Origin: Pseudomaricurvus alkylphenolicus
Lineage (GTDB): Bacteria; Pseudomonadota; Gammaproteobacteria; Pseudomonadales; Cellvibrionaceae
Assembly (NCBI RefSeq): GCF_011683955.1
Contig: NZ_JAAQPI010000008.1
Location: 62,001-126,000 of the forward strand
DNA length: 64,000 bases
Direction of reading: 5' to 3'
In this document: in pieces, positions 1 to 64,000 of the stretch
Position numbering within the stretch: position 1 is the stretch's first letter
How the letters are laid out: the number at the start of each line of letters is the position of its first letter
Position numbers and translations under genes: made by a program
The notes under the pieces: generated by a model
Database searches by the model: none
The model's input: the letters and a program-made list of their open reading frames with translations, nothing else
Told to the model about the DNA's origin: nothing

Positions 1-1061
1 CCATCGAGGCTGAACGCTATGCGGGCGAGGCCCGAGCGCTGATCATTGCGCCGACCCGTGAGCTGGTGATTCAAATTGCCGACGATGCCAAGGCGCTGAC
101 CAAGTATACGGACCTGAAGGTGCATACCCTGGTTGGCGGTATGGACTACGGTAAGCAGCAGAAGCACCTGCAAGAGTCTCTGGTGGATATTCTGGTGGCC
201 ACTCCGGGACGTCTGTTGGATTTCTGTGGCAATCGCGATGTCTATCTGGACCAGATCGAAGTTTTGGTAATTGACGAAGCCGATCGTATGTTGGATATGG
301 GCTTTATCCCCCAGGTCAAACGCATCATCCGCCAGACACCCAAGAAGAGCCATCGACAGACGTTGCTGTTTTCCGCCACCTTCACCGACGATGTTCTCAA
401 TCTCGCCGAGCAGTGGACGGACGAGCCGCGTCGGGTGGAAATTGAGCCGGAAAGTGTCGCTACAGATACCGTCACCCAGCACGTGTATCTGGCATCGACC
501 GACGAAAAGTACAAGCTCCTCTATAACATCCTCAAGCAAGACGAAGTCGATAGCCTGATCGTGTTTGCCAATCGGCGGGACGAATGCCGCCGTTTGCACG
601 AAAAACTGGAACGCCACGGTTTCAGTGCCGGGTTGTTATCCGGTGAGATTGCCCAGAACAAGCGTGTTAAAACTCTGGACGGGTTCAAGAGCGGCAAGCT
701 TAAGGTTCTGGTGGCAACTGACGTCGCCGGTCGTGGGATTCACATTGATGGTATCAGCCACGTGGTTAACTACACCCTGCCAGAGGAGCCCGAGGATTAT
801 GTACACCGCATCGGTCGTACCGGTCGCGCGGGTAAGTCCGGCACGTCTATCAGCTTTGCCTGTGAGGATGACGCCTTCCGCCTGATGCCTATCCAGGAGC
901 TGGTGGGCAGCCACTTGCGCTGTGAGCAGCCTCCCGAAGAGCTGCTGTCCAGCACCCCTGCCATGGCGCCTCGCCCTCGTCGTGAAGAGAGCTCCTCCCG
1001 TGACAACCGCGGGCGCGGAGGGCGCCGTGATGGCGGACGTCGCGAAGGAGGGCGTCGCTGA
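1..1061 (+). CDS. rhlB: ATP-dependent RNA helicase RhlB (5' truncated)
   Basis: The 3' part of a DEAD-box RNA helicase; the start lies before the window and the frame is open from base 3. Visible motifs in order are PTREL (motif Ia), TPGR (Ib), VIDEADR (Walker B/DEAD), SAT (motif III), the second RecA-like domain with [11 protein letters not shown] (motif V) and [10 protein letters not shown] (motif VI). The tail is Arg/Gly rich ([15 protein letters not shown]), typical of an RNA-binding extension. The sequence around motif V-VI and the tail fits RhlB, the helicase that works with RNase E in the degradosome and unwinds structured RNA in the cytoplasm. RhlE-type helicases are the main alternative. 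A 6-bp hairpin with a GGTT loop follows at about 1072-1087 without a T tract. Confidence 0.9.
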
Positions 1062-1154
1062 TCAATGATCTGCCCGGTGGTTACCGGGACCAGGGAGGGT
1101 GTGTAACGAAACAATAACAATTAACAAATTCGCTGAGCACGAGAGCACCCAACG

Positions 1155-2420
1155 ATGAGCCACATAAAAAAAGTCCTGGTGGTGGAAGACAGTCACATAG
1201 TTACCAAGGTCCTGCGCCACGTCATCAAGACGGACCCGGGTATCGAAGCCGTGTACGCGGCGAGCTTTGCCGAGGCGCGGGAGCGTTACCAACAGCATGG
1301 TGAAACCCTGTTTGCCGCACTGGTGGATCTGAATCTGCCGGACGCCCCGGATGGCGAAGTGGTGGATTACACCCTGAGCAAAAATCTGCCCACCATTGTT
1401 TTGACCGGCAGCTTTGATGAAGAGCGACGGGAGAAACTGCTCAGCAAGGGTATTGTGGACTATGTCAGCAAAGAAGGGCGCTTTTCCTATTCTTACGCGA
1501 TCAACCTGGTGAATCGGCTCTACAAAAACCAGGACATTAAAGTGCTTGTGGTGGATGACTCCGAAACATCGCGCAATCTGATCTGTGACATGCTGGAGCG
1601 ACACAAGTACCAGGCGCTGGCCGCCGTCGATGGCGTCGACGCCGTTCGCGTCCTGCTCAAGAACCCGGACGTCAAGCTACTGATTACCGATTATCAGATG
1701 CCCAATATGGACGGCTTTGAGCTGGTGCAGAATATTCGCGTCAAATACGAAAAGTCCGATCTGGTGATCATTGGGCTTTCCGCAGAAGGTCAGGGCAGCC
1801 TCTCCGCCAAATTCATCAAAAATGGCGCCAACGACTTTTTGCCCAAGCCTTTTAATCACGAAGAGTTTTATTGCCGCGTGATGCACAACGTGGAATCTCT
1901 AGAGCTGATCGAACAGATTCGGGACTCCATTAATCGTGATAATTTGACGGGTCTGTTCAATCGCCGATACTTTTTCGATCGCGGCGAAGAGCTCTATCGT
2001 CACGCCAGAGAGAGTGGCTCACCGCTGGCGGCGGTGGTATTGGATGTGGACTACTTCAAGCAAATCAATGACCGCTATGGGCATGAAGTGGGTGATGCCG
2101 CTTTGCAACAGTTTGCCACCTTGCTTGATGATACTCTGGGTCGTTTTGTTCTCGCTCGTGCCAGTGGACAGGAGTTTTTTGTTCTCTTGCCCGGGCTCAA
2201 TAATGAGCAGGCAATATCGGTCATCGATAAGGTGCGCACGATTTCAACGGCGACGCCGATCCAGGCGGGCGATCATCGATTTTCGCTGACCTTCAGTGCC
2301 GGCGTCACCAATCAACTTTGTGATGATCTCGATGCTCAGCTGAACCTGGCCAATACTTATCTGCTGCGCGCCAAGGATGCCGGACGTGAACTGGTTATTG
2401 GGGACGAAGAGGAAGAGTAG
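1155..2420 (+). CDS. Dual-receiver GGDEF response regulator with degenerate active site
   Basis: A 421-residue soluble protein with REC (about 1-120, phospho-acceptor Asp58 in LVDLNLPD), a second REC (about 130-250, Asp179 in ITDYQMPNMDG) and a C-terminal GGDEF domain (about 260-415). The REC-REC-GGDEF layout is that of PleD-type diguanylate cyclases, which make c-di-GMP when the receivers are phosphorylated. The catalytic signature reads SGQEF at 337-341 instead of GG[DE]EF, so cyclase activity is doubtful; it may be a receptor or a dead enzyme. Ligand residues in the rest of the domain (DNLTGLFNRR, DVDYFKQIND) look normal. No histidine kinase lies next to it; it is monocistronic and converges on cysZ. 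Confidence 0.88.
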   Translation: MSHIKKVLVVEDSHIVTKVLRHVIKTDPGIEAVYAASFAEARERYQQHGETLFAALVDLNLPDAPDGEVVDYTLSKNLPTIVLTGSFDEERREKLLSKGIVDYVSKEGRFSYSYAINLVNRLYKNQDIKVLVVDDSETSRNLICDMLERHKYQALAAVDGVDAVRVLLKNPDVKLLITDYQMPNMDGFELVQNIRVKYEKSDLVIIGLSAEGQGSLSAKFIKNGANDFLPKPFNHEEFYCRVMHNVESLELIEQIRDSINRDNLTGLFNRRYFFDRGEELYRHARESGSPLAAVVLDVDYFKQINDRYGHEVGDAALQQFATLLDDTLGRFVLARASGQEFFVLLPGLNNEQAISVIDKVRTISTATPIQAGDHRFSLTFSAGVTNQLCDDLDAQLNLANTYLLRAKDAGRELVIGDEEEE

Positions 2421-2450
2421 CTCCCATTAAGAAGCCCCTGTCCTGTTTGC

Positions 2451-3203
2451 TCAGGCAGGGTCACCCGGCTGCTCCAGCTCATCGATCCAGAACAGCGTGC
2501 TCGCCACCACGGCAATGGGCATCACAAAAATATTGGCGATGGGGATCATGGTGCCGAGCATCACCAGACTGCCCAGAGAAAGGCTCGAGTACTTCTGTTG
2601 CCCCAGTCGTGCGCGGGATTCTGTAAAGGCAAGCTGATGGTTGTCTGCCGGGTAGTCGGTGTACTGGATGGCCATGCTCCAGGCTCCCCAGATAAATCCG
2701 ATCAGCGGTACCAGTACATTCACCAAAGGAATAAAGGACAGCACCAGCATCACCAGCGCAATGGCGAGACCACGGGTGATAAAGTACCAGAGCTTGATCA
2801 ATTCCCGTCGGATGGTTCGGGGAATCATGCTGCTGAGGGCTTCCGGTGCCGGCCCTTCGCCACGTACCAGCAGCTCTGTTTTCTCCGCCAGAATGCCGTA
2901 AAAGGGAGCTGCCAGAAGGTTGGTGATGAGGCTGAAGCTGTAGCCGTAGATCAATAGTACCAATCCGGCGAAAATGACCCAGGCAATCCAGGCGAGAAAC
3001 TCCAGCCAGCCGGGGAGCCAGTCCAGCAGCCATTCCATGGCCACGCCAAACTGCTGGATCAGAAAGCTGGTGGCGATAAAGAACAGCACCAGATTGATCA
3101 TCAGTGGCACCAGTACAAACCAGCGCAACTGAGGCTTTACGATCAACTCTGCGCCACGGGTCAGGTAATTCAGTCCATTGAAGGCATTGTTCTTCCTGGG
3201 CAT
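2451..3203 (-). CDS. cysZ: CysZ/EI24 family membrane protein
   Basis: A 250-residue integral membrane protein of the EI24/CysZ family. It opens with a cytoplasmic segment containing GLNYLTRGAELI, followed by a helix near 30-50 and further hydrophobic stretches near 70-100, 140-170 and 210-240, as in CysZ, which carries sulfate into the cell for cysteine synthesis. It is the last gene of the gatCAB-PA4642 run, 38 bp after the previous stop. cysK lies far away in this window, so the context gives no extra support for sulfate as substrate. The family also has members of unknown substrate, so the assignment rests on overall family resemblance. Confidence 0.8.
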   Translation of the reverse strand: MPRKNNAFNGLNYLTRGAELIVKPQLRWFVLVPLMINLVLFFIATSFLIQQFGVAMEWLLDWLPGWLEFLAWIAWVIFAGLVLLIYGYSFSLITNLLAAPFYGILAEKTELLVRGEGPAPEALSSMIPRTIRRELIKLWYFITRGLAIALVMLVLSFIPLVNVLVPLIGFIWGAWSMAIQYTDYPADNHQLAFTESRARLGQQKYSSLSLGSLVMLGTMIPIANIFVMPIAVVASTLFWIDELEQPGDPA

Positions 3204-3241
3204 TCCTTGTCTCCTCTAGCGTGGCAGCTCCAACCTGGTAC

Positions 3242-3538
3242 TTATTGCGCGCCGGCGTCCTTAAGAACCCGTGCGTACTCAGCTCCCTGGCGGTGTTCGC
3301 TGACGATCTGCAGCAGGGTCTTGCCATCGCTGTTGGTGGCATTGATATCGCGGCCGGCCTCCAGGAAGAATTTTACCAGCGTGGCGAAGTTGTCTGCCTT
3401 CATGCCGCGGTAGGCCTTTTCCAGAACGTGGAAGTCCGCGTTCATGTCACCGTAGGGCTCGATATCCAGAAACGTTTTGATGCGCTCGTCGCTGAAGGTT
3501 TCACCGAGTACTTTTTGCTTGTCTTTTTTCAGGGCCAT
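3242..3538 (-). CDS. PA4642-family small protein
   Basis: A 98-residue soluble protein recognised as the PA4642 family, a short conserved protein of Pseudomonas and relatives with no established function. It is rich in charged residues, has no signal peptide or membrane helix, and its second half (FLEAGRDINATNSDGKTLLQ) looks like one ankyrin-type helix-turn-helix repeat, which is my inference. It lies between gatB (37 bp) and cysZ (38 bp) on the same strand, the usual neighbourhood, so it is probably cotranscribed with gatCAB. Confidence 0.8.
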   Translation of the reverse strand: MALKKDKQKVLGETFSDERIKTFLDIEPYGDMNADFHVLEKAYRGMKADNFATLVKFFLEAGRDINATNSDGKTLLQIVSEHRQGAEYARVLKDAGAQ

Positions 3539-3575
3539 TACGAGGTACCTCTATTAATTTGTTGTCTGTTTCGAA

Positions 3576-5030
3576 TTACAGCATGTCGTTAAGTTTTTTG
3601 GACAGAATCTGGTTAACCATGCCCGGGTTAGCCTGTCCTTTGGTGGCTTTCATGATTGGCCCCATAAACCCACCCATCTTCTTCTTGCGTTTTTTCTCGT
3701 CGGATGCGAGCCAGTCTTCCACCATGGCGGGGTTGCCGGCGATGACTTCATCGACGATTTTTTCCAGCTCACCGGTGTCCGACATTTGCTTGAGACCTTT
3801 GGCCTCGATAATGGCATCGGCGTCACCTTCGCCATTCCACATGGCCTCGAACACCTGCTTGGCGATCTTGTTGGAAATGGTGTTGTCTTTGATGCGTGCA
3901 ATCAGACCGGCCAGCTGCAGAGCCGTAACCGGGCTGTCCTTGATGCCTTTTTCTTCGTTGTTCAGATGCGCGGAAACTTCGCCCATCACCCAGTTGGCGG
4001 CCAGCTTGGCATCGCCACACTGCTCGGTGGCGGTTTCAAAAAACTGAGCGGTGGCGGCATCGGCGGCCAACATTCCAGCGTCGTAATCGGACAGGCCGTG
4101 CTGCTCAACGAAACGTGCCTGGCGTGCATCCGGCAGTTCCGGCAGTTGTTGGCGAATCGCGTCGATATAGTCATCGTCGAGCTCAACAGGCAGCAGATCG
4201 GGGCAGGGGAAGTAGCGGTAGTCGTTGGCTTCTTCTTTGCTGCGCATGGAGCGGGCGGTTTTGGTCTCGCCATTGTAGAGGCGGGTTTCCTGAACCACCT
4301 CGCCGCCTTCCTCGATCAGGTCGATTTGGCGTTCCACCTCCAGCTTGATGGCGTCTTCCATAAACTTGAAAGAGTTGAGGTTCTTGGTTTCGGTGCGGGT
4401 GCCTAATTCCTCAGTGCCCTTCAGGCGTACAGAGACGTTCACATCGAAACGCATGGAGCCCTGTGACATTTCGCCGTCGCAGATGCCCAGAGACGTCACA
4501 ATGGAGTGCAGCTTGCGGGCAAAGGCCACGGCTTCTTCGGAGCTGCGCATGTCTGGCTCGGACACGATTTCAATCAACGGAGTGCCGGCGCGGTTCAGAT
4601 CGATTCCGGACATGCCATGGAAGTCTTCATGCAGGGATTTACCGGCATCTTCTTCCAGGTGCGCGTGGTGAATGCGTATCGATTTGGTACTGCCGTCGGC
4701 CAGCTGGATTTCGACATGGCCGGGGCCTACGATCGGTGCATCCAACTGGGTGGTCTGGTAACCCTTGGGCAGATCCGGGTAAAAATAGTTTTTGCGTTCG
4801 AACACGGAGCACTTGCCGATCTCGGCGTCGATGGCCAAACCAAACATCACCGCGTAGCGAAACGCCTGCTCATTGGGCACGGGCAGGGTGCCGGGCATGG
4901 CCAGATCAATGGCGCAGGCTTGGGTGTTTGGCGCTGCTCCAAAGGCGGTACTGGCGCCGGAAAAAATCTTGGTTTTGGTGGCCAGCTGCACATGCACTTC
5001 CAGGCCGATTACTGTTTCCCATTCCATCAT
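3576..5030 (-). CDS. gatB: Aspartyl/glutamyl-tRNA amidotransferase subunit B
   Basis: A 484-residue GatB, the kinase/tRNA-binding subunit of the GatCAB amidotransferase. GatCAB phosphorylates mischarged Glu-tRNA(Gln) or Asp-tRNA(Asn) and uses ammonia from GatA to make Gln-tRNA(Gln) or Asn-tRNA(Asn). The opening [13 protein letters not shown], the cradle domain with LPKGYQTTQ and [17 protein letters not shown], and the C-terminal YqeY-like tail are all present, and the length is typical. A second in-frame ATG one codon downstream is possible. It follows gatA after 8 bp, so translation is probably coupled. The presence of GatCAB implies that at least one of AsnRS or GlnRS is bypassed in this organism. 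Confidence 0.97.
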
Positions 5031-5038
5031 CAGAGCCC

Positions 5039-6493
5039 TTACTCAATACCCGGTGCGGTTAATGTGTGAAAGTCCGTCGCCAGCTGGAACTGGTGAGCGG
5101 CGTTTAACAGCTTGGCTTCGGCAAAGAAGTTACCAATCAGCTGCAGGCCCACGGGCTTGTTATCCACCAGCCCACAGGGGATGGACAGCCCCGGTAGTCC
5201 CGCCAGGTTGGTGGCGATGGTGTAGATATCTTCCAGATACATGGCGACCGGGTCATTGCTCTTGGCGCCAAACTCAAAGGCAGGCGCTGTGGCAGTTGGG
5301 CCCATAATCACATCCACGTCCTGGAAGGCATCGACAAAATCCTGCTTGATCAGGCGACGGACTTGCTGAGCCTTGCGGTAGTAGGCGTCGTAATAGCCGG
5401 CGGAGAGGGCATAGGCGCCCACCATAATCCGGCGTTTGACCTCTTCGCCGAATCCTTCACCGCGTGAGCGCTTGTACAGGTCCGCCAGATCTTTGGGATC
5501 TTCACAGCGATAGCCATAGCGAACCCCGTCAAATCGAGACAGGTTGGCGGAGCATTCCGCCGGCGCGATGACGTAGTAGGCGGGCACGGCCAGGTGGGTG
5601 TGAGGCAGGCTGATTTCCTGTACCTGAGCGCCCAGCTTCTCATATTCGGCGATGGCGGCTTGAATGCGTTCTGCGGTCTGGGGGTTGAGCCCCTCGCTGA
5701 AGTATTCCTTGGGTACACCGATCTTCAGACCGGCAATACTGTCGTTCAAGCTGGCCGTGTAATCGCTCAGCTCATGGTCCACACAGGTGGAATCCTTGGC
5801 ATCGAAGCTTGCCATGCTGTTGAGCATGATGGCGGCATCTTCGGCCGTTCGAGTCATGGGGCCGCCCTGGTCGAGGCTGGAGGCAAATGCAATCATGCCC
5901 CAGCGGGAGACCCGGCCGTAGGTGGGTTTCAACCCGGTCAGGCCGCACAAGCTGGCGGGCTGACGAATGGAGCCGCCGGTATCGGTTGCCGTTGCAGCGG
6001 GGGCCAACCGGGCAGCCACGGCTGCCGCAGAGCCGCCGGATGAGCCGCCGGGAACGCAGTTGGTGTCCCATGGGTTCTTCACCGCGCCATAGAAGCTGGT
6101 TTCGTTGGAGGACCCCATGGCGAACTCATCCATGTTGACCTTGCCCAGCATCACCGCACCATCGTTACGGAAGTTTTCCACCACTGTGGCGTCGTAGGGT
6201 GGGACAAAGTTGTCCAGCATCTTCGAGCCGCAGCTGGTGCGTACGCCATTGGTACAAAAGATGTCTTTATGAGCGATGGGGACGCCGCAGAGCGCCGGGG
6301 CCTCGCCCGCTGCCAGTCGCTTGTCTGCGGCTTGAGCCTGCTCAAGCGCAATATCCTCGGTGACACTGATATAGCTGTTATAGTTGCCATCAAGGCGCTG
6401 AATTCGGTTGAGGTAATGCCGGGTCAGCTCTTCGCTGGAAAAGTCCTTGTTGCCGAGGCCTTTAATCAACTCGGCAATGGTCAGGTTATGCAT
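5039..6493 (-). CDS. gatA: Aspartyl/glutamyl-tRNA amidotransferase subunit A
   Basis: A 484-residue amidase-signature protein, the glutaminase subunit of GatCAB. The Ser-cisSer-Lys catalytic triad can be seen: Lys in [10 protein letters not shown] near residue 77, and the Ser residues in the Gly/Ser-rich [13 protein letters not shown] and [12 protein letters not shown] segments. It releases ammonia from glutamine or asparagine and channels it to GatB. Length and motifs are normal. It lies between gatC and gatB on the same strand, with 59 bp upstream and 8 bp downstream, so the three subunits form one operon. Confidence 0.97.
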
Positions 6494-6552
6494 GGGTTGG
6501 TTGTCCTAAAATTCTGAAAGCTCGGGAGCGTGGGCGGGAGGAGCCGCCTGCG

Positions 6553-6834
6553 CTAGTCGATGACTTTGGGTACCAGGTAAAGGCCTTGTTCGGCGGCTGG
6601 AGCCTGGGTTTGGAATTGCTCGCGGCGATTGTCCTCGCTGACCTGGTCGGCGCGCAGCCGCTGGGTGGCGTCCAAGGGGTGGGCCATGGGGGCGACGCCC
6701 TCGGTGTCGGCTGCCTGCAACTGGTCGACCAGTGCCAGCACGTCGGTGATGCTCTTGGCTACCTCGTCGACCGTGGCCTCCGAGACTTCAATTCGTGCCA
6801 ATTCCGCCAGTTTGGCAATGTCGGAACGATCCAC
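6553..6834 (-). CDS. gatC: Aspartyl/glutamyl-tRNA amidotransferase subunit C
   Basis: A 93-residue GatC, the small subunit that wraps round GatA and stabilises the GatAB complex. The family features are present: an N-terminal helix with LAELARIEVSE, a middle segment VLALVDQLQAADTEGV, the conserved P-x-x-HP turn in APMAHPLDA, and a C-terminal QGLYLVPKVID. It is the first gene of gatCAB and diverges from mreB across a 311-bp intergenic region, so the operon promoter should lie there. Confidence 0.95.
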   Translation of the reverse strand: MDRSDIAKLAELARIEVSEATVDEVAKSITDVLALVDQLQAADTEGVAPMAHPLDATQRLRADQVSEDNRREQFQTQAPAAEQGLYLVPKVID

Positions 6835-8180
<1,346 letters not shown>

Positions 8181-8216
8181 TCGTCCGTGAACACCACAAT
8201 TCGGTGAGTTTTATAG

Positions 8217-8244
8217 GCCCTGACTTCTCATAGATCGGGGCTTT
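8217..8244 (+). terminator. Possible attenuator between mreB and mreC
   Basis: A seven-pair stem (8217-8223 GCCCTGA with 8235-8241 TCGGGGC, one G-T wobble) with an 11-nt loop and a short CTTT tail. It is a weak Rho-independent terminator at most. In E. coli much of the mreB transcript ends before mreC, so a partial terminator here would fit. I infer function from position only. Confidence 0.35.
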
Positions 8245-8300
8245 AGCGCATGTGAGCCCGGCATCTATCCGGTGGGAAACAGGGAACAGGAGTTTTCACC

Positions 8301-9158
8301 ATCAAACCGCTGTTTACACAGGGCCCTTCAGCGGCTTCCCGGGTAATGACGCTCGGAGCCATCGCCCTGACCCTGATTTTGCTCAACGTCTACACTGATC
8401 TGCTCGATCCGGTGCGAGCTCGACTGGCCAATATCACCACCCCCGTCTATTGGCTGGTGGATCTGCCTGGCCGTGGCGTGGATTGGGTGCAAGAGAGTCT
8501 GGCGACCCGCTCCCGACTGCAAGAAGAAAACGCCGCCATGAAGGCGGAACTTCTGATTCACAAGCGCAAGCTCCAGCAAATGGCATCCCTGGCTGCCGAA
8601 AACGTTCGCCTCAGGCGCTTGCTCAATTCCGCTGAGAAGGTTCCTCATCGGGTGCTGGTGGCAGAGCTGATCGGAGTTTCCTCTGACCCCCTGACTCACC
8701 GGGTTGTCGTTAACAAAGGTAGCCGTGATGGCGTGTTTCTTGGGCAGCCACTGTTGGACGCGCAAGGATTGATGGGGCAGGTTGTGGAAGTGAGTGATTA
8801 CTCTGCGCAGGTGCTGCTGATCACGGATGCCAGCCATGCCCTGCCGGTTCAGATCAACCGCAATGGTGTAAGGGCTGTTGCCGAGGGTACCGGCGATCTC
8901 TATCGTCTGGATTTGCGCCATTTGGCCAATACGGTTGATGTGCGCCAGGGGGATCTGTTGGTCAGCTCCGGCCTGGGGCAACGCTTCCCGGTCGGTTATC
9001 CCGTGGCTGAGGTAGTGGCGGTGATTCGCGATCCGGGCAAACCTTTCTCACGGGTTGAGGCACGGCCAATGGCCCAACTTAACCGTAGTCGTCATGTTCT
9101 GCTGGTGTTCAGCGGAGAAGAGGCGGCCGTTCCCCCCGCGCCGGCAGAGATGCCCTGA
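8301..9158 (+). CDS. mreC: Rod shape-determining protein MreC, apparent ATC start
   Basis: A 285-residue periplasmic elongasome scaffold with one N-terminal membrane helix (about residues 18-35), a coiled coil (about 60-95, ENAAMKAELLIHKRKLQQMA) and the beta-barrel domain carrying VVNKGSRDGVFLGQPL and GLGQRFPVGYPVAEV. The first ATG in frame is at 8346, but the frame runs upstream and encodes KPLFTQGPSAASR, matching the conserved MreC N-terminus (E. coli MKPIFSRGPS). At the initiator Met position stands ATC (8301-8303), preceded by AGGAG at 8288-8292, eight bases away. No ATG, GTG or TTG lies in frame between the stop at 8253 and ATC. Either AUC initiates or the base is a mutation or error. 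The stop overlaps mreD's ATG by one base. Confidence 0.88.
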   Translation: MKPLFTQGPSAASRVMTLGAIALTLILLNVYTDLLDPVRARLANITTPVYWLVDLPGRGVDWVQESLATRSRLQEENAAMKAELLIHKRKLQQMASLAAENVRLRRLLNSAEKVPHRVLVAELIGVSSDPLTHRVVVNKGSRDGVFLGQPLLDAQGLMGQVVEVSDYSAQVLLITDASHALPVQINRNGVRAVAEGTGDLYRLDLRHLANTVDVRQGDLLVSSGLGQRFPVGYPVAEVVAVIRDPGKPFSRVEARPMAQLNRSRHVLLVFSGEEAAVPPAPAEMP

Positions 9159-9646
9159 TGGCCCTGGTCAAGGCCCACAACCGCTGGGTGATTCTGATGT
9201 CATTTCTGGCGGCACTGGTAGCAATGAGCTACCCCATCAGCACCACCGGCATCTGGTTGCGTCCGGAACTTATCCCGATGCTGGTGATTTACTGGATTAT
9301 GGTCCTGCCCCAGCAGAGCAGTATCCTGCAAATTTGGTGTGTCGGGTGTATTCAGGACCTGTTGCAGGGGACTCCCCTCGGTTTGCACGCCATGGCGCTG
9401 ATGGTGGTGGCCTACGTCTGCCTCTTGTCTTACCAGCGAATGCGCAACTATACGATCTGGCACCAGACATTTTTCGTTTTTGTGATTGTCGGTCTTCATC
9501 AGTTGGTGGACAGCTGGGTGCACAGCCTGCAGGGCAGTGCCGCCCAGACACTGGTGTTCTTGTTGCCGGCATTTACCAGTGCCCTGCTATGGCCCTTGCT
9601 CTGGATGGTGCTGGAGCGGCTCAGGGTCGGTTATCGGATCACCTGA
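9158..9646 (+). CDS. mreD: Rod shape-determining protein MreD
   Basis: A 162-residue polytopic membrane protein, the third elongasome component, with about five hydrophobic segments. The family sequence WLRPELIPMLVIYWIMVLP near the N-terminus and IQDLLQGTPLGLHAMALM in the middle are typical. It binds MreC and supports MreB-directed cell-wall growth at the inner membrane. Its ATG overlaps the last base of the mreC stop (TGATG), which points to coupled translation. Confidence 0.95.
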   Translation: MALVKAHNRWVILMSFLAALVAMSYPISTTGIWLRPELIPMLVIYWIMVLPQQSSILQIWCVGCIQDLLQGTPLGLHAMALMVVAYVCLLSYQRMRNYTIWHQTFFVFVIVGLHQLVDSWVHSLQGSAAQTLVFLLPAFTSALLWPLLWMVLERLRVGYRIT

Positions 9647-9721
9647 GACAGCGGGCGCCGGTCCGCTAAACTGTTAATTAGTCATTGTTTTCCGGTAAGT
9701 TCCGGTTTGGAAGTCACTTTC

Positions 9722-10315
9722 ATGTCACCCAGTTTGTACCTAGCTTCCCAGTCCCCACGTCGTCGCGAATTACTGAGCCAGATTGGTGTCTTATATGATG
9801 TCATCTCCGTCAGCGTGCCCGAACAGCATGAACCCGGAGAGCCTCCTGAAGACTATGTATCACGGCTGGCGGCGTCAAAATCTTCCGCCGGTTGGGAGGC
9901 CAGCCGACGGGACGCTCCCGTGTTGGGGGCGGACACCATTGTGGTGGCCGATGAGCGGATACTGGAGAAACCCCGTGATCGCGAAGAGGCGATTGCCATG
10001 TTGCTGGAACTCTCCGGTCGTGAGCATCGCGTGTTGACGGCAGTGGCCGTGACCTCCAATCAGGGACAGAGCGGGGTCATTTCCCAGAGCAAGGTCCATT
10101 TTCGCGACATCAGTCGTGAAGAGGCCGAACGCTATTGGGACAGTGGCGAACCCGAGGATAAGGCCGGCGGATATGCCATCCAGGGATTCGGGGCTGTGTT
10201 TGTAGCTTCTCTCCAAGGCAGTTACAGTGGTGTCGTGGGGCTGCCGCTTATGGAGACTCAGGCTATCCTGGCGGAGCACGGGGTAGCAGTCTGGAATAGG
10301 CCAACTATTAATTAG
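9722..10315 (+). CDS. maf: Maf/YhdE nucleoside triphosphate pyrophosphatase
   Basis: A 197-residue Maf protein of the YhdE type, which hydrolyses dTTP, UTP and modified pyrimidine nucleotides to monophosphates. The N-terminal LYLASQSPRRRELL with the S-x-RR motif, the catalytic LGADTIVV with Asp, and GGYAIQGFGAVFV near the C-terminus are intact. A TTG five codons upstream (9707) is open, but the ATG at 9722 has a GGAAG Shine-Dalgarno at good distance and gives the family's normal N-terminus. It sits between mreD and rng, its usual position in gammaproteobacteria. Confidence 0.93.
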   Translation: MSPSLYLASQSPRRRELLSQIGVLYDVISVSVPEQHEPGEPPEDYVSRLAASKSSAGWEASRRDAPVLGADTIVVADERILEKPRDREEAIAMLLELSGREHRVLTAVAVTSNQGQSGVISQSKVHFRDISREEAERYWDSGEPEDKAGGYAIQGFGAVFVASLQGSYSGVVGLPLMETQAILAEHGVAVWNRPTIN

Positions 10316-10355
10316 TACCCGCAAGGGCAATCAGAATCCACAAGGGAGTTTTGCA

Positions 10356-11849
10356 ATGAGTGAGGAATTGCTGGTCAACGCCTCCCCCACCGAGACACGC
10401 ACAGCGTTGGTGGAAAACGGTATGCTGCAGGAAGTGTATATCGAGCGCACCCAGCGCAAGGGGTACGTGGGCAATATCTTCAAGGGCAAAGTGGTGCGGG
10501 TGCTGCCGGGTATGCAGGCGGCATTTGTCGACATCGGTCTGGAAAGGGCTGGTTTTATTCATGCCGATGATATCGCGCCTCTGGGCGAGGACGGTATGGA
10601 AGACCGCCAGGCCGAGGTCGAGGATATTCGCAATATCGTAAGGGAGGGGCAGCCACTGATTGTTCAGGTGGTCAAGGATCCCATCGGTACCAAAGGCGCT
10701 CGATTGACCACGCATTTGTCGGTCTCCGGGCGCTATCTGGTTTATATGCCACAGACCCGACATATTGGTATCTCCACCCGGATTGAGGATGAAGATGAGC
10801 GCGCTCGCTTGAAATCCCTGGTGGAGACAACCGTTGAGCAATTCTCCGGCGATAATCCAGAGATTAATGTCGATGGTGGCTTTATTGTCAGAACAGTGGC
10901 AGAAGGGGTGCAGGGTGACGAGCTCTGTGCCGATATTCCCTTCCTCTACCGACTTTGGCAGGACTTGCTCGACAAGATCAACAGCGCTCCGGTGCGCACG
11001 GTTATCCATGAGGATTTGCCGCTTTATATGCGCACGTTACGTGATCTGGTGAAACCGAATATTGAAAAAATCCGGGTGGATTCCCGTGAAGTGCACGGCA
11101 AGATGGTGAGTTTTGCCAATAAGTACGCCCCGGAAATTGCCGATATTATCGAGCATTACCCTGGTGAGCGGCCCCTGTTCGAGCTCTATGGCGTAGAAGA
11201 TGAGATACAGAAAGCGCTGGGGCAAAAAGTGCAACTCAAGTCCGGCGGCTACTTGATTATTGAACAGACGGAAGCGATGACAACGGTCGATGTGAACACT
11301 GGCGCTTTCGTCGGGCATCGAAACCTGGAAGAAACGATCTTCAAGACCAACCTCGAAGCGGCCACCGCCATTGCCCGTCAATTACGTTTGCGCAACCTGG
11401 GCGGGATCATCATCCTCGATTTTATCGATATGAAGGATTCTGAGCATCAGAGGCAGGTGTTGCGAACCCTCGAAAAAATGATGGAACGGGACCATGCCAA
11501 GACCTCCATCACCGGTGTGTCTGAGCTTGGTCTGGTGGAAATGACCCGCAAGCGCACAAGGGAATCCCTCGGGCAGGTCATGTGTGAACCCTGTACTGTC
11601 TGCCAGGGGCGGGGTACGTTAAAGTCTGCCGAAACAGTGTGTTACGAGATTTTCCGCGAAATCTTGCGCGAAGAGCGAGCCTACAACAATGAAAAGTATC
11701 TGGTGTTGGCCTCCCAGGTAGTCATTGAGCGGCTGCTGGATGAAGAGTCTTCCAATGTCGCAGATCTGGAGGAATTTATTGATTCCACCATTCAGTTTCA
11801 GGTCGAGAATATATACAGCCAGGAGCAGTACGATATTATTCTGGTATAG
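10356..11849 (+). CDS. rng: Ribonuclease G
   Basis: A 497-residue endoribonuclease of the RNase E/G family, which trims the 16S rRNA 5' end and decays some mRNAs. Present are the S1 domain (about 38-130, YVGNIFKGKVVRVLPGMQAAF), the 5'-sensor/RNase H-like region, the DNase I-like catalytic core with DVNTGAFVG and ILDFIDMKD supplying the Mg-binding Asp residues, and the zinc-link cysteines (CEPCTVC). It lacks RNase E's long C-terminal scaffold, so RNase G is the right name. yhdP follows after 6 bp. Confidence 0.96.
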   Translation: MSEELLVNASPTETRTALVENGMLQEVYIERTQRKGYVGNIFKGKVVRVLPGMQAAFVDIGLERAGFIHADDIAPLGEDGMEDRQAEVEDIRNIVREGQPLIVQVVKDPIGTKGARLTTHLSVSGRYLVYMPQTRHIGISTRIEDEDERARLKSLVETTVEQFSGDNPEINVDGGFIVRTVAEGVQGDELCADIPFLYRLWQDLLDKINSAPVRTVIHEDLPLYMRTLRDLVKPNIEKIRVDSREVHGKMVSFANKYAPEIADIIEHYPGERPLFELYGVEDEIQKALGQKVQLKSGGYLIIEQTEAMTTVDVNTGAFVGHRNLEETIFKTNLEAATAIARQLRLRNLGGIIILDFIDMKDSEHQRQVLRTLEKMMERDHAKTSITGVSELGLVEMTRKRTRESLGQVMCEPCTVCQGRGTLKSAETVCYEIFREILREERAYNNEKYLVLASQVVIERLLDEESSNVADLEEFIDSTIQFQVENIYSQEQYDIILV

Positions 11850-11855
11850 CGGGCA

Positions 11856-14800
11856 ATGAGACAACAGATGAAAAGGCACATGGGGTGGCTGGCGCGCAGG
11901 TTCTGGAGTGCGCTGGCACTGCTGTGTATTTTCACGGCGGTTGTTGTGCAGCTGGGCCGAGAATTGGCACCGGTAATCTCTGATCAGCGCCAGGCACTTG
12001 CCGGATATGTGTCCGGCCTGTTGGGTGCCGAGGCCAGCTTCGAGAGTATCGAAGCCAACTGGACCGGGTTGAGACCGGAGTTGGCCTTTACCGGTTTCCA
12101 GTTGCAATCCCCTGCCGGAGAGAAGGTTGTTGAGGTCCGGCAGGCCAGGGCCACCCTGGATCTGCTGCAATCGTTGCTGGATTGGCGGCTTCGGATCTGG
12201 CAGGTCGAGTTCTCCGGTGTCAATGTGCACCTTCACCAATCCGATGAGGGGAACTGGAATCTCAAAGGATTTACACGTCGCCAATCATCAAGTGATCTGG
12301 ATATGGGTAAGGCGGAACCCGCAGAGCTGTTTCTGGCCGGCCGACTGATTCAGCTTAATGATATCGATCTCCACTTTACCTTTCGCAGCGGTCGTGAGCA
12401 CCAGCTGAGCCTCAGTCGTATGCTGCTTCAAAACGATGATGAATTTCATCGCGTGCAGGCTGGGCTGGATTTGCCTGACCGGCCCAATGTGGTTTCTCTG
12501 GTCTATGAAGGCATGGGGGATCCCGGCGACTGGCGGCAGTTCCGCGGCAATGGATATCTGCAGATCGATGACTATCCTCTGTCAGCATCTGTGGCCTTTG
12601 CCTCTGAGCAGTTCGCCAATCGGGCCGGGATCAGTGATGCCACTGCCAGCACCAAGCTATGGCTGACGAACCGCAGCGATGCACATTTGGGGTTGAAAGG
12701 CTGGATCAGTTACCAGCGTGATGGTCAGCCAAATGGGCCTTGGCCAGAAGAGATGCAGGTAACCCTGGACGGCGACTGGCATCCACAGGAAGGATGGCAG
12801 CTCCAGTTGCAGCAACTTTACGCTGCCTGGCAAGGTAAGCACAGTCAGTCTATTGACCTGGAGTTGGTCGGCGGGTTTGAGCGCCCGGCTATAGATGTTC
12901 GAGTGAGTAACATCGATCTGCAGCCTCTGTTAAAGCGAGCGCGTGCTTTGCCGGAGTTTCCCAAGGAGGTATCCCGTATCCTGGGAGAGCTGGACCCCGC
13001 CGGGAGCTTGCAAAATCTCCACGTCAGCGTGCCGTTGAATAATCCCAAGGACTTTCTGCTCAAGGCCAATTTGAGCCAGGTATCTGTGAATGATTGGAAG
13101 GGCGCTCCCCAAATTGGGCGCCTTGACGGCTATATTGAGGCCGGTGCGGCTAAAGGGTTTGTGGAGATTGACAGTCGTCAGGGTTTCGATATGCACTTCC
13201 CCCAGGTGTATCGACAGGCGTTCTCTTTTGAACAGGCCAGTGGACAGGTTGGCTGGGAGGTGTTGCCGGACGAAAATCAGGTCTGGGTGAATAGCGGACG
13301 CTTGGAGCTGACGGGTGAGCTGGGGCGGGCTAATGGTTATTTTTATCTCGATGTACCACTCAAGCGTGATTCCCGTCCGAGTGAGCTGATACTGCAGATC
13401 GGGTTGCAGGAGGGGCAGGTTCGTTACCACGATAAGCTGGTTCCTTATGTTTTGCCGCAGACGCTGTTGGAGTGGCTGGACAAAGCCCTGGTTGGTGGTC
13501 AACTGGACAATGGTGGTTTTGTGATGCAGGGCTACTTCGGCAAGCAGGCCAGCCGGGCGCGTTCAGTGCAGTTGGGCCTCAATTTATCAAACGCAACGCT
13601 TGACTACGATTCGCGTTGGCCCAGTGTGGACGCCTTCGATGGCTATGTGGAGGTGGATACCGATGAGGTGGACGCCAGGGTCGAGCGCGGGCAGTTTTTG
13701 CAGGCATCACTAAAGCCAACTCAGGTAAAGGTCACTGACGCCGCCAGCCTGGTTCTGATTAACGGTGGACTGAATGGCGATGCGGGTACGGCTCTGGAAC
13801 TGTTGACTGCGACTCCAATTCGAGAGGCGCTGGGCCCGGCATTTGACAGCTGGAAGTTGTCCGGGCGCCTGGATGCTGATGTGGATCTGGCGGTGCCACT
13901 AAAAGCGGGAGGTCGCCAAAGTCAGGAGGTGAGTGCTCGTCTTGATGACGCCAATTTGCAGCTGACGGATTTGGATCTGACGATTGAGGCTATAACGGGC
14001 GATCTCAGGTATTCGTCGGTTCAGGGGCTGACGGCCCCCAAACTTGACGCCAGTCTCTGGGACCAGGCCTTTGAGGTTGTGATTGAGTCTAAGCTGCAGC
14101 AGGGTGAAGCTGCGGGATTGAGCACGGCAGTCAATTTCGATGGCATGGTGGATTTTGCTGAGTTGGCCAAGTGGATCAAACGACCGGAGGCATTGTTTGT
14201 CGAGGGATTGGCACCGGTGGCGGGCAGTGTGGCGGTGAGTGTTGGTGAGAACGCAGGTGTTGTTGTGTCGGCCGAGAGTGATCTGTGGGGAGCTGAGATT
14301 GATCTGCCCGCGCCGTTTGGCAAGCAGGCTGAGGAAGGGCGGCAGTTGAGACTGCAGGTGCCAGTCAGTCAGGAGGGGGTTGAGTATCAACTGCAGCTCG
14401 ATGACTTGGTGGATGTGCATCTGAGTCAAAGGGACGATGTTCTCAGGGGAGTGATCGATGTCAGAGCGACGGAACCCTGGGGGGATTGGCCCGATGAGGC
14501 CGAGCGGAATGCGACCGCCATTTTGTTAAAGGGGTATCTGGAAGCGACGGATGCGCAACTCTGGTGGACGGTGATTGAGCGTTATGAGGCCTTCTCGCAG
14601 CAGCTAAAGTCCGATAATCCATCGGTGGAGAATGGATCGCAGCAACCGTCGCTAAACCTCGATTTGCATACGCCGTCTCTGTATTGGGGGAGCTGGCAAT
14701 TGCAGGACCTCCATTTGATTGGAGGCCAGATGCCCGATGGTTGGCAAATAGCGATGGCTGCAGAGAATGTGAAGGGAGATGTCCGATGGTTTGATAGTGA

Positions 14801-16190
14801 CCGGCCTATGGAGATCGATCTGGATTACCTCAAACTGGATAACCCTCTGGCAATGGCTTCTGCGGAAGGTTCTGAGGCGGTAGAAGCAGAGGGTGTGATA
14901 CCGGAGTCAGAAGACTCCTTACACACGGATGTCTCTTTACAGGTTGATGATGCCTTGACGACTGAAGGCTCCTTAACAGCTGAGGGTTCTCTGCCCGCTG
15001 AAGGCTCTTTATCAGCTGAAGGCTCTTTATCAGCTGAAGGCTCTTTATCAGCTGAAGGCTCTCTACCCGCTGAAGGCTCTCTATCAGCTGAAGGCTCTCT
15101 ATCAGCTGAAGGCTCTCTATCAGCTGAAGGCTCTATGATGCCGGCGGAGCCGGTGGTGGTTGCGGACGGGGACCCGCTTCGGAATTATGATCCCGCGATT
15201 CTCCCTGCGATGAATATTTCAGTGGCTCAGCTGCAGTTGGAAGATGCGGATTACGGCAGTTGGTCCATGCAGGTTCGTCCGACGGCGACCGGTGTCAATG
15301 TGGGAGATATTCGCGGGGCGGTTCGGGGCGTGGAGGTGTTGGGACATCGGGCGGATTCGAGTGGTGCGCAGTTGACCTGGACGAAGACAGAGACTTTGCA
15401 GCAGACGCGTTTTCGCGGGCGTTTTCACAGTGAAAATCTGGTGAAGGTATCCAAGGCCTGGGAGCTGCCGAAGTTTCTGGAGACGGAGTCGATGGATCTT
15501 GATCTCGATTTTACCTGGCCAGGGTCACCCGCCACGGTGTCGCTGTCGGCGTTGGCGGGTGAGTTGGATGTTGCTGTGGATCAGGGGCGCTTTTTCCGCA
15601 GCAGTGGTCAGGCGAGTAATGCATTTTTGCGTTTGGTAGGGCTGTTCAATTTTGACAGTTGGGTGCGGCGCCTGCAGTTGGATTTTTCGGATTTGTATAA
15701 GGGCGGTATGGCGTTCGACGAGATTGAGGGAACCATGACGTTTGATCGCGGCAAGCTTTATATGATGGAGCCGATCGTGGTGAAGACACCGTCTTCGAAG
15801 TTGCGAATGGGGGGGCAGATTAATCTGCAGGAGGAAACGTTGGATGCCTCTTTGGTGGCAACTTTGCCGGTCGGGGGTAATGCGACTCTGATTGCGGCCC
15901 TGGCGGCGGGTCTGCCGGCGGCGGCGGGCGTTTATGCGGTGAGTAAGATTTTTGAGAAACAGGTGGAGAAGGTGTCGAGCCTGAGTTATCGGATGGAGGG
16001 GCAGTGGGATCAGCCCGATGTTCGGTTTGATCGCTTGTTTGATGATAAGGCGGCGAGTAAGGCGGGTAAGAGCAGTCGTGAGGAGTCTCAGCAGGGGGAG
16101 TCTGCACCGGCGTTGGAGACTGGACCCGCTCCTGGGTCTGAACCGGTGCCTTCCGGGGGTGAGGCTGAGCCGCTGGATTCCGGGCGGTAG
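11856..16190 (+). CDS. yhdP: YhdP/TamB-AsmA-type giant envelope protein
   Basis: A 1444-residue protein with one N-terminal membrane helix (about 18-38) and a very long periplasmic part of beta-rich AsmA/DUF3971 repeats ending in an AsmA-like C-terminal domain (about 1190-1400). YhdP belongs to the bridge-like proteins, with TamB and YdbH, that move phospholipids from the inner to the outer membrane. It is longer than the usual 1270 or so residues, mainly through an acidic linker at about 1010-1095 holding a six-residue tandem repeat (EGSLSA type). The C-terminus is also low complexity. It starts six bases after rng; a second ATG lies five codons in. In E. coli tldD is the neighbour, but that gene is absent here. 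Confidence 0.93.
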   Translation: MRQQMKRHMGWLARRFWSALALLCIFTAVVVQLGRELAPVISDQRQALAGYVSGLLGAEASFESIEANWTGLRPELAFTGFQLQSPAGEKVVEVRQARATLDLLQSLLDWRLRIWQVEFSGVNVHLHQSDEGNWNLKGFTRRQSSSDLDMGKAEPAELFLAGRLIQLNDIDLHFTFRSGREHQLSLSRMLLQNDDEFHRVQAGLDLPDRPNVVSLVYEGMGDPGDWRQFRGNGYLQIDDYPLSASVAFASEQFANRAGISDATASTKLWLTNRSDAHLGLKGWISYQRDGQPNGPWPEEMQVTLDGDWHPQEGWQLQLQQLYAAWQGKHSQSIDLELVGGFERPAIDVRVSNIDLQPLLKRARALPEFPKEVSRILGELDPAGSLQNLHVSVPLNNPKDFLLKANLSQVSVNDWKGAPQIGRLDGYIEAGAAKGFVEIDSRQGFDMHFPQVYRQAFSFEQASGQVGWEVLPDENQVWVNSGRLELTGELGRANGYFYLDVPLKRDSRPSELILQIGLQEGQVRYHDKLVPYVLPQTLLEWLDKALVGGQLDNGGFVMQGYFGKQASRARSVQLGLNLSNATLDYDSRWPSVDAFDGYVEVDTDEVDARVERGQFLQASLKPTQVKVTDAASLVLINGGLNGDAGTALELLTATPIREALGPAFDSWKLSGRLDADVDLAVPLKAGGRQSQEVSARLDDANLQLTDLDLTIEAITGDLRYSSVQGLTAPKLDASLWDQAFEVVIESKLQQGEAAGLSTAVNFDGMVDFAELAKWIKRPEALFVEGLAPVAGSVAVSVGENAGVVVSAESDLWGAEIDLPAPFGKQAEEGRQLRLQVPVSQEGVEYQLQLDDLVDVHLSQRDDVLRGVIDVRATEPWGDWPDEAERNATAILLKGYLEATDAQLWWTVIERYEAFSQQLKSDNPSVENGSQQPSLNLDLHTPSLYWGSWQLQDLHLIGGQMPDGWQIAMAAENVKGDVRWFDSDRPMEIDLDYLKLDNPLAMASAEGSEAVEAEGVIPESEDSLHTDVSLQVDDALTTEGSLTAEGSLPAEGSLSAEGSLSAEGSLSAEGSLPAEGSLSAEGSLSAEGSLSAEGSMMPAEPVVVADGDPLRNYDPAILPAMNISVAQLQLEDADYGSWSMQVRPTATGVNVGDIRGAVRGVEVLGHRADSSGAQLTWTKTETLQQTRFRGRFHSENLVKVSKAWELPKFLETESMDLDLDFTWPGSPATVSLSALAGELDVAVDQGRFFRSSGQASNAFLRLVGLFNFDSWVRRLQLDFSDLYKGGMAFDEIEGTMTFDRGKLYMMEPIVVKTPSSKLRMGGQINLQEETLDASLVATLPVGGNATLIAALAAGLPAAAGVYAVSKIFEKQVEKVSSLSYRMEGQWDQPDVRFDRLFDDKAASKAGKSSREESQQGESAPALETGPAPGSEPVPSGGEAEPLDSGR
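14964..15134 (+). repeat. 18-bp coding minisatellite inside yhdP
   Basis: About 9.5 direct copies of the 18-bp unit GAAGGCTCTTTATCAGCT (Glu-Gly-Ser-Leu-Ser-Ala), residues about 1037-1093. A higher-order pattern is visible: one Pro copy (CCC) followed by three Ser copies (TCA) occurs twice, the first block using TTA and the second CTA for Leu. This suggests unit slippage and then a 72-bp duplication. The frame is kept whatever the copy number, so length variation would only alter the linker. Confidence 0.95.
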
Positions 16191-16251
16191 TTTCATTCGG
16201 TGGCCGAGACGACTTGGTTTGGAACATTTTCTGGCTTTGCGTGTGGTTGTT

Positions 16252-16480
16252 TGTAGCTTCTGGTCTTGTGCCTTAAGCGGCGGCTGGGCAGTTGTTTTCA
16301 GCAAATTTCTGTAGCTTCTGGTTTTGTGCCTTAAGAAGGCGGCTGGGCAGTTGTTTTCAGAGCGGTCGGGTGGCCCTCCGGGCTTCCCTCAGTCCCCAAA
16401 AAGCTCGGCAAAAAACGCCGGTCTTTTTGACTCCATCGGCACCCTCTTTGATGCTCTGAAAACAACTGCCCAGCCACCTT
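16252..16480. repeat. Intergenic repeat element with direct and inverted copies
   Basis: This element fills most of the 394-bp gap between yhdP and msrB (16191-16584), where I see no gene. Two direct copies of a roughly 50-bp unit lie at 16252-16301 and 16310-16360, with one substitution and one inserted base. The end of the second copy (16336-16362) is matched by an inverted copy at 16454-16480: 27 bp with one mismatch, including a perfect 22-bp core. The 91-bp loop between the arms is GC-rich with A/T runs and shows no open frame. The layout resembles a small non-autonomous (MITE- or REP-like) element; strong terminator function of the palindrome is also possible. Confidence 0.8.
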
Positions 16481-16584
16481 TTACACCGCGGTGCGTCAAG
16501 TTGGGTGCCTCAATGTTATTTTTTTGGGAATTTTCTTGTTTTGGGGCGCTCTAAGCTCTTGATATCAGTGAGACGGAAAACCCG

Positions 16585-17142
16585 ATGAAGTTTTCATTAC
16601 TTAAATCTCTATCGCTACTCTTGTTGCTGTTGATTGGTTCTCTTGGATTGCAGGCATCTGAGGGGCTGACTGTGGAAGAGGCGAGGGCGCGGATTGCTAA
16701 TGGGACTGATTTGGAGTCCATTCCCAAATCTGTCTGGCGTCAGTTGTTAACCCCTCAGCAGTACAAGATTATGTGGAAGGCCGGAACCGAGCGTCCGTTT
16801 ACCGGTGCTTTGCTTAATGAGAAAAGAGAGGGGGTGTTTGTAACGGCCGGCTGTGAAATCCCGGTGTTCAGCTCGGCTCACAAGTTTAAATCCGGTACCG
16901 GCTGGCCCAGTTTCTGGGAGGTGGTGGACAAGGGCAATATTATTCTCAAGGACGATTACAGTTGGCTTGGTATTAAACGGGTAGAAGTGCTCTCGAAGTG
17001 TGGCGAGCATCTGGGCCATGTGTTTGAAGATGGGCCGCGTCCTACCGGTTTGCGCTACTGCATTAACTCCGCGGCGCTCAAGTTTATTCCCGCCAATCAG
17101 GAAAGCCCGAAGCACAGCCCGGTTGAAAACAAGCAGCCCTGA
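16585..17142 (+). CDS. msrB: Exported peptide-methionine (R)-S-oxide reductase
   Basis: A 185-residue MsrB with a signal peptide (about 1-24, Lys followed by a long Leu run, cut after LQA), so it should repair oxidised methionine in periplasmic proteins. The catalytic segment GLRYCINSAALKF (Cys159) and the folds KFKSGTGWPSF and GHVFEDGPRPTGLRYC are intact. Of the two zinc CxxC pairs of many MsrB proteins only one Cys of each remains (Cys90 in VTAGCE and Cys139 in SKCGE), so no zinc site is expected and one of these may be the resolving Cys. It has a short hydrophilic tail. Promoter and redox partner are not evident; it stands alone between the repeat element and darP. Confidence 0.92.
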   Translation: MKFSLLKSLSLLLLLLIGSLGLQASEGLTVEEARARIANGTDLESIPKSVWRQLLTPQQYKIMWKAGTERPFTGALLNEKREGVFVTAGCEIPVFSSAHKFKSGTGWPSFWEVVDKGNIILKDDYSWLGIKRVEVLSKCGEHLGHVFEDGPRPTGLRYCINSAALKFIPANQESPKHSPVENKQP

Positions 17143-17377
17143 GCATGATGAGCCTGTCCTGAAGACAATAGAGTGGTCTAGAATGGCACCGATTTCAGTG
17201 CTGGTTCAACGGGTCGCACTCGGAGATTCTACGGCAATTTTCAATGGCTCAATGCTCACCGTAGCAGCGCGCTCTGAGCGCGACCGGTGCAAGGTGCCAA
17301 AACCAGTCGCCCTCGGGCTGCTACAGAGAATAGTGCCAACTTGGCTTAAATAGACGCTATCCGACCGGCCTCTAGCT

Positions 17378-17899
17378 TCAGGCTTCGATCAATTCGCGAA
17401 TATACTTAAACAGCTTGCGTGCGCTGCTGGGTGGTTTTTGCTGGCTGCGTTCTTTCTGTGCGTTGCGAATCAGCTGGCGCAGGTGTTGAACGTTGGCGGC
17501 GGGGAAATCGTTGATAAATCCCTGCAGAGCACTGTTGCCGTCATCCATAAGTTTGTCGCGCCATTGCTCGCACTGGTGTTGGATTTTGGTGTGCTCCTGG
17601 CCAATGTTCACAATTTTCTGATAGGCGGCACGAATGTCGTCGATGTTTTCCGCTTTGCGCATGAGTTTGCCAATAAATTGCAGCTGGCGACGTCTGCCTT
17701 CTCTGTGCTTCATGCCCCGGGCCTGGTGTATGGCTTCGGCCAGTTGGCCTTCCAGGGGAATTCTGGAGATGTACTTTTCGCTCAGTTCCACGATTTTGGT
17801 GCCCAGCTCCTGCAGCTCGGCCATCTCACGTTTGATTTCGGTTTTGGATCTGACAAATTCTTCTTCGTCTTCGGGGTATATATCGTCAAAGTCGGACAT
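17378..17899 (-). CDS. darP: Ribosome biogenesis factor DarP (YjgA, DUF615)
   Basis: A 173-residue, highly charged, all-helical protein of the DUF615/YjgA family, which associates with late 50S ribosome precursors. Family segments are SKTEIKREMAELQELG, the basic middle HREGRRRQLQFIGKLMR and the Arg/Lys-rich C-terminus. A GTG start 24 bases upstream is open, but the ATG at 17899 (MSDFDD) has a GGA Shine-Dalgarno and the typical acidic N-terminus. In many gammaproteobacteria pmbA (tldE) is the neighbour; here mgtE is immediately upstream on the same strand and no pmbA is seen. Confidence 0.9.
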   Translation of the reverse strand: MSDFDDIYPEDEEEFVRSKTEIKREMAELQELGTKIVELSEKYISRIPLEGQLAEAIHQARGMKHREGRRRQLQFIGKLMRKAENIDDIRAAYQKIVNIGQEHTKIQHQCEQWRDKLMDDGNSALQGFINDFPAANVQHLRQLIRNAQKERSQQKPPSSARKLFKYIRELIEA

Positions 17900-17928
17900 G
17901 GGTATTTCCAGATAAGTTGGCACTGGCT

Positions 17929-19293
17929 TCAGGCATAAAAATAGGTGGCGAGGCCGAGAAAGGCAAAAAAACCAACCACGTCGGTAACGGTGGTCAGCGC
18001 GACACTGCCCGCCAGTGCGGGATCGATATTGAGGCTGCGCAGGGTGATGGGCAGCAGCGCGCCCGCGATGGCTGCGGTGAGCAGGTTGATAATCATGGCC
18101 GCCGCGATAATCAGGGAGATGGTGGGGTCGTTAAACCAGGCTCCGGCGACACCCGCCATCAGTGCGGCCCAGAGCATGCCGTTGAGTAATCCCACGCGGA
18201 ATTCCCGCGACAGCAGCCAGCTGATGTTGCTGCGGCCAATTTGACCCAGGGCCATGCCGCGAATGACGACGGTCAGGGTCTGGCTGCCAGCAACACCCCC
18301 CATGCTGGCGACGATGGGCATAAGGACGGCCAGGGCCACCACTTTGTCGATGGTGTCTTCAAAGATGTTGATGACTGCTGAGGCGATGATGGCGGTCAGC
18401 AGATTGACACCGAGCCAGACGGCGCGACGGGGCGCGGTGCGCATAACCGGTGCGAAGGTGTCTTCTTCTTCGTCGAGGCCGGCCATGCTCATCAGTGAGT
18501 GGTCGGCGTCTTCCCGGATCACGTCTACGACGTCGTCGATGGTGATCCGGCCCAACACGATGCCGTTGTCGTCGGTGACCGGGGCCGATACCCAGTCGTT
18601 GCGCTCAAACAGACTGGCGACTTCATTGTCCGGCATGGCGGCGGGAATCGCTTCTACGTCTGTCAGCATGACTTCGCGCACGGTGATGTTAGGTGCGGAG
18701 GTCAGGAGTTTGGACAGGGGCAGCAGCCCCACAAATTGGCCGCGGCGATTGACGACAATGAGATTGTCGGTTGAGGGCGGCAGTTCGTCGTGGCGGCGCA
18801 GATAGCGCAGTACCACGTCCAGGGTCAGTCGCGGGCGGACAGTAATGGTGTCTGTGTCCATCAGGCCGCCGGCAGTGTCTTCGTCGTAGGAGAGCACTTG
18901 CTCGACCCGCTGACGATCCTGAGCACTCATGGCGGAAAGTACTTCGCGAATGACGCGGTCAGGAAGTTGTTGCAGGATGTCGGCCAGGTCGTCGGCGTCC
19001 ATGCCTTCGGTGATTTCAACCACCTCGGCGGTATTCATGCCGCGCAGGAATTGTGCCTGGATGTCGTCTGACAGTTCCTGCAGGACATCACCTTCCATTT
19101 CTTTGTCAACCAATTGCCATAGCACGCGGCGTGACGGCGGTGGTGATGATTCGAGAAGGTGGGCAATTTCCGCAGCTTGCAGGCCATTGAACATGCGCCT
19201 GACCTGGCGGAAGGTACCGCTATTGAGGGCCTCGTTGATTTCGCCGAGCTGTGCCTGGGTCAGGTCGAGCAGTTCTTCGGCGTTGTGAGGCAT
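17929..19293 (-). CDS. mgtE: Magnesium transporter MgtE
   Basis: A 454-residue MgtE channel. In order: an N-terminal superhelical domain (about 1-130), two CBS domains (about 135-255, with DTDTITVRPRLTLD and LGRITIDDVVDVIRED) that sense cytoplasmic Mg, a connecting helix, and five membrane helices (about 285-450) holding the pore sequences PIVASMGGVAGSQTL and TVTDVVGFFAFLGLA. It imports Mg2+ across the inner membrane and closes when internal Mg is high. It lies 109 bp downstream of ptsO on the same strand and may be transcribed with that block. Confidence 0.96.
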   Translation of the reverse strand: MPHNAEELLDLTQAQLGEINEALNSGTFRQVRRMFNGLQAAEIAHLLESSPPPSRRVLWQLVDKEMEGDVLQELSDDIQAQFLRGMNTAEVVEITEGMDADDLADILQQLPDRVIREVLSAMSAQDRQRVEQVLSYDEDTAGGLMDTDTITVRPRLTLDVVLRYLRRHDELPPSTDNLIVVNRRGQFVGLLPLSKLLTSAPNITVREVMLTDVEAIPAAMPDNEVASLFERNDWVSAPVTDDNGIVLGRITIDDVVDVIREDADHSLMSMAGLDEEEDTFAPVMRTAPRRAVWLGVNLLTAIIASAVINIFEDTIDKVVALAVLMPIVASMGGVAGSQTLTVVIRGMALGQIGRSNISWLLSREFRVGLLNGMLWAALMAGVAGAWFNDPTISLIIAAAMIINLLTAAIAGALLPITLRSLNIDPALAGSVALTTVTDVVGFFAFLGLATYFYA

Positions 19294-19402
19294 AGGCAGT
19301 CGCTCGCATTTGGGTGGGGTGGCTCAGATGGCGTGTATTCTAATGGTGCAGCCTCCGGGATTCCAGCGTCGCCGGGTGGTTATCGTCTTCTCGCACGCTT
19401 TT

Positions 19403-19672
19403 TCATTCTTCTTCATTGAAGCGATTGTTGATCAGTTCAACAATGGCCTGCATGGCTTCTTCCTGGTCACTGCCGTCCACTTCGAGATGCACCTCGCAGC
19501 CTTTATTGGCCGCCAGCAGCATCAACGACATAACGCTCTTGGCATCGACGGATTTGCCGTTGAGGCCGACTTTGATCTGACTGGAGTAGCGCCCGGCAGT
19601 GCTGGCAAATAGGGCAGCAGCCCGGGCATGGAGGCCAAGCTTGTTGATGATGGTTACGGTTTCGGTCAGCAT
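19403..19672 (-). CDS. ptsO: Phosphocarrier NPr of the nitrogen PTS
   Basis: An 89-residue HPr-like protein. His15 in NKLGLHARAA is the phosphorylated residue, and the MSLMLLAANKGCEVHLEVDG segment is characteristic. In the PTS-Ntr chain phosphate flows from PtsP to this protein and on to PtsN, also encoded here. The position after rapZ identifies it as NPr (ptsO) rather than the sugar-PTS HPr. It starts 29 bp after the rapZ stop and ends the rpoN-ptsO block. Confidence 0.93.
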   Translation of the reverse strand: MLTETVTIINKLGLHARAAALFASTAGRYSSQIKVGLNGKSVDAKSVMSLMLLAANKGCEVHLEVDGSDQEEAMQAIVELINNRFNEEE

Positions 19673-19701
19673 TCAGACTCTCCCTTTAAGGCCGCCGGTG
19701 A

Positions 19702-20607
19702 TTATTTTCTTACGCCACCAGCGGTATCGCTCCAGGCTGAAATCTGGTGGGTCTGGCGATCCAGTTCGCGGTGGCGAACCTGGGTGTTGCCTATTTTTCC
19801 CCTGAAACGATGAAACAGTTGTTCGCAAAGGTATACCGAGCGATGCTGGCCACCGGTACAGCCAATGGCGACTGTAAAGTAACTCCGATTGTTGGCAATA
19901 AACCGTGGTAGCCAGCGATCCAGGTACTCACCGATGTCGTTGAGCATCTGTTGCACGTCTTCCTGTGCGGAAAGAAATTCAGCCACTTTGGGGTCGCGTC
20001 CGGAATAACCCCTCAGATGGGGTTTCCAGTAGGGATTGGGTAAACAGCGCACATCAAAGACGAGGTCGGCATCGACCGGGATGCCACGCTTAAATCCAAA
20101 CGATTGAAACTGCAGGGCAATGCCGGGCGATCGATCGGGAACGACTCGTTGTTTAATCAGGTCCCGCAGCTGGTGCAGGTTGAGATCGGTGGTGTCTATG
20201 GTGAGGTCGGCTGAGCTGGAAATAGGCTCCAGCAGCTCGTGTTCCAGAGCGATGGCTTCTTTCAGATCTGTGGTCTGATCGCTGAGTGGGTGTCTGCGAC
20301 GGGTTTCACTGAATCTCTGGATCAATGTCGAAGTGCGGGCATCCAGGAACAGGATTTCGCACTTGAGTCCGGGAATTTTTGCTTGCGACAGTAACGTCGG
20401 AAACTGCTGCAGCTCCTGCCAGGTGTTGCGGGCATCAATGCTTACGGCAAACGACTGGCTTTGAGGGTGCTGGTCCAGCTGCTGTACCAGCGCTGGCAGC
20501 AATGAGGCCGGCAGGTTGTCAATGCAGGTGAAACCGACATCCTCCAGCACGTGTAGCGCTGTACTCTTGCCCGATCCTGAGCGACCGCTGATGACCACAA
20601 GACGCAT
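19702..20607 (-). CDS. rapZ: RNase adapter protein RapZ
   Basis: A 301-residue RapZ: an N-terminal P-loop domain (Walker [10 protein letters not shown] at 8-16) and a C-terminal metabolite/RNA-binding domain with FSFGFKRG-like [20 protein letters not shown] and the conserved [12 protein letters not shown]. In E. coli it binds glucosamine-6-phosphate and presents the sRNA GlmZ to RNase E, controlling GlmS synthesis. It is somewhat longer than the usual 285 or so residues, owing to a C-terminal tail after RHREL. It is located in the conserved rpoN-hpf-ptsN-rapZ-ptsO order. Confidence 0.95.
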
Positions 20608-20730
20608 GCTTTACCTATACTGTCGAAAATTCCAGTGTCAAAGGTACCCTAAATCCCGGTAATTACAAACTAATGACGCAGGATTTCTGTTTATAGGGGT
20701 AAGCAAGAAACCTCATAGGTAAGCGAGTGT

Positions 20731-21189
20731 TCAGGGGGTGTCCAGTGACACTGCGGCCTCGTAGAGCTGCGAGTCGCTGCCCGCCAATCTCAGGGCCTCA
20801 AGGTAAGTGGGGTGGTTCAGGCGCTCCGCCAGTGACGCCAGAGTTTGCAGGTGGGCGTCGTGGGCCTCTTCTGGCACCAGCAGGGCAAAGAGAATATCAA
20901 CCGGCTGATCGTCGATGGCTTCGAAGTCCACTGGTGTGCGCAGCTGGATCAGGGCTGCAATGGTCCCGGCGCAGTTTTTGATGCGGCAGTGGGGGATGGC
21001 GATTCCCTGGCCCAGGCCTGTGGAGCCGAGTTTTTCGCGGCCGATCAGGTTAAGAAATATATCATCTGGGTTGAGGCTGGGCTGGTCAGCGGCAATCAGT
21101 TGCGACAATGCTTGCAGTGCGCGCTTTTTGCTGCTGGCCTCAACACCGCAGGAGACGCGGTGTTGGGACAGAAATGATTGGACTTGCAT
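20731..21189 (-). CDS. ptsN: Nitrogen-regulatory PTS EIIA protein
   Basis: A 152-residue EIIA(Ntr). The phosphorylated His67 lies in GIAIPHCRI, and REKLGSTGLGQGIAIPH is the family signature. PtsN accepts phosphate from NPr and, in its unphosphorylated form, regulates potassium transport and other targets in the cytoplasm. It begins three bases after the hpf stop, so it is surely in the same transcript; rapZ follows after 123 bp. Confidence 0.95.
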   Translation of the reverse strand: MQVQSFLSQHRVSCGVEASSKKRALQALSQLIAADQPSLNPDDIFLNLIGREKLGSTGLGQGIAIPHCRIKNCAGTIAALIQLRTPVDFEAIDDQPVDILFALLVPEEAHDAHLQTLASLAERLNHPTYLEALRLAGSDSQLYEAAVSLDTP

Positions 21190-21192
21190 GGA

Positions 21193-21486
21193 TCAGCGGT
21201 GGTGATTTCGCGTCTTTTCTTTGTGTTTAATGAGCTGGCGATCGAGTTTGTCGGTCAGTAGATCAATGGCCGCATACAGGTCTTCGGATTCGCTGTCGGC
21301 GTAGAAGTCTTTGCCGCTCACATGAATATTGGCTTCCGCCTTTTGGCGTAGTTTATCAACAGATAGGATGACGTTGGTACTGGTAATTCGGTCATGGTGC
21401 CGTTCGAGTCGGTCGAACTTGGTATTGACGTAGTCTTTGATGGATGAGGTCAATTCAACGTGATGGCCACTGATGTTGATTTGCAT
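21193..21486 (-). CDS. hpf: Ribosome hibernation promoting factor
   Basis: A 97-residue short-form HPF (RaiA/YfiA fold) that binds the 30S decoding centre and forms inactive 70S/100S ribosomes in slow growth. Family features are MQINISGHHVELTSSIKDYV, the basic KFDRLERHHDRI helix, and the final HKEKTRNHHR. The open frame continues 38 codons upstream, but the residues there are not family-like and the ATG at 21486 follows a good GGAGC Shine-Dalgarno. It lies between rpoN and ptsN as in most gammaproteobacteria. A TTGAT-N4-ATCAG site lies 115 bp upstream. Confidence 0.93.
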   Translation of the reverse strand: MQINISGHHVELTSSIKDYVNTKFDRLERHHDRITSTNVILSVDKLRQKAEANIHVSGKDFYADSESEDLYAAIDLLTDKLDRQLIKHKEKTRNHHR

Positions 21487-21599
21487 GTGATGCTCCTTTG
21501 TTATGGATAGACCGCTTTGAGCCGAGGCTCGGCGGCAGTGAAAGCCGGCACCATGTCGGCTTTCGGTTAGTATCCTAGGGCAATGCCGGCCATCATCCA

Positions 21600-21613
21600 T
21601 TGATTTGGATCAG
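21600..21613 (-). promoter_or_regulatory. FNR/ANR-like box upstream of hpf
   Basis: TTGATTTGGATCAG matches the FNR/ANR consensus TTGAT-N4-ATCAA at nine of ten fixed bases. It overlaps the rpoN stop codon. A possible -10 (GATACT on the minus strand, 21569-21574) would place the box about 44 bases upstream of the start point, near but not exactly at the class II distance. It could give oxygen control of hpf-ptsN. A chance match is quite possible. Confidence 0.3.
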
Positions 21614-23160
21614 ACCAGGCGTTTGCGCTCATTGGATGCCGGAATTCCCAGAGATTCTCGATACTTGGCGATGGTACGCCGGGCGACCTTAATGCCCTGC
21701 TCGGCCAGCAGTGTGGTGATCTTGCTGTCGCTGAGGGGCTTTTTGGGGTTTTCTGCCGCCACCAGTTTTTTGATGATGGCCCGAATCGCCGTGGATGAGC
21801 ATTCACCACCGGAGTCGGTGCTGACATGACTTGAGAAAAAGTACTTGAGCTCGAAAATACCCTGGGGAGTGTGCATAAACTTTTGCGTGGTGACGCGCGA
21901 GATGGTGGACTCGTGCATGCCGACCACTTCGGCCACATCATGCAGTACCAGCGGCTTCATGGCTTCTGCGCCAAAATCGAGGAAGCCTCGCTGCTTTTCT
22001 ACAATACAGGTGGCCACCTTGAGAAGGGTCTCATTGCGGCTCTGCAGGCTTTTGAGGAACCATCGGGCCTCCTGCAGGTTGTCGCGCAAGAAGGTGTTGT
22101 CGCTGCTGGAATCCGCCCGCTTGACCATAGAGGCGTAAGTGTCATTAATACGCAGTTTGGGTGCAATGTCCGGATTCAGGTTCACAGTCCAGCGGTCATC
22201 CTGTTTGGTCACAAAAACATCGGGCACTACGTACTCGGTTTCGCCGCTGTCGATCTGGTCGCCAGGGCGGGGGTTGAGCGTCTGGATTAATACGATGGCA
22301 TCTCGCAGCTGTGGTTCCTTAAGCTTGGCTTTTCGCATCAGCTGCTTGTAGTCACGGCTCCCCAAGAGTGGTAAGTGATCCCTGACTATCAGTTTAGCAT
22401 CTCTCAGCGAAGGCGTATCCGCAGGTAACTGATTAAGCTGAATAAGCAGGCACTCGCTTAGATCCTGGCTCGCCACTCCGGCAGGGTCGAACTGCTGAAT
22501 GCGATGGAGTACAGCGATGACTTCGTCCAGATCCAGTTCTTCCAGCTCGCTTTGCAGACCGTGGTGAATTTCATCCGCCGTCAGGCTCAGCATGCCGGAG
22601 TCCTGGATGGCATCGATAATCGCCATGGCAATGATCTGATCCCGTTCGGACATAGGTGTCAGGTTTAGCTGCCAGAACAGATGTTGATGCAGGGACTCGC
22701 CTCCGCCCCGCCTGGATTCGAAATCGCTATCATCGTTCTCAGGGGCTGCCAGGCCGGTTCCGGTGGGGGCGGACTGATAGACATCATCCCAGCTGGTGTC
22801 AACGGGCAGATCCTCTGGAATGGCATCGTTCCAGTCTCCATCGGCAGCCGCCACTTCTTCCCCCCCTTCGCTGGATTCTGCACTTGCCGTGACGTCAGAG
22901 GGTGTGGTTTCAATGTTCTCGGGACTGGTGTCTGCGGCGGATTCGTCTGCGGCAGGCGCTTCCTGCTGGGAGTTGGCTTCAGTTTTGGTCTCTTCCCGGG
23001 CCTCTTCTTCGGATACCTCCAGCATGGGGTTGGAGTCCAGTGCCTCCTGGATTTCGGCCTGAAGGTCCAGTGTGGAAAGCTGCAATAGGCGAATGGCCTG
23101 CTGCAGCTGGGGGGTCATGGTAAGTTGTTGGCCGAGTTTAAGTTGTAGTGATTGCTTCAT
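21610..23160 (-). CDS. rpoN: RNA polymerase sigma-54 factor
   Basis: A 516-residue sigma-54. Region I (Gln/Leu-rich [22 protein letters not shown]) binds enhancer-binding proteins, followed by an acidic variable region II (about 50-150), the core-binding domain, the HTH that reads the -12 element, and the C-terminal RpoN box [15 protein letters not shown] that reads the -24 element. All parts are intact and the length is normal for the group. It directs transcription that needs ATP-driven activators. The gene has its own 234-bp upstream gap after lptB with a candidate promoter. Confidence 0.97.
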
Positions 23161-23294
23161 GAATGGTACGACAGTTGACAGCTCTTGGTGGCGCTGGGGC
23201 TGGGCTCTCTCTCATTGACGTGACGAGCGTACTGAGTGCTGTCTGCGGAGGTGGTGCCAGGGTGCCCTGTGTTGATAGCGCCTCGTTTGACTTG

Positions 23295-23323
23295 AGTGTA
23301 GTCAGGTTAACCGAGGAGGGCAA
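23295..23323 (-). promoter_or_regulatory. Candidate promoter for rpoN
   Basis: On the minus strand TTGCCC (23318-23323) and TACACT (23295-23300) are separated by 17 bp, each four of six to the sigma-70 consensus. It lies about 135 bp before the rpoN ATG in the lptB-rpoN gap, which otherwise holds no supported gene. Confidence 0.4.
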
Positions 23324-23394
23324 ATTTAACAAGCAAGAAATGTGCCTAAATCCTCAGGTGATTGAGGCAGGTCAACAAGGGGGGGAGTGGCTAA

Positions 23395-24120
23395 CTATAA
23401 GCTGAATTGGTGGCCCAGGTAAACCTCTCTCACCTTGCGATTGGCGAGTACGGTCTCGGGGGTGCCTTCAGCAATGATATGACCTTCACTGACGATGTAG
23501 GCCTTTTCGCAGATGTCGAGGGTTTCCCGCACATTGTGGTCCGTGATCAATACACCAATGCCTCGCTCTTTGAGGTGCTGGATGATCTGTTTGATGTCGT
23601 TTACCGAAATGGGGTCGACGCCGGCAAAAGGTTCGTCCAGCAAGATAAAATCCGGGTCAGTTGCCAGGGCCCGGGCAATTTCCACACGACGGCGTTCACC
23701 GCCTGAGAGTGCCATTCCCAGGCTGTTGTGGATATGAGTGATGTGGAATTCCCGCAGTAACTTATCGAGCTTTTCCAGCCGCTGCTTGCGCTTCAGGTCC
23801 TTGCGGGTTTCCAGGATAGCCAGAATGTTCTCTGATACCGTCAGTTTGCGGAATACAGAGGCTTCTTGAGGCAGGTAGCCGATGCCAGCCCTGGCGCGTC
23901 CGTGCATTGGCAGGTGAGTAAGCACTTTGTCGCCTATTCTGACAGTGCCCTGGTCCGCCTCAATAAGCCCGGCAATCATATAAAAGCAGGTTGTCTTGCC
24001 CGCTCCATTAGGGCCCAGCAAACCGACAATCTGCCCGCTGCTGACAGACAGTGAAACGTCGATAACCACCTGGCGGCTCTTATAGCTTTTCGCCAGGTGC
24101 TGGGCTCGAAGTGTAGGCAT
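23395..24120 (-). CDS. lptB: LPS export ATPase LptB
   Basis: A 241-residue ABC ATPase that powers extraction of lipopolysaccharide from the inner membrane with LptF/LptG. Walker A is GPNGAGKTT, the signature [16 protein letters not shown], Walker [14 protein letters not shown], and the H-loop TDHNVRE. The length matches the family. It is encoded with lptC and lptA just upstream; lptF and lptG are elsewhere, as is usual. Confidence 0.97.
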
Positions 24121-24172
24121 GGCTGGATAAACTTCCGGTTGTGGCGGGTTAGGTAGGGCTGATAGTGGCCGG

Positions 24173-24700
24173 CTACTGGCGTTCGCTCTTGGCGGGAATC
24201 ACCATATGGATGCGGTCAGGTTTGTTGTTGGCGGTGCTGTTGCTATCACCCTCGGCCTTCACCACCGATTCTTTAATATCGTAATTGATACGCTTGCCGG
24301 TCATGGTGGTGCCGTCGTCTTGACGCAGGGAGGCGTTTTCGATCAGATGGATCTTTTCACCGTCGATCATGTACTCAATAGTGTTGCCAGTGGCGATGAC
24401 CAGTTGTTTTTCCTGAGAAGGCTGCTGCTGGTAGTGCGCCGGTTTTCCAGTGGCCACAATCTTGGAAACCTGATTGTCGATACTGTGGATGACCACCTTG
24501 TCGGCCAAAATGCGCAGGCTGCCCTGATCCATTTGTACTGAGCCTGAGTAGACGGTCATACCTTGCTTGTCATTGCGTTCGGCGCGATCGGAGCTGATGT
24601 GAATGGGTTGATCTTTATCGCTCGCCAATGCCGCAACGGTAGCGGAAAAAAAGCAGGTAAGCAAAGTGGTGACGGCAATGGCAAATTTAGTGGGGTTCAT
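24173..24700 (-). CDS. lptA: Periplasmic LPS transport protein LptA
   Basis: A 175-residue periplasmic protein with a signal peptide (about 1-26, cut near VAALA-SDKD) and a single OstA/LptA beta-jellyroll domain with [20 protein letters not shown] and [15 protein letters not shown]. LptA units form the bridge through which LPS passes from LptC to LptD. The ATG at 24700 was chosen over one five codons upstream because it gives a proper Lys-bearing signal start. It overlaps the lptC 3' end by 14 bp. Confidence 0.93.
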
Positions 24701-25265
24701 GGGTGCCTCTAACACGGGAGAGCAGCTGAATTCTGTCTTCTTTTAAGTATGCCTTCATGCCGACGGCCTGAGTGGTGCTGCCGGCGGACGTAATCATAAC
24801 AGGTTTGTCGGTCTCCGCGTATTGTCTCTCCGGCTCTACAATCAGGAACGGCGTGGTGAATTCCGACAGTTTGTCCTGGTCTGTTTGCCAGATGCGAACT
24901 TTGCCCCATAACAGAATCCGGTCTCCCTGATCTTCGGCCTTGCCTTCTTCGGCAACAATATGCCAGGGGGGGGCATCTTCCCCGAACAGGGTCAGTTCCG
25001 GTTTGCTGAGTTCTGCATAGTCAGAGCTGGTTGGGCCGCGACGACTGATCTGGAAATATCGGGTTTCGCTGGCGGTAAACATGGACACAAGGCGCCCTTC
25101 TGCATTGAAACGCCGGTTGACGTTGTTAATCAGAATGTTATTGGGTACGAGAGCCTGGTTGTCGTTTGGCTGCTGAGAGCGGAAAGCATCCGGAGGGGAT
25201 TCCCACAATAATAGAAACATCAATGTCAGGCCGATAATGGCCAGTGGGGGCAGCCAGTTGCGCAT
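24687..25265 (-). CDS. lptC: LPS export protein LptC
   Basis: A 192-residue bitopic protein: one N-terminal membrane helix (about 5-22) and a periplasmic jellyroll domain with MFTASETRYFQISRRGPTSS and VRIWQTDQDKLSEFTTPFL. It receives LPS from LptBFG and passes it to LptA. Length and layout are normal. It begins only a few bases after the kdsD stop; the kdsC gene commonly found between kdsD and lptC is absent. Confidence 0.9.
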   Translation of the reverse strand: MRNWLPPLAIIGLTLMFLLLWESPPDAFRSQQPNDNQALVPNNILINNVNRRFNAEGRLVSMFTASETRYFQISRRGPTSSDYAELSKPELTLFGEDAPPWHIVAEEGKAEDQGDRILLWGKVRIWQTDQDKLSEFTTPFLIVEPERQYAETDKPVMITSAGSTTQAVGMKAYLKEDRIQLLSRVRGTHEPH

Positions 25266-25271
25266 CGTTTT

Positions 25272-26264
25272 TTACATCACTCCGGCACGGAGAATGTCGT
25301 GCATGTGGATCACGCCGGCAGCACGGCCGCTATCATCCTGGACAATCAGGGCGGTGATTTTTCGGTCTTCCATAATGCCCAGTGCTTCTGCTGCCAGCAT
25401 GCTGGCGCTGACTGTCTTGGGGTTTTCAGACATAACCTCGCCAATATTGGCGTTACTCAGATCCACTCCGTGATCGACGCTGCGACGCAAATCACCATCG
25501 GTAAATACCCCCAGGAGTTGATCCTCGTCTCCCACAATGGTGGTCATGCCAAAGCCTTTTTCAGTCATTTCAACCAGCGCCTGGCTAAGGGGTGTGCCAG
25601 GGCTGACGCGAGGCACTTCGCCGTCTTTGTGCATGATATCCTCCACCTTCAAGAGCAGCTTGCGGCCAAGCGCGCCTCCCGGATGCGAGAAGGCAAAGTC
25701 CTCAGCGGTAAATCCACGGGCCTCCAGCAGGGCAACAGCAAGCGCGTCTCCCATTGCCAGAGTCACGGTGGTGCTGGTGGTTGGGGCCAGATTGAGAGGG
25801 CAGGCTTCGGTTTCAATGCTGATGTCCAGGTGTACGGTGGCAGCTTGTGCCAGTGGGGAATCCGCATTGCCGGCCATACTGATCAGAGGAATGCCCATAC
25901 GCTTGAGCAGTGGAAGCAGCGTCACCACCTCAGCTGAGGAGCCTGAATTGGAGATGCCGATCACGACATCGTTGCGAGTGATCATACCCAGGTCGCCATG
26001 GCTGGCTTCACCAGGGTGCACAAAGAAAGCAGGGGTGCCGGTACTGGCCAGGGTGGCGGCGATCTTATTGCCGATATGGCCGGATTTGCCCATGCCGGTC
26101 ACGATAACCCTGCCTTTGCAGTTGAGCAACAGGCGGCAAGCCTCGACAAATTTGGCGTCAATCCGGGTTGCCAGGGCAGTTACTGCCTTGGCCTCGATCT
26201 CAATCGTGCGAGTGCCCGACTTGAGAAGTTGATCGGCAGGGATCTCGCTGGGTGTTTGTGTCAT
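25272..26264 (-). CDS. kdsD: Arabinose-5-phosphate isomerase KdsD
   Basis: A 330-residue isomerase converting ribulose-5-phosphate to arabinose-5-phosphate, the first step to Kdo of lipopolysaccharide. The SIS sugar isomerase domain (about 30-180) shows TGMGKSGHIGNKIAATLASTGTPAFF and GISNSGSSAEV, and two CBS domains follow (about 205-325, HPGGALGRKLLLKVEDIM). A TTG five codons upstream is open; the ATG at 26264 is preferred. The gene overlaps nothing but lies 11 bp after yrbG. Confidence 0.95.
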   Translation of the reverse strand: MTQTPSEIPADQLLKSGTRTIEIEAKAVTALATRIDAKFVEACRLLLNCKGRVIVTGMGKSGHIGNKIAATLASTGTPAFFVHPGEASHGDLGMITRNDVVIGISNSGSSAEVVTLLPLLKRMGIPLISMAGNADSPLAQAATVHLDISIETEACPLNLAPTTSTTVTLAMGDALAVALLEARGFTAEDFAFSHPGGALGRKLLLKVEDIMHKDGEVPRVSPGTPLSQALVEMTEKGFGMTTIVGDEDQLLGVFTDGDLRRSVDHGVDLSNANIGEVMSENPKTVSASMLAAEALGIMEDRKITALIVQDDSGRAAGVIHMHDILRAGVM

Positions 26265-26275
26265 TCTTGGCCAAC

Positions 26276-27253
26276 TCAATTAAACAGAAGGTAATAATAG
26301 GCGACATAGCCCGCCAGCAACAGGGTGCCTATGCGGCGTCCCAAGCGTGCCGACGGCGCGCTGCCATGGGATTGGCCGCGAAACCGGTAATCGACGATTA
26401 TGGCAACGGCAAGTAACAGGGTGACACCGGACATGGCGGCGAAATCCCGCATGAACACCTCTGCCTCCATTGAAGGAGGGTTGATCAGCCCCGGCAGAGA
26501 CATCACTGCCAGAATATTAAAGATGTTGGAGCCGATAATGTTGCCAAGGGCCATTTCATGGTGACCTTTAAGGGCACTCATGACTGAAGCGGCCAGCTCA
26601 GGCAGGCTGGTGCCTACGGCGATTACTGTCAGGCCGATGATCAGAGGGCTCACGCCAAAGGCGGTTGCAACCGTCTGGGCTCCCCAAACCAGCAATTCAG
26701 AGCTGCCCACGAGAATGCAGAGGCCTACCATAAACCAAAGGGTTGCATGTAGGTTACCCATGTTTGGAATGTCGGCTTCTTCCTCTTCTTCTGGATGCTC
26801 CACCCGGTTTTTGGTCATATAAAAGAGAAGGGGTACCAAGGCGCCGAGAAGAAACAAGCCTTCAAGGTTTGAGATTCTGGCATCGAAGAGTACTGCTCCG
26901 GCCGCCGCTGTCACCAGTAGCAGGATGGGGATTTCCTGTACGATCAGGTGGCGCTGGATGGGCATGGGGGCAATCAGGGCGGTAATTGCCAGTACCAGGC
27001 CGACGTTGGCCAGGTTGGAGCCCAGGGCATTGCCGACTGCCAGGTCGCCGCTGCCTTTTAGGGACGCGCTAATGGAGACCACGATTTCCGGCGCGGAGGT
27101 GCCGAGCGCGACGATGGTCATGCCAATCACAAGTCGGCTGACGCCCAGGTTTTTGGCAATGGCGGCGCTGCCTCCGACAAATCGATCGGCGCTCCAGATA
27201 AGGCCGACAAAGCCGCCGAGAATGGCTGCCCAGGCTAGCCAGAGTTCTGACAT
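26276..27253 (-). CDS. yrbG: Calcium/sodium antiporter, YrbG type
   Basis: A 325-residue CaCA-family antiporter with ten predicted membrane helices in two homologous halves. The alpha-repeats carry the ion-binding motifs ALGTSAPEIVVSISASLKG with GNALGSNLANVGL, and AVGTSLPELAASVMSALKG with GNIIGSNIFNILAV. It exchanges Ca2+ for Na+ across the inner membrane; the true physiological ion is not known for YrbG. First gene of the leftward envelope block, with a candidate promoter at 27301-27329. Confidence 0.93.
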   Translation of the reverse strand: MSELWLAWAAILGGFVGLIWSADRFVGGSAAIAKNLGVSRLVIGMTIVALGTSAPEIVVSISASLKGSGDLAVGNALGSNLANVGLVLAITALIAPMPIQRHLIVQEIPILLLVTAAAGAVLFDARISNLEGLFLLGALVPLLFYMTKNRVEHPEEEEEADIPNMGNLHATLWFMVGLCILVGSSELLVWGAQTVATAFGVSPLIIGLTVIAVGTSLPELAASVMSALKGHHEMALGNIIGSNIFNILAVMSLPGLINPPSMEAEVFMRDFAAMSGVTLLLAVAIIVDYRFRGQSHGSAPSARLGRRIGTLLLAGYVAYYYLLFN

Positions 27254-27300
27254 GGTATACCCCGAGGGTTGCGTTGGATGGTGCAGTTAAAAGCTGGCAG

Positions 27301-27329
27301 ATGGTATAGTGACCGGCTTGGCTTGTCAG
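27301..27329 (-). promoter_or_regulatory. Candidate promoter for the yrbG-kdsD-lpt block
   Basis: On the minus strand CTGACA (27324-27329, five of six) is followed after 17 bp by TACCAT, or after 15 bp by TATACC. The position, about 50 bp before the yrbG ATG, suits a sigma-70 promoter. Confidence 0.4.
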
Positions 27330-27396
27330 CTGCAAATTGCGATTTTTACTTTGACTGCCGTTTCGCCAGCGGTGAAGTAAAACCTTTTTCTCAATT

Positions 27397-27439
27397 TGTG
27401 ATCAAAGTCACCGGCTGAAACAAGAAGTGCCACTAGAAT
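27397..27439 (+). promoter_or_regulatory. CRP/Vfr-like site and -10 upstream of mlaC
   Basis: TGTGATCAAAGTCACC (27397-27412) fits the CRP palindrome TGTGA-N6-TCACA with one mismatch. A TAGAAT (-10 like) sits at 27434-27439, with no -35 at the expected place. The start point inferred from this -10, about 27446, lies 41.5 bases from the centre of the palindrome, the class II activator geometry. Confidence 0.4.
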
Positions 27440-27498
27440 GGCACCATTCAGAGAGACTCGAGAACAATGGCCGCAGTCTGGCCCTAAGGAAAGAAAAC

Positions 27499-28125
27499 AT
27501 GAACCAAGTCACATACCCAAGATCCCCCCTCGGATCATTTTTAGCTATTGCTTCAATGGCCTGGCTGATATTTTTTGGTGCTGCTGCCCAGGCGCAGCAG
27601 CTGGCGGCCTCCACTTCGGAGTCCCCCTATGCTGTGGTGGAGCGGGTCACCGGCCAGGTATTGGAGGTGGTGACCGAAAAGAGACACCTGTTGGATGAGG
27701 AGCCGGAACTGTTTTATCAGGCCGTGGGTGACGTATTGTCTCCGGTAGTGGCCTTTGACTACATTGCCCGTGGTGTGATGGGTCGCTATGCCAAACAGGC
27801 ATCAACCGATCAAAAGAAGCGCTTTGCTCAGGCCTTCCAGAGCAATTTGATCAGCACCTATGCCAAGGGTATGGCCGTTTACGGCAATCAGGAGGTTGTG
27901 GTCGTCCCTCCCGATGGTGATATCGGCAGCCGCAAGCGTGTCAGCGTCGTACAGAAGGTGCGCGGGGAGGATGGCGAGAACACCGTGGCATACACCATGG
28001 GCAAAAGCCCGAGTTCCGGCGAGTGGAAACTGCTGAACGTGGTTATTAATGGGGTCAATTTGGGCCACACCTTCCGTTCTCAATTTGCCCAGGCAATGAA
28101 GAAAAAGGTGATCTGGATCTGGTGA
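27499..28125 (+). CDS. mlaC: Phospholipid-binding protein MlaC (orphan)
   Basis: A 208-residue periplasmic protein with a signal peptide (about 1-36, ending AAQAQQ) and an MlaC/Ttg2D fold: FDYIARGVMGRYAKQAS, KKRFAQAFQSNLISTYAKGM and WKLLNVVINGVNLGHTFRSQF. MlaC ferries phospholipid between the outer-membrane MlaA and the inner-membrane MlaFEDB complex. The start at 27499 has AAGGAAAG upstream; the open frame continues upstream without family sequence. In relatives mlaF, mlaE and mlaD precede it and mlaB follows; none of these is here, and a terminator follows. Confidence 0.92.
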   Translation: MNQVTYPRSPLGSFLAIASMAWLIFFGAAAQAQQLAASTSESPYAVVERVTGQVLEVVTEKRHLLDEEPELFYQAVGDVLSPVVAFDYIARGVMGRYAKQASTDQKKRFAQAFQSNLISTYAKGMAVYGNQEVVVVPPDGDIGSRKRVSVVQKVRGEDGENTVAYTMGKSPSSGEWKLLNVVINGVNLGHTFRSQFAQAMKKKVIWIW

Positions 28126-28176
28126 TCGATACCTGGTCCGCCGGCTGAGCCCTAAGGCGCGATCCTCCCACCATTT

Positions 28177-28221
28177 AAAGGCTGGTTAAGCGCCCCAAGT
28201 AATGCGCTGACCGGCCTTTTT
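28177..28221 (+). terminator. Rho-independent terminator after mlaC
   Basis: A long imperfect stem (28177-28193 with 28204-28219; AAAGGC and AGCGC arms pair with GCGCT and GGCCTTT) followed by TTTTT. It lies 51 bp after the mlaC stop and would separate mlaC from ibaG-murA. Confidence 0.7.
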
Positions 28222-28273
28222 CATTAAACTATGCCGCCTTTCAAATGATGTCGCCCACGAACGAGGATTGGCT

Positions 28274-29786
<1,513 letters not shown>

Positions 29787-29832
29787 CAGTGAAACTTTCT
29801 GAACAAATTTGAGCCACAGGCAACCAAAACCT

Positions 29833-30459
29833 ATGTCACAGATGTTGACCATTGCCCTGACCAAGGGCCGAATCCTGAAGGAAACCCTGCCCCTGCTGGC
29901 GGCAGCGGGCGTTGAGCCGGCTGAGGATATCAGCAAGAGCCGCAAACTGATTTTCGCCACCAATCAGGCGGATGTTCGCTTGCTGATTCTGCGCGGCAGT
30001 GACGTGCCGACCTATGTTAAATTCGGCTCTGCCGATATGGGCATTGCCGGCAAAGACACGCTGATGGAAAGCGGCAGTGAAGGTCTCTATGAGCCCGTTG
30101 ATCTGGGCATCGCACGCTGCCGTTTGATGACGGCGGCGGTGAAGGGAGTGACAACCCCTCCCGGCCGTATCAAGGTGGCAACCAAGTATGTGAACGTGGC
30201 CAAGCGCTATTACGCCGCCCAGGGACGCCAAGCTGACATCATTAAGCTCTATGGTGCTATGGAGCTGGCACCAATTATGGATTTGGCTGATGAAATTGTG
30301 GATATTGTCGACACCGGCAATACACTGCTGGCCAATGGCCTTGAGCCGCGTGAGCACATTGCGGATATCAGCTCCCGTTTGATCGTCAACAAAGCCTCCA
30401 TGAAGATGAAGCACGAACACATCCAGCGCGTGATCGAAGCCGTTAAGACTGCCCTGTAA
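29833..30459 (+). CDS. hisG: ATP phosphoribosyltransferase, short form
   Basis: A 208-residue HisG of the short form. It makes phosphoribosyl-ATP from ATP and PRPP, the first step of histidine synthesis. Present: [18 protein letters not shown], the PRPP-binding segment [17 protein letters not shown] and [10 protein letters not shown]. Short-form HisG lacks the regulatory ACT-like domain and needs the regulatory subunit HisZ, which is not encoded in this window. The ATG at 29833 gives the normal N-terminus; an in-frame start 24 bases upstream is less likely. hisD follows after 32 bp. Confidence 0.95.
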
Positions 30460-30491
30460 ATTTATCGTTAATACCCGTAAGAGCAAAACCC

Positions 30492-31808
30492 ATGACTACA
30501 GCAACGCCCATCAAACAACTCAATGCCAGCAGCCCGGATTTTGAGTCCCGCTTGGAGCATCTGCTGGCTTGGGAATCGGTGTCGGATGATGCTGTCGCAC
30601 AAACCGTCTCTGCCATTCTTGCGGAGGTAAAGTCTGAGGGGGATGCGGCGTTGCTGCGGTATACCAATCGCTTTGACCGACTTGACGCCGACAGTGTTGG
30701 GCAGTTGGTTGTGCCCCGGGAGCGGCTGCAGCAGGCGTTGCAACGTATCACAGAAGAGCAGCGTCAGTCGCTGGAAGTGGCGGCGCAGCGGGTACGCAGT
30801 TATCACGAGCACCAGAAGCAGTCCTCCTGGAGCTATACAGAAGAAGACGGTACCGTGCTTGGCCAGCAAGTCACTGCGATGGAGCGGGTGGGATTGTATG
30901 TGCCAGGGGGTAAAGCGTCTTATCCGTCGTCGGTACTGATGAACGCCCTGCCCGCCAAGGTGGCGGGTGTGGATGAAATTATCATGGTGGTACCCACGCC
31001 GGGCGGTGAAATCAATGAAATGGTGTTTGCTGCGGCAGCGATTGCCGGTGTGGACAAGGTGATCACCGTCGGTGGTGCGCAAGCTGTTGCGGCGCTGGCC
31101 TATGGTACCGAGACCGTGCCCAAGGTGGACAAGATCGTGGGGCCAGGCAACATTTTTGTGGCCACTGCCAAGCGTTCTGTGTTCGGTACTGTTGCTATCG
31201 ACATGATTGCCGGCCCGTCCGAAATTCTGGTGGTCTGCGATGGAGGCACCGATCCGGACTGGATCGCCATGGATCTGTTTTCCCAGGCGGAGCACGACGA
31301 GCAGGCGCAATCTATCCTGGTGAGTCCCGATGCTGATTTTCTGCAAAAAGTACAAGCCAGTGTCGATAAGCTGCTGCCCACTTTGCAACGCGAGCAGATA
31401 GCCCGCCAGTCACTGACTGAGCGTGGGGCGTTTATCCTGGTCAAGGATCTGCAGCAGGCCGCCGAAGTGGCCAATCGAATCGCTCCGGAGCACCTGGAGT
31501 TGTCAGTGGAGGATCCGCAGGCTCTATTGCCCAGTATTCGTCATGCTGGCGCCATTTTTATGGGGCGTTACACAGCTGAGGCTTTGGGAGATTATTGTGC
31601 GGGGCCCAATCATGTGCTGCCGACTTCCGGCACTGCCCGTTTTTCATCGCCACTCGGGGTTTACGACTTCCAGAAGCGCAGTTCCATCATCAATTGTTCG
31701 CCGGCAGCGGCGTCCTCGCTGGGGCAGGTTGCTTCCGTACTGGCAAGAGGCGAGTCTTTGGAAGCTCACGCCCGTTCTGCGGAATATAGAGTTGTGGCAG
31801 AGGACTGA
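30492..31808 (+). CDS. hisD: Histidinol dehydrogenase
   Basis: A 438-residue zinc enzyme that oxidises L-histidinol to L-histidine in two NAD-dependent steps. Diagnostic segments are [35 protein letters not shown], the [13 protein letters not shown] stretch, [12 protein letters not shown], and the catalytic [10 protein letters not shown] and EHLELSVED. Complete. In Pseudomonas hisC1 follows before algW; here hisD converges on the protease gene after 18 bp and hisC is absent. Confidence 0.97.
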
Positions 31809-31826
31809 TTAACCCGCTGAGGGGAT

Positions 31827-32981
31827 TTAACTGTTGTTGGGCTTAACGCCCAGCACGCCCTGTACAACCAGCGGCTTGCCATTGCGCAGCACTTCAATCT
31901 CAATGGCGTCACCCGGACGACCCTGGGCAATCTGATTCATGCTCAAACGGCCATCACTTACCACGATATTGTTCATGCGGCGGATAATGTCACCCGGGCG
32001 CAAGCCGGCTTTGTGTGCCGGCCCATTGTTGTAGATGGCGGTGATGATGACGCCGTGAGGAGTGTCGAGGTTAAACGACTTGGCCAGCTCCTGAGTCATT
32101 TGTTGTGCCTCGATGCCGAGCCAGCCACGCACCACCTGGCCATAGCTGACGAGATCCTGCATCACCTTAACGGCGGTGTCGGCAGGGATGGCAAACCCAA
32201 TACCGACGGAAAATCCGGTCTTGTCCAGAATGGCGGTATTAATGCCCAGCAGGTTGCCATGAACATCCACCAGCGCGCCTCCGGAATTGCCCGGGTTGAT
32301 GGCGGCGTCTGTCTGTAGATAGTTCTCATATTTGTTGATGCCGAGGCCATAGCGCCCCGTCGCGCTGATAATGCCCTGGGTGACCGTCTGTCCCACGCCG
32401 AAGGGGTTGCCAATCGCGAGCACCACGTCCCCGATCTTCACGTTGGCGGGCTCGCCCACGTTGATAGCCGTCAGGTTGTCTAGCTCGACCTTTAACACTG
32501 CCAGATCGCTTTCGGGATCCGTACCCACCTGTATGGCCTTAGCCTCACGCCCGTCCTGCAGTAACACCAGAATTTCGTCGGCCCCTTCGATAACATGGTT
32601 GTTGGTCAGCAGATAGCCATCCGGACTGATAATCACTCCCGACCCCAGGGCGGATTCCATGCGTTCCTGTTGAGGGCGATCGGACAGATTAAAGAAGTGT
32701 CGAAACAGAGGGTCGTCCAGCAGAGGGTGGTGGCGGCGCTTGAGCTTCTTGCGGGTGTAGATGTTGACCACCGCGGGAGCGGCATTGGCAACGGCCTCTG
32801 AGTAGGAAGCAACGCCGTTGCCGCCATGATCCGGGCTGAGTTCTCCCAGCTGCAGATCGTTAGCGAGCGGGGAGGATTGTTTCGCCGTCTGGTTCTGGTT
32901 CCACAGGATGATGGTCATTCCCAGCAGCAAACCCGTAATCACGGGCCAGCCGGCAAATTGTGTCAGGCGTGCGAGAGACAA
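31827..32981 (-). CDS. algW: DegS/AlgW-type periplasmic serine protease
   Basis: A 384-residue membrane-anchored HtrA protease: an N-terminal helix (about 10-28), trypsin-like domain with His129 (TNNHV), Asp159 (DPESDLAVLK) and Ser233 (NPGNSGGA), and a single PDZ domain (about 285-375). One PDZ and an anchor mark the DegS/AlgW type, which starts cleavage of the anti-sigma factor MucA/RseA when misfolded porins bind the PDZ. The sensor's targets are not encoded in this window. The position after hisD is as in Pseudomonas algW. Confidence 0.93.
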   Translation of the reverse strand: MSLARLTQFAGWPVITGLLLGMTIILWNQNQTAKQSSPLANDLQLGELSPDHGGNGVASYSEAVANAAPAVVNIYTRKKLKRRHHPLLDDPLFRHFFNLSDRPQQERMESALGSGVIISPDGYLLTNNHVIEGADEILVLLQDGREAKAIQVGTDPESDLAVLKVELDNLTAINVGEPANVKIGDVVLAIGNPFGVGQTVTQGIISATGRYGLGINKYENYLQTDAAINPGNSGGALVDVHGNLLGINTAILDKTGFSVGIGFAIPADTAVKVMQDLVSYGQVVRGWLGIEAQQMTQELAKSFNLDTPHGVIITAIYNNGPAHKAGLRPGDIIRRMNNIVVSDGRLSMNQIAQGRPGDAIEIEVLRNGKPLVVQGVLGVKPNNS

Positions 32982-33099
32982 GAATTACCCCGTTTGGCGC
33001 TGTTGAAAACAAGGAATTATAGGGGGCAAAGGCAGGCTGTGAACAGGCCCACCGTTTTGAGGTTCACGGTGGGTGTCATCGAAAGTGTCAAAACAGGTT

Positions 33100-33567
33100 C
33101 TAGGGGGTGATCTTTTCTTCTTCCTGGTGATTGGGTTCGAGGCCAAAATCTTCACTCAGCTGGCCTTTCTCCCCCGGTGCTTTAGGGGCCCAGTCGCGAG
33201 GGGCTTCAGGAGTGCTCTCCTCAGCGGCTACGTTGGTGTCGTTAGCGATCAGCTTGCCGTCGCCGGCATCGATCAGTTGGCGGCTGATATCCGGGTTGGT
33301 CAATTTCAGTGCGCTGTTGGCCAGGTATTCGTGCACTTCCTTGTAGCTCTGGGTCAAATTGTTAACCAGCTGTGATGTTTCAGCGAAGTGTTCGGACACT
33401 TCCTGCTGATAGTCTGTCAGTTTGTTTTCGGCTTTTTGCAAACGGCTTTCCAGCTCCCGGTTCTGTTGTTCCTGAGGGGCAAGCGATTTAAACAGTAATG
33501 CACCAATGGCGCCGCCGGCGACCAGTGCAACAATGGCGGTGAGGATAAGAGTGCTGAGTTCAAACAC
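33100..33567 (-). CDS. zapG: ZapG/YhcB (DUF1043) envelope protein
   Basis: A 155-residue protein with an N-terminal membrane helix (about 4-26), a coiled coil (about 32-75) and the DUF1043 signature EVSEHFAETSQLVNNLTQSY and LANSALKL. YhcB/ZapG works at the inner membrane in cell division and envelope growth in E. coli. The C-terminus is acidic, Pro-rich and disordered. It precedes algW on the same strand with a 118-bp gap containing an 8-bp hairpin (33048-33073) without a T tract. Confidence 0.9.
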   Translation of the reverse strand: MFELSTLILTAIVALVAGGAIGALLFKSLAPQEQQNRELESRLQKAENKLTDYQQEVSEHFAETSQLVNNLTQSYKEVHEYLANSALKLTNPDISRQLIDAGDGKLIANDTNVAAEESTPEAPRDWAPKAPGEKGQLSEDFGLEPNHQEEEKITP

Positions 33568-33752
33568 AGTGATCTCCTGTACAAATGTTTGAATTGGGGG
33601 TGCTATATCGCTTTTTGGTATTATAAGCGCTTTCCATGTGCCTGTGCCCTTAATTTTAGGTCGAATTGGCCACTCAAGCCGGGTAATGTGAACAGGCGCA
33701 AATCCAGTCCGGCAGAGGTCAATTCCAGCTGTCGTAAATCCAGAGGAGATGT

Positions 33753-34427
33753 ATGGCCACCCATATTGGTGAATTTACTGAACGAGAGAGCCGTATGCTG
33801 CTGTCGGGCCCGGCCGGTCATCTTGAGGCGGTGGCGGCCGCGCCGGCGCCGGGCGGCACCTTGGTGGCATCCGGTTTTGTTGCCGTGGTGTGTCATCCCC
33901 ACCCCCTTCATGGCGGCACTATGGACAATAAGGTGGTGACAACCCTGGCCAGAACCTATCGTGATCTGGGAATTCCCGTGGTGCGATTCAACTTTCGCGG
34001 CGTCGGGCGCAGCGAAGGGCAGTTTGATGATACTGTCGGAGAGGTTCAGGATCTTCTCGCCGTCGTCGATTGGGCAAGGGCCTGTTATCCCGGCCGGCAC
34101 CTTCTGCTGGCGGGTTTTTCTTTTGGGTCGTCCGTCGCCGCTCAGGCCAGTCATAAGCTTGCCGGTGATCTCCATCATCTGGTGCTGGTTGCACCTCCGG
34201 TGGAACGTTACTCCTACGATGTGGAGGGGAGCTTTCCCTGCCCGGTTGCCGTCATCATGGGCGAGCAAGATGAACTGGTCGATGTCGCTGGTGTTTTCCA
34301 TTGGGCGCAAAATCTGAAGCGGCCTGCGGTGGTGTTGCGCTATCCGGAGGCGACCCACTTTTTCCACGGTGTTCTGGTAACGGTCAAGCAGGACTTGACC
34401 GATCATTTGAGGCGGGCGCTTGGCTGA
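33753..34427 (+). CDS. Alpha/beta hydrolase (COG2945-like)
   Basis: A 224-residue cytoplasmic alpha/beta hydrolase. The probable triad is Ser in the nucleophile elbow GFSFGSS (near 127), Asp in GEQDELVD, and His in ATHFFHG near the C-terminus; HPHPLHGGTMDN carries the oxyanion-hole region. This short form resembles the COG2945 group, esterases of unknown substrate. It precedes zapE by 88 bp and could share its transcript. I cannot name the substrate. Confidence 0.85.
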   Translation: MATHIGEFTERESRMLLSGPAGHLEAVAAAPAPGGTLVASGFVAVVCHPHPLHGGTMDNKVVTTLARTYRDLGIPVVRFNFRGVGRSEGQFDDTVGEVQDLLAVVDWARACYPGRHLLLAGFSFGSSVAAQASHKLAGDLHHLVLVAPPVERYSYDVEGSFPCPVAVIMGEQDELVDVAGVFHWAQNLKRPAVVLRYPEATHFFHGVLVTVKQDLTDHLRRALG

Positions 34428-34515
34428 CCGGGTGTTGGCGTGCTTGCGCATCCCGGGGTGTGAGGCTACAGTGTGCGCCGATTTCGATCGCCGAGCCTGA
34501 CGAGGATGCCTGATC

Positions 34516-35640
34516 ATGAGTGGAACACCGCTGGAGCGTTACCAGAAAGACTTGCAGCGTGAAGGGTTTAACCATGATCCCGCTCAGGAGATGGCGGTTC
34601 GGCACTTGCAAGACCTCTATGACCGGCTGGTGGCCGACTGGCAGGTTGAGCAGCGACCCTCCGGCGGTCTGATCAGCCGCTTGAAACAGGCATTTTCCGG
34701 TCCTTCTCCACGCAAACTGCAAAAGGGTCTCTACTTCTGGGGTGGCGTCGGGCGTGGCAAGACCTACCTGATGGACAACTTCTATGAGAGTCTGCCCTTT
34801 AAGCAAAAGATGCGTGCGCATTTTCACCGCTTTATGCGGCGGGTTCATCAGGAGCTGAAATCCCTCGACGGGCAGAAAAATCCACTTGAAACCGTCGCCG
34901 ATCGCCTGGCCAATGAGGCGCGGGTCATTTGCTTTGACGAATTCTTCGTCTCTGATATTACGGATGCCATGATTTTGGCCAATCTGATCCAGGCGCTGTT
35001 TGATCGTGGCGTTTCTCTGGTGGCCACCTCCAATATTGTCCCCGACGGCCTTTACAAGGACGGTCTGCAGCGGGCCAGGTTCCTGCCGGCCATCGATATG
35101 CTGAATCAGCACACTCTGGTGGTGAATGTGGATGGTGGAGTGGATTATCGTCTTCGTGCCCTTGAGCAGGCCGAGCTTTATCATTTTCCGCTGGATGATG
35201 CCGCTGACGCCAGTTTGCTGAAGAGCTTTGAAAGCCTGGTGCCCGATAAAGAGGAAATCAGGGCCAATGTGGATATCGAGGTGGAAGGGCGGCCCATACA
35301 GGCACGGTTTGAGGCGGAAGACGTTGCCTGGTTTGATTTTATGGCGCTCTGTGACGGACCGCGCTCTCAAAACGACTATATTGAGCTGGCCAAGGAGTTC
35401 CATGCTGTACTGGTGGCCAATGTGCCGGAGCTCAATCGGGACACCGATGATCAGGCCCGCCGCTTTATCAACATGGTGGACGAATTCTACGATCGTAACG
35501 TCAAGCTGATTATTTCGGCGCAAAAGCCTCTGGCAGAGATCTACGCCGGCGGCAAGCTGAACTTCGAGTTTGAGCGTACCACCAGTCGATTGCTGGAAAT
35601 GCAGAGCCACGATTACCTGGCAGAACCCCATCGCCCCTGA
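34516..35640 (+). CDS. zapE: Cell division ATPase ZapE (AFG1 family)
   Basis: A 374-residue AAA-like ATPase of the AFG1 family, Walker A GGVGRGKT (about 75-82) and Walker B VICFDEFFV. The conserved FHRFMRRVHQEL follows Walker A. In E. coli ZapE binds FtsZ and helps constriction under low oxygen and high temperature. Complete; its position upstream of rplM-rpsI is the usual one in gammaproteobacteria. Confidence 0.95.
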   Translation: MSGTPLERYQKDLQREGFNHDPAQEMAVRHLQDLYDRLVADWQVEQRPSGGLISRLKQAFSGPSPRKLQKGLYFWGGVGRGKTYLMDNFYESLPFKQKMRAHFHRFMRRVHQELKSLDGQKNPLETVADRLANEARVICFDEFFVSDITDAMILANLIQALFDRGVSLVATSNIVPDGLYKDGLQRARFLPAIDMLNQHTLVVNVDGGVDYRLRALEQAELYHFPLDDAADASLLKSFESLVPDKEEIRANVDIEVEGRPIQARFEAEDVAWFDFMALCDGPRSQNDYIELAKEFHAVLVANVPELNRDTDDQARRFINMVDEFYDRNVKLIISAQKPLAEIYAGGKLNFEFERTTSRLLEMQSHDYLAEPHRP

Positions 35641-35680
35641 GGCCCCTGGTTTTGGGGAGTGGACAGGCTTCAAGATTCGC

Positions 35681-35707
35681 TTGAAATCCTGGAATCGATT
35701 CTATAGA
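35681..35707 (+). promoter_or_regulatory. Possible rplM promoter
   Basis: TTGAAA (35681-35686) and TATAGA (35702-35707) with a 15-bp spacer, shorter than ideal, about 55 bp upstream of the rplM ATG. A 6-bp inverted repeat (TTCAAG/CTTGAA) overlaps the -35. Position supports it; spacing does not. Confidence 0.35.
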
Positions 35708-35761
35708 CTTCGCGCTCCCGTTTTTCGGGGATGTATCTAACACGTCGAAGGCAAATACAAC

Positions 35762-36190
35762 ATGAAGACTATTAGTGCCAAACCGGAATCAGTCCAGCGC
35801 GACTGGTACGTAATCGACGCAGAAGGCAAGACTCTGGGCCGTATGGCCACCGAGATCGCCACCCGTCTGCGCGGTAAACACAAGCCTGAGTTCACCCCTC
35901 ACGTTGATACTGGCGATTACATCGTCGTGATTAACGCTGAGAAAGTGCGCGTTACTGGCAACAAAGCCAAAGGTAAAATCTACCACAGCCACACCGGCTA
36001 CCCTGGTGGTCTGAAGTCCATCAGCTTCGAAAAGCTGATTGAGAAGGCGCCTGAGCGCACCATCCAGAGCGCGGTTAAGGGCATGCTGCCCCGCGGTCCC
36101 CTGGGTCGTGCAATGTTCAAGAAGCTGAAAGTTTACGCCGGCACCGAGCATCCGCATGCTGCTCAACAGCCCAAAGAACTGAACATCTAA
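35762..36190 (+). CDS. rplM: 50S ribosomal protein L13
   Basis: A 142-residue L13, one of the first proteins to bind 23S rRNA in 50S assembly. Family segments [36 protein letters not shown] and [20 protein letters not shown] are all present. It forms the conserved operon with rpsI, which starts 16 bp later, and in E. coli the pair is autoregulated by L13. Confidence 0.98.
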
Positions 36191-36206
36191 TCAGGAGCGG
36201 ATCATA

Positions 36207-36599
36207 ATGGCTGCAACTCAATACTACGGTACTGGACGCCGTAAAACCTCCACCGCTCGTGTGTTCATCACCCAGGGCAGTGGTAACATCTCCATCAATG
36301 ACAAAAGCCTGGACGACTACTTTGGTCGTGAAGTGGCTCGCATGATTGTGCGTCAGCCTCTGGAGCTGGTCGAGATGGTGGACAAGTTTGACATCAAGGT
36401 CACCGTTAAAGGTGGTGGTAGCTTCGGCCAGGCCGGTGCTATTCGTCACGGCCTGACCCGTGCTTTGATGGAATACGACGAGAGCCTGCGTCAGCCTCTG
36501 CGTGCTGCCGGTTACGTTACCCGCGATGCTCGTGAAGTTGAGCGTAAGAAAGTGGGTCTGCGTAAGGCGCGTAAGAAGCCTCAGTTCTCGAAGCGTTAA
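36207..36599 (+). CDS. rpsI: 30S ribosomal protein S9
   Basis: A 130-residue S9. The opening [16 protein letters not shown] and the basic C-terminal tail [13 protein letters not shown], which reaches the P-site tRNA with the last Arg, are intact. Second gene of the rplM-rpsI operon; a strong terminator follows at 36644. Confidence 0.98.
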
Positions 36600-36643
36600 T
36601 TCGCTTCAGCTGGCGTCCTTTATGGTGCGCCATGCGCAAATTG

Positions 36644-36676
36644 GCCCAGATTGGAATTCAGTCTGGGCTTTTTTTT
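36644..36676 (+). terminator. Rho-independent terminator after rpsI
   Basis: A perfect stem GCCCAGA (36644-36650) with TCTGGGC (36662-36668), an 11-nt loop, and eight T residues after it. A standard strong terminator for rplM-rpsI. Confidence 0.92.
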
Positions 36677-36719
36677 GCCCAAAGCTTGCCAATAGCCCCA
36701 TATGCCAAAAGGTTATGCC

Positions 36720-36748
36720 TTGAAAGGGGTATCCAACTTCTTTAATAT
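36720..36748 (+). promoter_or_regulatory. Candidate promoter for petABC
   Basis: TTGAAA (36720-36725, five of six) with a 17-bp spacer and TAATAT (36743-36748, four of six) in the gap between the rpsI terminator and petA. It would leave a leader of about 115 nt. Nothing else gene-like is in this gap. Confidence 0.5.
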
Positions 36749-36869
36749 GTGGCGATTTTTAGAATCTGTCTGAAGCAACCGTAAACCTTTAAAATTCAGT
36801 GAGTTACTGTCTGTTTTGTGTGCAATTTGAGCATGGGCGGCGGTGGCGCTGTTATGGGAGAAAAACGTC

Positions 36870-37469
36870 ATGAGCAATGGCGGAGTAAATGAAGGAAGGC
36901 GCCGTTTTCTGACAGCCGCTACCTCCGTGGTAGGTGCTGCCGGTGTGGTAGGGGCCGCCGTTCCTTTTGTGGGTTCCTGGAACCCGAGTGCCAAGGCGAA
37001 AGCCGCTGGTGCCCCTGTTAAAGCCAATCTGGGCAAGATCGAGCCCGGTCAGATGATCATCGTCGAGTGGCGCGGCAAGCCTGTTTACGTTGTACGTCGC
37101 ACCGCTGAAAGCATTGCCGATCTCGAAAAATTAAACGACCAGGTACGCGATCCCAATTCCGCCGAGCCGCAGCAACCGGAGTATGTGAAGGGTGTTGCCC
37201 GGACCATTCCCGGCAAGGAAGAGTTTCTGATCCTTCTGGGCCTTTGTACGCATCTGGGCTGTGCACCGATGTACCGCCCTGAAGTGGGTGCGGCAGATCT
37301 GGGTGGCGCTGACTGGCTGGGTGGCTTTTTCTGCCCCTGCCACGGTTCCAAATTCGATCTGGCCGGCCGCGTGATGAAGGGTGTACCTGCTCCCATTAAT
37401 CTGGAAGTTCCCCCCCATTCATATGAAACCGACAGCGTGATCGTTATCGGTGTGGATCAGGAGGCTTGA
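36870..37469 (+). CDS. petA: Rieske iron-sulfur subunit of the bc1 complex
   Basis: A 199-residue ubiquinol-cytochrome c reductase Rieske protein. A twin-arginine type N-terminus (RRRFLTAATS) is followed by the membrane helix (about 18-38), a hinge and the [2Fe-2S] domain with CTHLGC (126-131) and CPCHGS (155-160). It passes electrons from ubiquinol to cytochrome c1 at the periplasmic face. ATG 36870 chosen for its GGGAG Shine-Dalgarno; a GTG nine codons upstream is open. petBC starts two bases after the stop. Confidence 0.96.
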   Translation: MSNGGVNEGRRRFLTAATSVVGAAGVVGAAVPFVGSWNPSAKAKAAGAPVKANLGKIEPGQMIIVEWRGKPVYVVRRTAESIADLEKLNDQVRDPNSAEPQQPEYVKGVARTIPGKEEFLILLGLCTHLGCAPMYRPEVGAADLGGADWLGGFFCPCHGSKFDLAGRVMKGVPAPINLEVPPHSYETDSVIVIGVDQEA

Positions 37470-37471
37470 AC

Positions 37472-39526
37472 ATGAAATGGATGACTGATCTGGTTGAGTG
37501 GGTAGATACCCGATTGCCTGTTGTGCGGGCGTGGGATACTCACATGGGCAAGTACTATGCCCCCAAGAATTTCAATTTCTGGTACTTCTTTGGTGTTCTG
37601 TCTCTGCTGGTTCTGGTTAATCAGCTGCTGACCGGCATCTGGCTGACCATGAACTATACCCCCAGCGCTGAAGAGGCCTTTGCCTCTGTAGAATACATCA
37701 TGCGTGATGTGGACTACGGCTGGCTGCTTCGCTATATGCATTCAACGGGTGCATCGGCGTTCTTTGTGGTGGTCTACCTGCACATGTTCCGCGGTCTGAT
37801 GTACGGCTCCTACAAGGCGCCTCGCGAGCTGGTGTGGATCTTTGGTATGACCATCTACCTGATCCTGATGGCAGAAGCCTTTATGGGTTATGTACTGCCC
37901 TGGGGCCAGATGTCCTACTGGGGTGCGCAGGTGATTGTATCCCTGGTGGGTGCGATACCCGTTGTGGGTGAAGATCTGGTGCAGTGGGTGCGTGGTGACT
38001 TCCTGATTTCAGGCGCGACCCTTAACCGCTTCTTTGCGCTGCATGTTGTGGCGCTGCCGATTGTCTTGCTGGCTCTGGTGGTTCTGCACATTCTGGCACT
38101 GCACGAAGTGGGCTCCAACAATCCTGACGGCGTTGAAATCAAGAAAAACAAGGATGAAAATGGCATTCCCAAAGACGGGGTTCCGTTCCACCCCTTCTAC
38201 ACTGTTCACGATCTGGTGGGTGTGACTGTCTTCCTGTTTGTCTTCTGCTTCGTGATGTTCTTTATGCCGGAGATGGGCGGTTTCTTCCTGGAGTACGCCA
38301 ACTTTGAAGAGGCCAACGGCCTGAAGACTCCGCCGCATATTGCACCAGTCTGGTACTTCACGCCTTTCTACGCGATTCTGCGTGCGGTGACCTTCGATAT
38401 TGGGCCCTTGAGCTCCAAGTTCCTTGGTCTGGTTGCCATGGGTGCCTCAATTGCCATCCTGTTCGTACTGCCGTGGCTGGACAAGAGTCCGGTTAAATCC
38501 ATGCGTTACAAAGGTAACTTCAGCCGTATCGCCATGCTGGTGTTCGCTGCCTCCTTTGTGATCCTGGGTTACCTGGGTGTTAAATCACCGACTCCGGGTC
38601 GTACCATCCTGGCCCAGGTTTGTACCATTATCTACTTTGCCTACTTCCTCACCATGCCTTACTGGAGTGCCCGTGAGAAGTGTCAGCCTGAACCTGAGCG
38701 TACCCAGGACAAAGGTTTGCCGGCGACCATGGTGTGGGGTGGATTCATTTTGTTCGTCCTGTTGACCGTGATCCCCATCAAGGCGGTTGGTGCTGAAGGT
38801 GCTTTTAAGTGTGGCTCCATGCAGTGTGACGAGATGGTTCCGGACCTGCATGATAAAGAGTCTCTGCAGAGCGGCGCCAAATGGTTCGCCAACTACTGCA
38901 TGGGCTGCCACTCCGCCAAGTTCTCCCGCTATGAGCGTGTGGCCGACGACTTGGATATTCCTCATGAGCTGATGATGGACAACATTGTCTTTGGCGACGA
39001 GAAAATCGGTGCTCTGATGGATATCCCCATGCAGCCGGACCAGTCCAAGGCCTGGTTTGGAGCCACGCCTCCGGACCTGACTCTGGTGGCTCGTTCCCGT
39101 TCTCCGGAATGGCTCTACACTTATCTGCGTAACTTCTACGTAGACGACACCCGCCCCACCGGTGTGAACAACAAGGTGTTCGACAAAGTCGCCATGCCCC
39201 ATGTGATGATGGAGCTGCAGGGTCTGGCTGAATGTGCCCCCGGCCCGGTACTTGACAGCCATGGTAAAGTGGTTCGTGATCCTGTGACCGGCCAGGCTGT
39301 GGCGGAAGCCCCCTGTGGCAGCCTCAAGGTTGGTGACGTCAAAGGTTCCATGACCGAGGAAGAGTTCGACAAGGCCATTTATGACCTGGTGAACTTTATG
39401 GAGTACATGGCCGAGCCCATTGCCGTAGAGCGTGAGCGTATCGGTACTTATGTGCTGCTGTTTCTCTGTGTGCTGTTTGTATTTGTATATCTGCTGAACC
39501 GCGAGTACTGGAGAGATATCCACTAA
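37472..39526 (+). CDS. petBC: Fused cytochrome b / cytochrome c1 of the bc1 complex
   Basis: A 684-residue single frame joining two subunits normally encoded apart. Residues 1 to about 400 are cytochrome b: RYMHSTGASAFF, VYLHMFRG, ALHVVALP and VVLHILALHE supply the heme-ligating His residues, and the quinol-site PEW region is represented by the APVWYFTPFY stretch. Residues about 415-441 are a hydrophobic segment ending AVGA-EGA, like a c1 signal peptide. Cytochrome c1 follows with the heme motif CMGCH (476-480) and a C-terminal anchor near 655-675. As in the fbcH gene of Bradyrhizobium, signal peptidase probably cuts between them; this is inferred. A good AGGAGG precedes the ATG. Confidence 0.95.
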   Translation: MKWMTDLVEWVDTRLPVVRAWDTHMGKYYAPKNFNFWYFFGVLSLLVLVNQLLTGIWLTMNYTPSAEEAFASVEYIMRDVDYGWLLRYMHSTGASAFFVVVYLHMFRGLMYGSYKAPRELVWIFGMTIYLILMAEAFMGYVLPWGQMSYWGAQVIVSLVGAIPVVGEDLVQWVRGDFLISGATLNRFFALHVVALPIVLLALVVLHILALHEVGSNNPDGVEIKKNKDENGIPKDGVPFHPFYTVHDLVGVTVFLFVFCFVMFFMPEMGGFFLEYANFEEANGLKTPPHIAPVWYFTPFYAILRAVTFDIGPLSSKFLGLVAMGASIAILFVLPWLDKSPVKSMRYKGNFSRIAMLVFAASFVILGYLGVKSPTPGRTILAQVCTIIYFAYFLTMPYWSAREKCQPEPERTQDKGLPATMVWGGFILFVLLTVIPIKAVGAEGAFKCGSMQCDEMVPDLHDKESLQSGAKWFANYCMGCHSAKFSRYERVADDLDIPHELMMDNIVFGDEKIGALMDIPMQPDQSKAWFGATPPDLTLVARSRSPEWLYTYLRNFYVDDTRPTGVNNKVFDKVAMPHVMMELQGLAECAPGPVLDSHGKVVRDPVTGQAVAEAPCGSLKVGDVKGSMTEEEFDKAIYDLVNFMEYMAEPIAVERERIGTYVLLFLCVLFVFVYLLNREYWRDIH

Positions 39527-39548
39527 GTCGCGCTGACGTTCAGCTGAT

Positions 39549-39592
39549 CGGGCGGGCTGCCTTGGAAAGGGCAGCCCGCCCGTTTGTGTTTC
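39549..39592 (+). terminator. Rho-independent terminator after petBC
   Basis: A 13-bp perfect GC-rich stem (39549-39561 with 39570-39582), an eight-base loop, then TTTGTGTTTC. It ends the petABC transcript; sspA begins 29 bp later. Confidence 0.85.
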
Positions 39593-39620
39593 TAAATTGC
39601 TATAGATTAAGGTGAAGCTG

Positions 39621-40253
39621 ATGGGCGTAGTTGCCAAGCGATCTTCCATGACTTACTTTTCAGACGCGCGTGACCATTATAGTCACCGTGTGCGTATCGT
39701 CCTGGCCGAAAAGGGTGTGTCGGTCGATATCATCGACGTTGATCCGAAGAACAAGCCGGAAGAGCTTGCGGAACTGAATCCCTATAACAACCTGCCGACT
39801 CTGGTTGACCGCGAGCTTTCCCTGTACGAAACCAAGGTGATGATGGAGTATCTGGATGAGCGTTTCCCGCATCCTCCGCTGCTGCCGGTTTACCCTGTCG
39901 CCAGGGCGCAAAGCCGCCTGTGGATGCATCGCATCGAGAAGGACTGGAGTCCGCTTGTCGACATCATCCTTAATGGCAAGAATAAGGAAGAGGCGGCCAA
40001 GGCGCGCAAGGACCTGAAAGAGAGCCTGCTGACCATTGCCCCTATTTTTTCCGAGTTGCCTTTCTTTATGAGTGAGGAATTCACTATTGTCGACTGCTGC
40101 CTGGGTCCGATACTCTGGCGCTTGCAGGAGATGGAAATTGAACTGCCGAAAACCAAGCAGTCAAAACCTCTGCTGGATTATATGGATCGTCTGTTTGCAC
40201 GAGAGTCTTTCCAGGAAAGCCTCACGGAAATGGAAAAAGAGATGCGCCTGTAG
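39621..40253 (+). CDS. sspA: Stringent starvation protein A
   Basis: A 210-residue GST-fold protein without expected transferase activity. The N-terminal domain has [23 protein letters not shown] and [15 protein letters not shown]; the all-helical C-terminal domain follows. SspA binds RNA polymerase with sigma-70 and affects stress and virulence promoters. ATG 39621 is preferred over a GTG nine bases upstream since it follows AAGGTGA. sspB starts 24 bp later. Confidence 0.95.
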
Positions 40254-40277
40254 CGCCGGCCGGGAGAAGACACAACG

Positions 40278-40688
40278 ATGGGCATGACTTCTAGTCGACC
40301 TTATATGATCCGGGCGCTGTATGACTGGATTGTAGACAATGACTGCACCCCCTATTTGCTCGTGGACGCGCACGCAGAGGGGGCTGAAGTGCCTCAGCAG
40401 TATGTCAACAAGGATGGTCAAATTGTGCTCAATATCGCCCCGACGGCGGTGGTTGGGCTATCCATCGAGAATGCCAGTATCAGCTTCAATGCGCGCTTTG
40501 GTGGTATTCCCACCAATATCTATGTGCCCAGCTCAGGTGTGCTGGGCATCTATGCTCGGGAAAATGGGCAGGGTATGATTTTTGAGCCCGAACCGGATCA
40601 GGATCCGGAGCCGCCCAAGCCCGGCCCTGCGGAAAAGCCAGAGAAAAAAGAAGAAGGCAAGCGCCCGAGCTTGAAGGTCGTTAAATAA
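40278..40688 (+). CDS. sspB: ClpXP adaptor SspB
   Basis: A 136-residue adaptor that brings ssrA-tagged proteins to ClpXP. The substrate-binding domain (about 6-110) has SRPYMIRALYDWIVDN, LNIAPTAVVGLSI and FNARFGGIP; an acidic Pro/Glu linker leads to the ClpX-binding tail GKRPSLKVVK. Both functional parts are complete. Immediately after the stop the sequence of the gene's last bases is repeated three more times (40681-40772). Confidence 0.95.
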   Translation: MGMTSSRPYMIRALYDWIVDNDCTPYLLVDAHAEGAEVPQQYVNKDGQIVLNIAPTAVVGLSIENASISFNARFGGIPTNIYVPSSGVLGIYARENGQGMIFEPEPDQDPEPPKPGPAEKPEKKEEGKRPSLKVVK

Positions 40689-40772
40689 CAGCCCTGAGCG
40701 CGGTTAAATAAACAGCCCTGAGCGGGGTTAAATAACAGCCCTGAGCGGGGTTAAATAACAGCCCTGAGCGGG
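40681..40772. repeat. Four tandem copies of a 23-bp unit at the sspB 3' end
   Basis: Copies begin at 40681, 40704, 40728 and 40751 (periods 23, 24, 23 bp) and share TTAAATAACAGCCCTGAGCG. The first copy includes the last Lys codon and the TAA stop of sspB, so the array looks like slippage duplications of the gene's end. It leaves the protein untouched. Confidence 0.92.
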
Positions 40773-40813
40773 TAGATTGAACGCCCTGGCCTGTACAGAT
40801 AACAGCCGTCTTC

Positions 40814-40857
40814 GGGGAGTCATTGGATCTGACTTCGACTCCCCTCGCTTATCTTTT
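40814..40857. terminator. Hairpin between convergent sspB and cysK
   Basis: A perfect 8-bp stem GGGGAGTC (40814-40821) with GACTCCCC (40837-40844), a 15-nt loop, and TCGCTTATCTTTT on the plus side. It lies directly before the cysK stop and may end the sspAB transcript, and perhaps cysK from the other side. Confidence 0.6.
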
Positions 40858-41824
40858 ACTGTTGTAGTTCTTTCTCGCCAAACTCACCGGCAAAGAGAAT
40901 GCTGGACAAATAGCGTTCTCCGGAATCCGGCAATACCACCACGATATTCTTACCGGCATTCTCCGGCTTTTCGGCCAGGCGAATGGCCGCACACATGGCT
41001 GCGCCTGAAGAAATGCCGGCCAGGATGCCTTCTTCCTTCATCAGTCGGCGTGCCATTTCCACGGCGTCTTCGTTACTGACTTGCTCGGTGCCGTCTACCA
41101 GGCTCAGATCCAGGTTGGCAGGAACAAAGCCGGCACCGATACCCTGAATTTTGTGGGGAGATGGCGCAAGCTCTTCGCCGGCAATGGTCTGACTGATGAC
41201 AGGAGAGGCCACGGGTTCTACCGCGATACACTGAACCGCCAGGCCCTTGGTGTTCTTCAGGTAGCGTGCAGTGCCGGTAATGGTGCCTCCTGTGCCTACT
41301 CCGGCGACAAAGATGTCGACCTTGCCTTCGGTGTCTTCAAAGATTTCCGGGCCAGTGGTCTTTTCATGGATTTCGGGATTGGCGGGATTGTCGAACTGGC
41401 GCGGCAAAAACGTATTGTCGGGATCGGCGGCGGCAATGGCTTCGGCCTTTTCAATGGCCCCCTTCATGCCTTTTTCGCCGGGGGTCAGCTCCAGTTCGGC
41501 CCCGAGCGCCTTGATCATCTGCCGGCGTTCCAGACTCATGGTGTTTGGCATGGTCAGGACCAGCCGATAGCCCTTGGCGGCACAGACAAAAGCCAGGGCA
41601 ATACCGGTGTTGCCACTGGTGGGTTCGACCACGGTCATGCCCGGCTTGAGTACACCGCGCTTCTCTGCGTCCCAGATCATATTGGCGCCAATGCGGCATT
41701 TCACGGATGTGGCCGGGTTGCGAGCTTCCAGCTTGGCAAAAATATTGGCGTCACTGAGACGATTGATCTTTACCAGCGGCGTCTTGCCGATGGTTTGGGA
41801 GTTGTCTTCGAAGATGGCGCTCAT
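40856..41824 (-). CDS. cysK: Cysteine synthase A
   Basis: A 322-residue O-acetylserine sulfhydrylase, making cysteine from O-acetylserine and sulfide. PLP binds Lys42 in [24 protein letters not shown] and [14 protein letters not shown] are the substrate and phosphate loops, and [13 protein letters not shown] lies near the C-terminus. The ATG at 41824 follows AAGGAG; upstream codons are not family-like. Monocistronic. Confidence 0.96.
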
Positions 41825-42049
41825 CAAAAGCTCCTTGCTTTGGCGGGTCAAACTCCGCATTGAACCTCACAACGGTGGGGGCTTCAAGCCTATTCGCGGG
41901 ATCTTCAGTGATTTTTTCTATATAGCTAATCAAAATTAACGGAAATTTCATAATTCCGAAATCTTATTGGTGCAGAGAGGTCAACTCAATAATACTGAGG
42001 GTGTAAACCGTACAAAACATAATGAAAAGAGTTAAAAAAGGAGTGAAGT

Positions 42050-42667
42050 ATGGCCATTTTGGAACATACCCTCGGGATTCTTCTGCACCCAGATAGTGAG
42101 TGGAAAGCCATTCGAAATGAGCGCCATTCCTTTATGCAGGTGTTTTTCAGTCACGTGCCGTTTCTCGCACTGATACCAACCCTGGCGGCCTATTACGGCG
42201 TAACCCAGGTGGGTTGGACAATCGGTTCGGGGGATCCGGTTAAACTCACGTCAGCAAGCGCAATGAGCCTCTGCGCTATTACTTATGTGGCTCTGTTAGC
42301 CGGTGTCTTTATCCTCGGCGAATTTATCAACTGGATGGCCAAGACCTACGGTGTTGCCGACTCTGAAGAGAAGCGCCACTATGAGGGCACTGCTCTGGCC
42401 GTCTACGTGACCACCCCGGTATTTCTGGTGGGCATCTTCAGTCTCTACCCGGACATGTGGCTTAATGCCATAGCGACCATTGCCGCCGGCGCCTATGCCG
42501 TGTATCTGGTCTATGAAGGTATTCCCATCCTGATGAACATTCCCAAAGAGCGCGCCTTTATGTACGCCACCTCAGTGGTTACCGTTGGGCTGGTTCTGAT
42601 GGTTGTGGTTCGAGTGGGTTCGGTTCTCGTATGGGGCATGGGCATGGGGCCCGTCTACGTGGATTGA
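42050..42667 (+). CDS. Yip1-family inner membrane protein
   Basis: A 205-residue membrane protein with about five helices and a Yip1-domain sequence: HTLGILLHPDSEWKAIRNER at the N-terminus is typical of bacterial Yip1/YIF1-like proteins. Function is unknown. A strong Shine-Dalgarno (AAAGGAGTGAAGT) precedes the ATG, suggesting high translation. It is monocistronic and followed by a terminator. Confidence 0.85.
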   Translation: MAILEHTLGILLHPDSEWKAIRNERHSFMQVFFSHVPFLALIPTLAAYYGVTQVGWTIGSGDPVKLTSASAMSLCAITYVALLAGVFILGEFINWMAKTYGVADSEEKRHYEGTALAVYVTTPVFLVGIFSLYPDMWLNAIATIAAGAYAVYLVYEGIPILMNIPKERAFMYATSVVTVGLVLMVVVRVGSVLVWGMGMGPVYVD

Positions 42668-42723
42668 CGACGCTCAACTGACATCGCTGGATTCTTTTTA
42701 CTCCCTTAATCGGGAGCTTCCTG

Positions 42724-42748
42724 AAGGCCGCTAAGCGGCCTTTCTTAT
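42724..42748 (+). terminator. Terminator after the yip1 gene
   Basis: An 8-bp perfect stem AAGGCCGC (42724-42731) with GCGGCCTT (42735-42742), loop TAA, followed by TCTTATTTT. It also lies just before the stop of the convergent M48 gene. Confidence 0.78.
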
Positions 42749-42749
42749 T

Positions 42750-44783
42750 TTAAGACAATGGTGGTACCGGGCAGTCGAGGCAATCCGCCACAGCGCGGAA
42801 CAACTCAAGCTCTGATCGACTCACAACACCGTCATGCTGAATGCAGGTCATCATCGCTTTGAGTAAAGCAGGTTTCTGCAGAGGCTTTAGTCGGTTTAGA
42901 TCGCGTACCGCTCTGTCCAATATCTGAAACGATGGTTTTCCGCCGCTCAGGCCACCGTCTCCCAGCAGCGCCAGGTCTTTCAAACCGAGCTGGTTGATAG
43001 CGGCGTTATAGGCATCTTCGGCATCTTTGTATTGTGTATGACCCACCCAGGTCAGGGTGCTCAACAATTGCTGACAAGCCGAACCGAGATTGGTTAACGA
43101 TTGATTGCCTGAAACCGGTTTTCGAGGTTCAAGGGCGTGAACCAGAATCCGATAAAGGGCCCATTCAAACACCTCCACCTCGCGGTCAGCCTTGATTAAT
43201 TCCGTGAGGTTTTTCTTAAACAATCGGTATTGGGGCTCTGAAAGACTCTTTAACGCCGGCACGCTCAGCTCCAGCAGCGGCAGTTTTTGATCCGGAGACA
43301 GCTGCTGTATTTCCTGGTGAACGGTTTGCAAGTGTTTAAAGACAACCGGGTGTGCCCGTTGCTTAAGCTGTTGCCATTGTTTCTGCCCGTGCTCGTTGTC
43401 GTGAATCAAGAGGGCGTAGACCACCGCTCGGGCAGAAAAAGGATCTCGGGCGGCATCTTTAAGAAATTCCGGAATGACCTGCAGTAGGGCTCTGGCTTGT
43501 TGCAGATGTTGTGCAGAGGGATTTCCGATGCTGTCCATTAATTGGATAGCTTCGGCATTAAAGCTCTCATGCATCCCGGACGTAGATACAGGAGCCAGCC
43601 CGCTGATGGCTTCTGTTGAAGGTGCCTTGGTGTCAGGGGCTATGGTTTCAGGGGCTATGGTTTCAGGGGCTATGGTTTCAGGGTCAGGGGACTCTGAGGT
43701 CAGAGGCCCATCCGGTTCGGCGCTTATCCAGCCGCCACTCCAGCCAGGTTCAATGCGCTTGATTCGATCCTGCAGCGGCGGGTGTGTTGCCATCCATCCG
43801 CTCATGGCAGAACGAATTCCGGCGCCAAAATACATATGGCTGAACTCCGCCGCATTGCCGTGACCTAACCGTGAGCCATGACTATAGCCACCAATTTTTT
43901 GTAACGCCTGGCTGATGCCCCCCGGATTACGGGTAAATTGAACCGCCGAGGCGTCGGCCAGAAATTCACGCTGACGGCTGACGGCAGATTTGATCAGGTT
44001 ACCAAAAAACGTTCCAACGTAACCGATTACCACCAGTCCAAGACCCAGCACCATATTACCGGCGGCATTTTTATCTCTGGAGCTGGCTGAATGGCGATGG
44101 TGGTGATGGCGGTGACTTCCGCTGCGAAGAATCATCTGTCCAATCAGACCAATGACCATGATTCCGTGCAACACGCCGATCAGACGAATATTGAGTCGCA
44201 TATCGCCATGCAGGATATGGCTGAATTCGTGGGCAATCACACCTTGGAGCTGGTTTCGATCAAGTTGTTCCATGCAGCCTCTTGTAACCCCAATCACTGC
44301 ATCACTGGGACTGTAACCGGCGGCAAATGCGTTGATGCCTTGTTCTTCCATGAGGTAAACCGGAGGTACCGGGGTTCCGGAAGCAATTGCCATTTCCTCG
44401 ACCACGTTAAGCAACTTGCGTTCCTGCGGCTCTCTGCTGTCCGGAGAGACCAGTCGGCCACCCAAACTGGCCGCCACCCGATCTCCGCCACCCGATAGCT
44501 GCATCAGCTTATAGAAGCTGCCGATTGCCACCACCGCCAGGATGACGACAGCGATGGCGCCAACCAGTTCGGGTGTCAGCAGTTGCAGGATATTACTGGT
44601 CTGGCCGCCATCGACTCGATCGATCGCCACAAAACGCTGCTGGTTATGGTGCTCGAAATAGTAGATTAACCCTGCGATAAACGCTGTAGTTATAGCGATC
44701 AGAGCAACAATGGCGAGACTGAACAGTATCACCAGCTTGCGAGTGTTACTGCGTGCCTGGTCTTGGTGTTCGAAGAAATTCAT
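42750..44783 (-). CDS. M48-family metallopeptidase with extended C-terminus
   Basis: A 677-residue membrane zinc protease. Two N-terminal helices (about 15-45 and 72-92) precede the peptidase domain with HEFSH (185-189) and the third ligand in REFLADA; two more helices (near 205-220 and 250-270) flank a His-rich loop (SHRHHHHRHS). It resembles HtpX-like and Ste24-type quality-control proteases. The second half, after about 375, is a linker holding a PETIA tandem repeat followed by an all-helical domain resembling TerB (VVSRSELELF), of uncertain role. Together with lemA upstream on the same strand it forms the common LemA-M48 pair. Confidence 0.88.
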   Translation of the reverse strand: MNFFEHQDQARSNTRKLVILFSLAIVALIAITTAFIAGLIYYFEHHNQQRFVAIDRVDGGQTSNILQLLTPELVGAIAVVILAVVAIGSFYKLMQLSGGGDRVAASLGGRLVSPDSREPQERKLLNVVEEMAIASGTPVPPVYLMEEQGINAFAAGYSPSDAVIGVTRGCMEQLDRNQLQGVIAHEFSHILHGDMRLNIRLIGVLHGIMVIGLIGQMILRSGSHRHHHHRHSASSRDKNAAGNMVLGLGLVVIGYVGTFFGNLIKSAVSRQREFLADASAVQFTRNPGGISQALQKIGGYSHGSRLGHGNAAEFSHMYFGAGIRSAMSGWMATHPPLQDRIKRIEPGWSGGWISAEPDGPLTSESPDPETIAPETIAPETIAPDTKAPSTEAISGLAPVSTSGMHESFNAEAIQLMDSIGNPSAQHLQQARALLQVIPEFLKDAARDPFSARAVVYALLIHDNEHGQKQWQQLKQRAHPVVFKHLQTVHQEIQQLSPDQKLPLLELSVPALKSLSEPQYRLFKKNLTELIKADREVEVFEWALYRILVHALEPRKPVSGNQSLTNLGSACQQLLSTLTWVGHTQYKDAEDAYNAAINQLGLKDLALLGDGGLSGGKPSFQILDRAVRDLNRLKPLQKPALLKAMMTCIQHDGVVSRSELELFRAVADCLDCPVPPLS
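43633..43681 (-). repeat. 15-bp coding repeat in the M48 protease linker
   Basis: Three direct copies and part of a fourth of a 15-bp unit (plus-strand TCAGGGGCTATGGTT) coding for Pro-Glu-Thr-Ile-Ala on the minus strand. It keeps the frame and lies in a Pro-rich linker; a further partial copy reads APDTKAP. Confidence 0.85.
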
Positions 44784-44862
44784 AGGTGTCCTGGCAGCCG
44801 CGTCAGAAAGTCATTGGCAGGGCAATCACAAAAGACTCTGCTTTGTAGAGTGCCCTGAATAA

Positions 44863-45459
44863 TTAGAATGAAACTTTGGGGGCGGCCTGGATCTGGGCGG
44901 AATCCTCGAATTCCAACAGGCTGGCATCGTCTCGATGGCCGAAGAATCCGGCAAAAAATACCGGTGGGAAGCTCTGTTTATAGGTGTTATAGGAGGTAAC
45001 CGCATCATTAAACGCTTGTCGGGAAAACGCCACTTTGTTTTCCGTGCTGGTTAGCTCTTCGGAAACCTGCATCATATTCTGATTGGCCTTCAAGTCCGGA
45101 TAGGCTTCCATCACAACGTTCAGCTTTCCCAGCGCGCCTGACAGCGCACCTTCCGCTCCACTAAGCTGTGCCATGGCGCCACCGTCGCCTGGCGCGCTGG
45201 CCGCGGCCTTTAATCCCGCCAAAGCCGTATTGCGAGCGCTGATAACCGCCTCAAGGGTTTCCCTCTCGTGCTTGAGATAGCCCTTGGCGGTTTCCACCAG
45301 GTTGGGGATCAGATCATAACGCCGCTTAAGTTGTACCTCGATTTGAGAAAAACCGTTTTGGTAGCGGTTTTTGAGGGTGACCAATTTGTTGTAGATGTTG
45401 ATCACATAAAAGATTGCGCCAATGATGACGACCCAGGTAATAATGGATGAAATGTCCAT
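44863..45459 (-). CDS. lemA: LemA family protein
   Basis: A 198-residue protein with an N-terminal membrane helix (about 5-22) and a periplasmic/cytoplasmic four-helix bundle. Family motif NRYQNGFSQIEVQLKRRYDLIPNLVETAKGY is near the N-terminus and FSRQAFNDAVTSYNTYKQSFP near the C-terminus. LemA proteins are of unknown biochemical role and often sit beside M48 proteases, as here (79 bp). Confidence 0.92.
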   Translation of the reverse strand: MDISSIITWVVIIGAIFYVINIYNKLVTLKNRYQNGFSQIEVQLKRRYDLIPNLVETAKGYLKHERETLEAVISARNTALAGLKAAASAPGDGGAMAQLSGAEGALSGALGKLNVVMEAYPDLKANQNMMQVSEELTSTENKVAFSRQAFNDAVTSYNTYKQSFPPVFFAGFFGHRDDASLLEFEDSAQIQAAPKVSF

Positions 45460-45575
45460 GGATCAGAATCCTTTGAATTTGTCGGGAATTACCACTCGAA
45501 AATACTAGCACGGTTTAATCACGATGACTGCTGGGGACGATCTTTCGGTGTTTATGGTGCGAATCTTGAATGGCT

Positions 45576-45603
45576 TTGCCCAGGTTGCAAAAATCCGTAC
45601 AAT
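45576..45603 (+). promoter_or_regulatory. Candidate promoter for the thiolase gene
   Basis: TTGCCC (45576-45581, four of six) and TACAAT (45598-45603, five of six), 16 bp apart, about 55 bp before the ATG. Confidence 0.45.
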
Positions 45604-45658
45604 TCAACGCTTGTTGATTTGTGGTTGAAGGTTCAATCCGCTTTAGTGGGAGCAAAAT

Positions 45659-46834
45659 ATGTCAGATCCAGTGGTCATTGTAGGTATGGCGCGTACCGCC
45701 ATGGGTGGTATGCAAGGTATGTTCAGCGGCCTTTCGGCGCCCCAATTGGGTGCCGAGGCCATCAAGGGCGCGTTGGCGGATGCCGGCTTGGATGCCGATA
45801 CGGTTGACGAAGTGCTGATGGGATGTGTTCTTCCGGCCGGTACAGGGCAGGCTCCGGCTCGACAGGCGGCTCTGGCAGCCGGCGTCTCCAAAAACGTACC
45901 CTGCACCACTCTGAACAAGGTCTGCGGTTCCGGGATGAAGACGGTCATGATGGCACACGATGCCATTTTGGCGGGCAGCGCGGACATCATTGTGGCAGGT
46001 GGTATGGAAAGCATGACCAACGCCCCGTACCTGATGCCCCAAGGTCGTGCGGGCTACCGCTTTGGTCACGCAGAGATTTTTGACCACATGCTCTACGACG
46101 GACTTCAAGATGCCTATTCTGGCGGGCCTATGGGCAGCTTTGGTGAGGTGTGTGCCGAAAAATACGACTTTACCCGGGAGCAGCAGGACAATTATGCCAT
46201 TGAGTCCCTGGCGCGAGCCAACAAGGCGATCGAAGAGGGCAAGTTTGAACGTGAAATCGTGCCGGTGACCATCAAGTCCCGCAAGGGTGAATCGGTGATT
46301 AACACCGATGAACAGCCTGGCAACGCGCGTCCGGACAAAATCCCGTCTCTGCGTCCGGCCTTTAAAAAGGATGGAACCATTACCGCGGCCAACGCCAGCT
46401 CCATCTCGGACGGCGCTGCGGCTCTGGTGCTGATGCGACAGTCCGAAGCCGAGAAACGGGGTCTCCAGGTGATCGCGACTATCAAAGGTCACTCCCAAAA
46501 CGCCCAGGAGCCCGAGTGGTTTACCACGGCGCCGGTGGGGGCTATGCAAAAACTGTTGCAGCGTCTCGGCTGGAGCACCGAATCTGTTGACTTATATGAG
46601 GTCAACGAGGCGTTTGCGGTTGTCACCATGGCAGCCATGAAGGAATTGAACCTGCCCCATGAAAAAGTAAACGTGCACGGAGGCGCCTGCGCGCTGGGTC
46701 ACCCATTGGGAGCTTCCGGTGCCCGCATTCTGGTCACATTGCTGGGGGCAATGCAAACCTATGGCAAACAGACGGGGGTAGCCAGTCTCTGCATCGGAGG
46801 TGGGGAGGCCACCGCCATTGCCGTTGAAATGTAA
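45659..46834 (+). CDS. Acetyl-CoA C-acetyltransferase (thiolase)
   Basis: A 391-residue thiolase. Catalytic residues: nucleophilic Cys89 in NKVCGSGMK, His348 in GHPLGASGAR, and Cys378 in CIGGGEATA. The length, the short N-terminal loop and the absence of a long fatty-acid loop fit the biosynthetic acetoacetyl-CoA thiolase (PhaA/AtoB), which condenses two acetyl-CoA or cleaves acetoacetyl-CoA in the cytoplasm. Neighbours give no PHB or degradation pathway, so direction is unknown. A good GGGAG Shine-Dalgarno precedes the ATG. Confidence 0.93.
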   Translation: MSDPVVIVGMARTAMGGMQGMFSGLSAPQLGAEAIKGALADAGLDADTVDEVLMGCVLPAGTGQAPARQAALAAGVSKNVPCTTLNKVCGSGMKTVMMAHDAILAGSADIIVAGGMESMTNAPYLMPQGRAGYRFGHAEIFDHMLYDGLQDAYSGGPMGSFGEVCAEKYDFTREQQDNYAIESLARANKAIEEGKFEREIVPVTIKSRKGESVINTDEQPGNARPDKIPSLRPAFKKDGTITAANASSISDGAAALVLMRQSEAEKRGLQVIATIKGHSQNAQEPEWFTTAPVGAMQKLLQRLGWSTESVDLYEVNEAFAVVTMAAMKELNLPHEKVNVHGGACALGHPLGASGARILVTLLGAMQTYGKQTGVASLCIGGGEATAIAVEM

Positions 46835-46854
46835 CTGACTTGAGGTTGTTATTG

Positions 46855-46900
46855 GCAGCCGGCGTTGTTCACCGAGCCGGCTGCGTTACCCTTCTTCCTG
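46855..46900 (+). terminator. Hairpin after the thiolase gene
   Basis: A perfect 9-bp stem GCAGCCGGC (46855-46863) with GCCGGCTGC (46876-46884), followed by a T-rich but not T-only tail. Likely the end of the monocistronic transcript. Confidence 0.5.
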
Positions 46901-47031
46901 CGCCACCACTTGACCTGGTACTACAACAGCTCCTTGTAATTGTCTTCCTGGACAGCGATGCTTGCGGTTGAGGCGAACTTGTACGTCTATATCAAAAGCA
47001 TGGGACGATAACGATAATCCAGGAGAGCTCA

Positions 47032-48486
47032 GTGAGCAGCAATTCAGCCGAATCCGCCGATTTCATGGCACAACCCGACACCTCCATCTCTCTGTGGGTC
47101 GCCAGCCTGCCGTTGTTGTTAATGGTGTGCCTTCTGAGCCTGAATGTTTATATCTTTGGTGACGATGCCATCAGCGGCTCCAACCAGGTGATTCTGATGT
47201 TGAGCTGTGCCATTACCGCGGCACTGGCCGGTCTCCAGGGCATCTCCTGGCAGCGCATCCAGGAAGGCATCAGTCATAGCCTGAATATTGCCATTCCCGC
47301 CATGTTGATTTTGCTGATGGTCGGCGCCCTGTCGGGAACCTGGTTGTTGTCCGGCATTATCCCGACCATGATTTACTACGGACTCCATATCCTCGATGCC
47401 AGCTGGTTTCTTGCCTCGTCAGTCATTATCAGTGCCATCGTCGCGCTGTTTACCGGCAGTTCCTGGACCACATCGGCAACCATTGGTATTGCCTTGATGG
47501 GCATTGGACAGGTGATGGGTATCTCCCCGGGGCTTATCGCCGGTGCGGTTATCTCCGGTGCGTATTTTGGTGACAAGATGTCGCCTCTGTCCGACACCAC
47601 AAATCTGGCAGCCGCGACTACGGGCACCGAGCTGTTTACTCACATCCGCTACATGATGGTCACCACTTTTCCGTCTATTACCATCGCGTTAATCATATTC
47701 GCAGTGCTGGGAGCAGGAGGTGCAACCGGTGGTGGTTCCACTGAAGAAATCGCACAAGTACTGCAAAACAGTATCAATATCACCCCCTGGTTATTACTGG
47801 TGCCTCTCGCGGTCGTGGTGATGATTATGAAGCGGGTGCCCGCCTTGCCGGCAATTTTTGGCGGATCATTGTTGGGTGGTCTGTTTGCCCTGGTGTTTCA
47901 ACCCGAACTGGTGAGTAAGATTGGCGGCGGTGGGGAGTTCGCTATTTACAAAGGTCTGATGCAGGCGTGCTTTGGTGATATTGCCGTGGTAACGGGCCAT
48001 CCCATGCTGGACGATTTGCTAACGGCGGGTGGGATCAGCGGCATGTTGGGAACCATTTGGTTGATTATTTCCGCGATGATGTTTGGCGGGGCCATGGAAG
48101 CTTCGGGATTCTTGCAACGCATTACACAAGCCCTGATGAGCCGAGCCAAGTCTGTGGTGGGTCTGGTCGGGACTACGGCGGGTACCTGTTTGTTCAGTAA
48201 CGCCACCACGTCCGATCAGTATTTGTCGATTGTGGTTCCCGGCCGCATGTTTGCGGACAGTTTCAAGGAGCGGGGATTGCAGCCGCAGAATCTCAGCAGA
48301 ACACTGGAGGATACGGGTACAGTGACGTCGGTTCTGGTGCCCTGGAATACCTGCGGTGCTTATCATGCTTCGGTGCTGGGTGTCGCCACTCTGGCCTATG
48401 CTCCGTTTGCGTTTTTCTGTTTGATTAGCCCGCTGATGACGCTGTTGGTTGCCGGAAGTGGCTATCGTTTGGCGAAAAAGTCTTAG
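47032..48486 (+). CDS. nhaC: Na+/H+ antiporter NhaC
   Basis: A 484-residue antiporter of the NhaC family with about 11-12 membrane helices. SGAYFGDKMSPLSDTTNLA and the GTSSTTATIG-like LFTGSSWTTSATIG motifs are the ion-binding regions of NhaC. It would exchange cytoplasmic Na+ for protons, fitting a salt-exposed bacterium. It starts with GTG after AGGAGAG. It converges on hdfR with 9 bp between. Confidence 0.93.
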   Translation: MSSNSAESADFMAQPDTSISLWVASLPLLLMVCLLSLNVYIFGDDAISGSNQVILMLSCAITAALAGLQGISWQRIQEGISHSLNIAIPAMLILLMVGALSGTWLLSGIIPTMIYYGLHILDASWFLASSVIISAIVALFTGSSWTTSATIGIALMGIGQVMGISPGLIAGAVISGAYFGDKMSPLSDTTNLAAATTGTELFTHIRYMMVTTFPSITIALIIFAVLGAGGATGGGSTEEIAQVLQNSINITPWLLLVPLAVVVMIMKRVPALPAIFGGSLLGGLFALVFQPELVSKIGGGGEFAIYKGLMQACFGDIAVVTGHPMLDDLLTAGGISGMLGTIWLIISAMMFGGAMEASGFLQRITQALMSRAKSVVGLVGTTAGTCLFSNATTSDQYLSIVVPGRMFADSFKERGLQPQNLSRTLEDTGTVTSVLVPWNTCGAYHASVLGVATLAYAPFAFFCLISPLMTLLVAGSGYRLAKKS

Positions 48487-48495
48487 CGCGCATGG

Positions 48496-49380
48496 TTAAT
48501 AGTTATCCCAGTCGGTTCGAGGATCGGTGGGTTTAAGTTCAGCCGCTTTGAGCAGTTCTACCACCTCCAGCAGACTTTCCGAGTGCAGCGATGAGCTGCT
48601 GTAGCAGGCGTGTACGTCTCGACTGATGCTTTCCATATCTCCCACCTGGTGCAGTCGCGCCTCTTCAAGGTAAGGTTGTACCATTGCTTTTGGCAGGAAC
48701 GCCACGCCGCCGCGGGATAACAAAAACTCCAGAGCGATCTGGCTTTGTGCCGTGTGCAGAACCGGTACGACTGCCTGTGGCAGCAGTTTTGCCTGCTGCA
48801 GATTAAAAGCCGTGCCCCAGTCCACGAACACGTGCCCGATCTTGGCGATATCTTCGAGCTGGGTGTGGGCTCCACTGCTGACCAGCACCAATTCAATTCT
48901 ACCAATACGAGCGCTCGATACCTCTGCCAGCTGGGGAGGGTCCAGGAGAACCATCAAATCCAATCGACCGGCTAACAGGGCCCGGGTTAACTGTTGTGGC
49001 GAAGAGATTTCCGTGCGCAGGTAGAGCCCTGGAATATCGTTGGCCAGCTCCGGCAGCAGTGCTTGCAGAAAGGTGTCCCAAAGATTGGAGGTTCCGCCCA
49101 GCGCCAGTTGTGTCTGGTGCTGCTCCGATACGGCCACGTCCTGAATGGCAACCTGCCAGGATGCGAGAATGTTCTCGGCATGGGGCAGCAGGCGCTCCCC
49201 GGACGGGGTCAGCCGGATATTGTTGCGTTCGCGGGTCAGTAGAGGGACGCCAACGGTATCTTCCAGTTGCTTGATTCTGAAACTGACCGCGGACTGGGTC
49301 AGAAACAGGTTCTCTGCCGCCTGGCCAAAATGGCGGGTGCGTGACACCTCCAGGAAGGTTCTTAAGAGCTCGGTATTCAT
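48496..49380 (-). CDS. hdfR: LysR-family regulator HdfR
   Basis: A 294-residue LysR regulator: N-terminal winged HTH (about 1-62, FLEVSRTRHFGQAAENLFLTQSAVSFRIKQLE) and a substrate-binding domain (about 90-290). The sequence and the divergent maoP neighbour identify HdfR, which in E. coli represses flhDC and activates some metabolic genes. The 108-bp space to maoP holds an AAAATATTTT palindrome (49387-49396) that could be part of a LysR site. Confidence 0.9.
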   Translation of the reverse strand: MNTELLRTFLEVSRTRHFGQAAENLFLTQSAVSFRIKQLEDTVGVPLLTRERNNIRLTPSGERLLPHAENILASWQVAIQDVAVSEQHQTQLALGGTSNLWDTFLQALLPELANDIPGLYLRTEISSPQQLTRALLAGRLDLMVLLDPPQLAEVSSARIGRIELVLVSSGAHTQLEDIAKIGHVFVDWGTAFNLQQAKLLPQAVVPVLHTAQSQIALEFLLSRGGVAFLPKAMVQPYLEEARLHQVGDMESISRDVHACYSSSSLHSESLLEVVELLKAAELKPTDPRTDWDNY

Positions 49381-49488
49381 GACGATAAAATATTTTGATC
49401 GAAACCAGAAAAAAATGTCATTTTACAGGCAAGTCGGCCCTGATGATAATCGCCGAAATTGGGTATTCAGCCATTGGTGTCATCCGCG

Positions 49489-49845
49489 ATGAGTGCAGAT
49501 AACAACAGCTTTGACCAGCAGGGCCGCATATATTGGGGTACCGAGCACTTCCCCTACGGACTTGCCAAAAGTGGACAATTTACGCGCCAGCAGGTCGAGT
49601 TATTGGAGCGGCATGGCTACGCCTACGAGGCACTGGCTAGCGGCGAGCGCACCCCAATTACCCCTGAAGAGAAGTCTTTCCTACAATTTTGCCAAGGCGA
49701 GCAGGAGCCCGACAGCGCTCATGAAAAAGCCTGGGATCGCTATCTCAGGGAAGTGAGCAAAACCGGTATCGTGGTCACCTCTTCGGCCAGCCAGGCCGAT
49801 GCGTCCTCAGGCTACAACGACGCCCTGGACCTGGACGAGCTCTGA
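49489..49845 (+). CDS. maoP: Macrodomain Ori organisation protein MaoP (DUF413)
   Basis: A 118-residue small protein of the DUF413/YifE family. The segment FPYGLAKSGQFTRQQVELLERHG and TPITPEEKSFLQFCQGEQEP are diagnostic. In E. coli MaoP with its site maoS organises the Ori macrodomain and is next to hdfR, as here. ATG 49489 fits; the open frame upstream is not family-like. The C-terminus is acidic. Confidence 0.93.
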   Translation: MSADNNSFDQQGRIYWGTEHFPYGLAKSGQFTRQQVELLERHGYAYEALASGERTPITPEEKSFLQFCQGEQEPDSAHEKAWDRYLREVSKTGIVVTSSASQADASSGYNDALDLDEL

Positions 49846-49928
49846 GCCCAGACGGGCCCGTACCAGGCCCAGCTCCTGTATAAAATTATCTTATCAATGT
49901 TTCAAAACTGTTTCCGGAGGGTGCTGTT

Positions 49929-50966
49929 ATGAAGCTGTGTTTTTTGATGTACCCCTGGGAACGTGTCGAGCCGGACGGTGATTCCACCCTTAGGCTGATT
50001 CACGAGGCGGCTTCCCGCGGGCTGACGGTTGCGATTACGACGCCCAACAACTTGACCGTTCGCGACAGTGTCGCTCATGCATTTTGCAACGTTTTGAAGA
50101 AAACACCCAAAGTGTCCTCGAATGTAGGCTCCTTTTACCAGCGGGCTGAGTTCAAAAGGTGCAAGCTACCGTTGGCCGGTTTTGATGCCATTATCCTGCG
50201 CACCAATCCGCCTCTGGATACTGTGGCACTGAATTTTCTTGATTCGGTGCGCAACGACACCTTTATCATGAACAGTCTGGATGGGCTGCGGGTCGCCAAC
50301 AACAAGCTATATCCGGCTTCCTTTACTGGCGATGCCAGTCGTTATGTGCCGTCCACCCATGTTTCCAAAAGCCGCGAATACCTTGAGCAGGTGTTGCTTG
50401 ATTCGCCCCGTGAAAAAATGATCTTGAAGCCTTTGAATGGCTTTGGTGGCCAGGGCGTCATTGTGGTCGAGAAAAATGCGCGTCAGAATTTCCGGTCTCT
50501 GCTGGATTTCTACATCGGAGCGGAAAACAGTTCTAACTACGTTATCCTGCAAGACTATGTCGACGGTGCCGACGAGGGGGATGTGCGCATCCTGATGCTC
50601 AATGGTGAACCGATTGGCGCCATGAGGCGGGTGCCGGCAGAAGGTGAGTTGCGATCAAACATACATGCCGGAGGACGGGAAAAAAAGCATATCCTCACTC
50701 GCGAGGAGAAGGCATTATGCCGGGCCGTAGGGCCACAGCTTGTGCGTGATGGACTCTATTTTGCCGGACTGGATGTCATCAACGGAAAACTCATTGAGGT
50801 CAATGTGTTAAGCCCGGGAGGCATTACCCGGATAAACAGGCTCAACCGCGTCAAGTTGCAAGCGCAGATCATCGACTTTGTTCAAAATGTGGTGTCAGCA
50901 AAGAATCTGGTGGCTGAGCGCAAGAATGCATTCCGCAAGGCGATTGAAGATGCTGAAATTATCTGA
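49929..50966 (+). CDS. RimK/GshB-like ATP-grasp ligase
   Basis: A 345-residue ATP-grasp ligase with the layout of prokaryotic glutathione synthetase: N-terminal FLMYPWERVEPDGDSTLRLI, nucleotide-binding MILKPLNGFGGQGVIVVE (about 160-178), VILQDYVDGADEGDVRILMLNGEPIG-type central region, and Mg/ATP residues at EVNVLSPGG (290-298). Such enzymes form an amide between a carboxylate and an amine using ATP. The substrate is unknown: no gshA is near, and instead the next gene encodes an amidohydrolase-metallopeptidase fusion that overlaps it by 17 bp. Strong Shine-Dalgarno (GGAGGG) before the ATG. I infer that the two act on the same amino-acid amide; glutathione synthetase proper is the alternative. 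Confidence 0.85.
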   Translation: MKLCFLMYPWERVEPDGDSTLRLIHEAASRGLTVAITTPNNLTVRDSVAHAFCNVLKKTPKVSSNVGSFYQRAEFKRCKLPLAGFDAIILRTNPPLDTVALNFLDSVRNDTFIMNSLDGLRVANNKLYPASFTGDASRYVPSTHVSKSREYLEQVLLDSPREKMILKPLNGFGGQGVIVVEKNARQNFRSLLDFYIGAENSSNYVILQDYVDGADEGDVRILMLNGEPIGAMRRVPAEGELRSNIHAGGREKKHILTREEKALCRAVGPQLVRDGLYFAGLDVINGKLIEVNVLSPGGITRINRLNRVKLQAQIIDFVQNVVSAKNLVAERKNAFRKAIEDAEII

Positions 50967-53025
50967 GGCGGGCATCGTCGAGCGGCTGAGGTCGGGAGAA
51001 CCCTTCGAGGCGACGCTGCTGGATGGATCATTCAGCCTGAAAATTGAGGAGTACGCTCCAGTCATTTGTTCAGCCGTACATGCCGGCGGAAATTTTCGTT
51101 CCTCGTTGCAAACTTACTGTGCCCTAAACGAACAAGAGCGTTACTACGAGGAAGACCCGCACACGGATGAACTGATTCAGTCCATGCCCATCACAATTGT
51201 GGGTCATGATTCGCGCTACGCCTACGATCTCAATCGCCCTCTGGCCAGATGTATTTACTCGAAAGCCTGGGGAAAGGACGTCTGGGGCAAGAAGCTTCCC
51301 GTAAAGGAGCGGCGCCTCAGTACCGAACGACATCGTGCGTTTTATAGAATCCTGGATGTTCTGGTCGAGGTCATTGAAGAGCGTTATGGCGCCTGTCTGG
51401 TCCTGGATCTGCATTCCTACAATTTCCAGCGAATACCCGGCGATACTCCCGACTTTAACCTGGGGGTGGAGCAAATTGATATGGACCGTTGGGCTGGAGT
51501 CGTGTCCCGGTTACAAAAAAACCTGAGTCGAATTCGGGTGCAGGAGCAAACGACCAGGGCGGCCGTTGACGAGGTTTTCTACGGCCGGGGTTATATGATT
51601 TCTCATATTAACAGTCGCTTCGAGAATACTCTGGTGATTCCCATGGAAGTCAAAAAGATTTTTATGGATGAATCAACGGGAACGCTTTACCCATTAGTGT
51701 TGAGTGAGCTGAAACAGGGTTTGAAGCAGAGCTACTCAGATACGGCGGCCTACTTCGCTCGACAATTTACCCGACAGAAGAAAACCCGCCGGTCGGACAT
51801 CTTATCCTCGCAATTGGATTCGGCTCTGTTGAAAGTGGATAAGAAGCTCTATCGGCTGGCCAAGGGTTTGGAGACACTGCAATATATTAATCCAACCAAT
51901 TTATTGCAGGAGCGAAAGCGTTTCCTGGCGAGGAGAGGTAATTATATCCCGTGCTTCCGTTACCGCCCTTTGGATATCGATCCCTATCAGTTTCGGGAGC
52001 AGCTTTATCGTTTGCCGGTTGATGAGATTCGCGATCCGGGGATACAGCAGCTGTATAGAGATGTGGTTGACGGCCTGGCCGCCAAGATCGATCTGCTGGT
52101 AAACGCGGGGCAGCCTGAATTTATCTATAGCTCTCTAAAGTACTATGGCGAACCCAGTGTAGTGGACGAGCGCAATGCACGTTTTTTGCTGCACGCAAGG
52201 CAATTCGAGTCTGAAGAAGAGCCTTCGATTGATGCTGAAGAGCTAGGCCGACGCTTCAAGCTCCAGGCGCAAATGCAGCAGATGCAATGCAGAATTGAGG
52301 TGTCATCCAAACTGGTGGCCGCGGCTATGGTTTCAAACCGCAAGAAAACGGTATACATCAATAAAAGTACTCTGATGTCAGAGCGCCAGGCCGCCGCATT
52401 GATGCATCATGAGTTGGGTGTCCATATGGCAACGACGTTGAATGCCATTTCCCAGCCGCTCAAGGTTTTTTCTTTGGGGCTGCCAGGTAATACCATGACT
52501 CAGGAAGGTTTGGCGATTCTCAATGAGTATCAATCGGGCAACATGCTACTCAGCCGCATGCAGGTGTTGGCATTGAGGGTGCTGGCTGTGCGCGAAATGC
52601 TAGACCATGGAGACTTTCGCCACACTTTTTCCTATCTGCGTGAAGAACAGGGGTTAAGTGATAACGATGCTTTCCAATTGTCAACGCGGGTGCATCGCGC
52701 CGGGGGATTCACCAAGGATTATCTCTACCTGAAGGGTGTGGGTAAGGCGCTGGCACTCAGAAGGCAGGTGAGTCTGGCGCCTCTGTTTGTGGGTAAAACG
52801 GGTTTCGATTATTTGCCGACCATCAGTGAAATGATCGACCGCGGTATTCTCAAGCCACCTGAGTTTCTACCGCAGGGCCTGACTGAACCCAGCCCCGTCA
52901 GTGAGATTCTCGAATATCTGATGGGTGGTATTGAATCCGCAGCAAATAAATTCGACGTCAATGCACGCGAGCCCCTTGCTGTCATTCGACAGCAGTCGGA
53001 AGGGGTGATCCAGGCTATTGCTTGA
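50950..53025 (+). CDS. N-formylglutamate amidohydrolase-MATCAP (DUF1704) fusion
   Basis: A 691-residue protein with two catalytic parts. Residues about 1-290 resemble N-formylglutamate amidohydrolase: HAGGNFRSS, HDSRYAYDLNRPL and VLDLHSYNFQ (His155) are the metal-site motifs. Residues about 320-690 are the DUF1704/MATCAP domain with the zinc motif HELGVH (487-492) and the QEGLA box (518-522, Glu519 as likely third ligand); this family was long annotated as flavohemoglobin-expression-modulating and includes the eukaryotic tubulin detyrosinase MATCAP. No signal peptide, so cytoplasmic. The start at 50950 lies inside the ATP-grasp gene (17-bp overlap). Its end overlaps regA on the other strand by 11 bp. 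The substrate is unknown. Confidence 0.88.
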   Translation: MLKLSEAGIVERLRSGEPFEATLLDGSFSLKIEEYAPVICSAVHAGGNFRSSLQTYCALNEQERYYEEDPHTDELIQSMPITIVGHDSRYAYDLNRPLARCIYSKAWGKDVWGKKLPVKERRLSTERHRAFYRILDVLVEVIEERYGACLVLDLHSYNFQRIPGDTPDFNLGVEQIDMDRWAGVVSRLQKNLSRIRVQEQTTRAAVDEVFYGRGYMISHINSRFENTLVIPMEVKKIFMDESTGTLYPLVLSELKQGLKQSYSDTAAYFARQFTRQKKTRRSDILSSQLDSALLKVDKKLYRLAKGLETLQYINPTNLLQERKRFLARRGNYIPCFRYRPLDIDPYQFREQLYRLPVDEIRDPGIQQLYRDVVDGLAAKIDLLVNAGQPEFIYSSLKYYGEPSVVDERNARFLLHARQFESEEEPSIDAEELGRRFKLQAQMQQMQCRIEVSSKLVAAAMVSNRKKTVYINKSTLMSERQAAALMHHELGVHMATTLNAISQPLKVFSLGLPGNTMTQEGLAILNEYQSGNMLLSRMQVLALRVLAVREMLDHGDFRHTFSYLREEQGLSDNDAFQLSTRVHRAGGFTKDYLYLKGVGKALALRRQVSLAPLFVGKTGFDYLPTISEMIDRGILKPPEFLPQGLTEPSPVSEILEYLMGGIESAANKFDVNAREPLAVIRQQSEGVIQAIA

Positions 53026-53545
53026 CGGGCCGCTTTTGCAGTTTTCGCTGCAGTGTCCGACGATGCATGCCCAGCGCTCTGGCCGTTGCGGAAATATTGC
53101 CGTCGTTTTCAGCCAACACACGCTGAATGTGTTCCCATTCCAGTCGGTTGACGGAGGGGGGCGTCGACTGGATTTCCGCTTCGACATCGCCCTCCTGGCG
53201 GTCAAACGCCTGCAGAATCTCGTCGGCATCCGCCGGTTTACACAGATAGTTGGTGGCGCCCAGTTTTATGGCTTCCACGGCGGTATTGATGCTGGAGTAC
53301 CCGGTTAACATCACTATGTTCATCAGCGGTTGATGCTGTTTGAGTTTTGGAATCAGGGCAAGGCCGGATTCTTGTGCCAACTTTAAGTCCAATACGCAAC
53401 GGTCAATAGAATGTGTTTTGCAATGTTGCAACGCGGTGTCGGAATCCTGTGCCTGTAACACCTCATAACCTCTGCGGCTGAACGCTCTTGCCAGCACCTG
53501 AGTGAGTGCCGGGTCGTCATCGACAATCAACAAGGTCTGGTTCAT
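53015..53545 (-). CDS. regA: RegA/PrrA/ActR-type response regulator
   Basis: A 176-residue response regulator: REC domain (phospho-acceptor Asp53 in CVLDLKL) and a C-terminal Fis-type HTH (NISATARALGMHRRTLQRKL). The Pro-rich linker and this HTH are the marks of the RegA/PrrA/RoxR group, which controls respiration, electron transport and redox genes according to quinone state. It overlaps the RegB-like kinase gene by four bases (ATGA), so they are translated together. Confidence 0.92.
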   Translation of the reverse strand: MNQTLLIVDDDPALTQVLARAFSRRGYEVLQAQDSDTALQHCKTHSIDRCVLDLKLAQESGLALIPKLKQHQPLMNIVMLTGYSSINTAVEAIKLGATNYLCKPADADEILQAFDRQEGDVEAEIQSTPPSVNRLEWEHIQRVLAENDGNISATARALGMHRRTLQRKLQKRPVKQ

Positions 53546-54834
53546 GAGGTCTCCTTAGGACTGTTCAAGGGCAGGTGCAGGGTGGTTTGCACACCTCCCT
53601 GCGGATGGTTTTGCATGTCCAGTTTTCCACCATGGCGATCCAGTGCAGCGCGGGTGAGGAATAAGCCCAATCCTCGCCCCTGGCCTTTGTTGCTGACAAA
53701 CGCTTGCCCCAAGTCCTTTAACCTGTCCGGTTCAATCCCCGGGCCATGGTCCCGAATCGAAAACACCAGATTTTCGCTTGAGCAGTGTGCGTGAACAACA
53801 ATGCCCTTTGGATTGGCGTCGGCGGCATTGTTAAGCAGATTGCTCAGTGACTGCGACAGGGTTGGATGAAAGTGTGATCGGCACTGCTGCGTAGTTTCTT
53901 CGAGGGTAATCTTCGCCTCGACTTCAGGGCGAAGCAATAACCATTCATCAATCACCTGCTGACAAAAATCAAATGCCGTTTCGAGCGGTAAAATGCCATC
54001 CTTGAGTTGTGCCGCACGACCGGTCAGACGTTTGAGACTATCTGCGCAGTGCGAAACCTGATTTTGCAACAGCTGCAAGTCTTCCGAAAGGGCGGGAACC
54101 TCTCGGTAGTCGCTTTCCATTTCTTTGAGCAGGGCTTTGATGGTAGTCAGTGGTGTACCCAGCTCATGTGCTGTTCCCGCTGCCAGTGATGCTACCGCCA
54201 GCAGCTGTTCATCCCTCAATCGGTCTTCCCGCAATTGCGCCAGATCGGCGTCCCTTTGCCTCAGGCTGGCAGCCATCTTGATGACAAAGAATGTAATCAA
54301 CAATGCGCTGAGCAGGAAATTAAACCACATGCCCACTGTGTGGAAACTCAGGGCATCATTGATGGCCTGACCGCCATGGTGATGGCTGGGTGCGATATCC
54401 GGCAGCGGAATACGATAGAAAAACAGGCTGGTGTATAGAAGCAGCGAGGCGATCAGCAACGGCCAGGTCAGGCGCCAGCTTAGCGTCGCCGCAGCAATAC
54501 AGAGCGGAACCAGATAGTAGGATACGAACGGATTGTCGGCGCCACCACCGAAAAACAGCAGCAGGCTGACACCAATAATATCGATCAGCAGTTGCGTGAA
54601 GAACGCGTATTCGGAAACCTTGGGGAAAAAACGCAGCTGCACCAAGGTGGCGATGTTGATCAGGGTCAGCCCCGAGATCACCCAGAGCATGGCGTGATAG
54701 GCCAGCGGCAAGGCCAGTTGCCAATAGCAAAATGCCAGGGTGGCGCACACCACCAACAGAAACAGCCCCCGCACCATCAACAGACGGTGCAGGTTAGACC
54801 GGGGTGGCGAGGTGGCCAGTGAAAAGCTGCTCAT
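53542..54834 (-). CDS. regB: RegB/PrrB/RoxS-type redox sensor kinase
   Basis: A 430-residue sensor kinase with six N-terminal membrane helices (about 15-190), the dimerisation/phosphorylation helix with His223 (AHELGTPLTTI) and an HATPase domain (NLLNNAADANPKG, DHGPGI, GLGLFLTRA). Between helices 3 and 4 the FGGGADNPFVSYY segment holds the quinone-binding GGxxNPF heptapeptide of RegB. A Cys in SHCADSLKRL may match RegB's redox Cys, to be checked by alignment. It probably reads the ubiquinone pool. The TonB receptor is 60 bp upstream on the same strand. Confidence 0.92.
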   Translation of the reverse strand: MSSFSLATSPPRSNLHRLLMVRGLFLLVVCATLAFCYWQLALPLAYHAMLWVISGLTLINIATLVQLRFFPKVSEYAFFTQLLIDIIGVSLLLFFGGGADNPFVSYYLVPLCIAAATLSWRLTWPLLIASLLLYTSLFFYRIPLPDIAPSHHHGGQAINDALSFHTVGMWFNFLLSALLITFFVIKMAASLRQRDADLAQLREDRLRDEQLLAVASLAAGTAHELGTPLTTIKALLKEMESDYREVPALSEDLQLLQNQVSHCADSLKRLTGRAAQLKDGILPLETAFDFCQQVIDEWLLLRPEVEAKITLEETTQQCRSHFHPTLSQSLSNLLNNAADANPKGIVVHAHCSSENLVFSIRDHGPGIEPDRLKDLGQAFVSNKGQGRGLGLFLTRAALDRHGGKLDMQNHPQGGVQTTLHLPLNSPKETS

Positions 54835-54894
54835 AGCCCAATTAGAACAGTATTGTTACGCCAGTGCCAACTCTCGGCAGTGTTCCGGTGCCTA

Positions 54895-57030
54895 TTACCA
54901 GTGATAAGTCAGGCCGAGATTGACGCTGCGACCCGTGCCGTACATTCGCTCACCGACAGCCACGTCTTCGTTGCCCATGACGCGATTGTAGCCGGCGAGG
55001 TGATCCTGATAGCTTTTGTCTGCAAGGTTGTCGACGCCGGCGCGCAGTTGCAGCGACTCATTGACGTCGTAGCGTAATCGCAGGTGCACCAATCCATAGC
55101 CACCGGTTTCGGCTTCGCTGTTATAGGTGGAGACTTTATCCTGCTCTCCATAGAGTTCGTTGATCAATTGCACCCGCCACTGGTCCTGATGGTAGTTGAG
55201 AGACAGGCGGTGGTTGAGAGGGGCGATGCGGTAGAGGTCGTCACTGACATCCGCGCGTTTTCCTCGCACATAGCTCAGTTGACCCGATACGGACCACTGA
55301 TCAGAAATATTCACACCATAGCTAAGTTCACCACCATAGAGTTCTGCATCCACATTGTTGTATTGCAGAGGTGGATTACCGCCCCCCATCATATTGGCAA
55401 ACATACCGACAGCATTGTCGATCATCATATTGCCGCTGGCGGCGTAGGGGGTTCCCTGAATGTAGTCCTCGACATCGCGATAAAAAACCTGCAGGGAGGC
55501 GTAGCCGCTGTCCGTTCGCAGGTCGATACCCAGGTTGATTTCATCGGCGGTTTCGCTGTCGAGATCGAGATTGCCGATGTAGGTGTGGCCGTCAGCCAAG
55601 CCACCGGTCGCTTGCATCGGTAACCACAGATAACGCTCTTGATACGAGGGCGCTCTCTGTTTGCTGGAGAGGCTGGCGTTTAAACTGAGCTGGGGGTCAA
55701 TTCGGTAGCCGAGTTTGAATACGAGGTCGCGGTTATTATAGGTTTCGCTGCGATCGGCACCATTGAATGCCGTTGCCAGCATGCCGGCCATATTGGTCAT
55801 CATGGTCATGTTCATCATGCCCATCTGGCCCATACCCATAAACGCACTGACTTCAGCGGCGTCCATTTCAACCCGGTTGATACGCGCACCTAGCTCCCAG
55901 GACCAATGGCCCGACTGCTGTTGCCACTCGGCAAACAGGCCATCGATATTGCGCTCAGCGTCATTAAAGTTCTCGATTCTGAACATGGCCATCATGGGGT
56001 TGTAGACATCCGCATCGTGGCGGCTCTCTGAGCGGTCCAAACCAAACCGCAGTTCACCGTTTTCCAGCGGCAGGCTCAGTTGCAGGCGGTGCGCGGTCTG
56101 TTGACCGCTGGCCAGGGTTTCCCTCGGACCCATCATGGGTTGCGGCCTTTGGCCGAAGTTGTCCATGGCGTGAAAGACGTGGGAATAGCTGCTGCTCCAA
56201 TGCAGCTTCAGATCGCCCAGACGCGTACTCACGTTAAAGCTGGCCAGATCACTGTCGATGGCACTGATGTCCATCGGCAGCGCCGGGGTGCCGGCTTCTG
56301 CGGTATTGTTCTTACCGACTCTGAAGTTGGCCTGGGTATCGCCGCGGGCATAACCGTAGAATACATCATGGCGACGACGTTCGTAGGCGGTGGCATTCAG
56401 GTCGCCGTCACCAAACTCACTGTTGTCGGCATGATCGAAGCTGGTGCTGATACCCAGCTTATGGTTCTGATTGGCGCCGGTAACCTGCAGACTGGAGTGG
56501 GAACCTTCGTTATGGCTGGTGTAGTTGGTGTGCAGGCGGGCGTTCAGCTCAAGATCGCTGCCTTCACCGAATTCGCCCCGACTGCTGCCGGCCTCGATAT
56601 GCCCGCCGTAGGTCTCCTGACCCTTACTGACGGAAGCTGGGCCGCGATTGACGGCAAGCTTTTGCAGCAGGCTCGCCGGAATATAGGACAGGGGGCTGTC
56701 CATGGCGTTGGGGCCACCGGTAACCACGCTGGCGCCGTCGATACTCAGGTTGATGCGGTCTCCGCTGAGGCCGCGATATTGGACCAGTGCTGTGAGGCCG
56801 CCATTGCGGTTGGCGGCGGCTCCGGGGAGGGTCTTGAGTGCCTCCGCAGAATCGGCAGCATCCACATCAGTACCCTTTGCAGCGTGGCTGACCGACAACG
56901 GCCACTGGGCCTCTTCGACGGATACCTCCGGCAAATCGCCCGCCCATAACGGGGCGGTGGAGACGGCACCGGCCAGGGCAATGGCGACGGGCAGGGGATG
57001 AGGCCGGAGGCGGTTACAGCGGCGTGACAT
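54895..57030 (-). CDS. Met-rich TonB-dependent receptor, copper type
   Basis: A 711-residue outer-membrane receptor: signal peptide (about 1-30), plug (about 35-150) and a 22-strand beta-barrel ending in Trp (GLTYHW). It looks like the OprC/NosA copper receptor family: residues about 394-420 are extremely Met rich (GMGQMGMMNMTMM) and a second patch (GMFANMMGGG) lies further on, suitable for Cu(I). It would take up copper using TonB energy. Start at 57030 has GGAG in good position; upstream codons look like non-coding. It lies upstream of regB-regA, and the GCGAC-N5-GTCGC site at 57105-57121 is in its promoter region. Confidence 0.88.
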   Translation of the reverse strand: MSRRCNRLRPHPLPVAIALAGAVSTAPLWAGDLPEVSVEEAQWPLSVSHAAKGTDVDAADSAEALKTLPGAAANRNGGLTALVQYRGLSGDRINLSIDGASVVTGGPNAMDSPLSYIPASLLQKLAVNRGPASVSKGQETYGGHIEAGSSRGEFGEGSDLELNARLHTNYTSHNEGSHSSLQVTGANQNHKLGISTSFDHADNSEFGDGDLNATAYERRRHDVFYGYARGDTQANFRVGKNNTAEAGTPALPMDISAIDSDLASFNVSTRLGDLKLHWSSSYSHVFHAMDNFGQRPQPMMGPRETLASGQQTAHRLQLSLPLENGELRFGLDRSESRHDADVYNPMMAMFRIENFNDAERNIDGLFAEWQQQSGHWSWELGARINRVEMDAAEVSAFMGMGQMGMMNMTMMTNMAGMLATAFNGADRSETYNNRDLVFKLGYRIDPQLSLNASLSSKQRAPSYQERYLWLPMQATGGLADGHTYIGNLDLDSETADEINLGIDLRTDSGYASLQVFYRDVEDYIQGTPYAASGNMMIDNAVGMFANMMGGGNPPLQYNNVDAELYGGELSYGVNISDQWSVSGQLSYVRGKRADVSDDLYRIAPLNHRLSLNYHQDQWRVQLINELYGEQDKVSTYNSEAETGGYGLVHLRLRYDVNESLQLRAGVDNLADKSYQDHLAGYNRVMGNEDVAVGERMYGTGRSVNLGLTYHW

Positions 57031-57090
57031 AAGGGGCTCCAGGTTATGGCAATATTGGGTATTCAATCGGGGTCTATGATAGGCAGTTGC

Positions 57091-57121
57091 GTCGCCTGGT
57101 GGCATGCGACACGTTGTCGCA
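57091..57121 (-). promoter_or_regulatory. RegA/PrrA-like operator upstream of the TonB receptor
   Basis: TGCGACACGTTGTCGCA (57105-57121) is a perfect 7-bp inverted repeat around a CGT centre. It fits the GCGNC-Nx-GNCGC pattern of RegA/PrrA sites with a 5-bp spacer, and a further GTCGC half-site lies at 57091-57095. It is about 75 bp upstream of the receptor ATG and 110 bp from the divergent MATE gene. Confidence 0.5.
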
Positions 57122-57229
57122 GTGATAGATGAGATCGATGAGATTGACCGGGAAATTGCCGGGATCGGCGATTTCGGTGCACCTGATCCTGTGTTCTAAT
57201 AGCCCTCCTGTTTTCTGCGCGGATTGATT

Positions 57230-58591
57230 GTGAAGCAAGCGGTTTCCTTTACCGAAGGCCCGGTGGGGCGTCAGTTGTACAAAATGTCGATTCCCATGGT
57301 ATGGGGGCTATTGGCCACCATGTCGTTTAACGCCGTCGACACCTTTTTTGTGGCTCAGCTCGGAGCCGATCAACTGGCCGCAATGAGTTTCACCTTCCCC
57401 GTGGTGATGGTGGTGACCAGCATGGCGATCGGCCTGGGTGCCGGCACTTCATCGGTGATGGCCCGATTGCTGGGGCAGGGGCAGACAGATGAGGCACGGC
57501 AGATGGCGGGTGATACTCTGCTGTTGGGAACACTGCTGTCTGTGATCGTCATGCTGATCGGCTGGCTCACGGTGGAGCCCCTGTTCCTGCTGCTGGGGGC
57601 GGAACCCGAGCTGCTGCCGCTGATCGCGGACTACATGAATATCTGGTACCTCAATACCCCATTCGTGCTGGTTCCGATGGTGATGTCGGCGATGATGCGG
57701 GCAACCGGCAATAGCGGTGTGGCGGGTATTCTGATGATGGCGGCGGCAATATTTAACGCGGTGCTGGACCCGCTGTTGATTTTCGGTTGGGGCCCGATTC
57801 CCAGAATGGAAATCGCCGGGGCCGCCTGGGCCACTGTCCTTACCCGCTTTGCCATGGCGGTGGCGTCCCTTTACTTTGTCGCCTGGCGCCTGAATCTGAT
57901 GAGCGGGCCTCACAAAGCCTGGGAGGGTCTCAAACGCTCCTGGCAGGGAGTTTTGCATATCGGCCTGCCGGCTATGGGCACCAATATGATTATCCCCTTT
58001 GCCAGTGGCATCACCGTGGCCCTGGTAGCCAGCCATGGGGTGGACGCGGTGGCCGGCTTTGGCGTGGCCATGCGGATTGAACCCGTGGTTTTGATTGCCT
58101 TCTATTCGTTGTCCGGAGTGGTCGGGCCCTTCTTGGGTCAAAACATGGCGGAGCCCTATCGCCATCGCCAGCAAGAGGCACTGAGAGTGATCCTGCGTTT
58201 CTGTCTGGCGTTTGGGCTGGCCATGGCGGTGCTGTTGTGGCTGGTCGGAGGCACCGTCAGTCGCTGGTTCAGTGATTCCGCGGAGGTGGTCGCTGTGGCG
58301 GTTGCCTACCTGGCAATCGCCCCCATCAGCTATGGGCTCTATGGGCTGGTAATGTCCATCAATGCCAGTTTTAACGGTCTCGGCAAGCCGTTTCCCGCGA
58401 TGGCTATCTCCGTGTTGCGGGTGCTGATCCTATACCTGCCGCTGGCGTTGGCGGCGCAGGCGCTGTGGGGATTAACCGGGCTGTTTGTGGCTACTGCCTT
58501 GGCCAATGCCATTGCCGGTGTCATTGGATATTTCTGGTTGAAGCGCCAGCTGCACCAGAGCGCTTTGCAACCTGCCCAGGCTTCGGGTTAA
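57230..58591 (+). CDS. MATE-family efflux transporter
   Basis: A 453-residue MATE exporter with twelve predicted helices. Family features include GRQLYKMSIPMVWGLLATMSFN, VDTFFVAQLGADQLAAMSF and VLDPLLIFGWGPIPRMEIAGAAWATVLTR. It exports drugs or metabolites using Na+ or H+. The start is GTG at 57230; a TTG two codons earlier is also possible. It is divergent from the TonB receptor and may share its control region. The substrate is unknown. Confidence 0.9.
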   Translation: MKQAVSFTEGPVGRQLYKMSIPMVWGLLATMSFNAVDTFFVAQLGADQLAAMSFTFPVVMVVTSMAIGLGAGTSSVMARLLGQGQTDEARQMAGDTLLLGTLLSVIVMLIGWLTVEPLFLLLGAEPELLPLIADYMNIWYLNTPFVLVPMVMSAMMRATGNSGVAGILMMAAAIFNAVLDPLLIFGWGPIPRMEIAGAAWATVLTRFAMAVASLYFVAWRLNLMSGPHKAWEGLKRSWQGVLHIGLPAMGTNMIIPFASGITVALVASHGVDAVAGFGVAMRIEPVVLIAFYSLSGVVGPFLGQNMAEPYRHRQQEALRVILRFCLAFGLAMAVLLWLVGGTVSRWFSDSAEVVAVAVAYLAIAPISYGLYGLVMSINASFNGLGKPFPAMAISVLRVLILYLPLALAAQALWGLTGLFVATALANAIAGVIGYFWLKRQLHQSALQPAQASG

Positions 58592-58638
58592 AGACGCATC
58601 CAAAGCTAAAATACCGGGACTGGCCGGGGGATTATCGC

Positions 58639-58644
58639 TATAAT
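58639..58644 (+). promoter_or_regulatory. -10 element of prfC promoter
   Basis: A perfect TATAAT 48 bp before the prfC ATG. No convincing -35 is seen at 16-18 bp, so it is a partial promoter call. Confidence 0.5.
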
Positions 58645-58691
58645 CCGCGCCCTTTGAAGCCCTTATTCGACGCACTGTTTTTTGATGCCCT

Positions 58692-60269
58692 ATGAGTATT
58701 CCCGAGTCTGATCTGGCCAAGCGCCGGACGTTTGCGATTATTTCCCACCCCGATGCCGGTAAGACCACCATTACCGAAAAATTACTGCTGTTCGGGAATG
58801 CCATTCAACACGCGGGTACCGTTAAGGGCAAAAAGGGCCCTCACGCCAAATCCGACTGGATGACCATGGAGCAGGAGCGGGGCATCTCAGTAACCTCCTC
58901 GGTGATGCAGTTTCCCTACCGCGAGCGCGTCGTCAATCTGCTCGATACCCCGGGGCACGAGGACTTCTCCGAAGATACCTACCGCACTCTGACGGCCGTG
59001 GATTCGGTACTGATGGTGATTGACGGCGCCAAGGGTGTGGAAGATCGAACCATCAAGCTGATGGAAGTGTGTCGCCTGCGTGATACGCCGATATTGTCGT
59101 TCGTTAACAAGATGGACCGGGATATCCGTGATCCGATTGAAGTTATGGACGAGATCGAAGAGGTCCTCAAGATCTCTGCGGCTCCGATTAACTGGCCCCT
59201 GGGCATGGGTAAGGAGTTTAAGGGGGTTTACAACCTCTACACGGATACCATTCATGTCTTCCAGCAGGGCATGGGCCACACCATCAACGATGACCTGCGT
59301 ATCCAGGGCATCGACAGCGATGAGGCCAGTGAATTGATGGGTGCCTACGCCGATGATATTCGCGAGGAAATTGAGCTGGTGCGTGGTGCCACCCATGAAT
59401 TTGATGTGGAAGAGTACCTGGCAGGCCGTATGACTCCCGTGTTCTTCGGTACCGCCCTGGGCAATTTTGGCGTCCGGGAAATGCTCGATGGCTTTGTGGA
59501 ATGGGCTCCGGCACCTCTGGGGCGCCAGGCGGCCACCCGCGCTGTTGAGGCCGAAGAGGCGAAATTCAGTGGTTTTGTGTTTAAGATCCAAGCCAATATG
59601 GATCCCAAACATCGCGACCGTATTGCCTTTATGCGCGTCTGCTCGGGCAAATACACCAAAGGCATGAAGATGCGCCATGTGCGTATCGGCAAGGATGTGA
59701 AAATCGCCGATGCTGTGACCTTCCTGGCGGGGGACCGCAGTCATGTGGAAGAGGCGATGGCCGGCGATATTATCGGTCTGCACAACCACGGCACCATTCA
59801 GATTGGCGATACCTTCACCGAAGGCGAGGGCCTGAAGTTCACCGGCATTCCTCACTTCGCGCCAGAGCTGTTCCGCAAAATCCGACTTAAGGACCCCCTA
59901 AAGACCAAACAGCTGCAGAAGGGCTTGCAGCAGCTGTCTGAGGAGGGCTCCACCCAGGTGTTTTTCCCGATCCACTCCAACGACATTATTGTCGGCGCGG
60001 TTGGGGTGCTGCAGTTCGAGGTGGTGGCCTACCGCCTCAAGGACGAATACAAGGTGGAGGCGATCTACGAGCCGGTCAGTGTCAATACTGCCCGCTGGGT
60101 AGAAACCGAGGACGAGAAAAAGCTGGAAGAGCTCAAGCGCAAGGCGGGCGAAAATCTGGCGATTGACGGCGGTGGCCACCTGACTTACCTGGCGCCGACA
60201 CGCGTCAATTTGTCCCTGGCTGAAGAACGTTATCCGGAAATTGAGTTCCATTCCACCCGCGAACACTAA
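58692..60269 (+). CDS. prfC: Peptide chain release factor 3
   Basis: A 525-residue class II release factor GTPase. The G domain has [15 protein letters not shown] (G1), [14 protein letters not shown] (G3) and NKMDRD (G4), followed by beta-barrel domains II and III. RF3 removes RF1 and RF2 from the ribosome after peptide release. Complete, normal length and well separated from the MATE gene. Confidence 0.98.
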
Positions 60270-60350
60270 GCGCTGATCAATCCGCGCAAGCAACCATGCC
60301 GGGCGCCTATACTTGCAGTAGAGATTCTGCTTTTGTATGGGAGGTCCGCC

Positions 60351-60767
60351 ATGATTCCACGCCTGACTCACCTTGCTCTGCACGTCGAAGATGTTGAAGC
60401 CTGCATCGACTTTTACCGGGATTTCTGCCAAATGCGTGTGTGTCATCGCCGTGAAAGCGGCTCGCAGACGATAGTGTGGATGTCTGAACCCGGGCAAGAA
60501 CAGAGCTTTGTGTTTGTGATGATGGATAAGGGGCATCGGCTTGAGCTGCCGGAACGGGATTACCGGCACTTCGGCTTTGCGGTGGAAAGCCGCGAGCAGG
60601 TAGATCTTCTGGCACAAAAGGCCGAGCGTGAGGGCTGCCTGTTGTGGCCTCCCCGTGAAGAAGCCTTTCCTGTGGGTTACTATTGTGGCGTTATGGACCC
60701 GGCGGGTAATCAGGTGGAATTCAGCTATGGCCAGCCTCTGGGGCCAGGCGCGCCGAGTCTGGAATAA
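60351..60767 (+). CDS. VOC-family (glyoxalase-like) protein
   Basis: A 138-residue vicinal-oxygen-chelate protein with two beta-alpha-beta-beta-beta repeats. Likely metal ligands are His in LTHLALHVEDVE, Glu or His near the middle (HFGFAVES) and Glu in GNQVEFSYGQ. Its members are lyases, dioxygenases or resistance proteins; the reaction cannot be named. It may be cotranscribed with the downstream genes (43 bp). Confidence 0.88.
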   Translation: MIPRLTHLALHVEDVEACIDFYRDFCQMRVCHRRESGSQTIVWMSEPGQEQSFVFVMMDKGHRLELPERDYRHFGFAVESREQVDLLAQKAEREGCLLWPPREEAFPVGYYCGVMDPAGNQVEFSYGQPLGPGAPSLE

Positions 60768-60810
60768 TGCGGAACAGATGTCCGTGGGGCCGGTTGATTA
60801 AGGAGTTGCT

Positions 60811-61572
60811 TTGCCGCTGTTGGATATTTCTCCCTGGTTGTTTCTCGTTCTCACCCTGGCGGCGTTCGTTGCAGGCTTTATCAGTGCCATCGCCGGCTCT
60901 GGTGGGCTGATTATTCTGCCGGTGTTGCTGGGTGCCGGAATACCTCCACTTCATGCGCTTGCCACCAATAAATTTCAGAGTGTTTTCGGAACCTTGTCGT
61001 CGGCACTTAACTTCCTGCGCAAAGGGCATATCGATCTTGGAAACATGAAGGCTTCACTGTGTTATGCCTTTATCGGGGCCTGCTTCGGAACTCTGGCGGT
61101 GCAACAAATGGATCCCGAATGGTTGCGACGTTTGCTGCCTCCACTGCTGATTGCGCTGGCACTGTACGTGGCGTTTTCACCAAGAATGTCTGATATCGAT
61201 AGTGAGCCCCGCTGGAGTGAGCGTCACTTTGACCCTGTGATTGGCGGTGGAATCGGGTTCTATGGGGGTTTTCTGGGGCCGGCCATGGGGTCGTTCTACG
61301 CCGTAGCCTTTTCGTCCCTGCGGGGGTTTAATCTCAGGAAGGCTACGGCGCACACCAAGCCATTGGTGTTGATCACCAACACTACCTCGATGGTGATTTT
61401 TATGCTCGGCGGCTACATTATCTGGCCTCTGGCAATTGCCATGGCGGTGGCGCAGTTTGTCGGTGCAAGGTTTGGTTCCCAAATGGTGATCCACCGCGGT
61501 GCGGCTTTGATCCAGCCCGTATTGGTGGTGATGATTGTGTTGTTGGCTATCAAATTGATGGTGTTTCCTTGA
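60811..61572 (+). CDS. TSUP/TauE-SafE-family membrane permease
   Basis: A 253-residue membrane protein with about eight helices. The family motif GFISAIAGSGGLIILPVLLGAGIPP at the N-terminus and the internal repeat GFYGGFLGPAMGSF mark TauE/SafE-type exporters, thought to move sulfite or organosulfonates. It begins with TTG preceded by AGGAG at correct spacing. The next gene overlaps its stop (TTGA), so the two are coupled. Confidence 0.88.
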   Translation: MPLLDISPWLFLVLTLAAFVAGFISAIAGSGGLIILPVLLGAGIPPLHALATNKFQSVFGTLSSALNFLRKGHIDLGNMKASLCYAFIGACFGTLAVQQMDPEWLRRLLPPLLIALALYVAFSPRMSDIDSEPRWSERHFDPVIGGGIGFYGGFLGPAMGSFYAVAFSSLRGFNLRKATAHTKPLVLITNTTSMVIFMLGGYIIWPLAIAMAVAQFVGARFGSQMVIHRGAALIQPVLVVMIVLLAIKLMVFP

Positions 61573-61913
61573 TTCTGTTGCTATCCATCCTGTTTAGCAC
61601 CTTGCTCTGTCTGGTGGTGGTGGGTGTATTGATCTGGGTGCGTACGCCCCATTACCGCCTGGACGAAGCCCAGGTCGCGAGACTGCTGGAATGGATGCTG
61701 TTGGGACAGGCGACGGAAAATGATTGGCGCGTGTTCTGCGACATTCCCATTCGTCATGACGACTTTCTGGAATCCATTCGCATTCGCTGTGTGGAACTCG
61801 ATGAAAAACACTTTATCGGTGACAGTCACGGCGGACGCTTGTTGTCCGCGGAGGGCCTGGAGCAGTTGACTGAGCTGTTACAGCAAATCAGAACTCGCCA
61901 GAGTAATTCTTGA
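61569..61913 (+). CDS. Small membrane-anchored protein of unknown function
   Basis: A 114-residue protein, start TTG overlapping the TSUP stop. It has one N-terminal membrane helix (about 1-24) followed by a soluble domain (VARLLEWMLLGQATENDWRV). I do not recognise a family. Its tight coupling to the TSUP permease suggests it may act with it. Expression as a real protein is supported by frame length and coupling only. Confidence 0.7.
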   Translation: MILLLSILFSTLLCLVVVGVLIWVRTPHYRLDEAQVARLLEWMLLGQATENDWRVFCDIPIRHDDFLESIRIRCVELDEKHFIGDSHGGRLLSAEGLEQLTELLQQIRTRQSNS

Positions 61914-61998
61914 AGGAGACGTAAATCACTTTACTCCTGCCGTTTGCTTTGGAATTATGGCTCGGGAATTCGACTGTCGTTCCACAAAAGGACGTGTT

Positions 61999-63078
61999 AT
62001 GACTATTCAGCAATCACCGATCGCCCGTTTTCTGATATTAACGGCCGCCTTTGTCGTAATTGTGGCGGGTATGCGTACGGCCGAATCCCTGCTGGTGCCA
62101 TTTCTGTTGTCCCTGTTTATTGCGGTGATCTGCTCGCCCCCCCTGTTGTGGTTGAAGCAAAAAGGCGTTCCCTCGGCGCTGTCGCTGACAATCATTATGC
62201 TGTCGATTGTCGGCATAGGTCTGGTGATCGGTATGGTGGCGGGGTCATCCATCAACGACTTTCGTGGCGATCTGCCGGAATATCAAAAGCGACTGGAGGT
62301 GATAACCCAGCAGCTGCAACAATTCTTGCACGGTTTGGGCATCGAGTTAAACGAAGAGCAGTGGCGCCAGAGCTTTGATCCCGGTGTGGCACTGGCATTG
62401 GCGGGCAACACCCTGGCCTCGTTCGGCAATGTCATGGGCAACGCCTTTATGATTCTGTTAACGGTGATTTTTATTCTTGCCGAAGAGGTTCGCTTTGGCG
62501 ACAAAATGATGTCTGCGCACCCGAACGCAGCCCGCACGGTTACCGCTATGGGGCGCTTTACCCGCAGCGTCAATCAATATATGGCCATTAAGTCGGGCTT
62601 GAGTCTGCTGACTGGCTTTCTTGCCATGACGTGGTTGTGGATACTGGGCGTGGACTATCCTGTTCTGTGGGGGATGTTGGCTTTTCTGCTCAACTTCGTG
62701 CCCAATCTGGGTTCTATTCTGGCGGCTATTCCCGCGGTGTTATTGGCCTTGATTCAATTGGGGGTGCCTGATGCGGCACTGACGGCTGCCGGATACGTGG
62801 TTATTAATGTGATGGTCGGCAATGTGATTGAACCCAGAATGATGGGGCGCGGATTGGACCTGTCGACTCTGGTGGTGTTCTTGTCCCTGGTGTTCTGGGG
62901 CTGGGTGTTGGGGCCTGTGGGTATGTTATTGTCGGTGCCTCTGACGATGACAGTCAAAATTGCGCTGGAGAGCTCAAATGAAACCCGCTGGCTCGGTGTT
63001 ATGCTTGGATCCGGCCGGGATATCAGCACTGAACAGGTTGGAGAACCCGCCGCCCAAAGCGACCCTGAGACGCTATAA
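61999..63078 (+). CDS. AI-2E family transporter
   Basis: A 359-residue AI-2E (YdiK/PerM) permease with eight helices. Typical parts are MRTAESLLVPFLLSLFIAVICSP-like N-terminus and the C-terminal FLLNFVPNLGSILAAIPAVLLAL, GNVIEPRMMGRGLDLSTLVVFLSLVFWGWVLG. Members transport or affect autoinducer-2, Na+ or metabolites; here the substrate is unknown. ATG 61999 has AAGGA upstream and was preferred over 61957. The tail is hydrophilic. Confidence 0.9.
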   Translation: MTIQQSPIARFLILTAAFVVIVAGMRTAESLLVPFLLSLFIAVICSPPLLWLKQKGVPSALSLTIIMLSIVGIGLVIGMVAGSSINDFRGDLPEYQKRLEVITQQLQQFLHGLGIELNEEQWRQSFDPGVALALAGNTLASFGNVMGNAFMILLTVIFILAEEVRFGDKMMSAHPNAARTVTAMGRFTRSVNQYMAIKSGLSLLTGFLAMTWLWILGVDYPVLWGMLAFLLNFVPNLGSILAAIPAVLLALIQLGVPDAALTAAGYVVINVMVGNVIEPRMMGRGLDLSTLVVFLSLVFWGWVLGPVGMLLSVPLTMTVKIALESSNETRWLGVMLGSGRDISTEQVGEPAAQSDPETL

Positions 63079-63116
63079 TGCCGACACGTTATGAGCTTTA
63101 CGGATAGCAGCAGATT

Positions 63117-63788
63117 TTGATCAATACCCGCCTGACCGACATCGTTCTGGAGATTCTGCCCACCGCACGTATCGAAACCCTCGATCTGGGTAACGGCACG
63201 GATATTCAGCTGTACCTGATGAATGAGGATTACCCCCAGGGCAAGTTGCCTCAGGAGGCCGCGCTGAAACTCATGGAGCAACCCTACTACTGGGCGTTCT
63301 GCTGGGCGTCGGGTCTGGTCCTCTCCCGCTATATTCTCGATCATCCCGAACTGGTGCGAGCAAAGCGTGTGGTGGATTTTGGCTGTGGCTCGGGCGTGGT
63401 AGCGATTGCCGCTGCCCGCGCAGGTGCCGCCGAGGTGGTGGCCTGTGACATCGATCCGGTGGCGCAGCTGGCGACGCGAGAGAACGCAGCGCTCAACCAG
63501 GTAGAACTGACGATCAGTGATGATTTTGACAACATCCAGGGACATGTGGACATCATCATCGTGGCTGACGTTCTCTATGATCGCGAGAATCTGCCCTGGC
63601 TGAGGCGTTTTGTGGAGCGCGCCGACGATGTGCTGATTGCGGATTCCCGGGTCAAGAATTTTGATTTCCCGCCTTACCAGCAAATTGACCGGCGTGAAGG
63701 TTGTACAATGCCCGACCTGGATGAATCCGCTGAATTTCGCGATGTTCGTATCTATCGTGCCAATCCCGGTGCCAAGATTCCTGTCTAA
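63117..63788 (+). CDS. Class I methyltransferase, ETFB-lysine type
   Basis: A 223-residue SAM-dependent methyltransferase. SAM motif I is VVDFGCGSGVVAIAAARAG, with the acidic end of beta2 in ACDIDPVA. PYYWAFCWASGLVLSRYI before it and ADVLYDRENLPWL after it are typical of the lysine methyltransferase group near PrmA and ETFB-KMT. It may methylate a Lys of a flavoprotein or another protein. It starts with TTG and its stop overlaps the sthA stop by 4 bp. Confidence 0.85.
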   Translation: MINTRLTDIVLEILPTARIETLDLGNGTDIQLYLMNEDYPQGKLPQEAALKLMEQPYYWAFCWASGLVLSRYILDHPELVRAKRVVDFGCGSGVVAIAAARAGAAEVVACDIDPVAQLATRENAALNQVELTISDDFDNIQGHVDIIIVADVLYDRENLPWLRRFVERADDVLIADSRVKNFDFPPYQQIDRREGCTMPDLDESAEFRDVRIYRANPGAKIPV

Positions 63789-64000
63789 TAGGCGTTGGGG
63801 TTTTCGGAGCGCTGGCCAATAATCGCCAGTGCCGCTACTCGATAGGCTTCTGCAAGAGTGGGAAAGTTAAAGACGCTTTCCACAAAGATGTCGACATCCG
63901 CGTTGGACAGCATGCCCATCTGGCCAATGTGAATCAGTTCCGTGGCACCTTCCCCGGCGATCATGACACCCAGAATGCGACGACCTTCGCCATCGCAAAT
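63785..64000 (-). CDS. sthA: Pyridine nucleotide transhydrogenase SthA (3' end only)
   Basis: The last 71 codons of a flavoprotein disulfide-reductase family member read leftward from the window end: GRRILGVMIAGEGATELIHIGQ and FNFPTLAEAYRVAALA match the dimerisation domain of soluble transhydrogenase SthA, which moves electrons between NADPH and NAD+. The start is outside the window. A dihydrolipoamide-dehydrogenase-like paralogue is a less likely alternative because the active HxxxxE sequence of that group is missing in this stretch. Confidence 0.82.
   Translation of the reverse strand: MCDGEGRRILGVMIAGEGATELIHIGQMGMLSNADVDIFVESVFNFPTLAEAYRVAALAIIGQRSENPNAY

Follow-up and report, generated by a model that had tools for sequence, protein, structure and literature searches.

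The window, the whole 64,000-nucleotide stretch of DNA that was analysed, carries an ATP-grasp ligase gene that overlaps a gene for an N-formylglutamate-amidohydrolase-like (FGase) domain fused to a MATCAP domain. The pairing of ligase and MATCAP is not due to chance, because a MATCAP gene adjoins 15 of the 16 ligases above the NF009110 cut-off in 398 genomes of the window's phylum (the ligases lie in 14 of these genomes, and the sixteenth starts 48 bases from a contig end), and ligase, FGase and MATCAP stand in one order in 67 of 80 named loci, a sample of close relatives that comprises the best 80 of 547 confirmed matches. We propose, with about equal chances of being right and wrong, that the set is a cytoplasmic operon for low osmolarity, ligating and trimming peptides that contain glutamate.

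The ligase gene and the FGase-MATCAP fusion gene

The features of the locus are as follows.

48496..49380, minus strand: HdfR-like LysR regulator gene, divergent (NF002946, 242.6 bits, cut-off 240)
49489..49845, plus strand: maoP-like DUF413 gene (PF04219), directly upstream of the ligase gene; listed as an open reading frame from a TTG at 49459
49916..49920, plus strand: GGAGG, ribosome-binding-like, 8 bases upstream of the ligase ATG, read in the sequence
49929..50966, plus strand: ATP-grasp ligase gene (NF009110/PRK12458 subfamily, GshB/RimK superfamily), 345 aa
50950..53025, plus strand: FGase-MATCAP fusion gene, zinc amidohydrolase domain and zinc carboxypeptidase-like domain
50950..50966, plus strand: 17-bp overlap of ligase end and fusion start, read in the sequence
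51058..51657, plus strand: FGase domain (PF05013, 67.8 bits, cut-off 28.9)
51406..51414, plus strand: FGase DLH motif, D153-H155 of the 691-aa protein, from an alignment; we take it to be a probable zinc ligand
51916..52923, plus strand: MATCAP domain (PF08014, 319.9 bits, cut-off 27)
52408..52425, plus strand: HELGVH, metal/catalytic HExxxH motif, in 85 of 85 MATCAP rows tested, a few of which share a genome
52501..52515, plus strand: QEGLA, third metal ligand motif; EG[LIM]A in 80 of 85 rows tested

The fusion is listed as an open reading frame from a TTG at 50878, and translation probably begins at the ATG at 50950, for a protein of 691 aa and an overlap of exactly 17 bp; this and the profile matches confirm the gene arrangement described in the initial annotation. 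For 58 of the 67 full loci, starting the second gene at its in-frame ATG closest to the ligase stop codon makes it overlap the end of the ligase gene.

The MATCAP domain also matches TIGR02421 (371.9 bits) and, in a profile comparison, human MATCAP (7z5g, E 3.6e-19), and its predicted structure has the human-MATCAP fold with intact metal motifs; identity to eukaryotic MATCAPs is 16–19%. The FGase domain is modelled with the N-formylglutamate-amidohydrolase fold, in agreement with its family profile and metal motifs. The motif residues are invariant in 16 FGases picked for alignment, a selection without Marinobacterium, and are decayed in some Marinobacterium. The MATCAP domain is probably metallocarboxypeptidase-like and the FGase domain zinc amidohydrolase-like. 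The ligase is predicted to have the GshB/RimK fold, with GshB closest. Structural comparison bears out the fold assignments made initially for ligase and peptidase; the tubulin tyrosine ligase (TTL) fold is not among the 50 best-fold entries listed for the ligase, an absence that is no evidence either way.

Spread of the set and its neighbours

It had been considered that the pairing might be confined to close relatives, but full-set loci span Gammaproteobacteria, Bacteroidota, Planctomycetota and Nitrospirota. Among the same best 80 of 547 loci, the contig ends after FGase in two and the ligase occurs alone in 11, and MATCAP is absent genome-wide from 10 of these 11 ligase-alone genomes; one ligase-alone genome, whose masked stretches make its state less sure, has the fusion gene elsewhere. 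Sinorhizobium meliloti pSymB carries a rearranged version of the set, with the FGase-MATCAP-ligase genes at about 1122942-1126743. The parts of the system are separable: three of eight alpha-type loci, two of which lie at contig ends, showed no FGase near the ligase, one Vibrio plasmid carries the fusion but no ligase, and an Ensifer plasmid locus has the ligase without FGase and MATCAP. MATCAP is absent from all five other genomes of the window's genus. No virus-borne ligase copies were found in a scan that reached close relatives only.

The survey of DUF1704 neighbours suggested in the initial annotation yielded 53 MATCAP places; neighbourhoods of about 15 kb were inspected at 35 of these, and 15 of the 35 contain the ligase. 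Solo MATCAPs form a separate clade (23 rows, 100/100 branch) with no ligase of the NF009110 kind nearby, which rules out that every DUF1704 gene belongs to a ligase-FGase-MATCAP system; three of the 29 solo-MATCAP loci inspected have a RimK-like gene no more than a few kb away. Eighteen loci, most of them near-duplicates, were removed from the tree by manual selection; L130 and L135, in which the script missed the EGLA motif, are also absent. L033 and L098 represent one genome place, as do L064 and L100, and the 98-locus and 85-row counts therefore include a few repeats.

In 33 of 98 ligase loci a similar LysR gene lies upstream in divergent orientation, and we regard the HdfR-like LysR protein as a candidate regulator of the operon. 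The maoP-like gene is a synteny neighbour in Gammaproteobacteria and was not seen by BLAST beside alpha-type or Bacteroidota loci; it is probably not a functional part. Clustering of neighbouring open reading frames of at least 80 aa (clusters in at least five of 98 ligase loci or at least three of 29 solo-MATCAP loci) gave no substrate-peptide gene or other conserved neighbour beyond LysR, maoP and lineage-limited neighbours, and no importer conserved across phyla. Among the lineage-limited neighbours, an RloABC operon lies directly downstream of the set in three loci, all of one genus, and a glutamate/aspartate-symporter-like gene, below its model cut-off, lies upstream in seven Flavobacteriaceae loci; as links to the proposed operon these are confined to that one genus and that one family.

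The system had been thought undescribed, and we found no paper describing a ligase/FGase/MATCAP operon in the open-licence PMC literature. The neighbourhood may be listed in the amidoligase survey that Iyer and colleagues published in 2009.

Possible roles of the set and known systems

In published Photobacterium RNA-seq data, adjacent 'GshB' and 'QEGLA protein' genes (P. damselae locus tags A0J47_RS17020/RS17025) are up 38- and 28-fold at low salt, and this pair is most likely the ligase/MATCAP operon. In the operon that we propose, the ligase would activate a carboxylate with ATP and join an amino acid or peptide to give a glutamate-containing product, the MATCAP domain would take residues off its C-terminal end, and the FGase domain would free the acyl group from its glutamate end, such that the three activities jointly control how much of a glutamate peptide or glutamate-rich tail is present; the occasion might be rebalancing of the glutamate pool after dilution. 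We infer that the enzymes are cytoplasmic, that their substrate contains glutamate, which way each step runs, and that the operon has an osmotic role; the observed basis is the gene fusion and overlap, the linkage and order, the folds, the metal motifs, and the genomes without the usual glutathione genes. Induction of both ligase and hydrolase at low salt would be futile without further control. In a study of eukaryotic MATCAP, trimming was blocked when Glu replaced the upstream Gly (-EEEY), and such specificity may not transfer at the low identity seen here.

The add/remove cycle put forward initially, by analogy with the tubulin tyrosine cycle, is supported in part. Like TTL and MATCAP/TMCP, the set combines an ATP-grasp ligase with a MATCAP-family carboxypeptidase. 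It differs in that FGase is present, the genes form a bacterial operon with no tubulin named, and the ligase has no TTL match: TTL, which we take to be PF03133, is not among the six Pfam families that match the ligase at E 0.001 or better. Likeness of the ligase to tubulin tyrosine ligase is at most functional.

The set might instead reversibly modify protein tails, the ligase adding an amino acid to a C-terminus or Glu side chain and MATCAP removing it, as in the tubulin cycle or as RimK-RimB acts on S6. Animal MATCAP works on protein tails; RimK, which belongs to the same superfamily as the ligase and modifies ribosomal protein S6, goes up in Photobacterium at low salt together with the 'GshB' and 'QEGLA protein' genes; and the lack of a further conserved substrate gene among reading frames of at least 80 aa means that the substrate could be a universal protein. 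That same lack of a conserved protein partner gene also counts the other way, however, and the closest ligase fold is that of the small-molecule enzyme GshB and FGase suits an acyl-amino acid better than a protein; we consider this reading rather unlikely.

RimK-RimB (S6 glutamylation, poly-alpha-glutamate) is itself unlike the set, since the ligase is below the RimK cut-off (76.1 versus 143.4 bits) and the RimB protease is a retropepsin, whereas that found here is a zinc MATCAP with FGase added. RimK above its cut-off is absent from eight of 21 ligase-carrying genomes tested, the window's own included, so that RimK-made poly-glutamate as an obligatory partner product fails as a general rule. 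The window genome also has no RimB/Rlo-type protease (PF05618, 0 matches), and a RimK-dependent version of our model therefore fails there. The Pseudomonas RloA-RloB-RloC system likewise joins an ATP-grasp enzyme to a protease, cleaves poly-Glu and has a hypo-osmotic role, but it has a secreted aspartic protease, a 7-helix membrane protein and another ATP-grasp family (TIGR02291).

Of similar standing to the protein-tail reading, and equally doubtful, is a peptide osmolyte or storage peptide, with the ligase making a small acylated Glu di- or tripeptide that the two hydrolases recycle. This would suit a ligase nearest to GshB, an FGase for acyl-Glu, an expression that is probably salinity-responsive, and the many carriers from genera that we take to be marine. 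Expression rises at low salt, however, and not at high; plants and soil are the main sources of the rhizobial carriers, and the NAGGN osmolyte dipeptide synthetase model TIGR03103 is not among the ten NCBIfam models that match the ligase at E 0.001 or better.

We hold a broader form of the proposed operon to be a long shot: a prokaryotic counterpart, related to the tail cycle of eukaryotes, in which, under dilution stress, the ligase would cap Glu-rich peptides or protein tails with another amino acid, MATCAP would uncap and shorten them and FGase would free the last acyl-glutamate, shuttling glutamate between free and polymer-bound forms, with eukaryotic MATCAPs descended from, or sharing an origin with, a bacterial glutamate-tail peptidase. 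Slightly less probable still is that the operon serves catabolism or salvage, with FGase and MATCAP breaking down formylated or acidic peptides and the ligase re-using the freed amino acid; the ratio of two hydrolases to one ligase and the symporter-like gene in Flavobacteriaceae favour it, but an importer conserved across phyla is missing, an ATP-using ligase is unusual in a salvage operon, and some lineages retain the ligase alone.

The ligase and glutathione synthesis

The ligase matches PF02955 (185 bits), PF02951 (80 bits) and PF08443 (73 bits) and belongs to the NF009110 subfamily (443.6 bits, cut-off 408), a model that carries the name glutathione synthetase. NF009110 scores in the 398 genomes are split by a gap, with the ligases at 436–488 bits and others at or below 241. 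The two GshB equivalog models conflict: TIGR01380 is missed by the ligase (232 bits, cut-off 299.05) and by four other subfamily members scanned, and NF003573 is exceeded by a margin of 1.3 bits (273.3 versus 272). For NF003573 the same four members divide, with the Bacteroidota members L163 (282.3) and L170 (294) above the cut-off by 10 and 22 bits and L138 (268.3) and L063 (204.7) below it. Bacterial GshB shares the two-domain ATP-grasp fold at 28–31% identity, and many residues conserved among the ligases are common to the GshB of the window genome, but the GshB SPTC motif is replaced by SPGG.

The window genome has a separate gshA and a separate gshB, both away from the locus. PF04262 gshA and above-cut-off GshB are absent from all 14 non-gammaproteobacterial ligase carriers tested; GCS2 is absent from 12 of these 14 and matched in two. 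Judged by gene content, the cell does not use the ligase as its glutathione synthetase, and the initial concern that it might be an ordinary one is thereby answered. Sequence scores, with NF003573 dissenting, also stand against glutathione synthesis as its job, and it is very improbable that the ligase serves as an additional synthetase of glutathione or a gamma-glutamyl tripeptide whose product the hydrolases degrade.

Labels such as glutathione synthetase and 'flavohemoglobin expression-modulating QEGLA protein' are attached to a conserved operon with three activities that occurs in several bacterial phyla and, in the laboratory strain Sinorhizobium meliloti 1021, on pSymB, and both labels are probably misleading; at least one transcriptome study gives the name glutathione synthetase to a probable member strongly induced at low salt. 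For bacterial MATCAP peptidases the set points to a ligase that is their likely partner and to a physiological condition, and the question of what they cut becomes directly testable in a laboratory strain.

Gene organization and conservation

The window carries a gene for an ATP-grasp ligase of the NF009110 subfamily, followed on the same strand by a gene in which an N-formylglutamate-amidohydrolase-like domain (FGase) is fused to a MATCAP zinc carboxypeptidase-like domain. The second gene starts 17 bases before the end of the first, as the initial annotation described. On the upstream side of the ligase are a gene resembling maoP and, in divergent orientation, a LysR gene of HdfR type, and a RegA/RegB-like pair lies downstream on the opposite strand.

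Genes in the window
49929-50966, + strand: ATP-grasp ligase; open ORF (Pfam and NCBIfam: GshB/RimK superfamily, subfamily NF009110)
50950-53025, + strand: FGase-MATCAP; open ORF (Pfam and NCBIfam: FGase plus MATCAP)
53015-53545, - strand: RegA-like response regulator; NCBIfam match under model cut-off
53542-54834, - strand: RegB-like sensor kinase; NCBIfam match under model cut-off

Directly upstream of the RegB/RegA-like pair is an ORF (54895-57105, - strand) that by eye resembles an outer-membrane receptor with Met-Gly-Met-rich stretches, a position that suggests metal (copper?) import under this pair.

The linkage of the ligase with FGase and MATCAP is strongly conserved. Among 398 genomes of the phylum, MATCAP was found in 47 and adjoins 15 of the 16 NF009110 ligases; the sixteenth starts 48 bases from a contig end, and no MATCAP was found in its genome. 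Among the best 80 of 547 confirmed ligase matches in named genomes, which are hence close relatives, 67 loci have ligase, FGase and MATCAP on one strand, without exception in that order, 11 have the ligase alone, and two are cut by a contig end. FGase and MATCAP are fused in 54 of these 67 full loci and unfused in 13, all Flavobacteriaceae, and the nearest in-frame ATG of the second gene overlaps the ligase end in 58. Full-set carriers also lie beyond the gammaproteobacteria, 13 of them among the 18 carriers examined below. We regard the existence of a conserved module as nearly certain.

On a MATCAP domain tree of 95 rows, with long branches flagged and near-copies inflating the linked-versus-solo contrast, 23 rows form a solo clade and the other 72 a group made up of every ligase-linked row (66) plus six solo ones; the linked label changes three times, compared with 25.2 when labels are shuffled, and 500 shuffles gave no count that low. 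At one locus (L028, 6971-9931) the gene upstream of a solo MATCAP, in the same orientation, matches the glutamate/aspartate symporter GltP best among NCBIfam models (264.7 bits; cut-off 638).

Relation to glutathione synthetase

An alternative explanation is that the ligase is an ordinary glutathione synthetase. The window's genome has gshA and a separate gshB-like gene scoring 259 bits with PF02955, versus 187 for the operon ligase, and NF009110 scores across the 398 genomes are bimodal (16 genes at 436-488 bits, the remainder at 241 or below). We examined 18 ligase carriers picked across phyla, four gammaproteobacteria and 14 others (13 with the full set, one with the ligase alone). Neither PF04262 gshA nor GshB above the TIGR01380 cut-off was found in any of the 14, several of which are metagenome assemblies of unknown completeness; both are present in all four gammaproteobacteria, and a GCS2-type ligase occurs in two of the 14. 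On the other side, the window's ligase scores 1.3 bits over the cut-off of a second glutathione-synthase model; of four further subfamily members, two pass this model and two fail. Judged on sequence and on gene content, the ligase is not GshB, and the conserved module is very likely independent of glutathione synthesis.

A second gene order and separable parts

In a second architecture, which some genomes of this phylum and Rhizobiaceae share, the order is FGase, N-terminally extended MATCAP and a ligase with about 30% identity to that of the window; Sinorhizobium meliloti 1021 has the complete set arranged this way on pSymB. Because the extension (about 250 residues) aligns with 142 columns of the FGase profile (hhalign probability 93.5, E 2.3e-7) and has no DxH motif, it appears to be a degenerate FGase domain, with an intact FGase encoded separately next to it. 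In the phylum survey, FGase is within reach in five of eight such loci, 1.4-2 kb from MATCAP in two of them, and was not found in the other three, two of which are at contig ends. Among 72,556 plasmid records (E 1e-60), 113 have MATCAP relatives and 124 ligase relatives; one inspected Ensifer locus has the ligase without FGase and MATCAP. At locus L069 (7158-10110) the neighbour of a MATCAP that bears the decayed-FGase extension is a deacylase of AstE/AspA type, and the 15 kb read there showed no NF009110 ligase; FGase may be replaced at this locus by a different zinc deacylase.

Six of the 11 ligase-alone loci are from Rheinheimera or Arsukibacterium, and no MATCAP was seen anywhere in ten of the 11 genomes. 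Loci L138, L139, L144-L148 and L150 (Rheinheimera, Arsukibacterium and two gammaproteobacterial assemblies) retain the ligase although FGase and MATCAP are missing from its surroundings and MATCAP was not seen elsewhere in these genomes, which indicates that the ligase can act on its own. A Vibrio plasmid has maoP and then directly the FGase-MATCAP fusion, without a ligase. At L178 (3471-6929; Vibrio sp. HDW18, of mussel origin, Anodonta) the fusion is accompanied by maoP and a LysR gene, and no ligase intervenes. MATCAP is absent from all five other genomes of the window's genus, which are 4.0-5.7 Mb, versus 8.9 Mb for the window's genome. In three Marinobacterium genomes (loci L064/L100, L101 and L103) the FGase metal-site motifs are lost or changed and the MATCAP motifs and ligase are intact; in a fourth (L099) the FGase motifs are intact. 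In Patiriisocius marinistellae (L167, 9066-9898) the FGase gene is broken into two ORFs, either through gene decay or through an error in sequencing.

Probable low-salt induction and possible links to glutamate

RNA-seq of Photobacterium damselae at 1% versus 3% NaCl is reported to show A0J47_RS17020 (named GshB) 38.4-fold up, A0J47_RS17025 (named QEGLA protein) 27.5-fold up and RimK 52-fold up (PMC10308900). These two tags very probably represent the present operon, matched through tags, gene names and neighbours rather than sequence, because they are adjacent on chromosome II, the ligase and FGase-MATCAP genes are adjacent in other Photobacterium loci, and the true gshB of P. phosphoreum is on a different contig from the operon. 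It is odd for a simple sink that ligase and hydrolases rise together, and a further control step would be needed. We take K05844 to be rimK. Four glutamate-modification gene families, K05844 included, are described as commoner in brackish than in marine genomes (PMC10219603).

Animal MATCAP-family enzymes are reported to take off poly-glutamate and to lose activity when the tail's penultimate glutamate is changed, but glutamate replacing the upstream glycine blocked primary-tail trimming (PMC10499314). Poly-glutamate is likewise handled by both RimK-RimB and RloABC, and hypo-osmotic tolerance reportedly requires the RloA proteases, redundantly (PMC12239564). Three loci, which belong to a single genus, have a RloABC operon directly downstream of the ligase-FGase-MATCAP operon, and a RimK-family gene adjoins the latter in two Marinobacterium genomes (L064/L100 and L101, divergent and upstream) and one Oceanospirillales assembly. 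Since the window's own genome has no RimK above cut-off and no RimB/Rlo-type protease, the operon is independent of them. Seven Flavobacteriaceae loci have a glutamate/aspartate-symporter-like gene, under the model cut-off, upstream of the operon. A divergent upstream HdfR-like LysR gene is present at 33 of 98 ligase loci, in both architectures (HdfR is the best model for the four alpha-type, i.e. second-architecture, LysR genes, with scores under cut-off), and E. coli HdfR is reported to bind the gltBD promoter (PMC2984483).

Each of these glutamate links is weak when taken singly. Make-and-trim chemistry is likely, the chances that glutamate is the substrate are somewhat better than even, and an osmotic role is plausible for an operon that would ligate and trim glutamate-containing peptides at low osmolarity.
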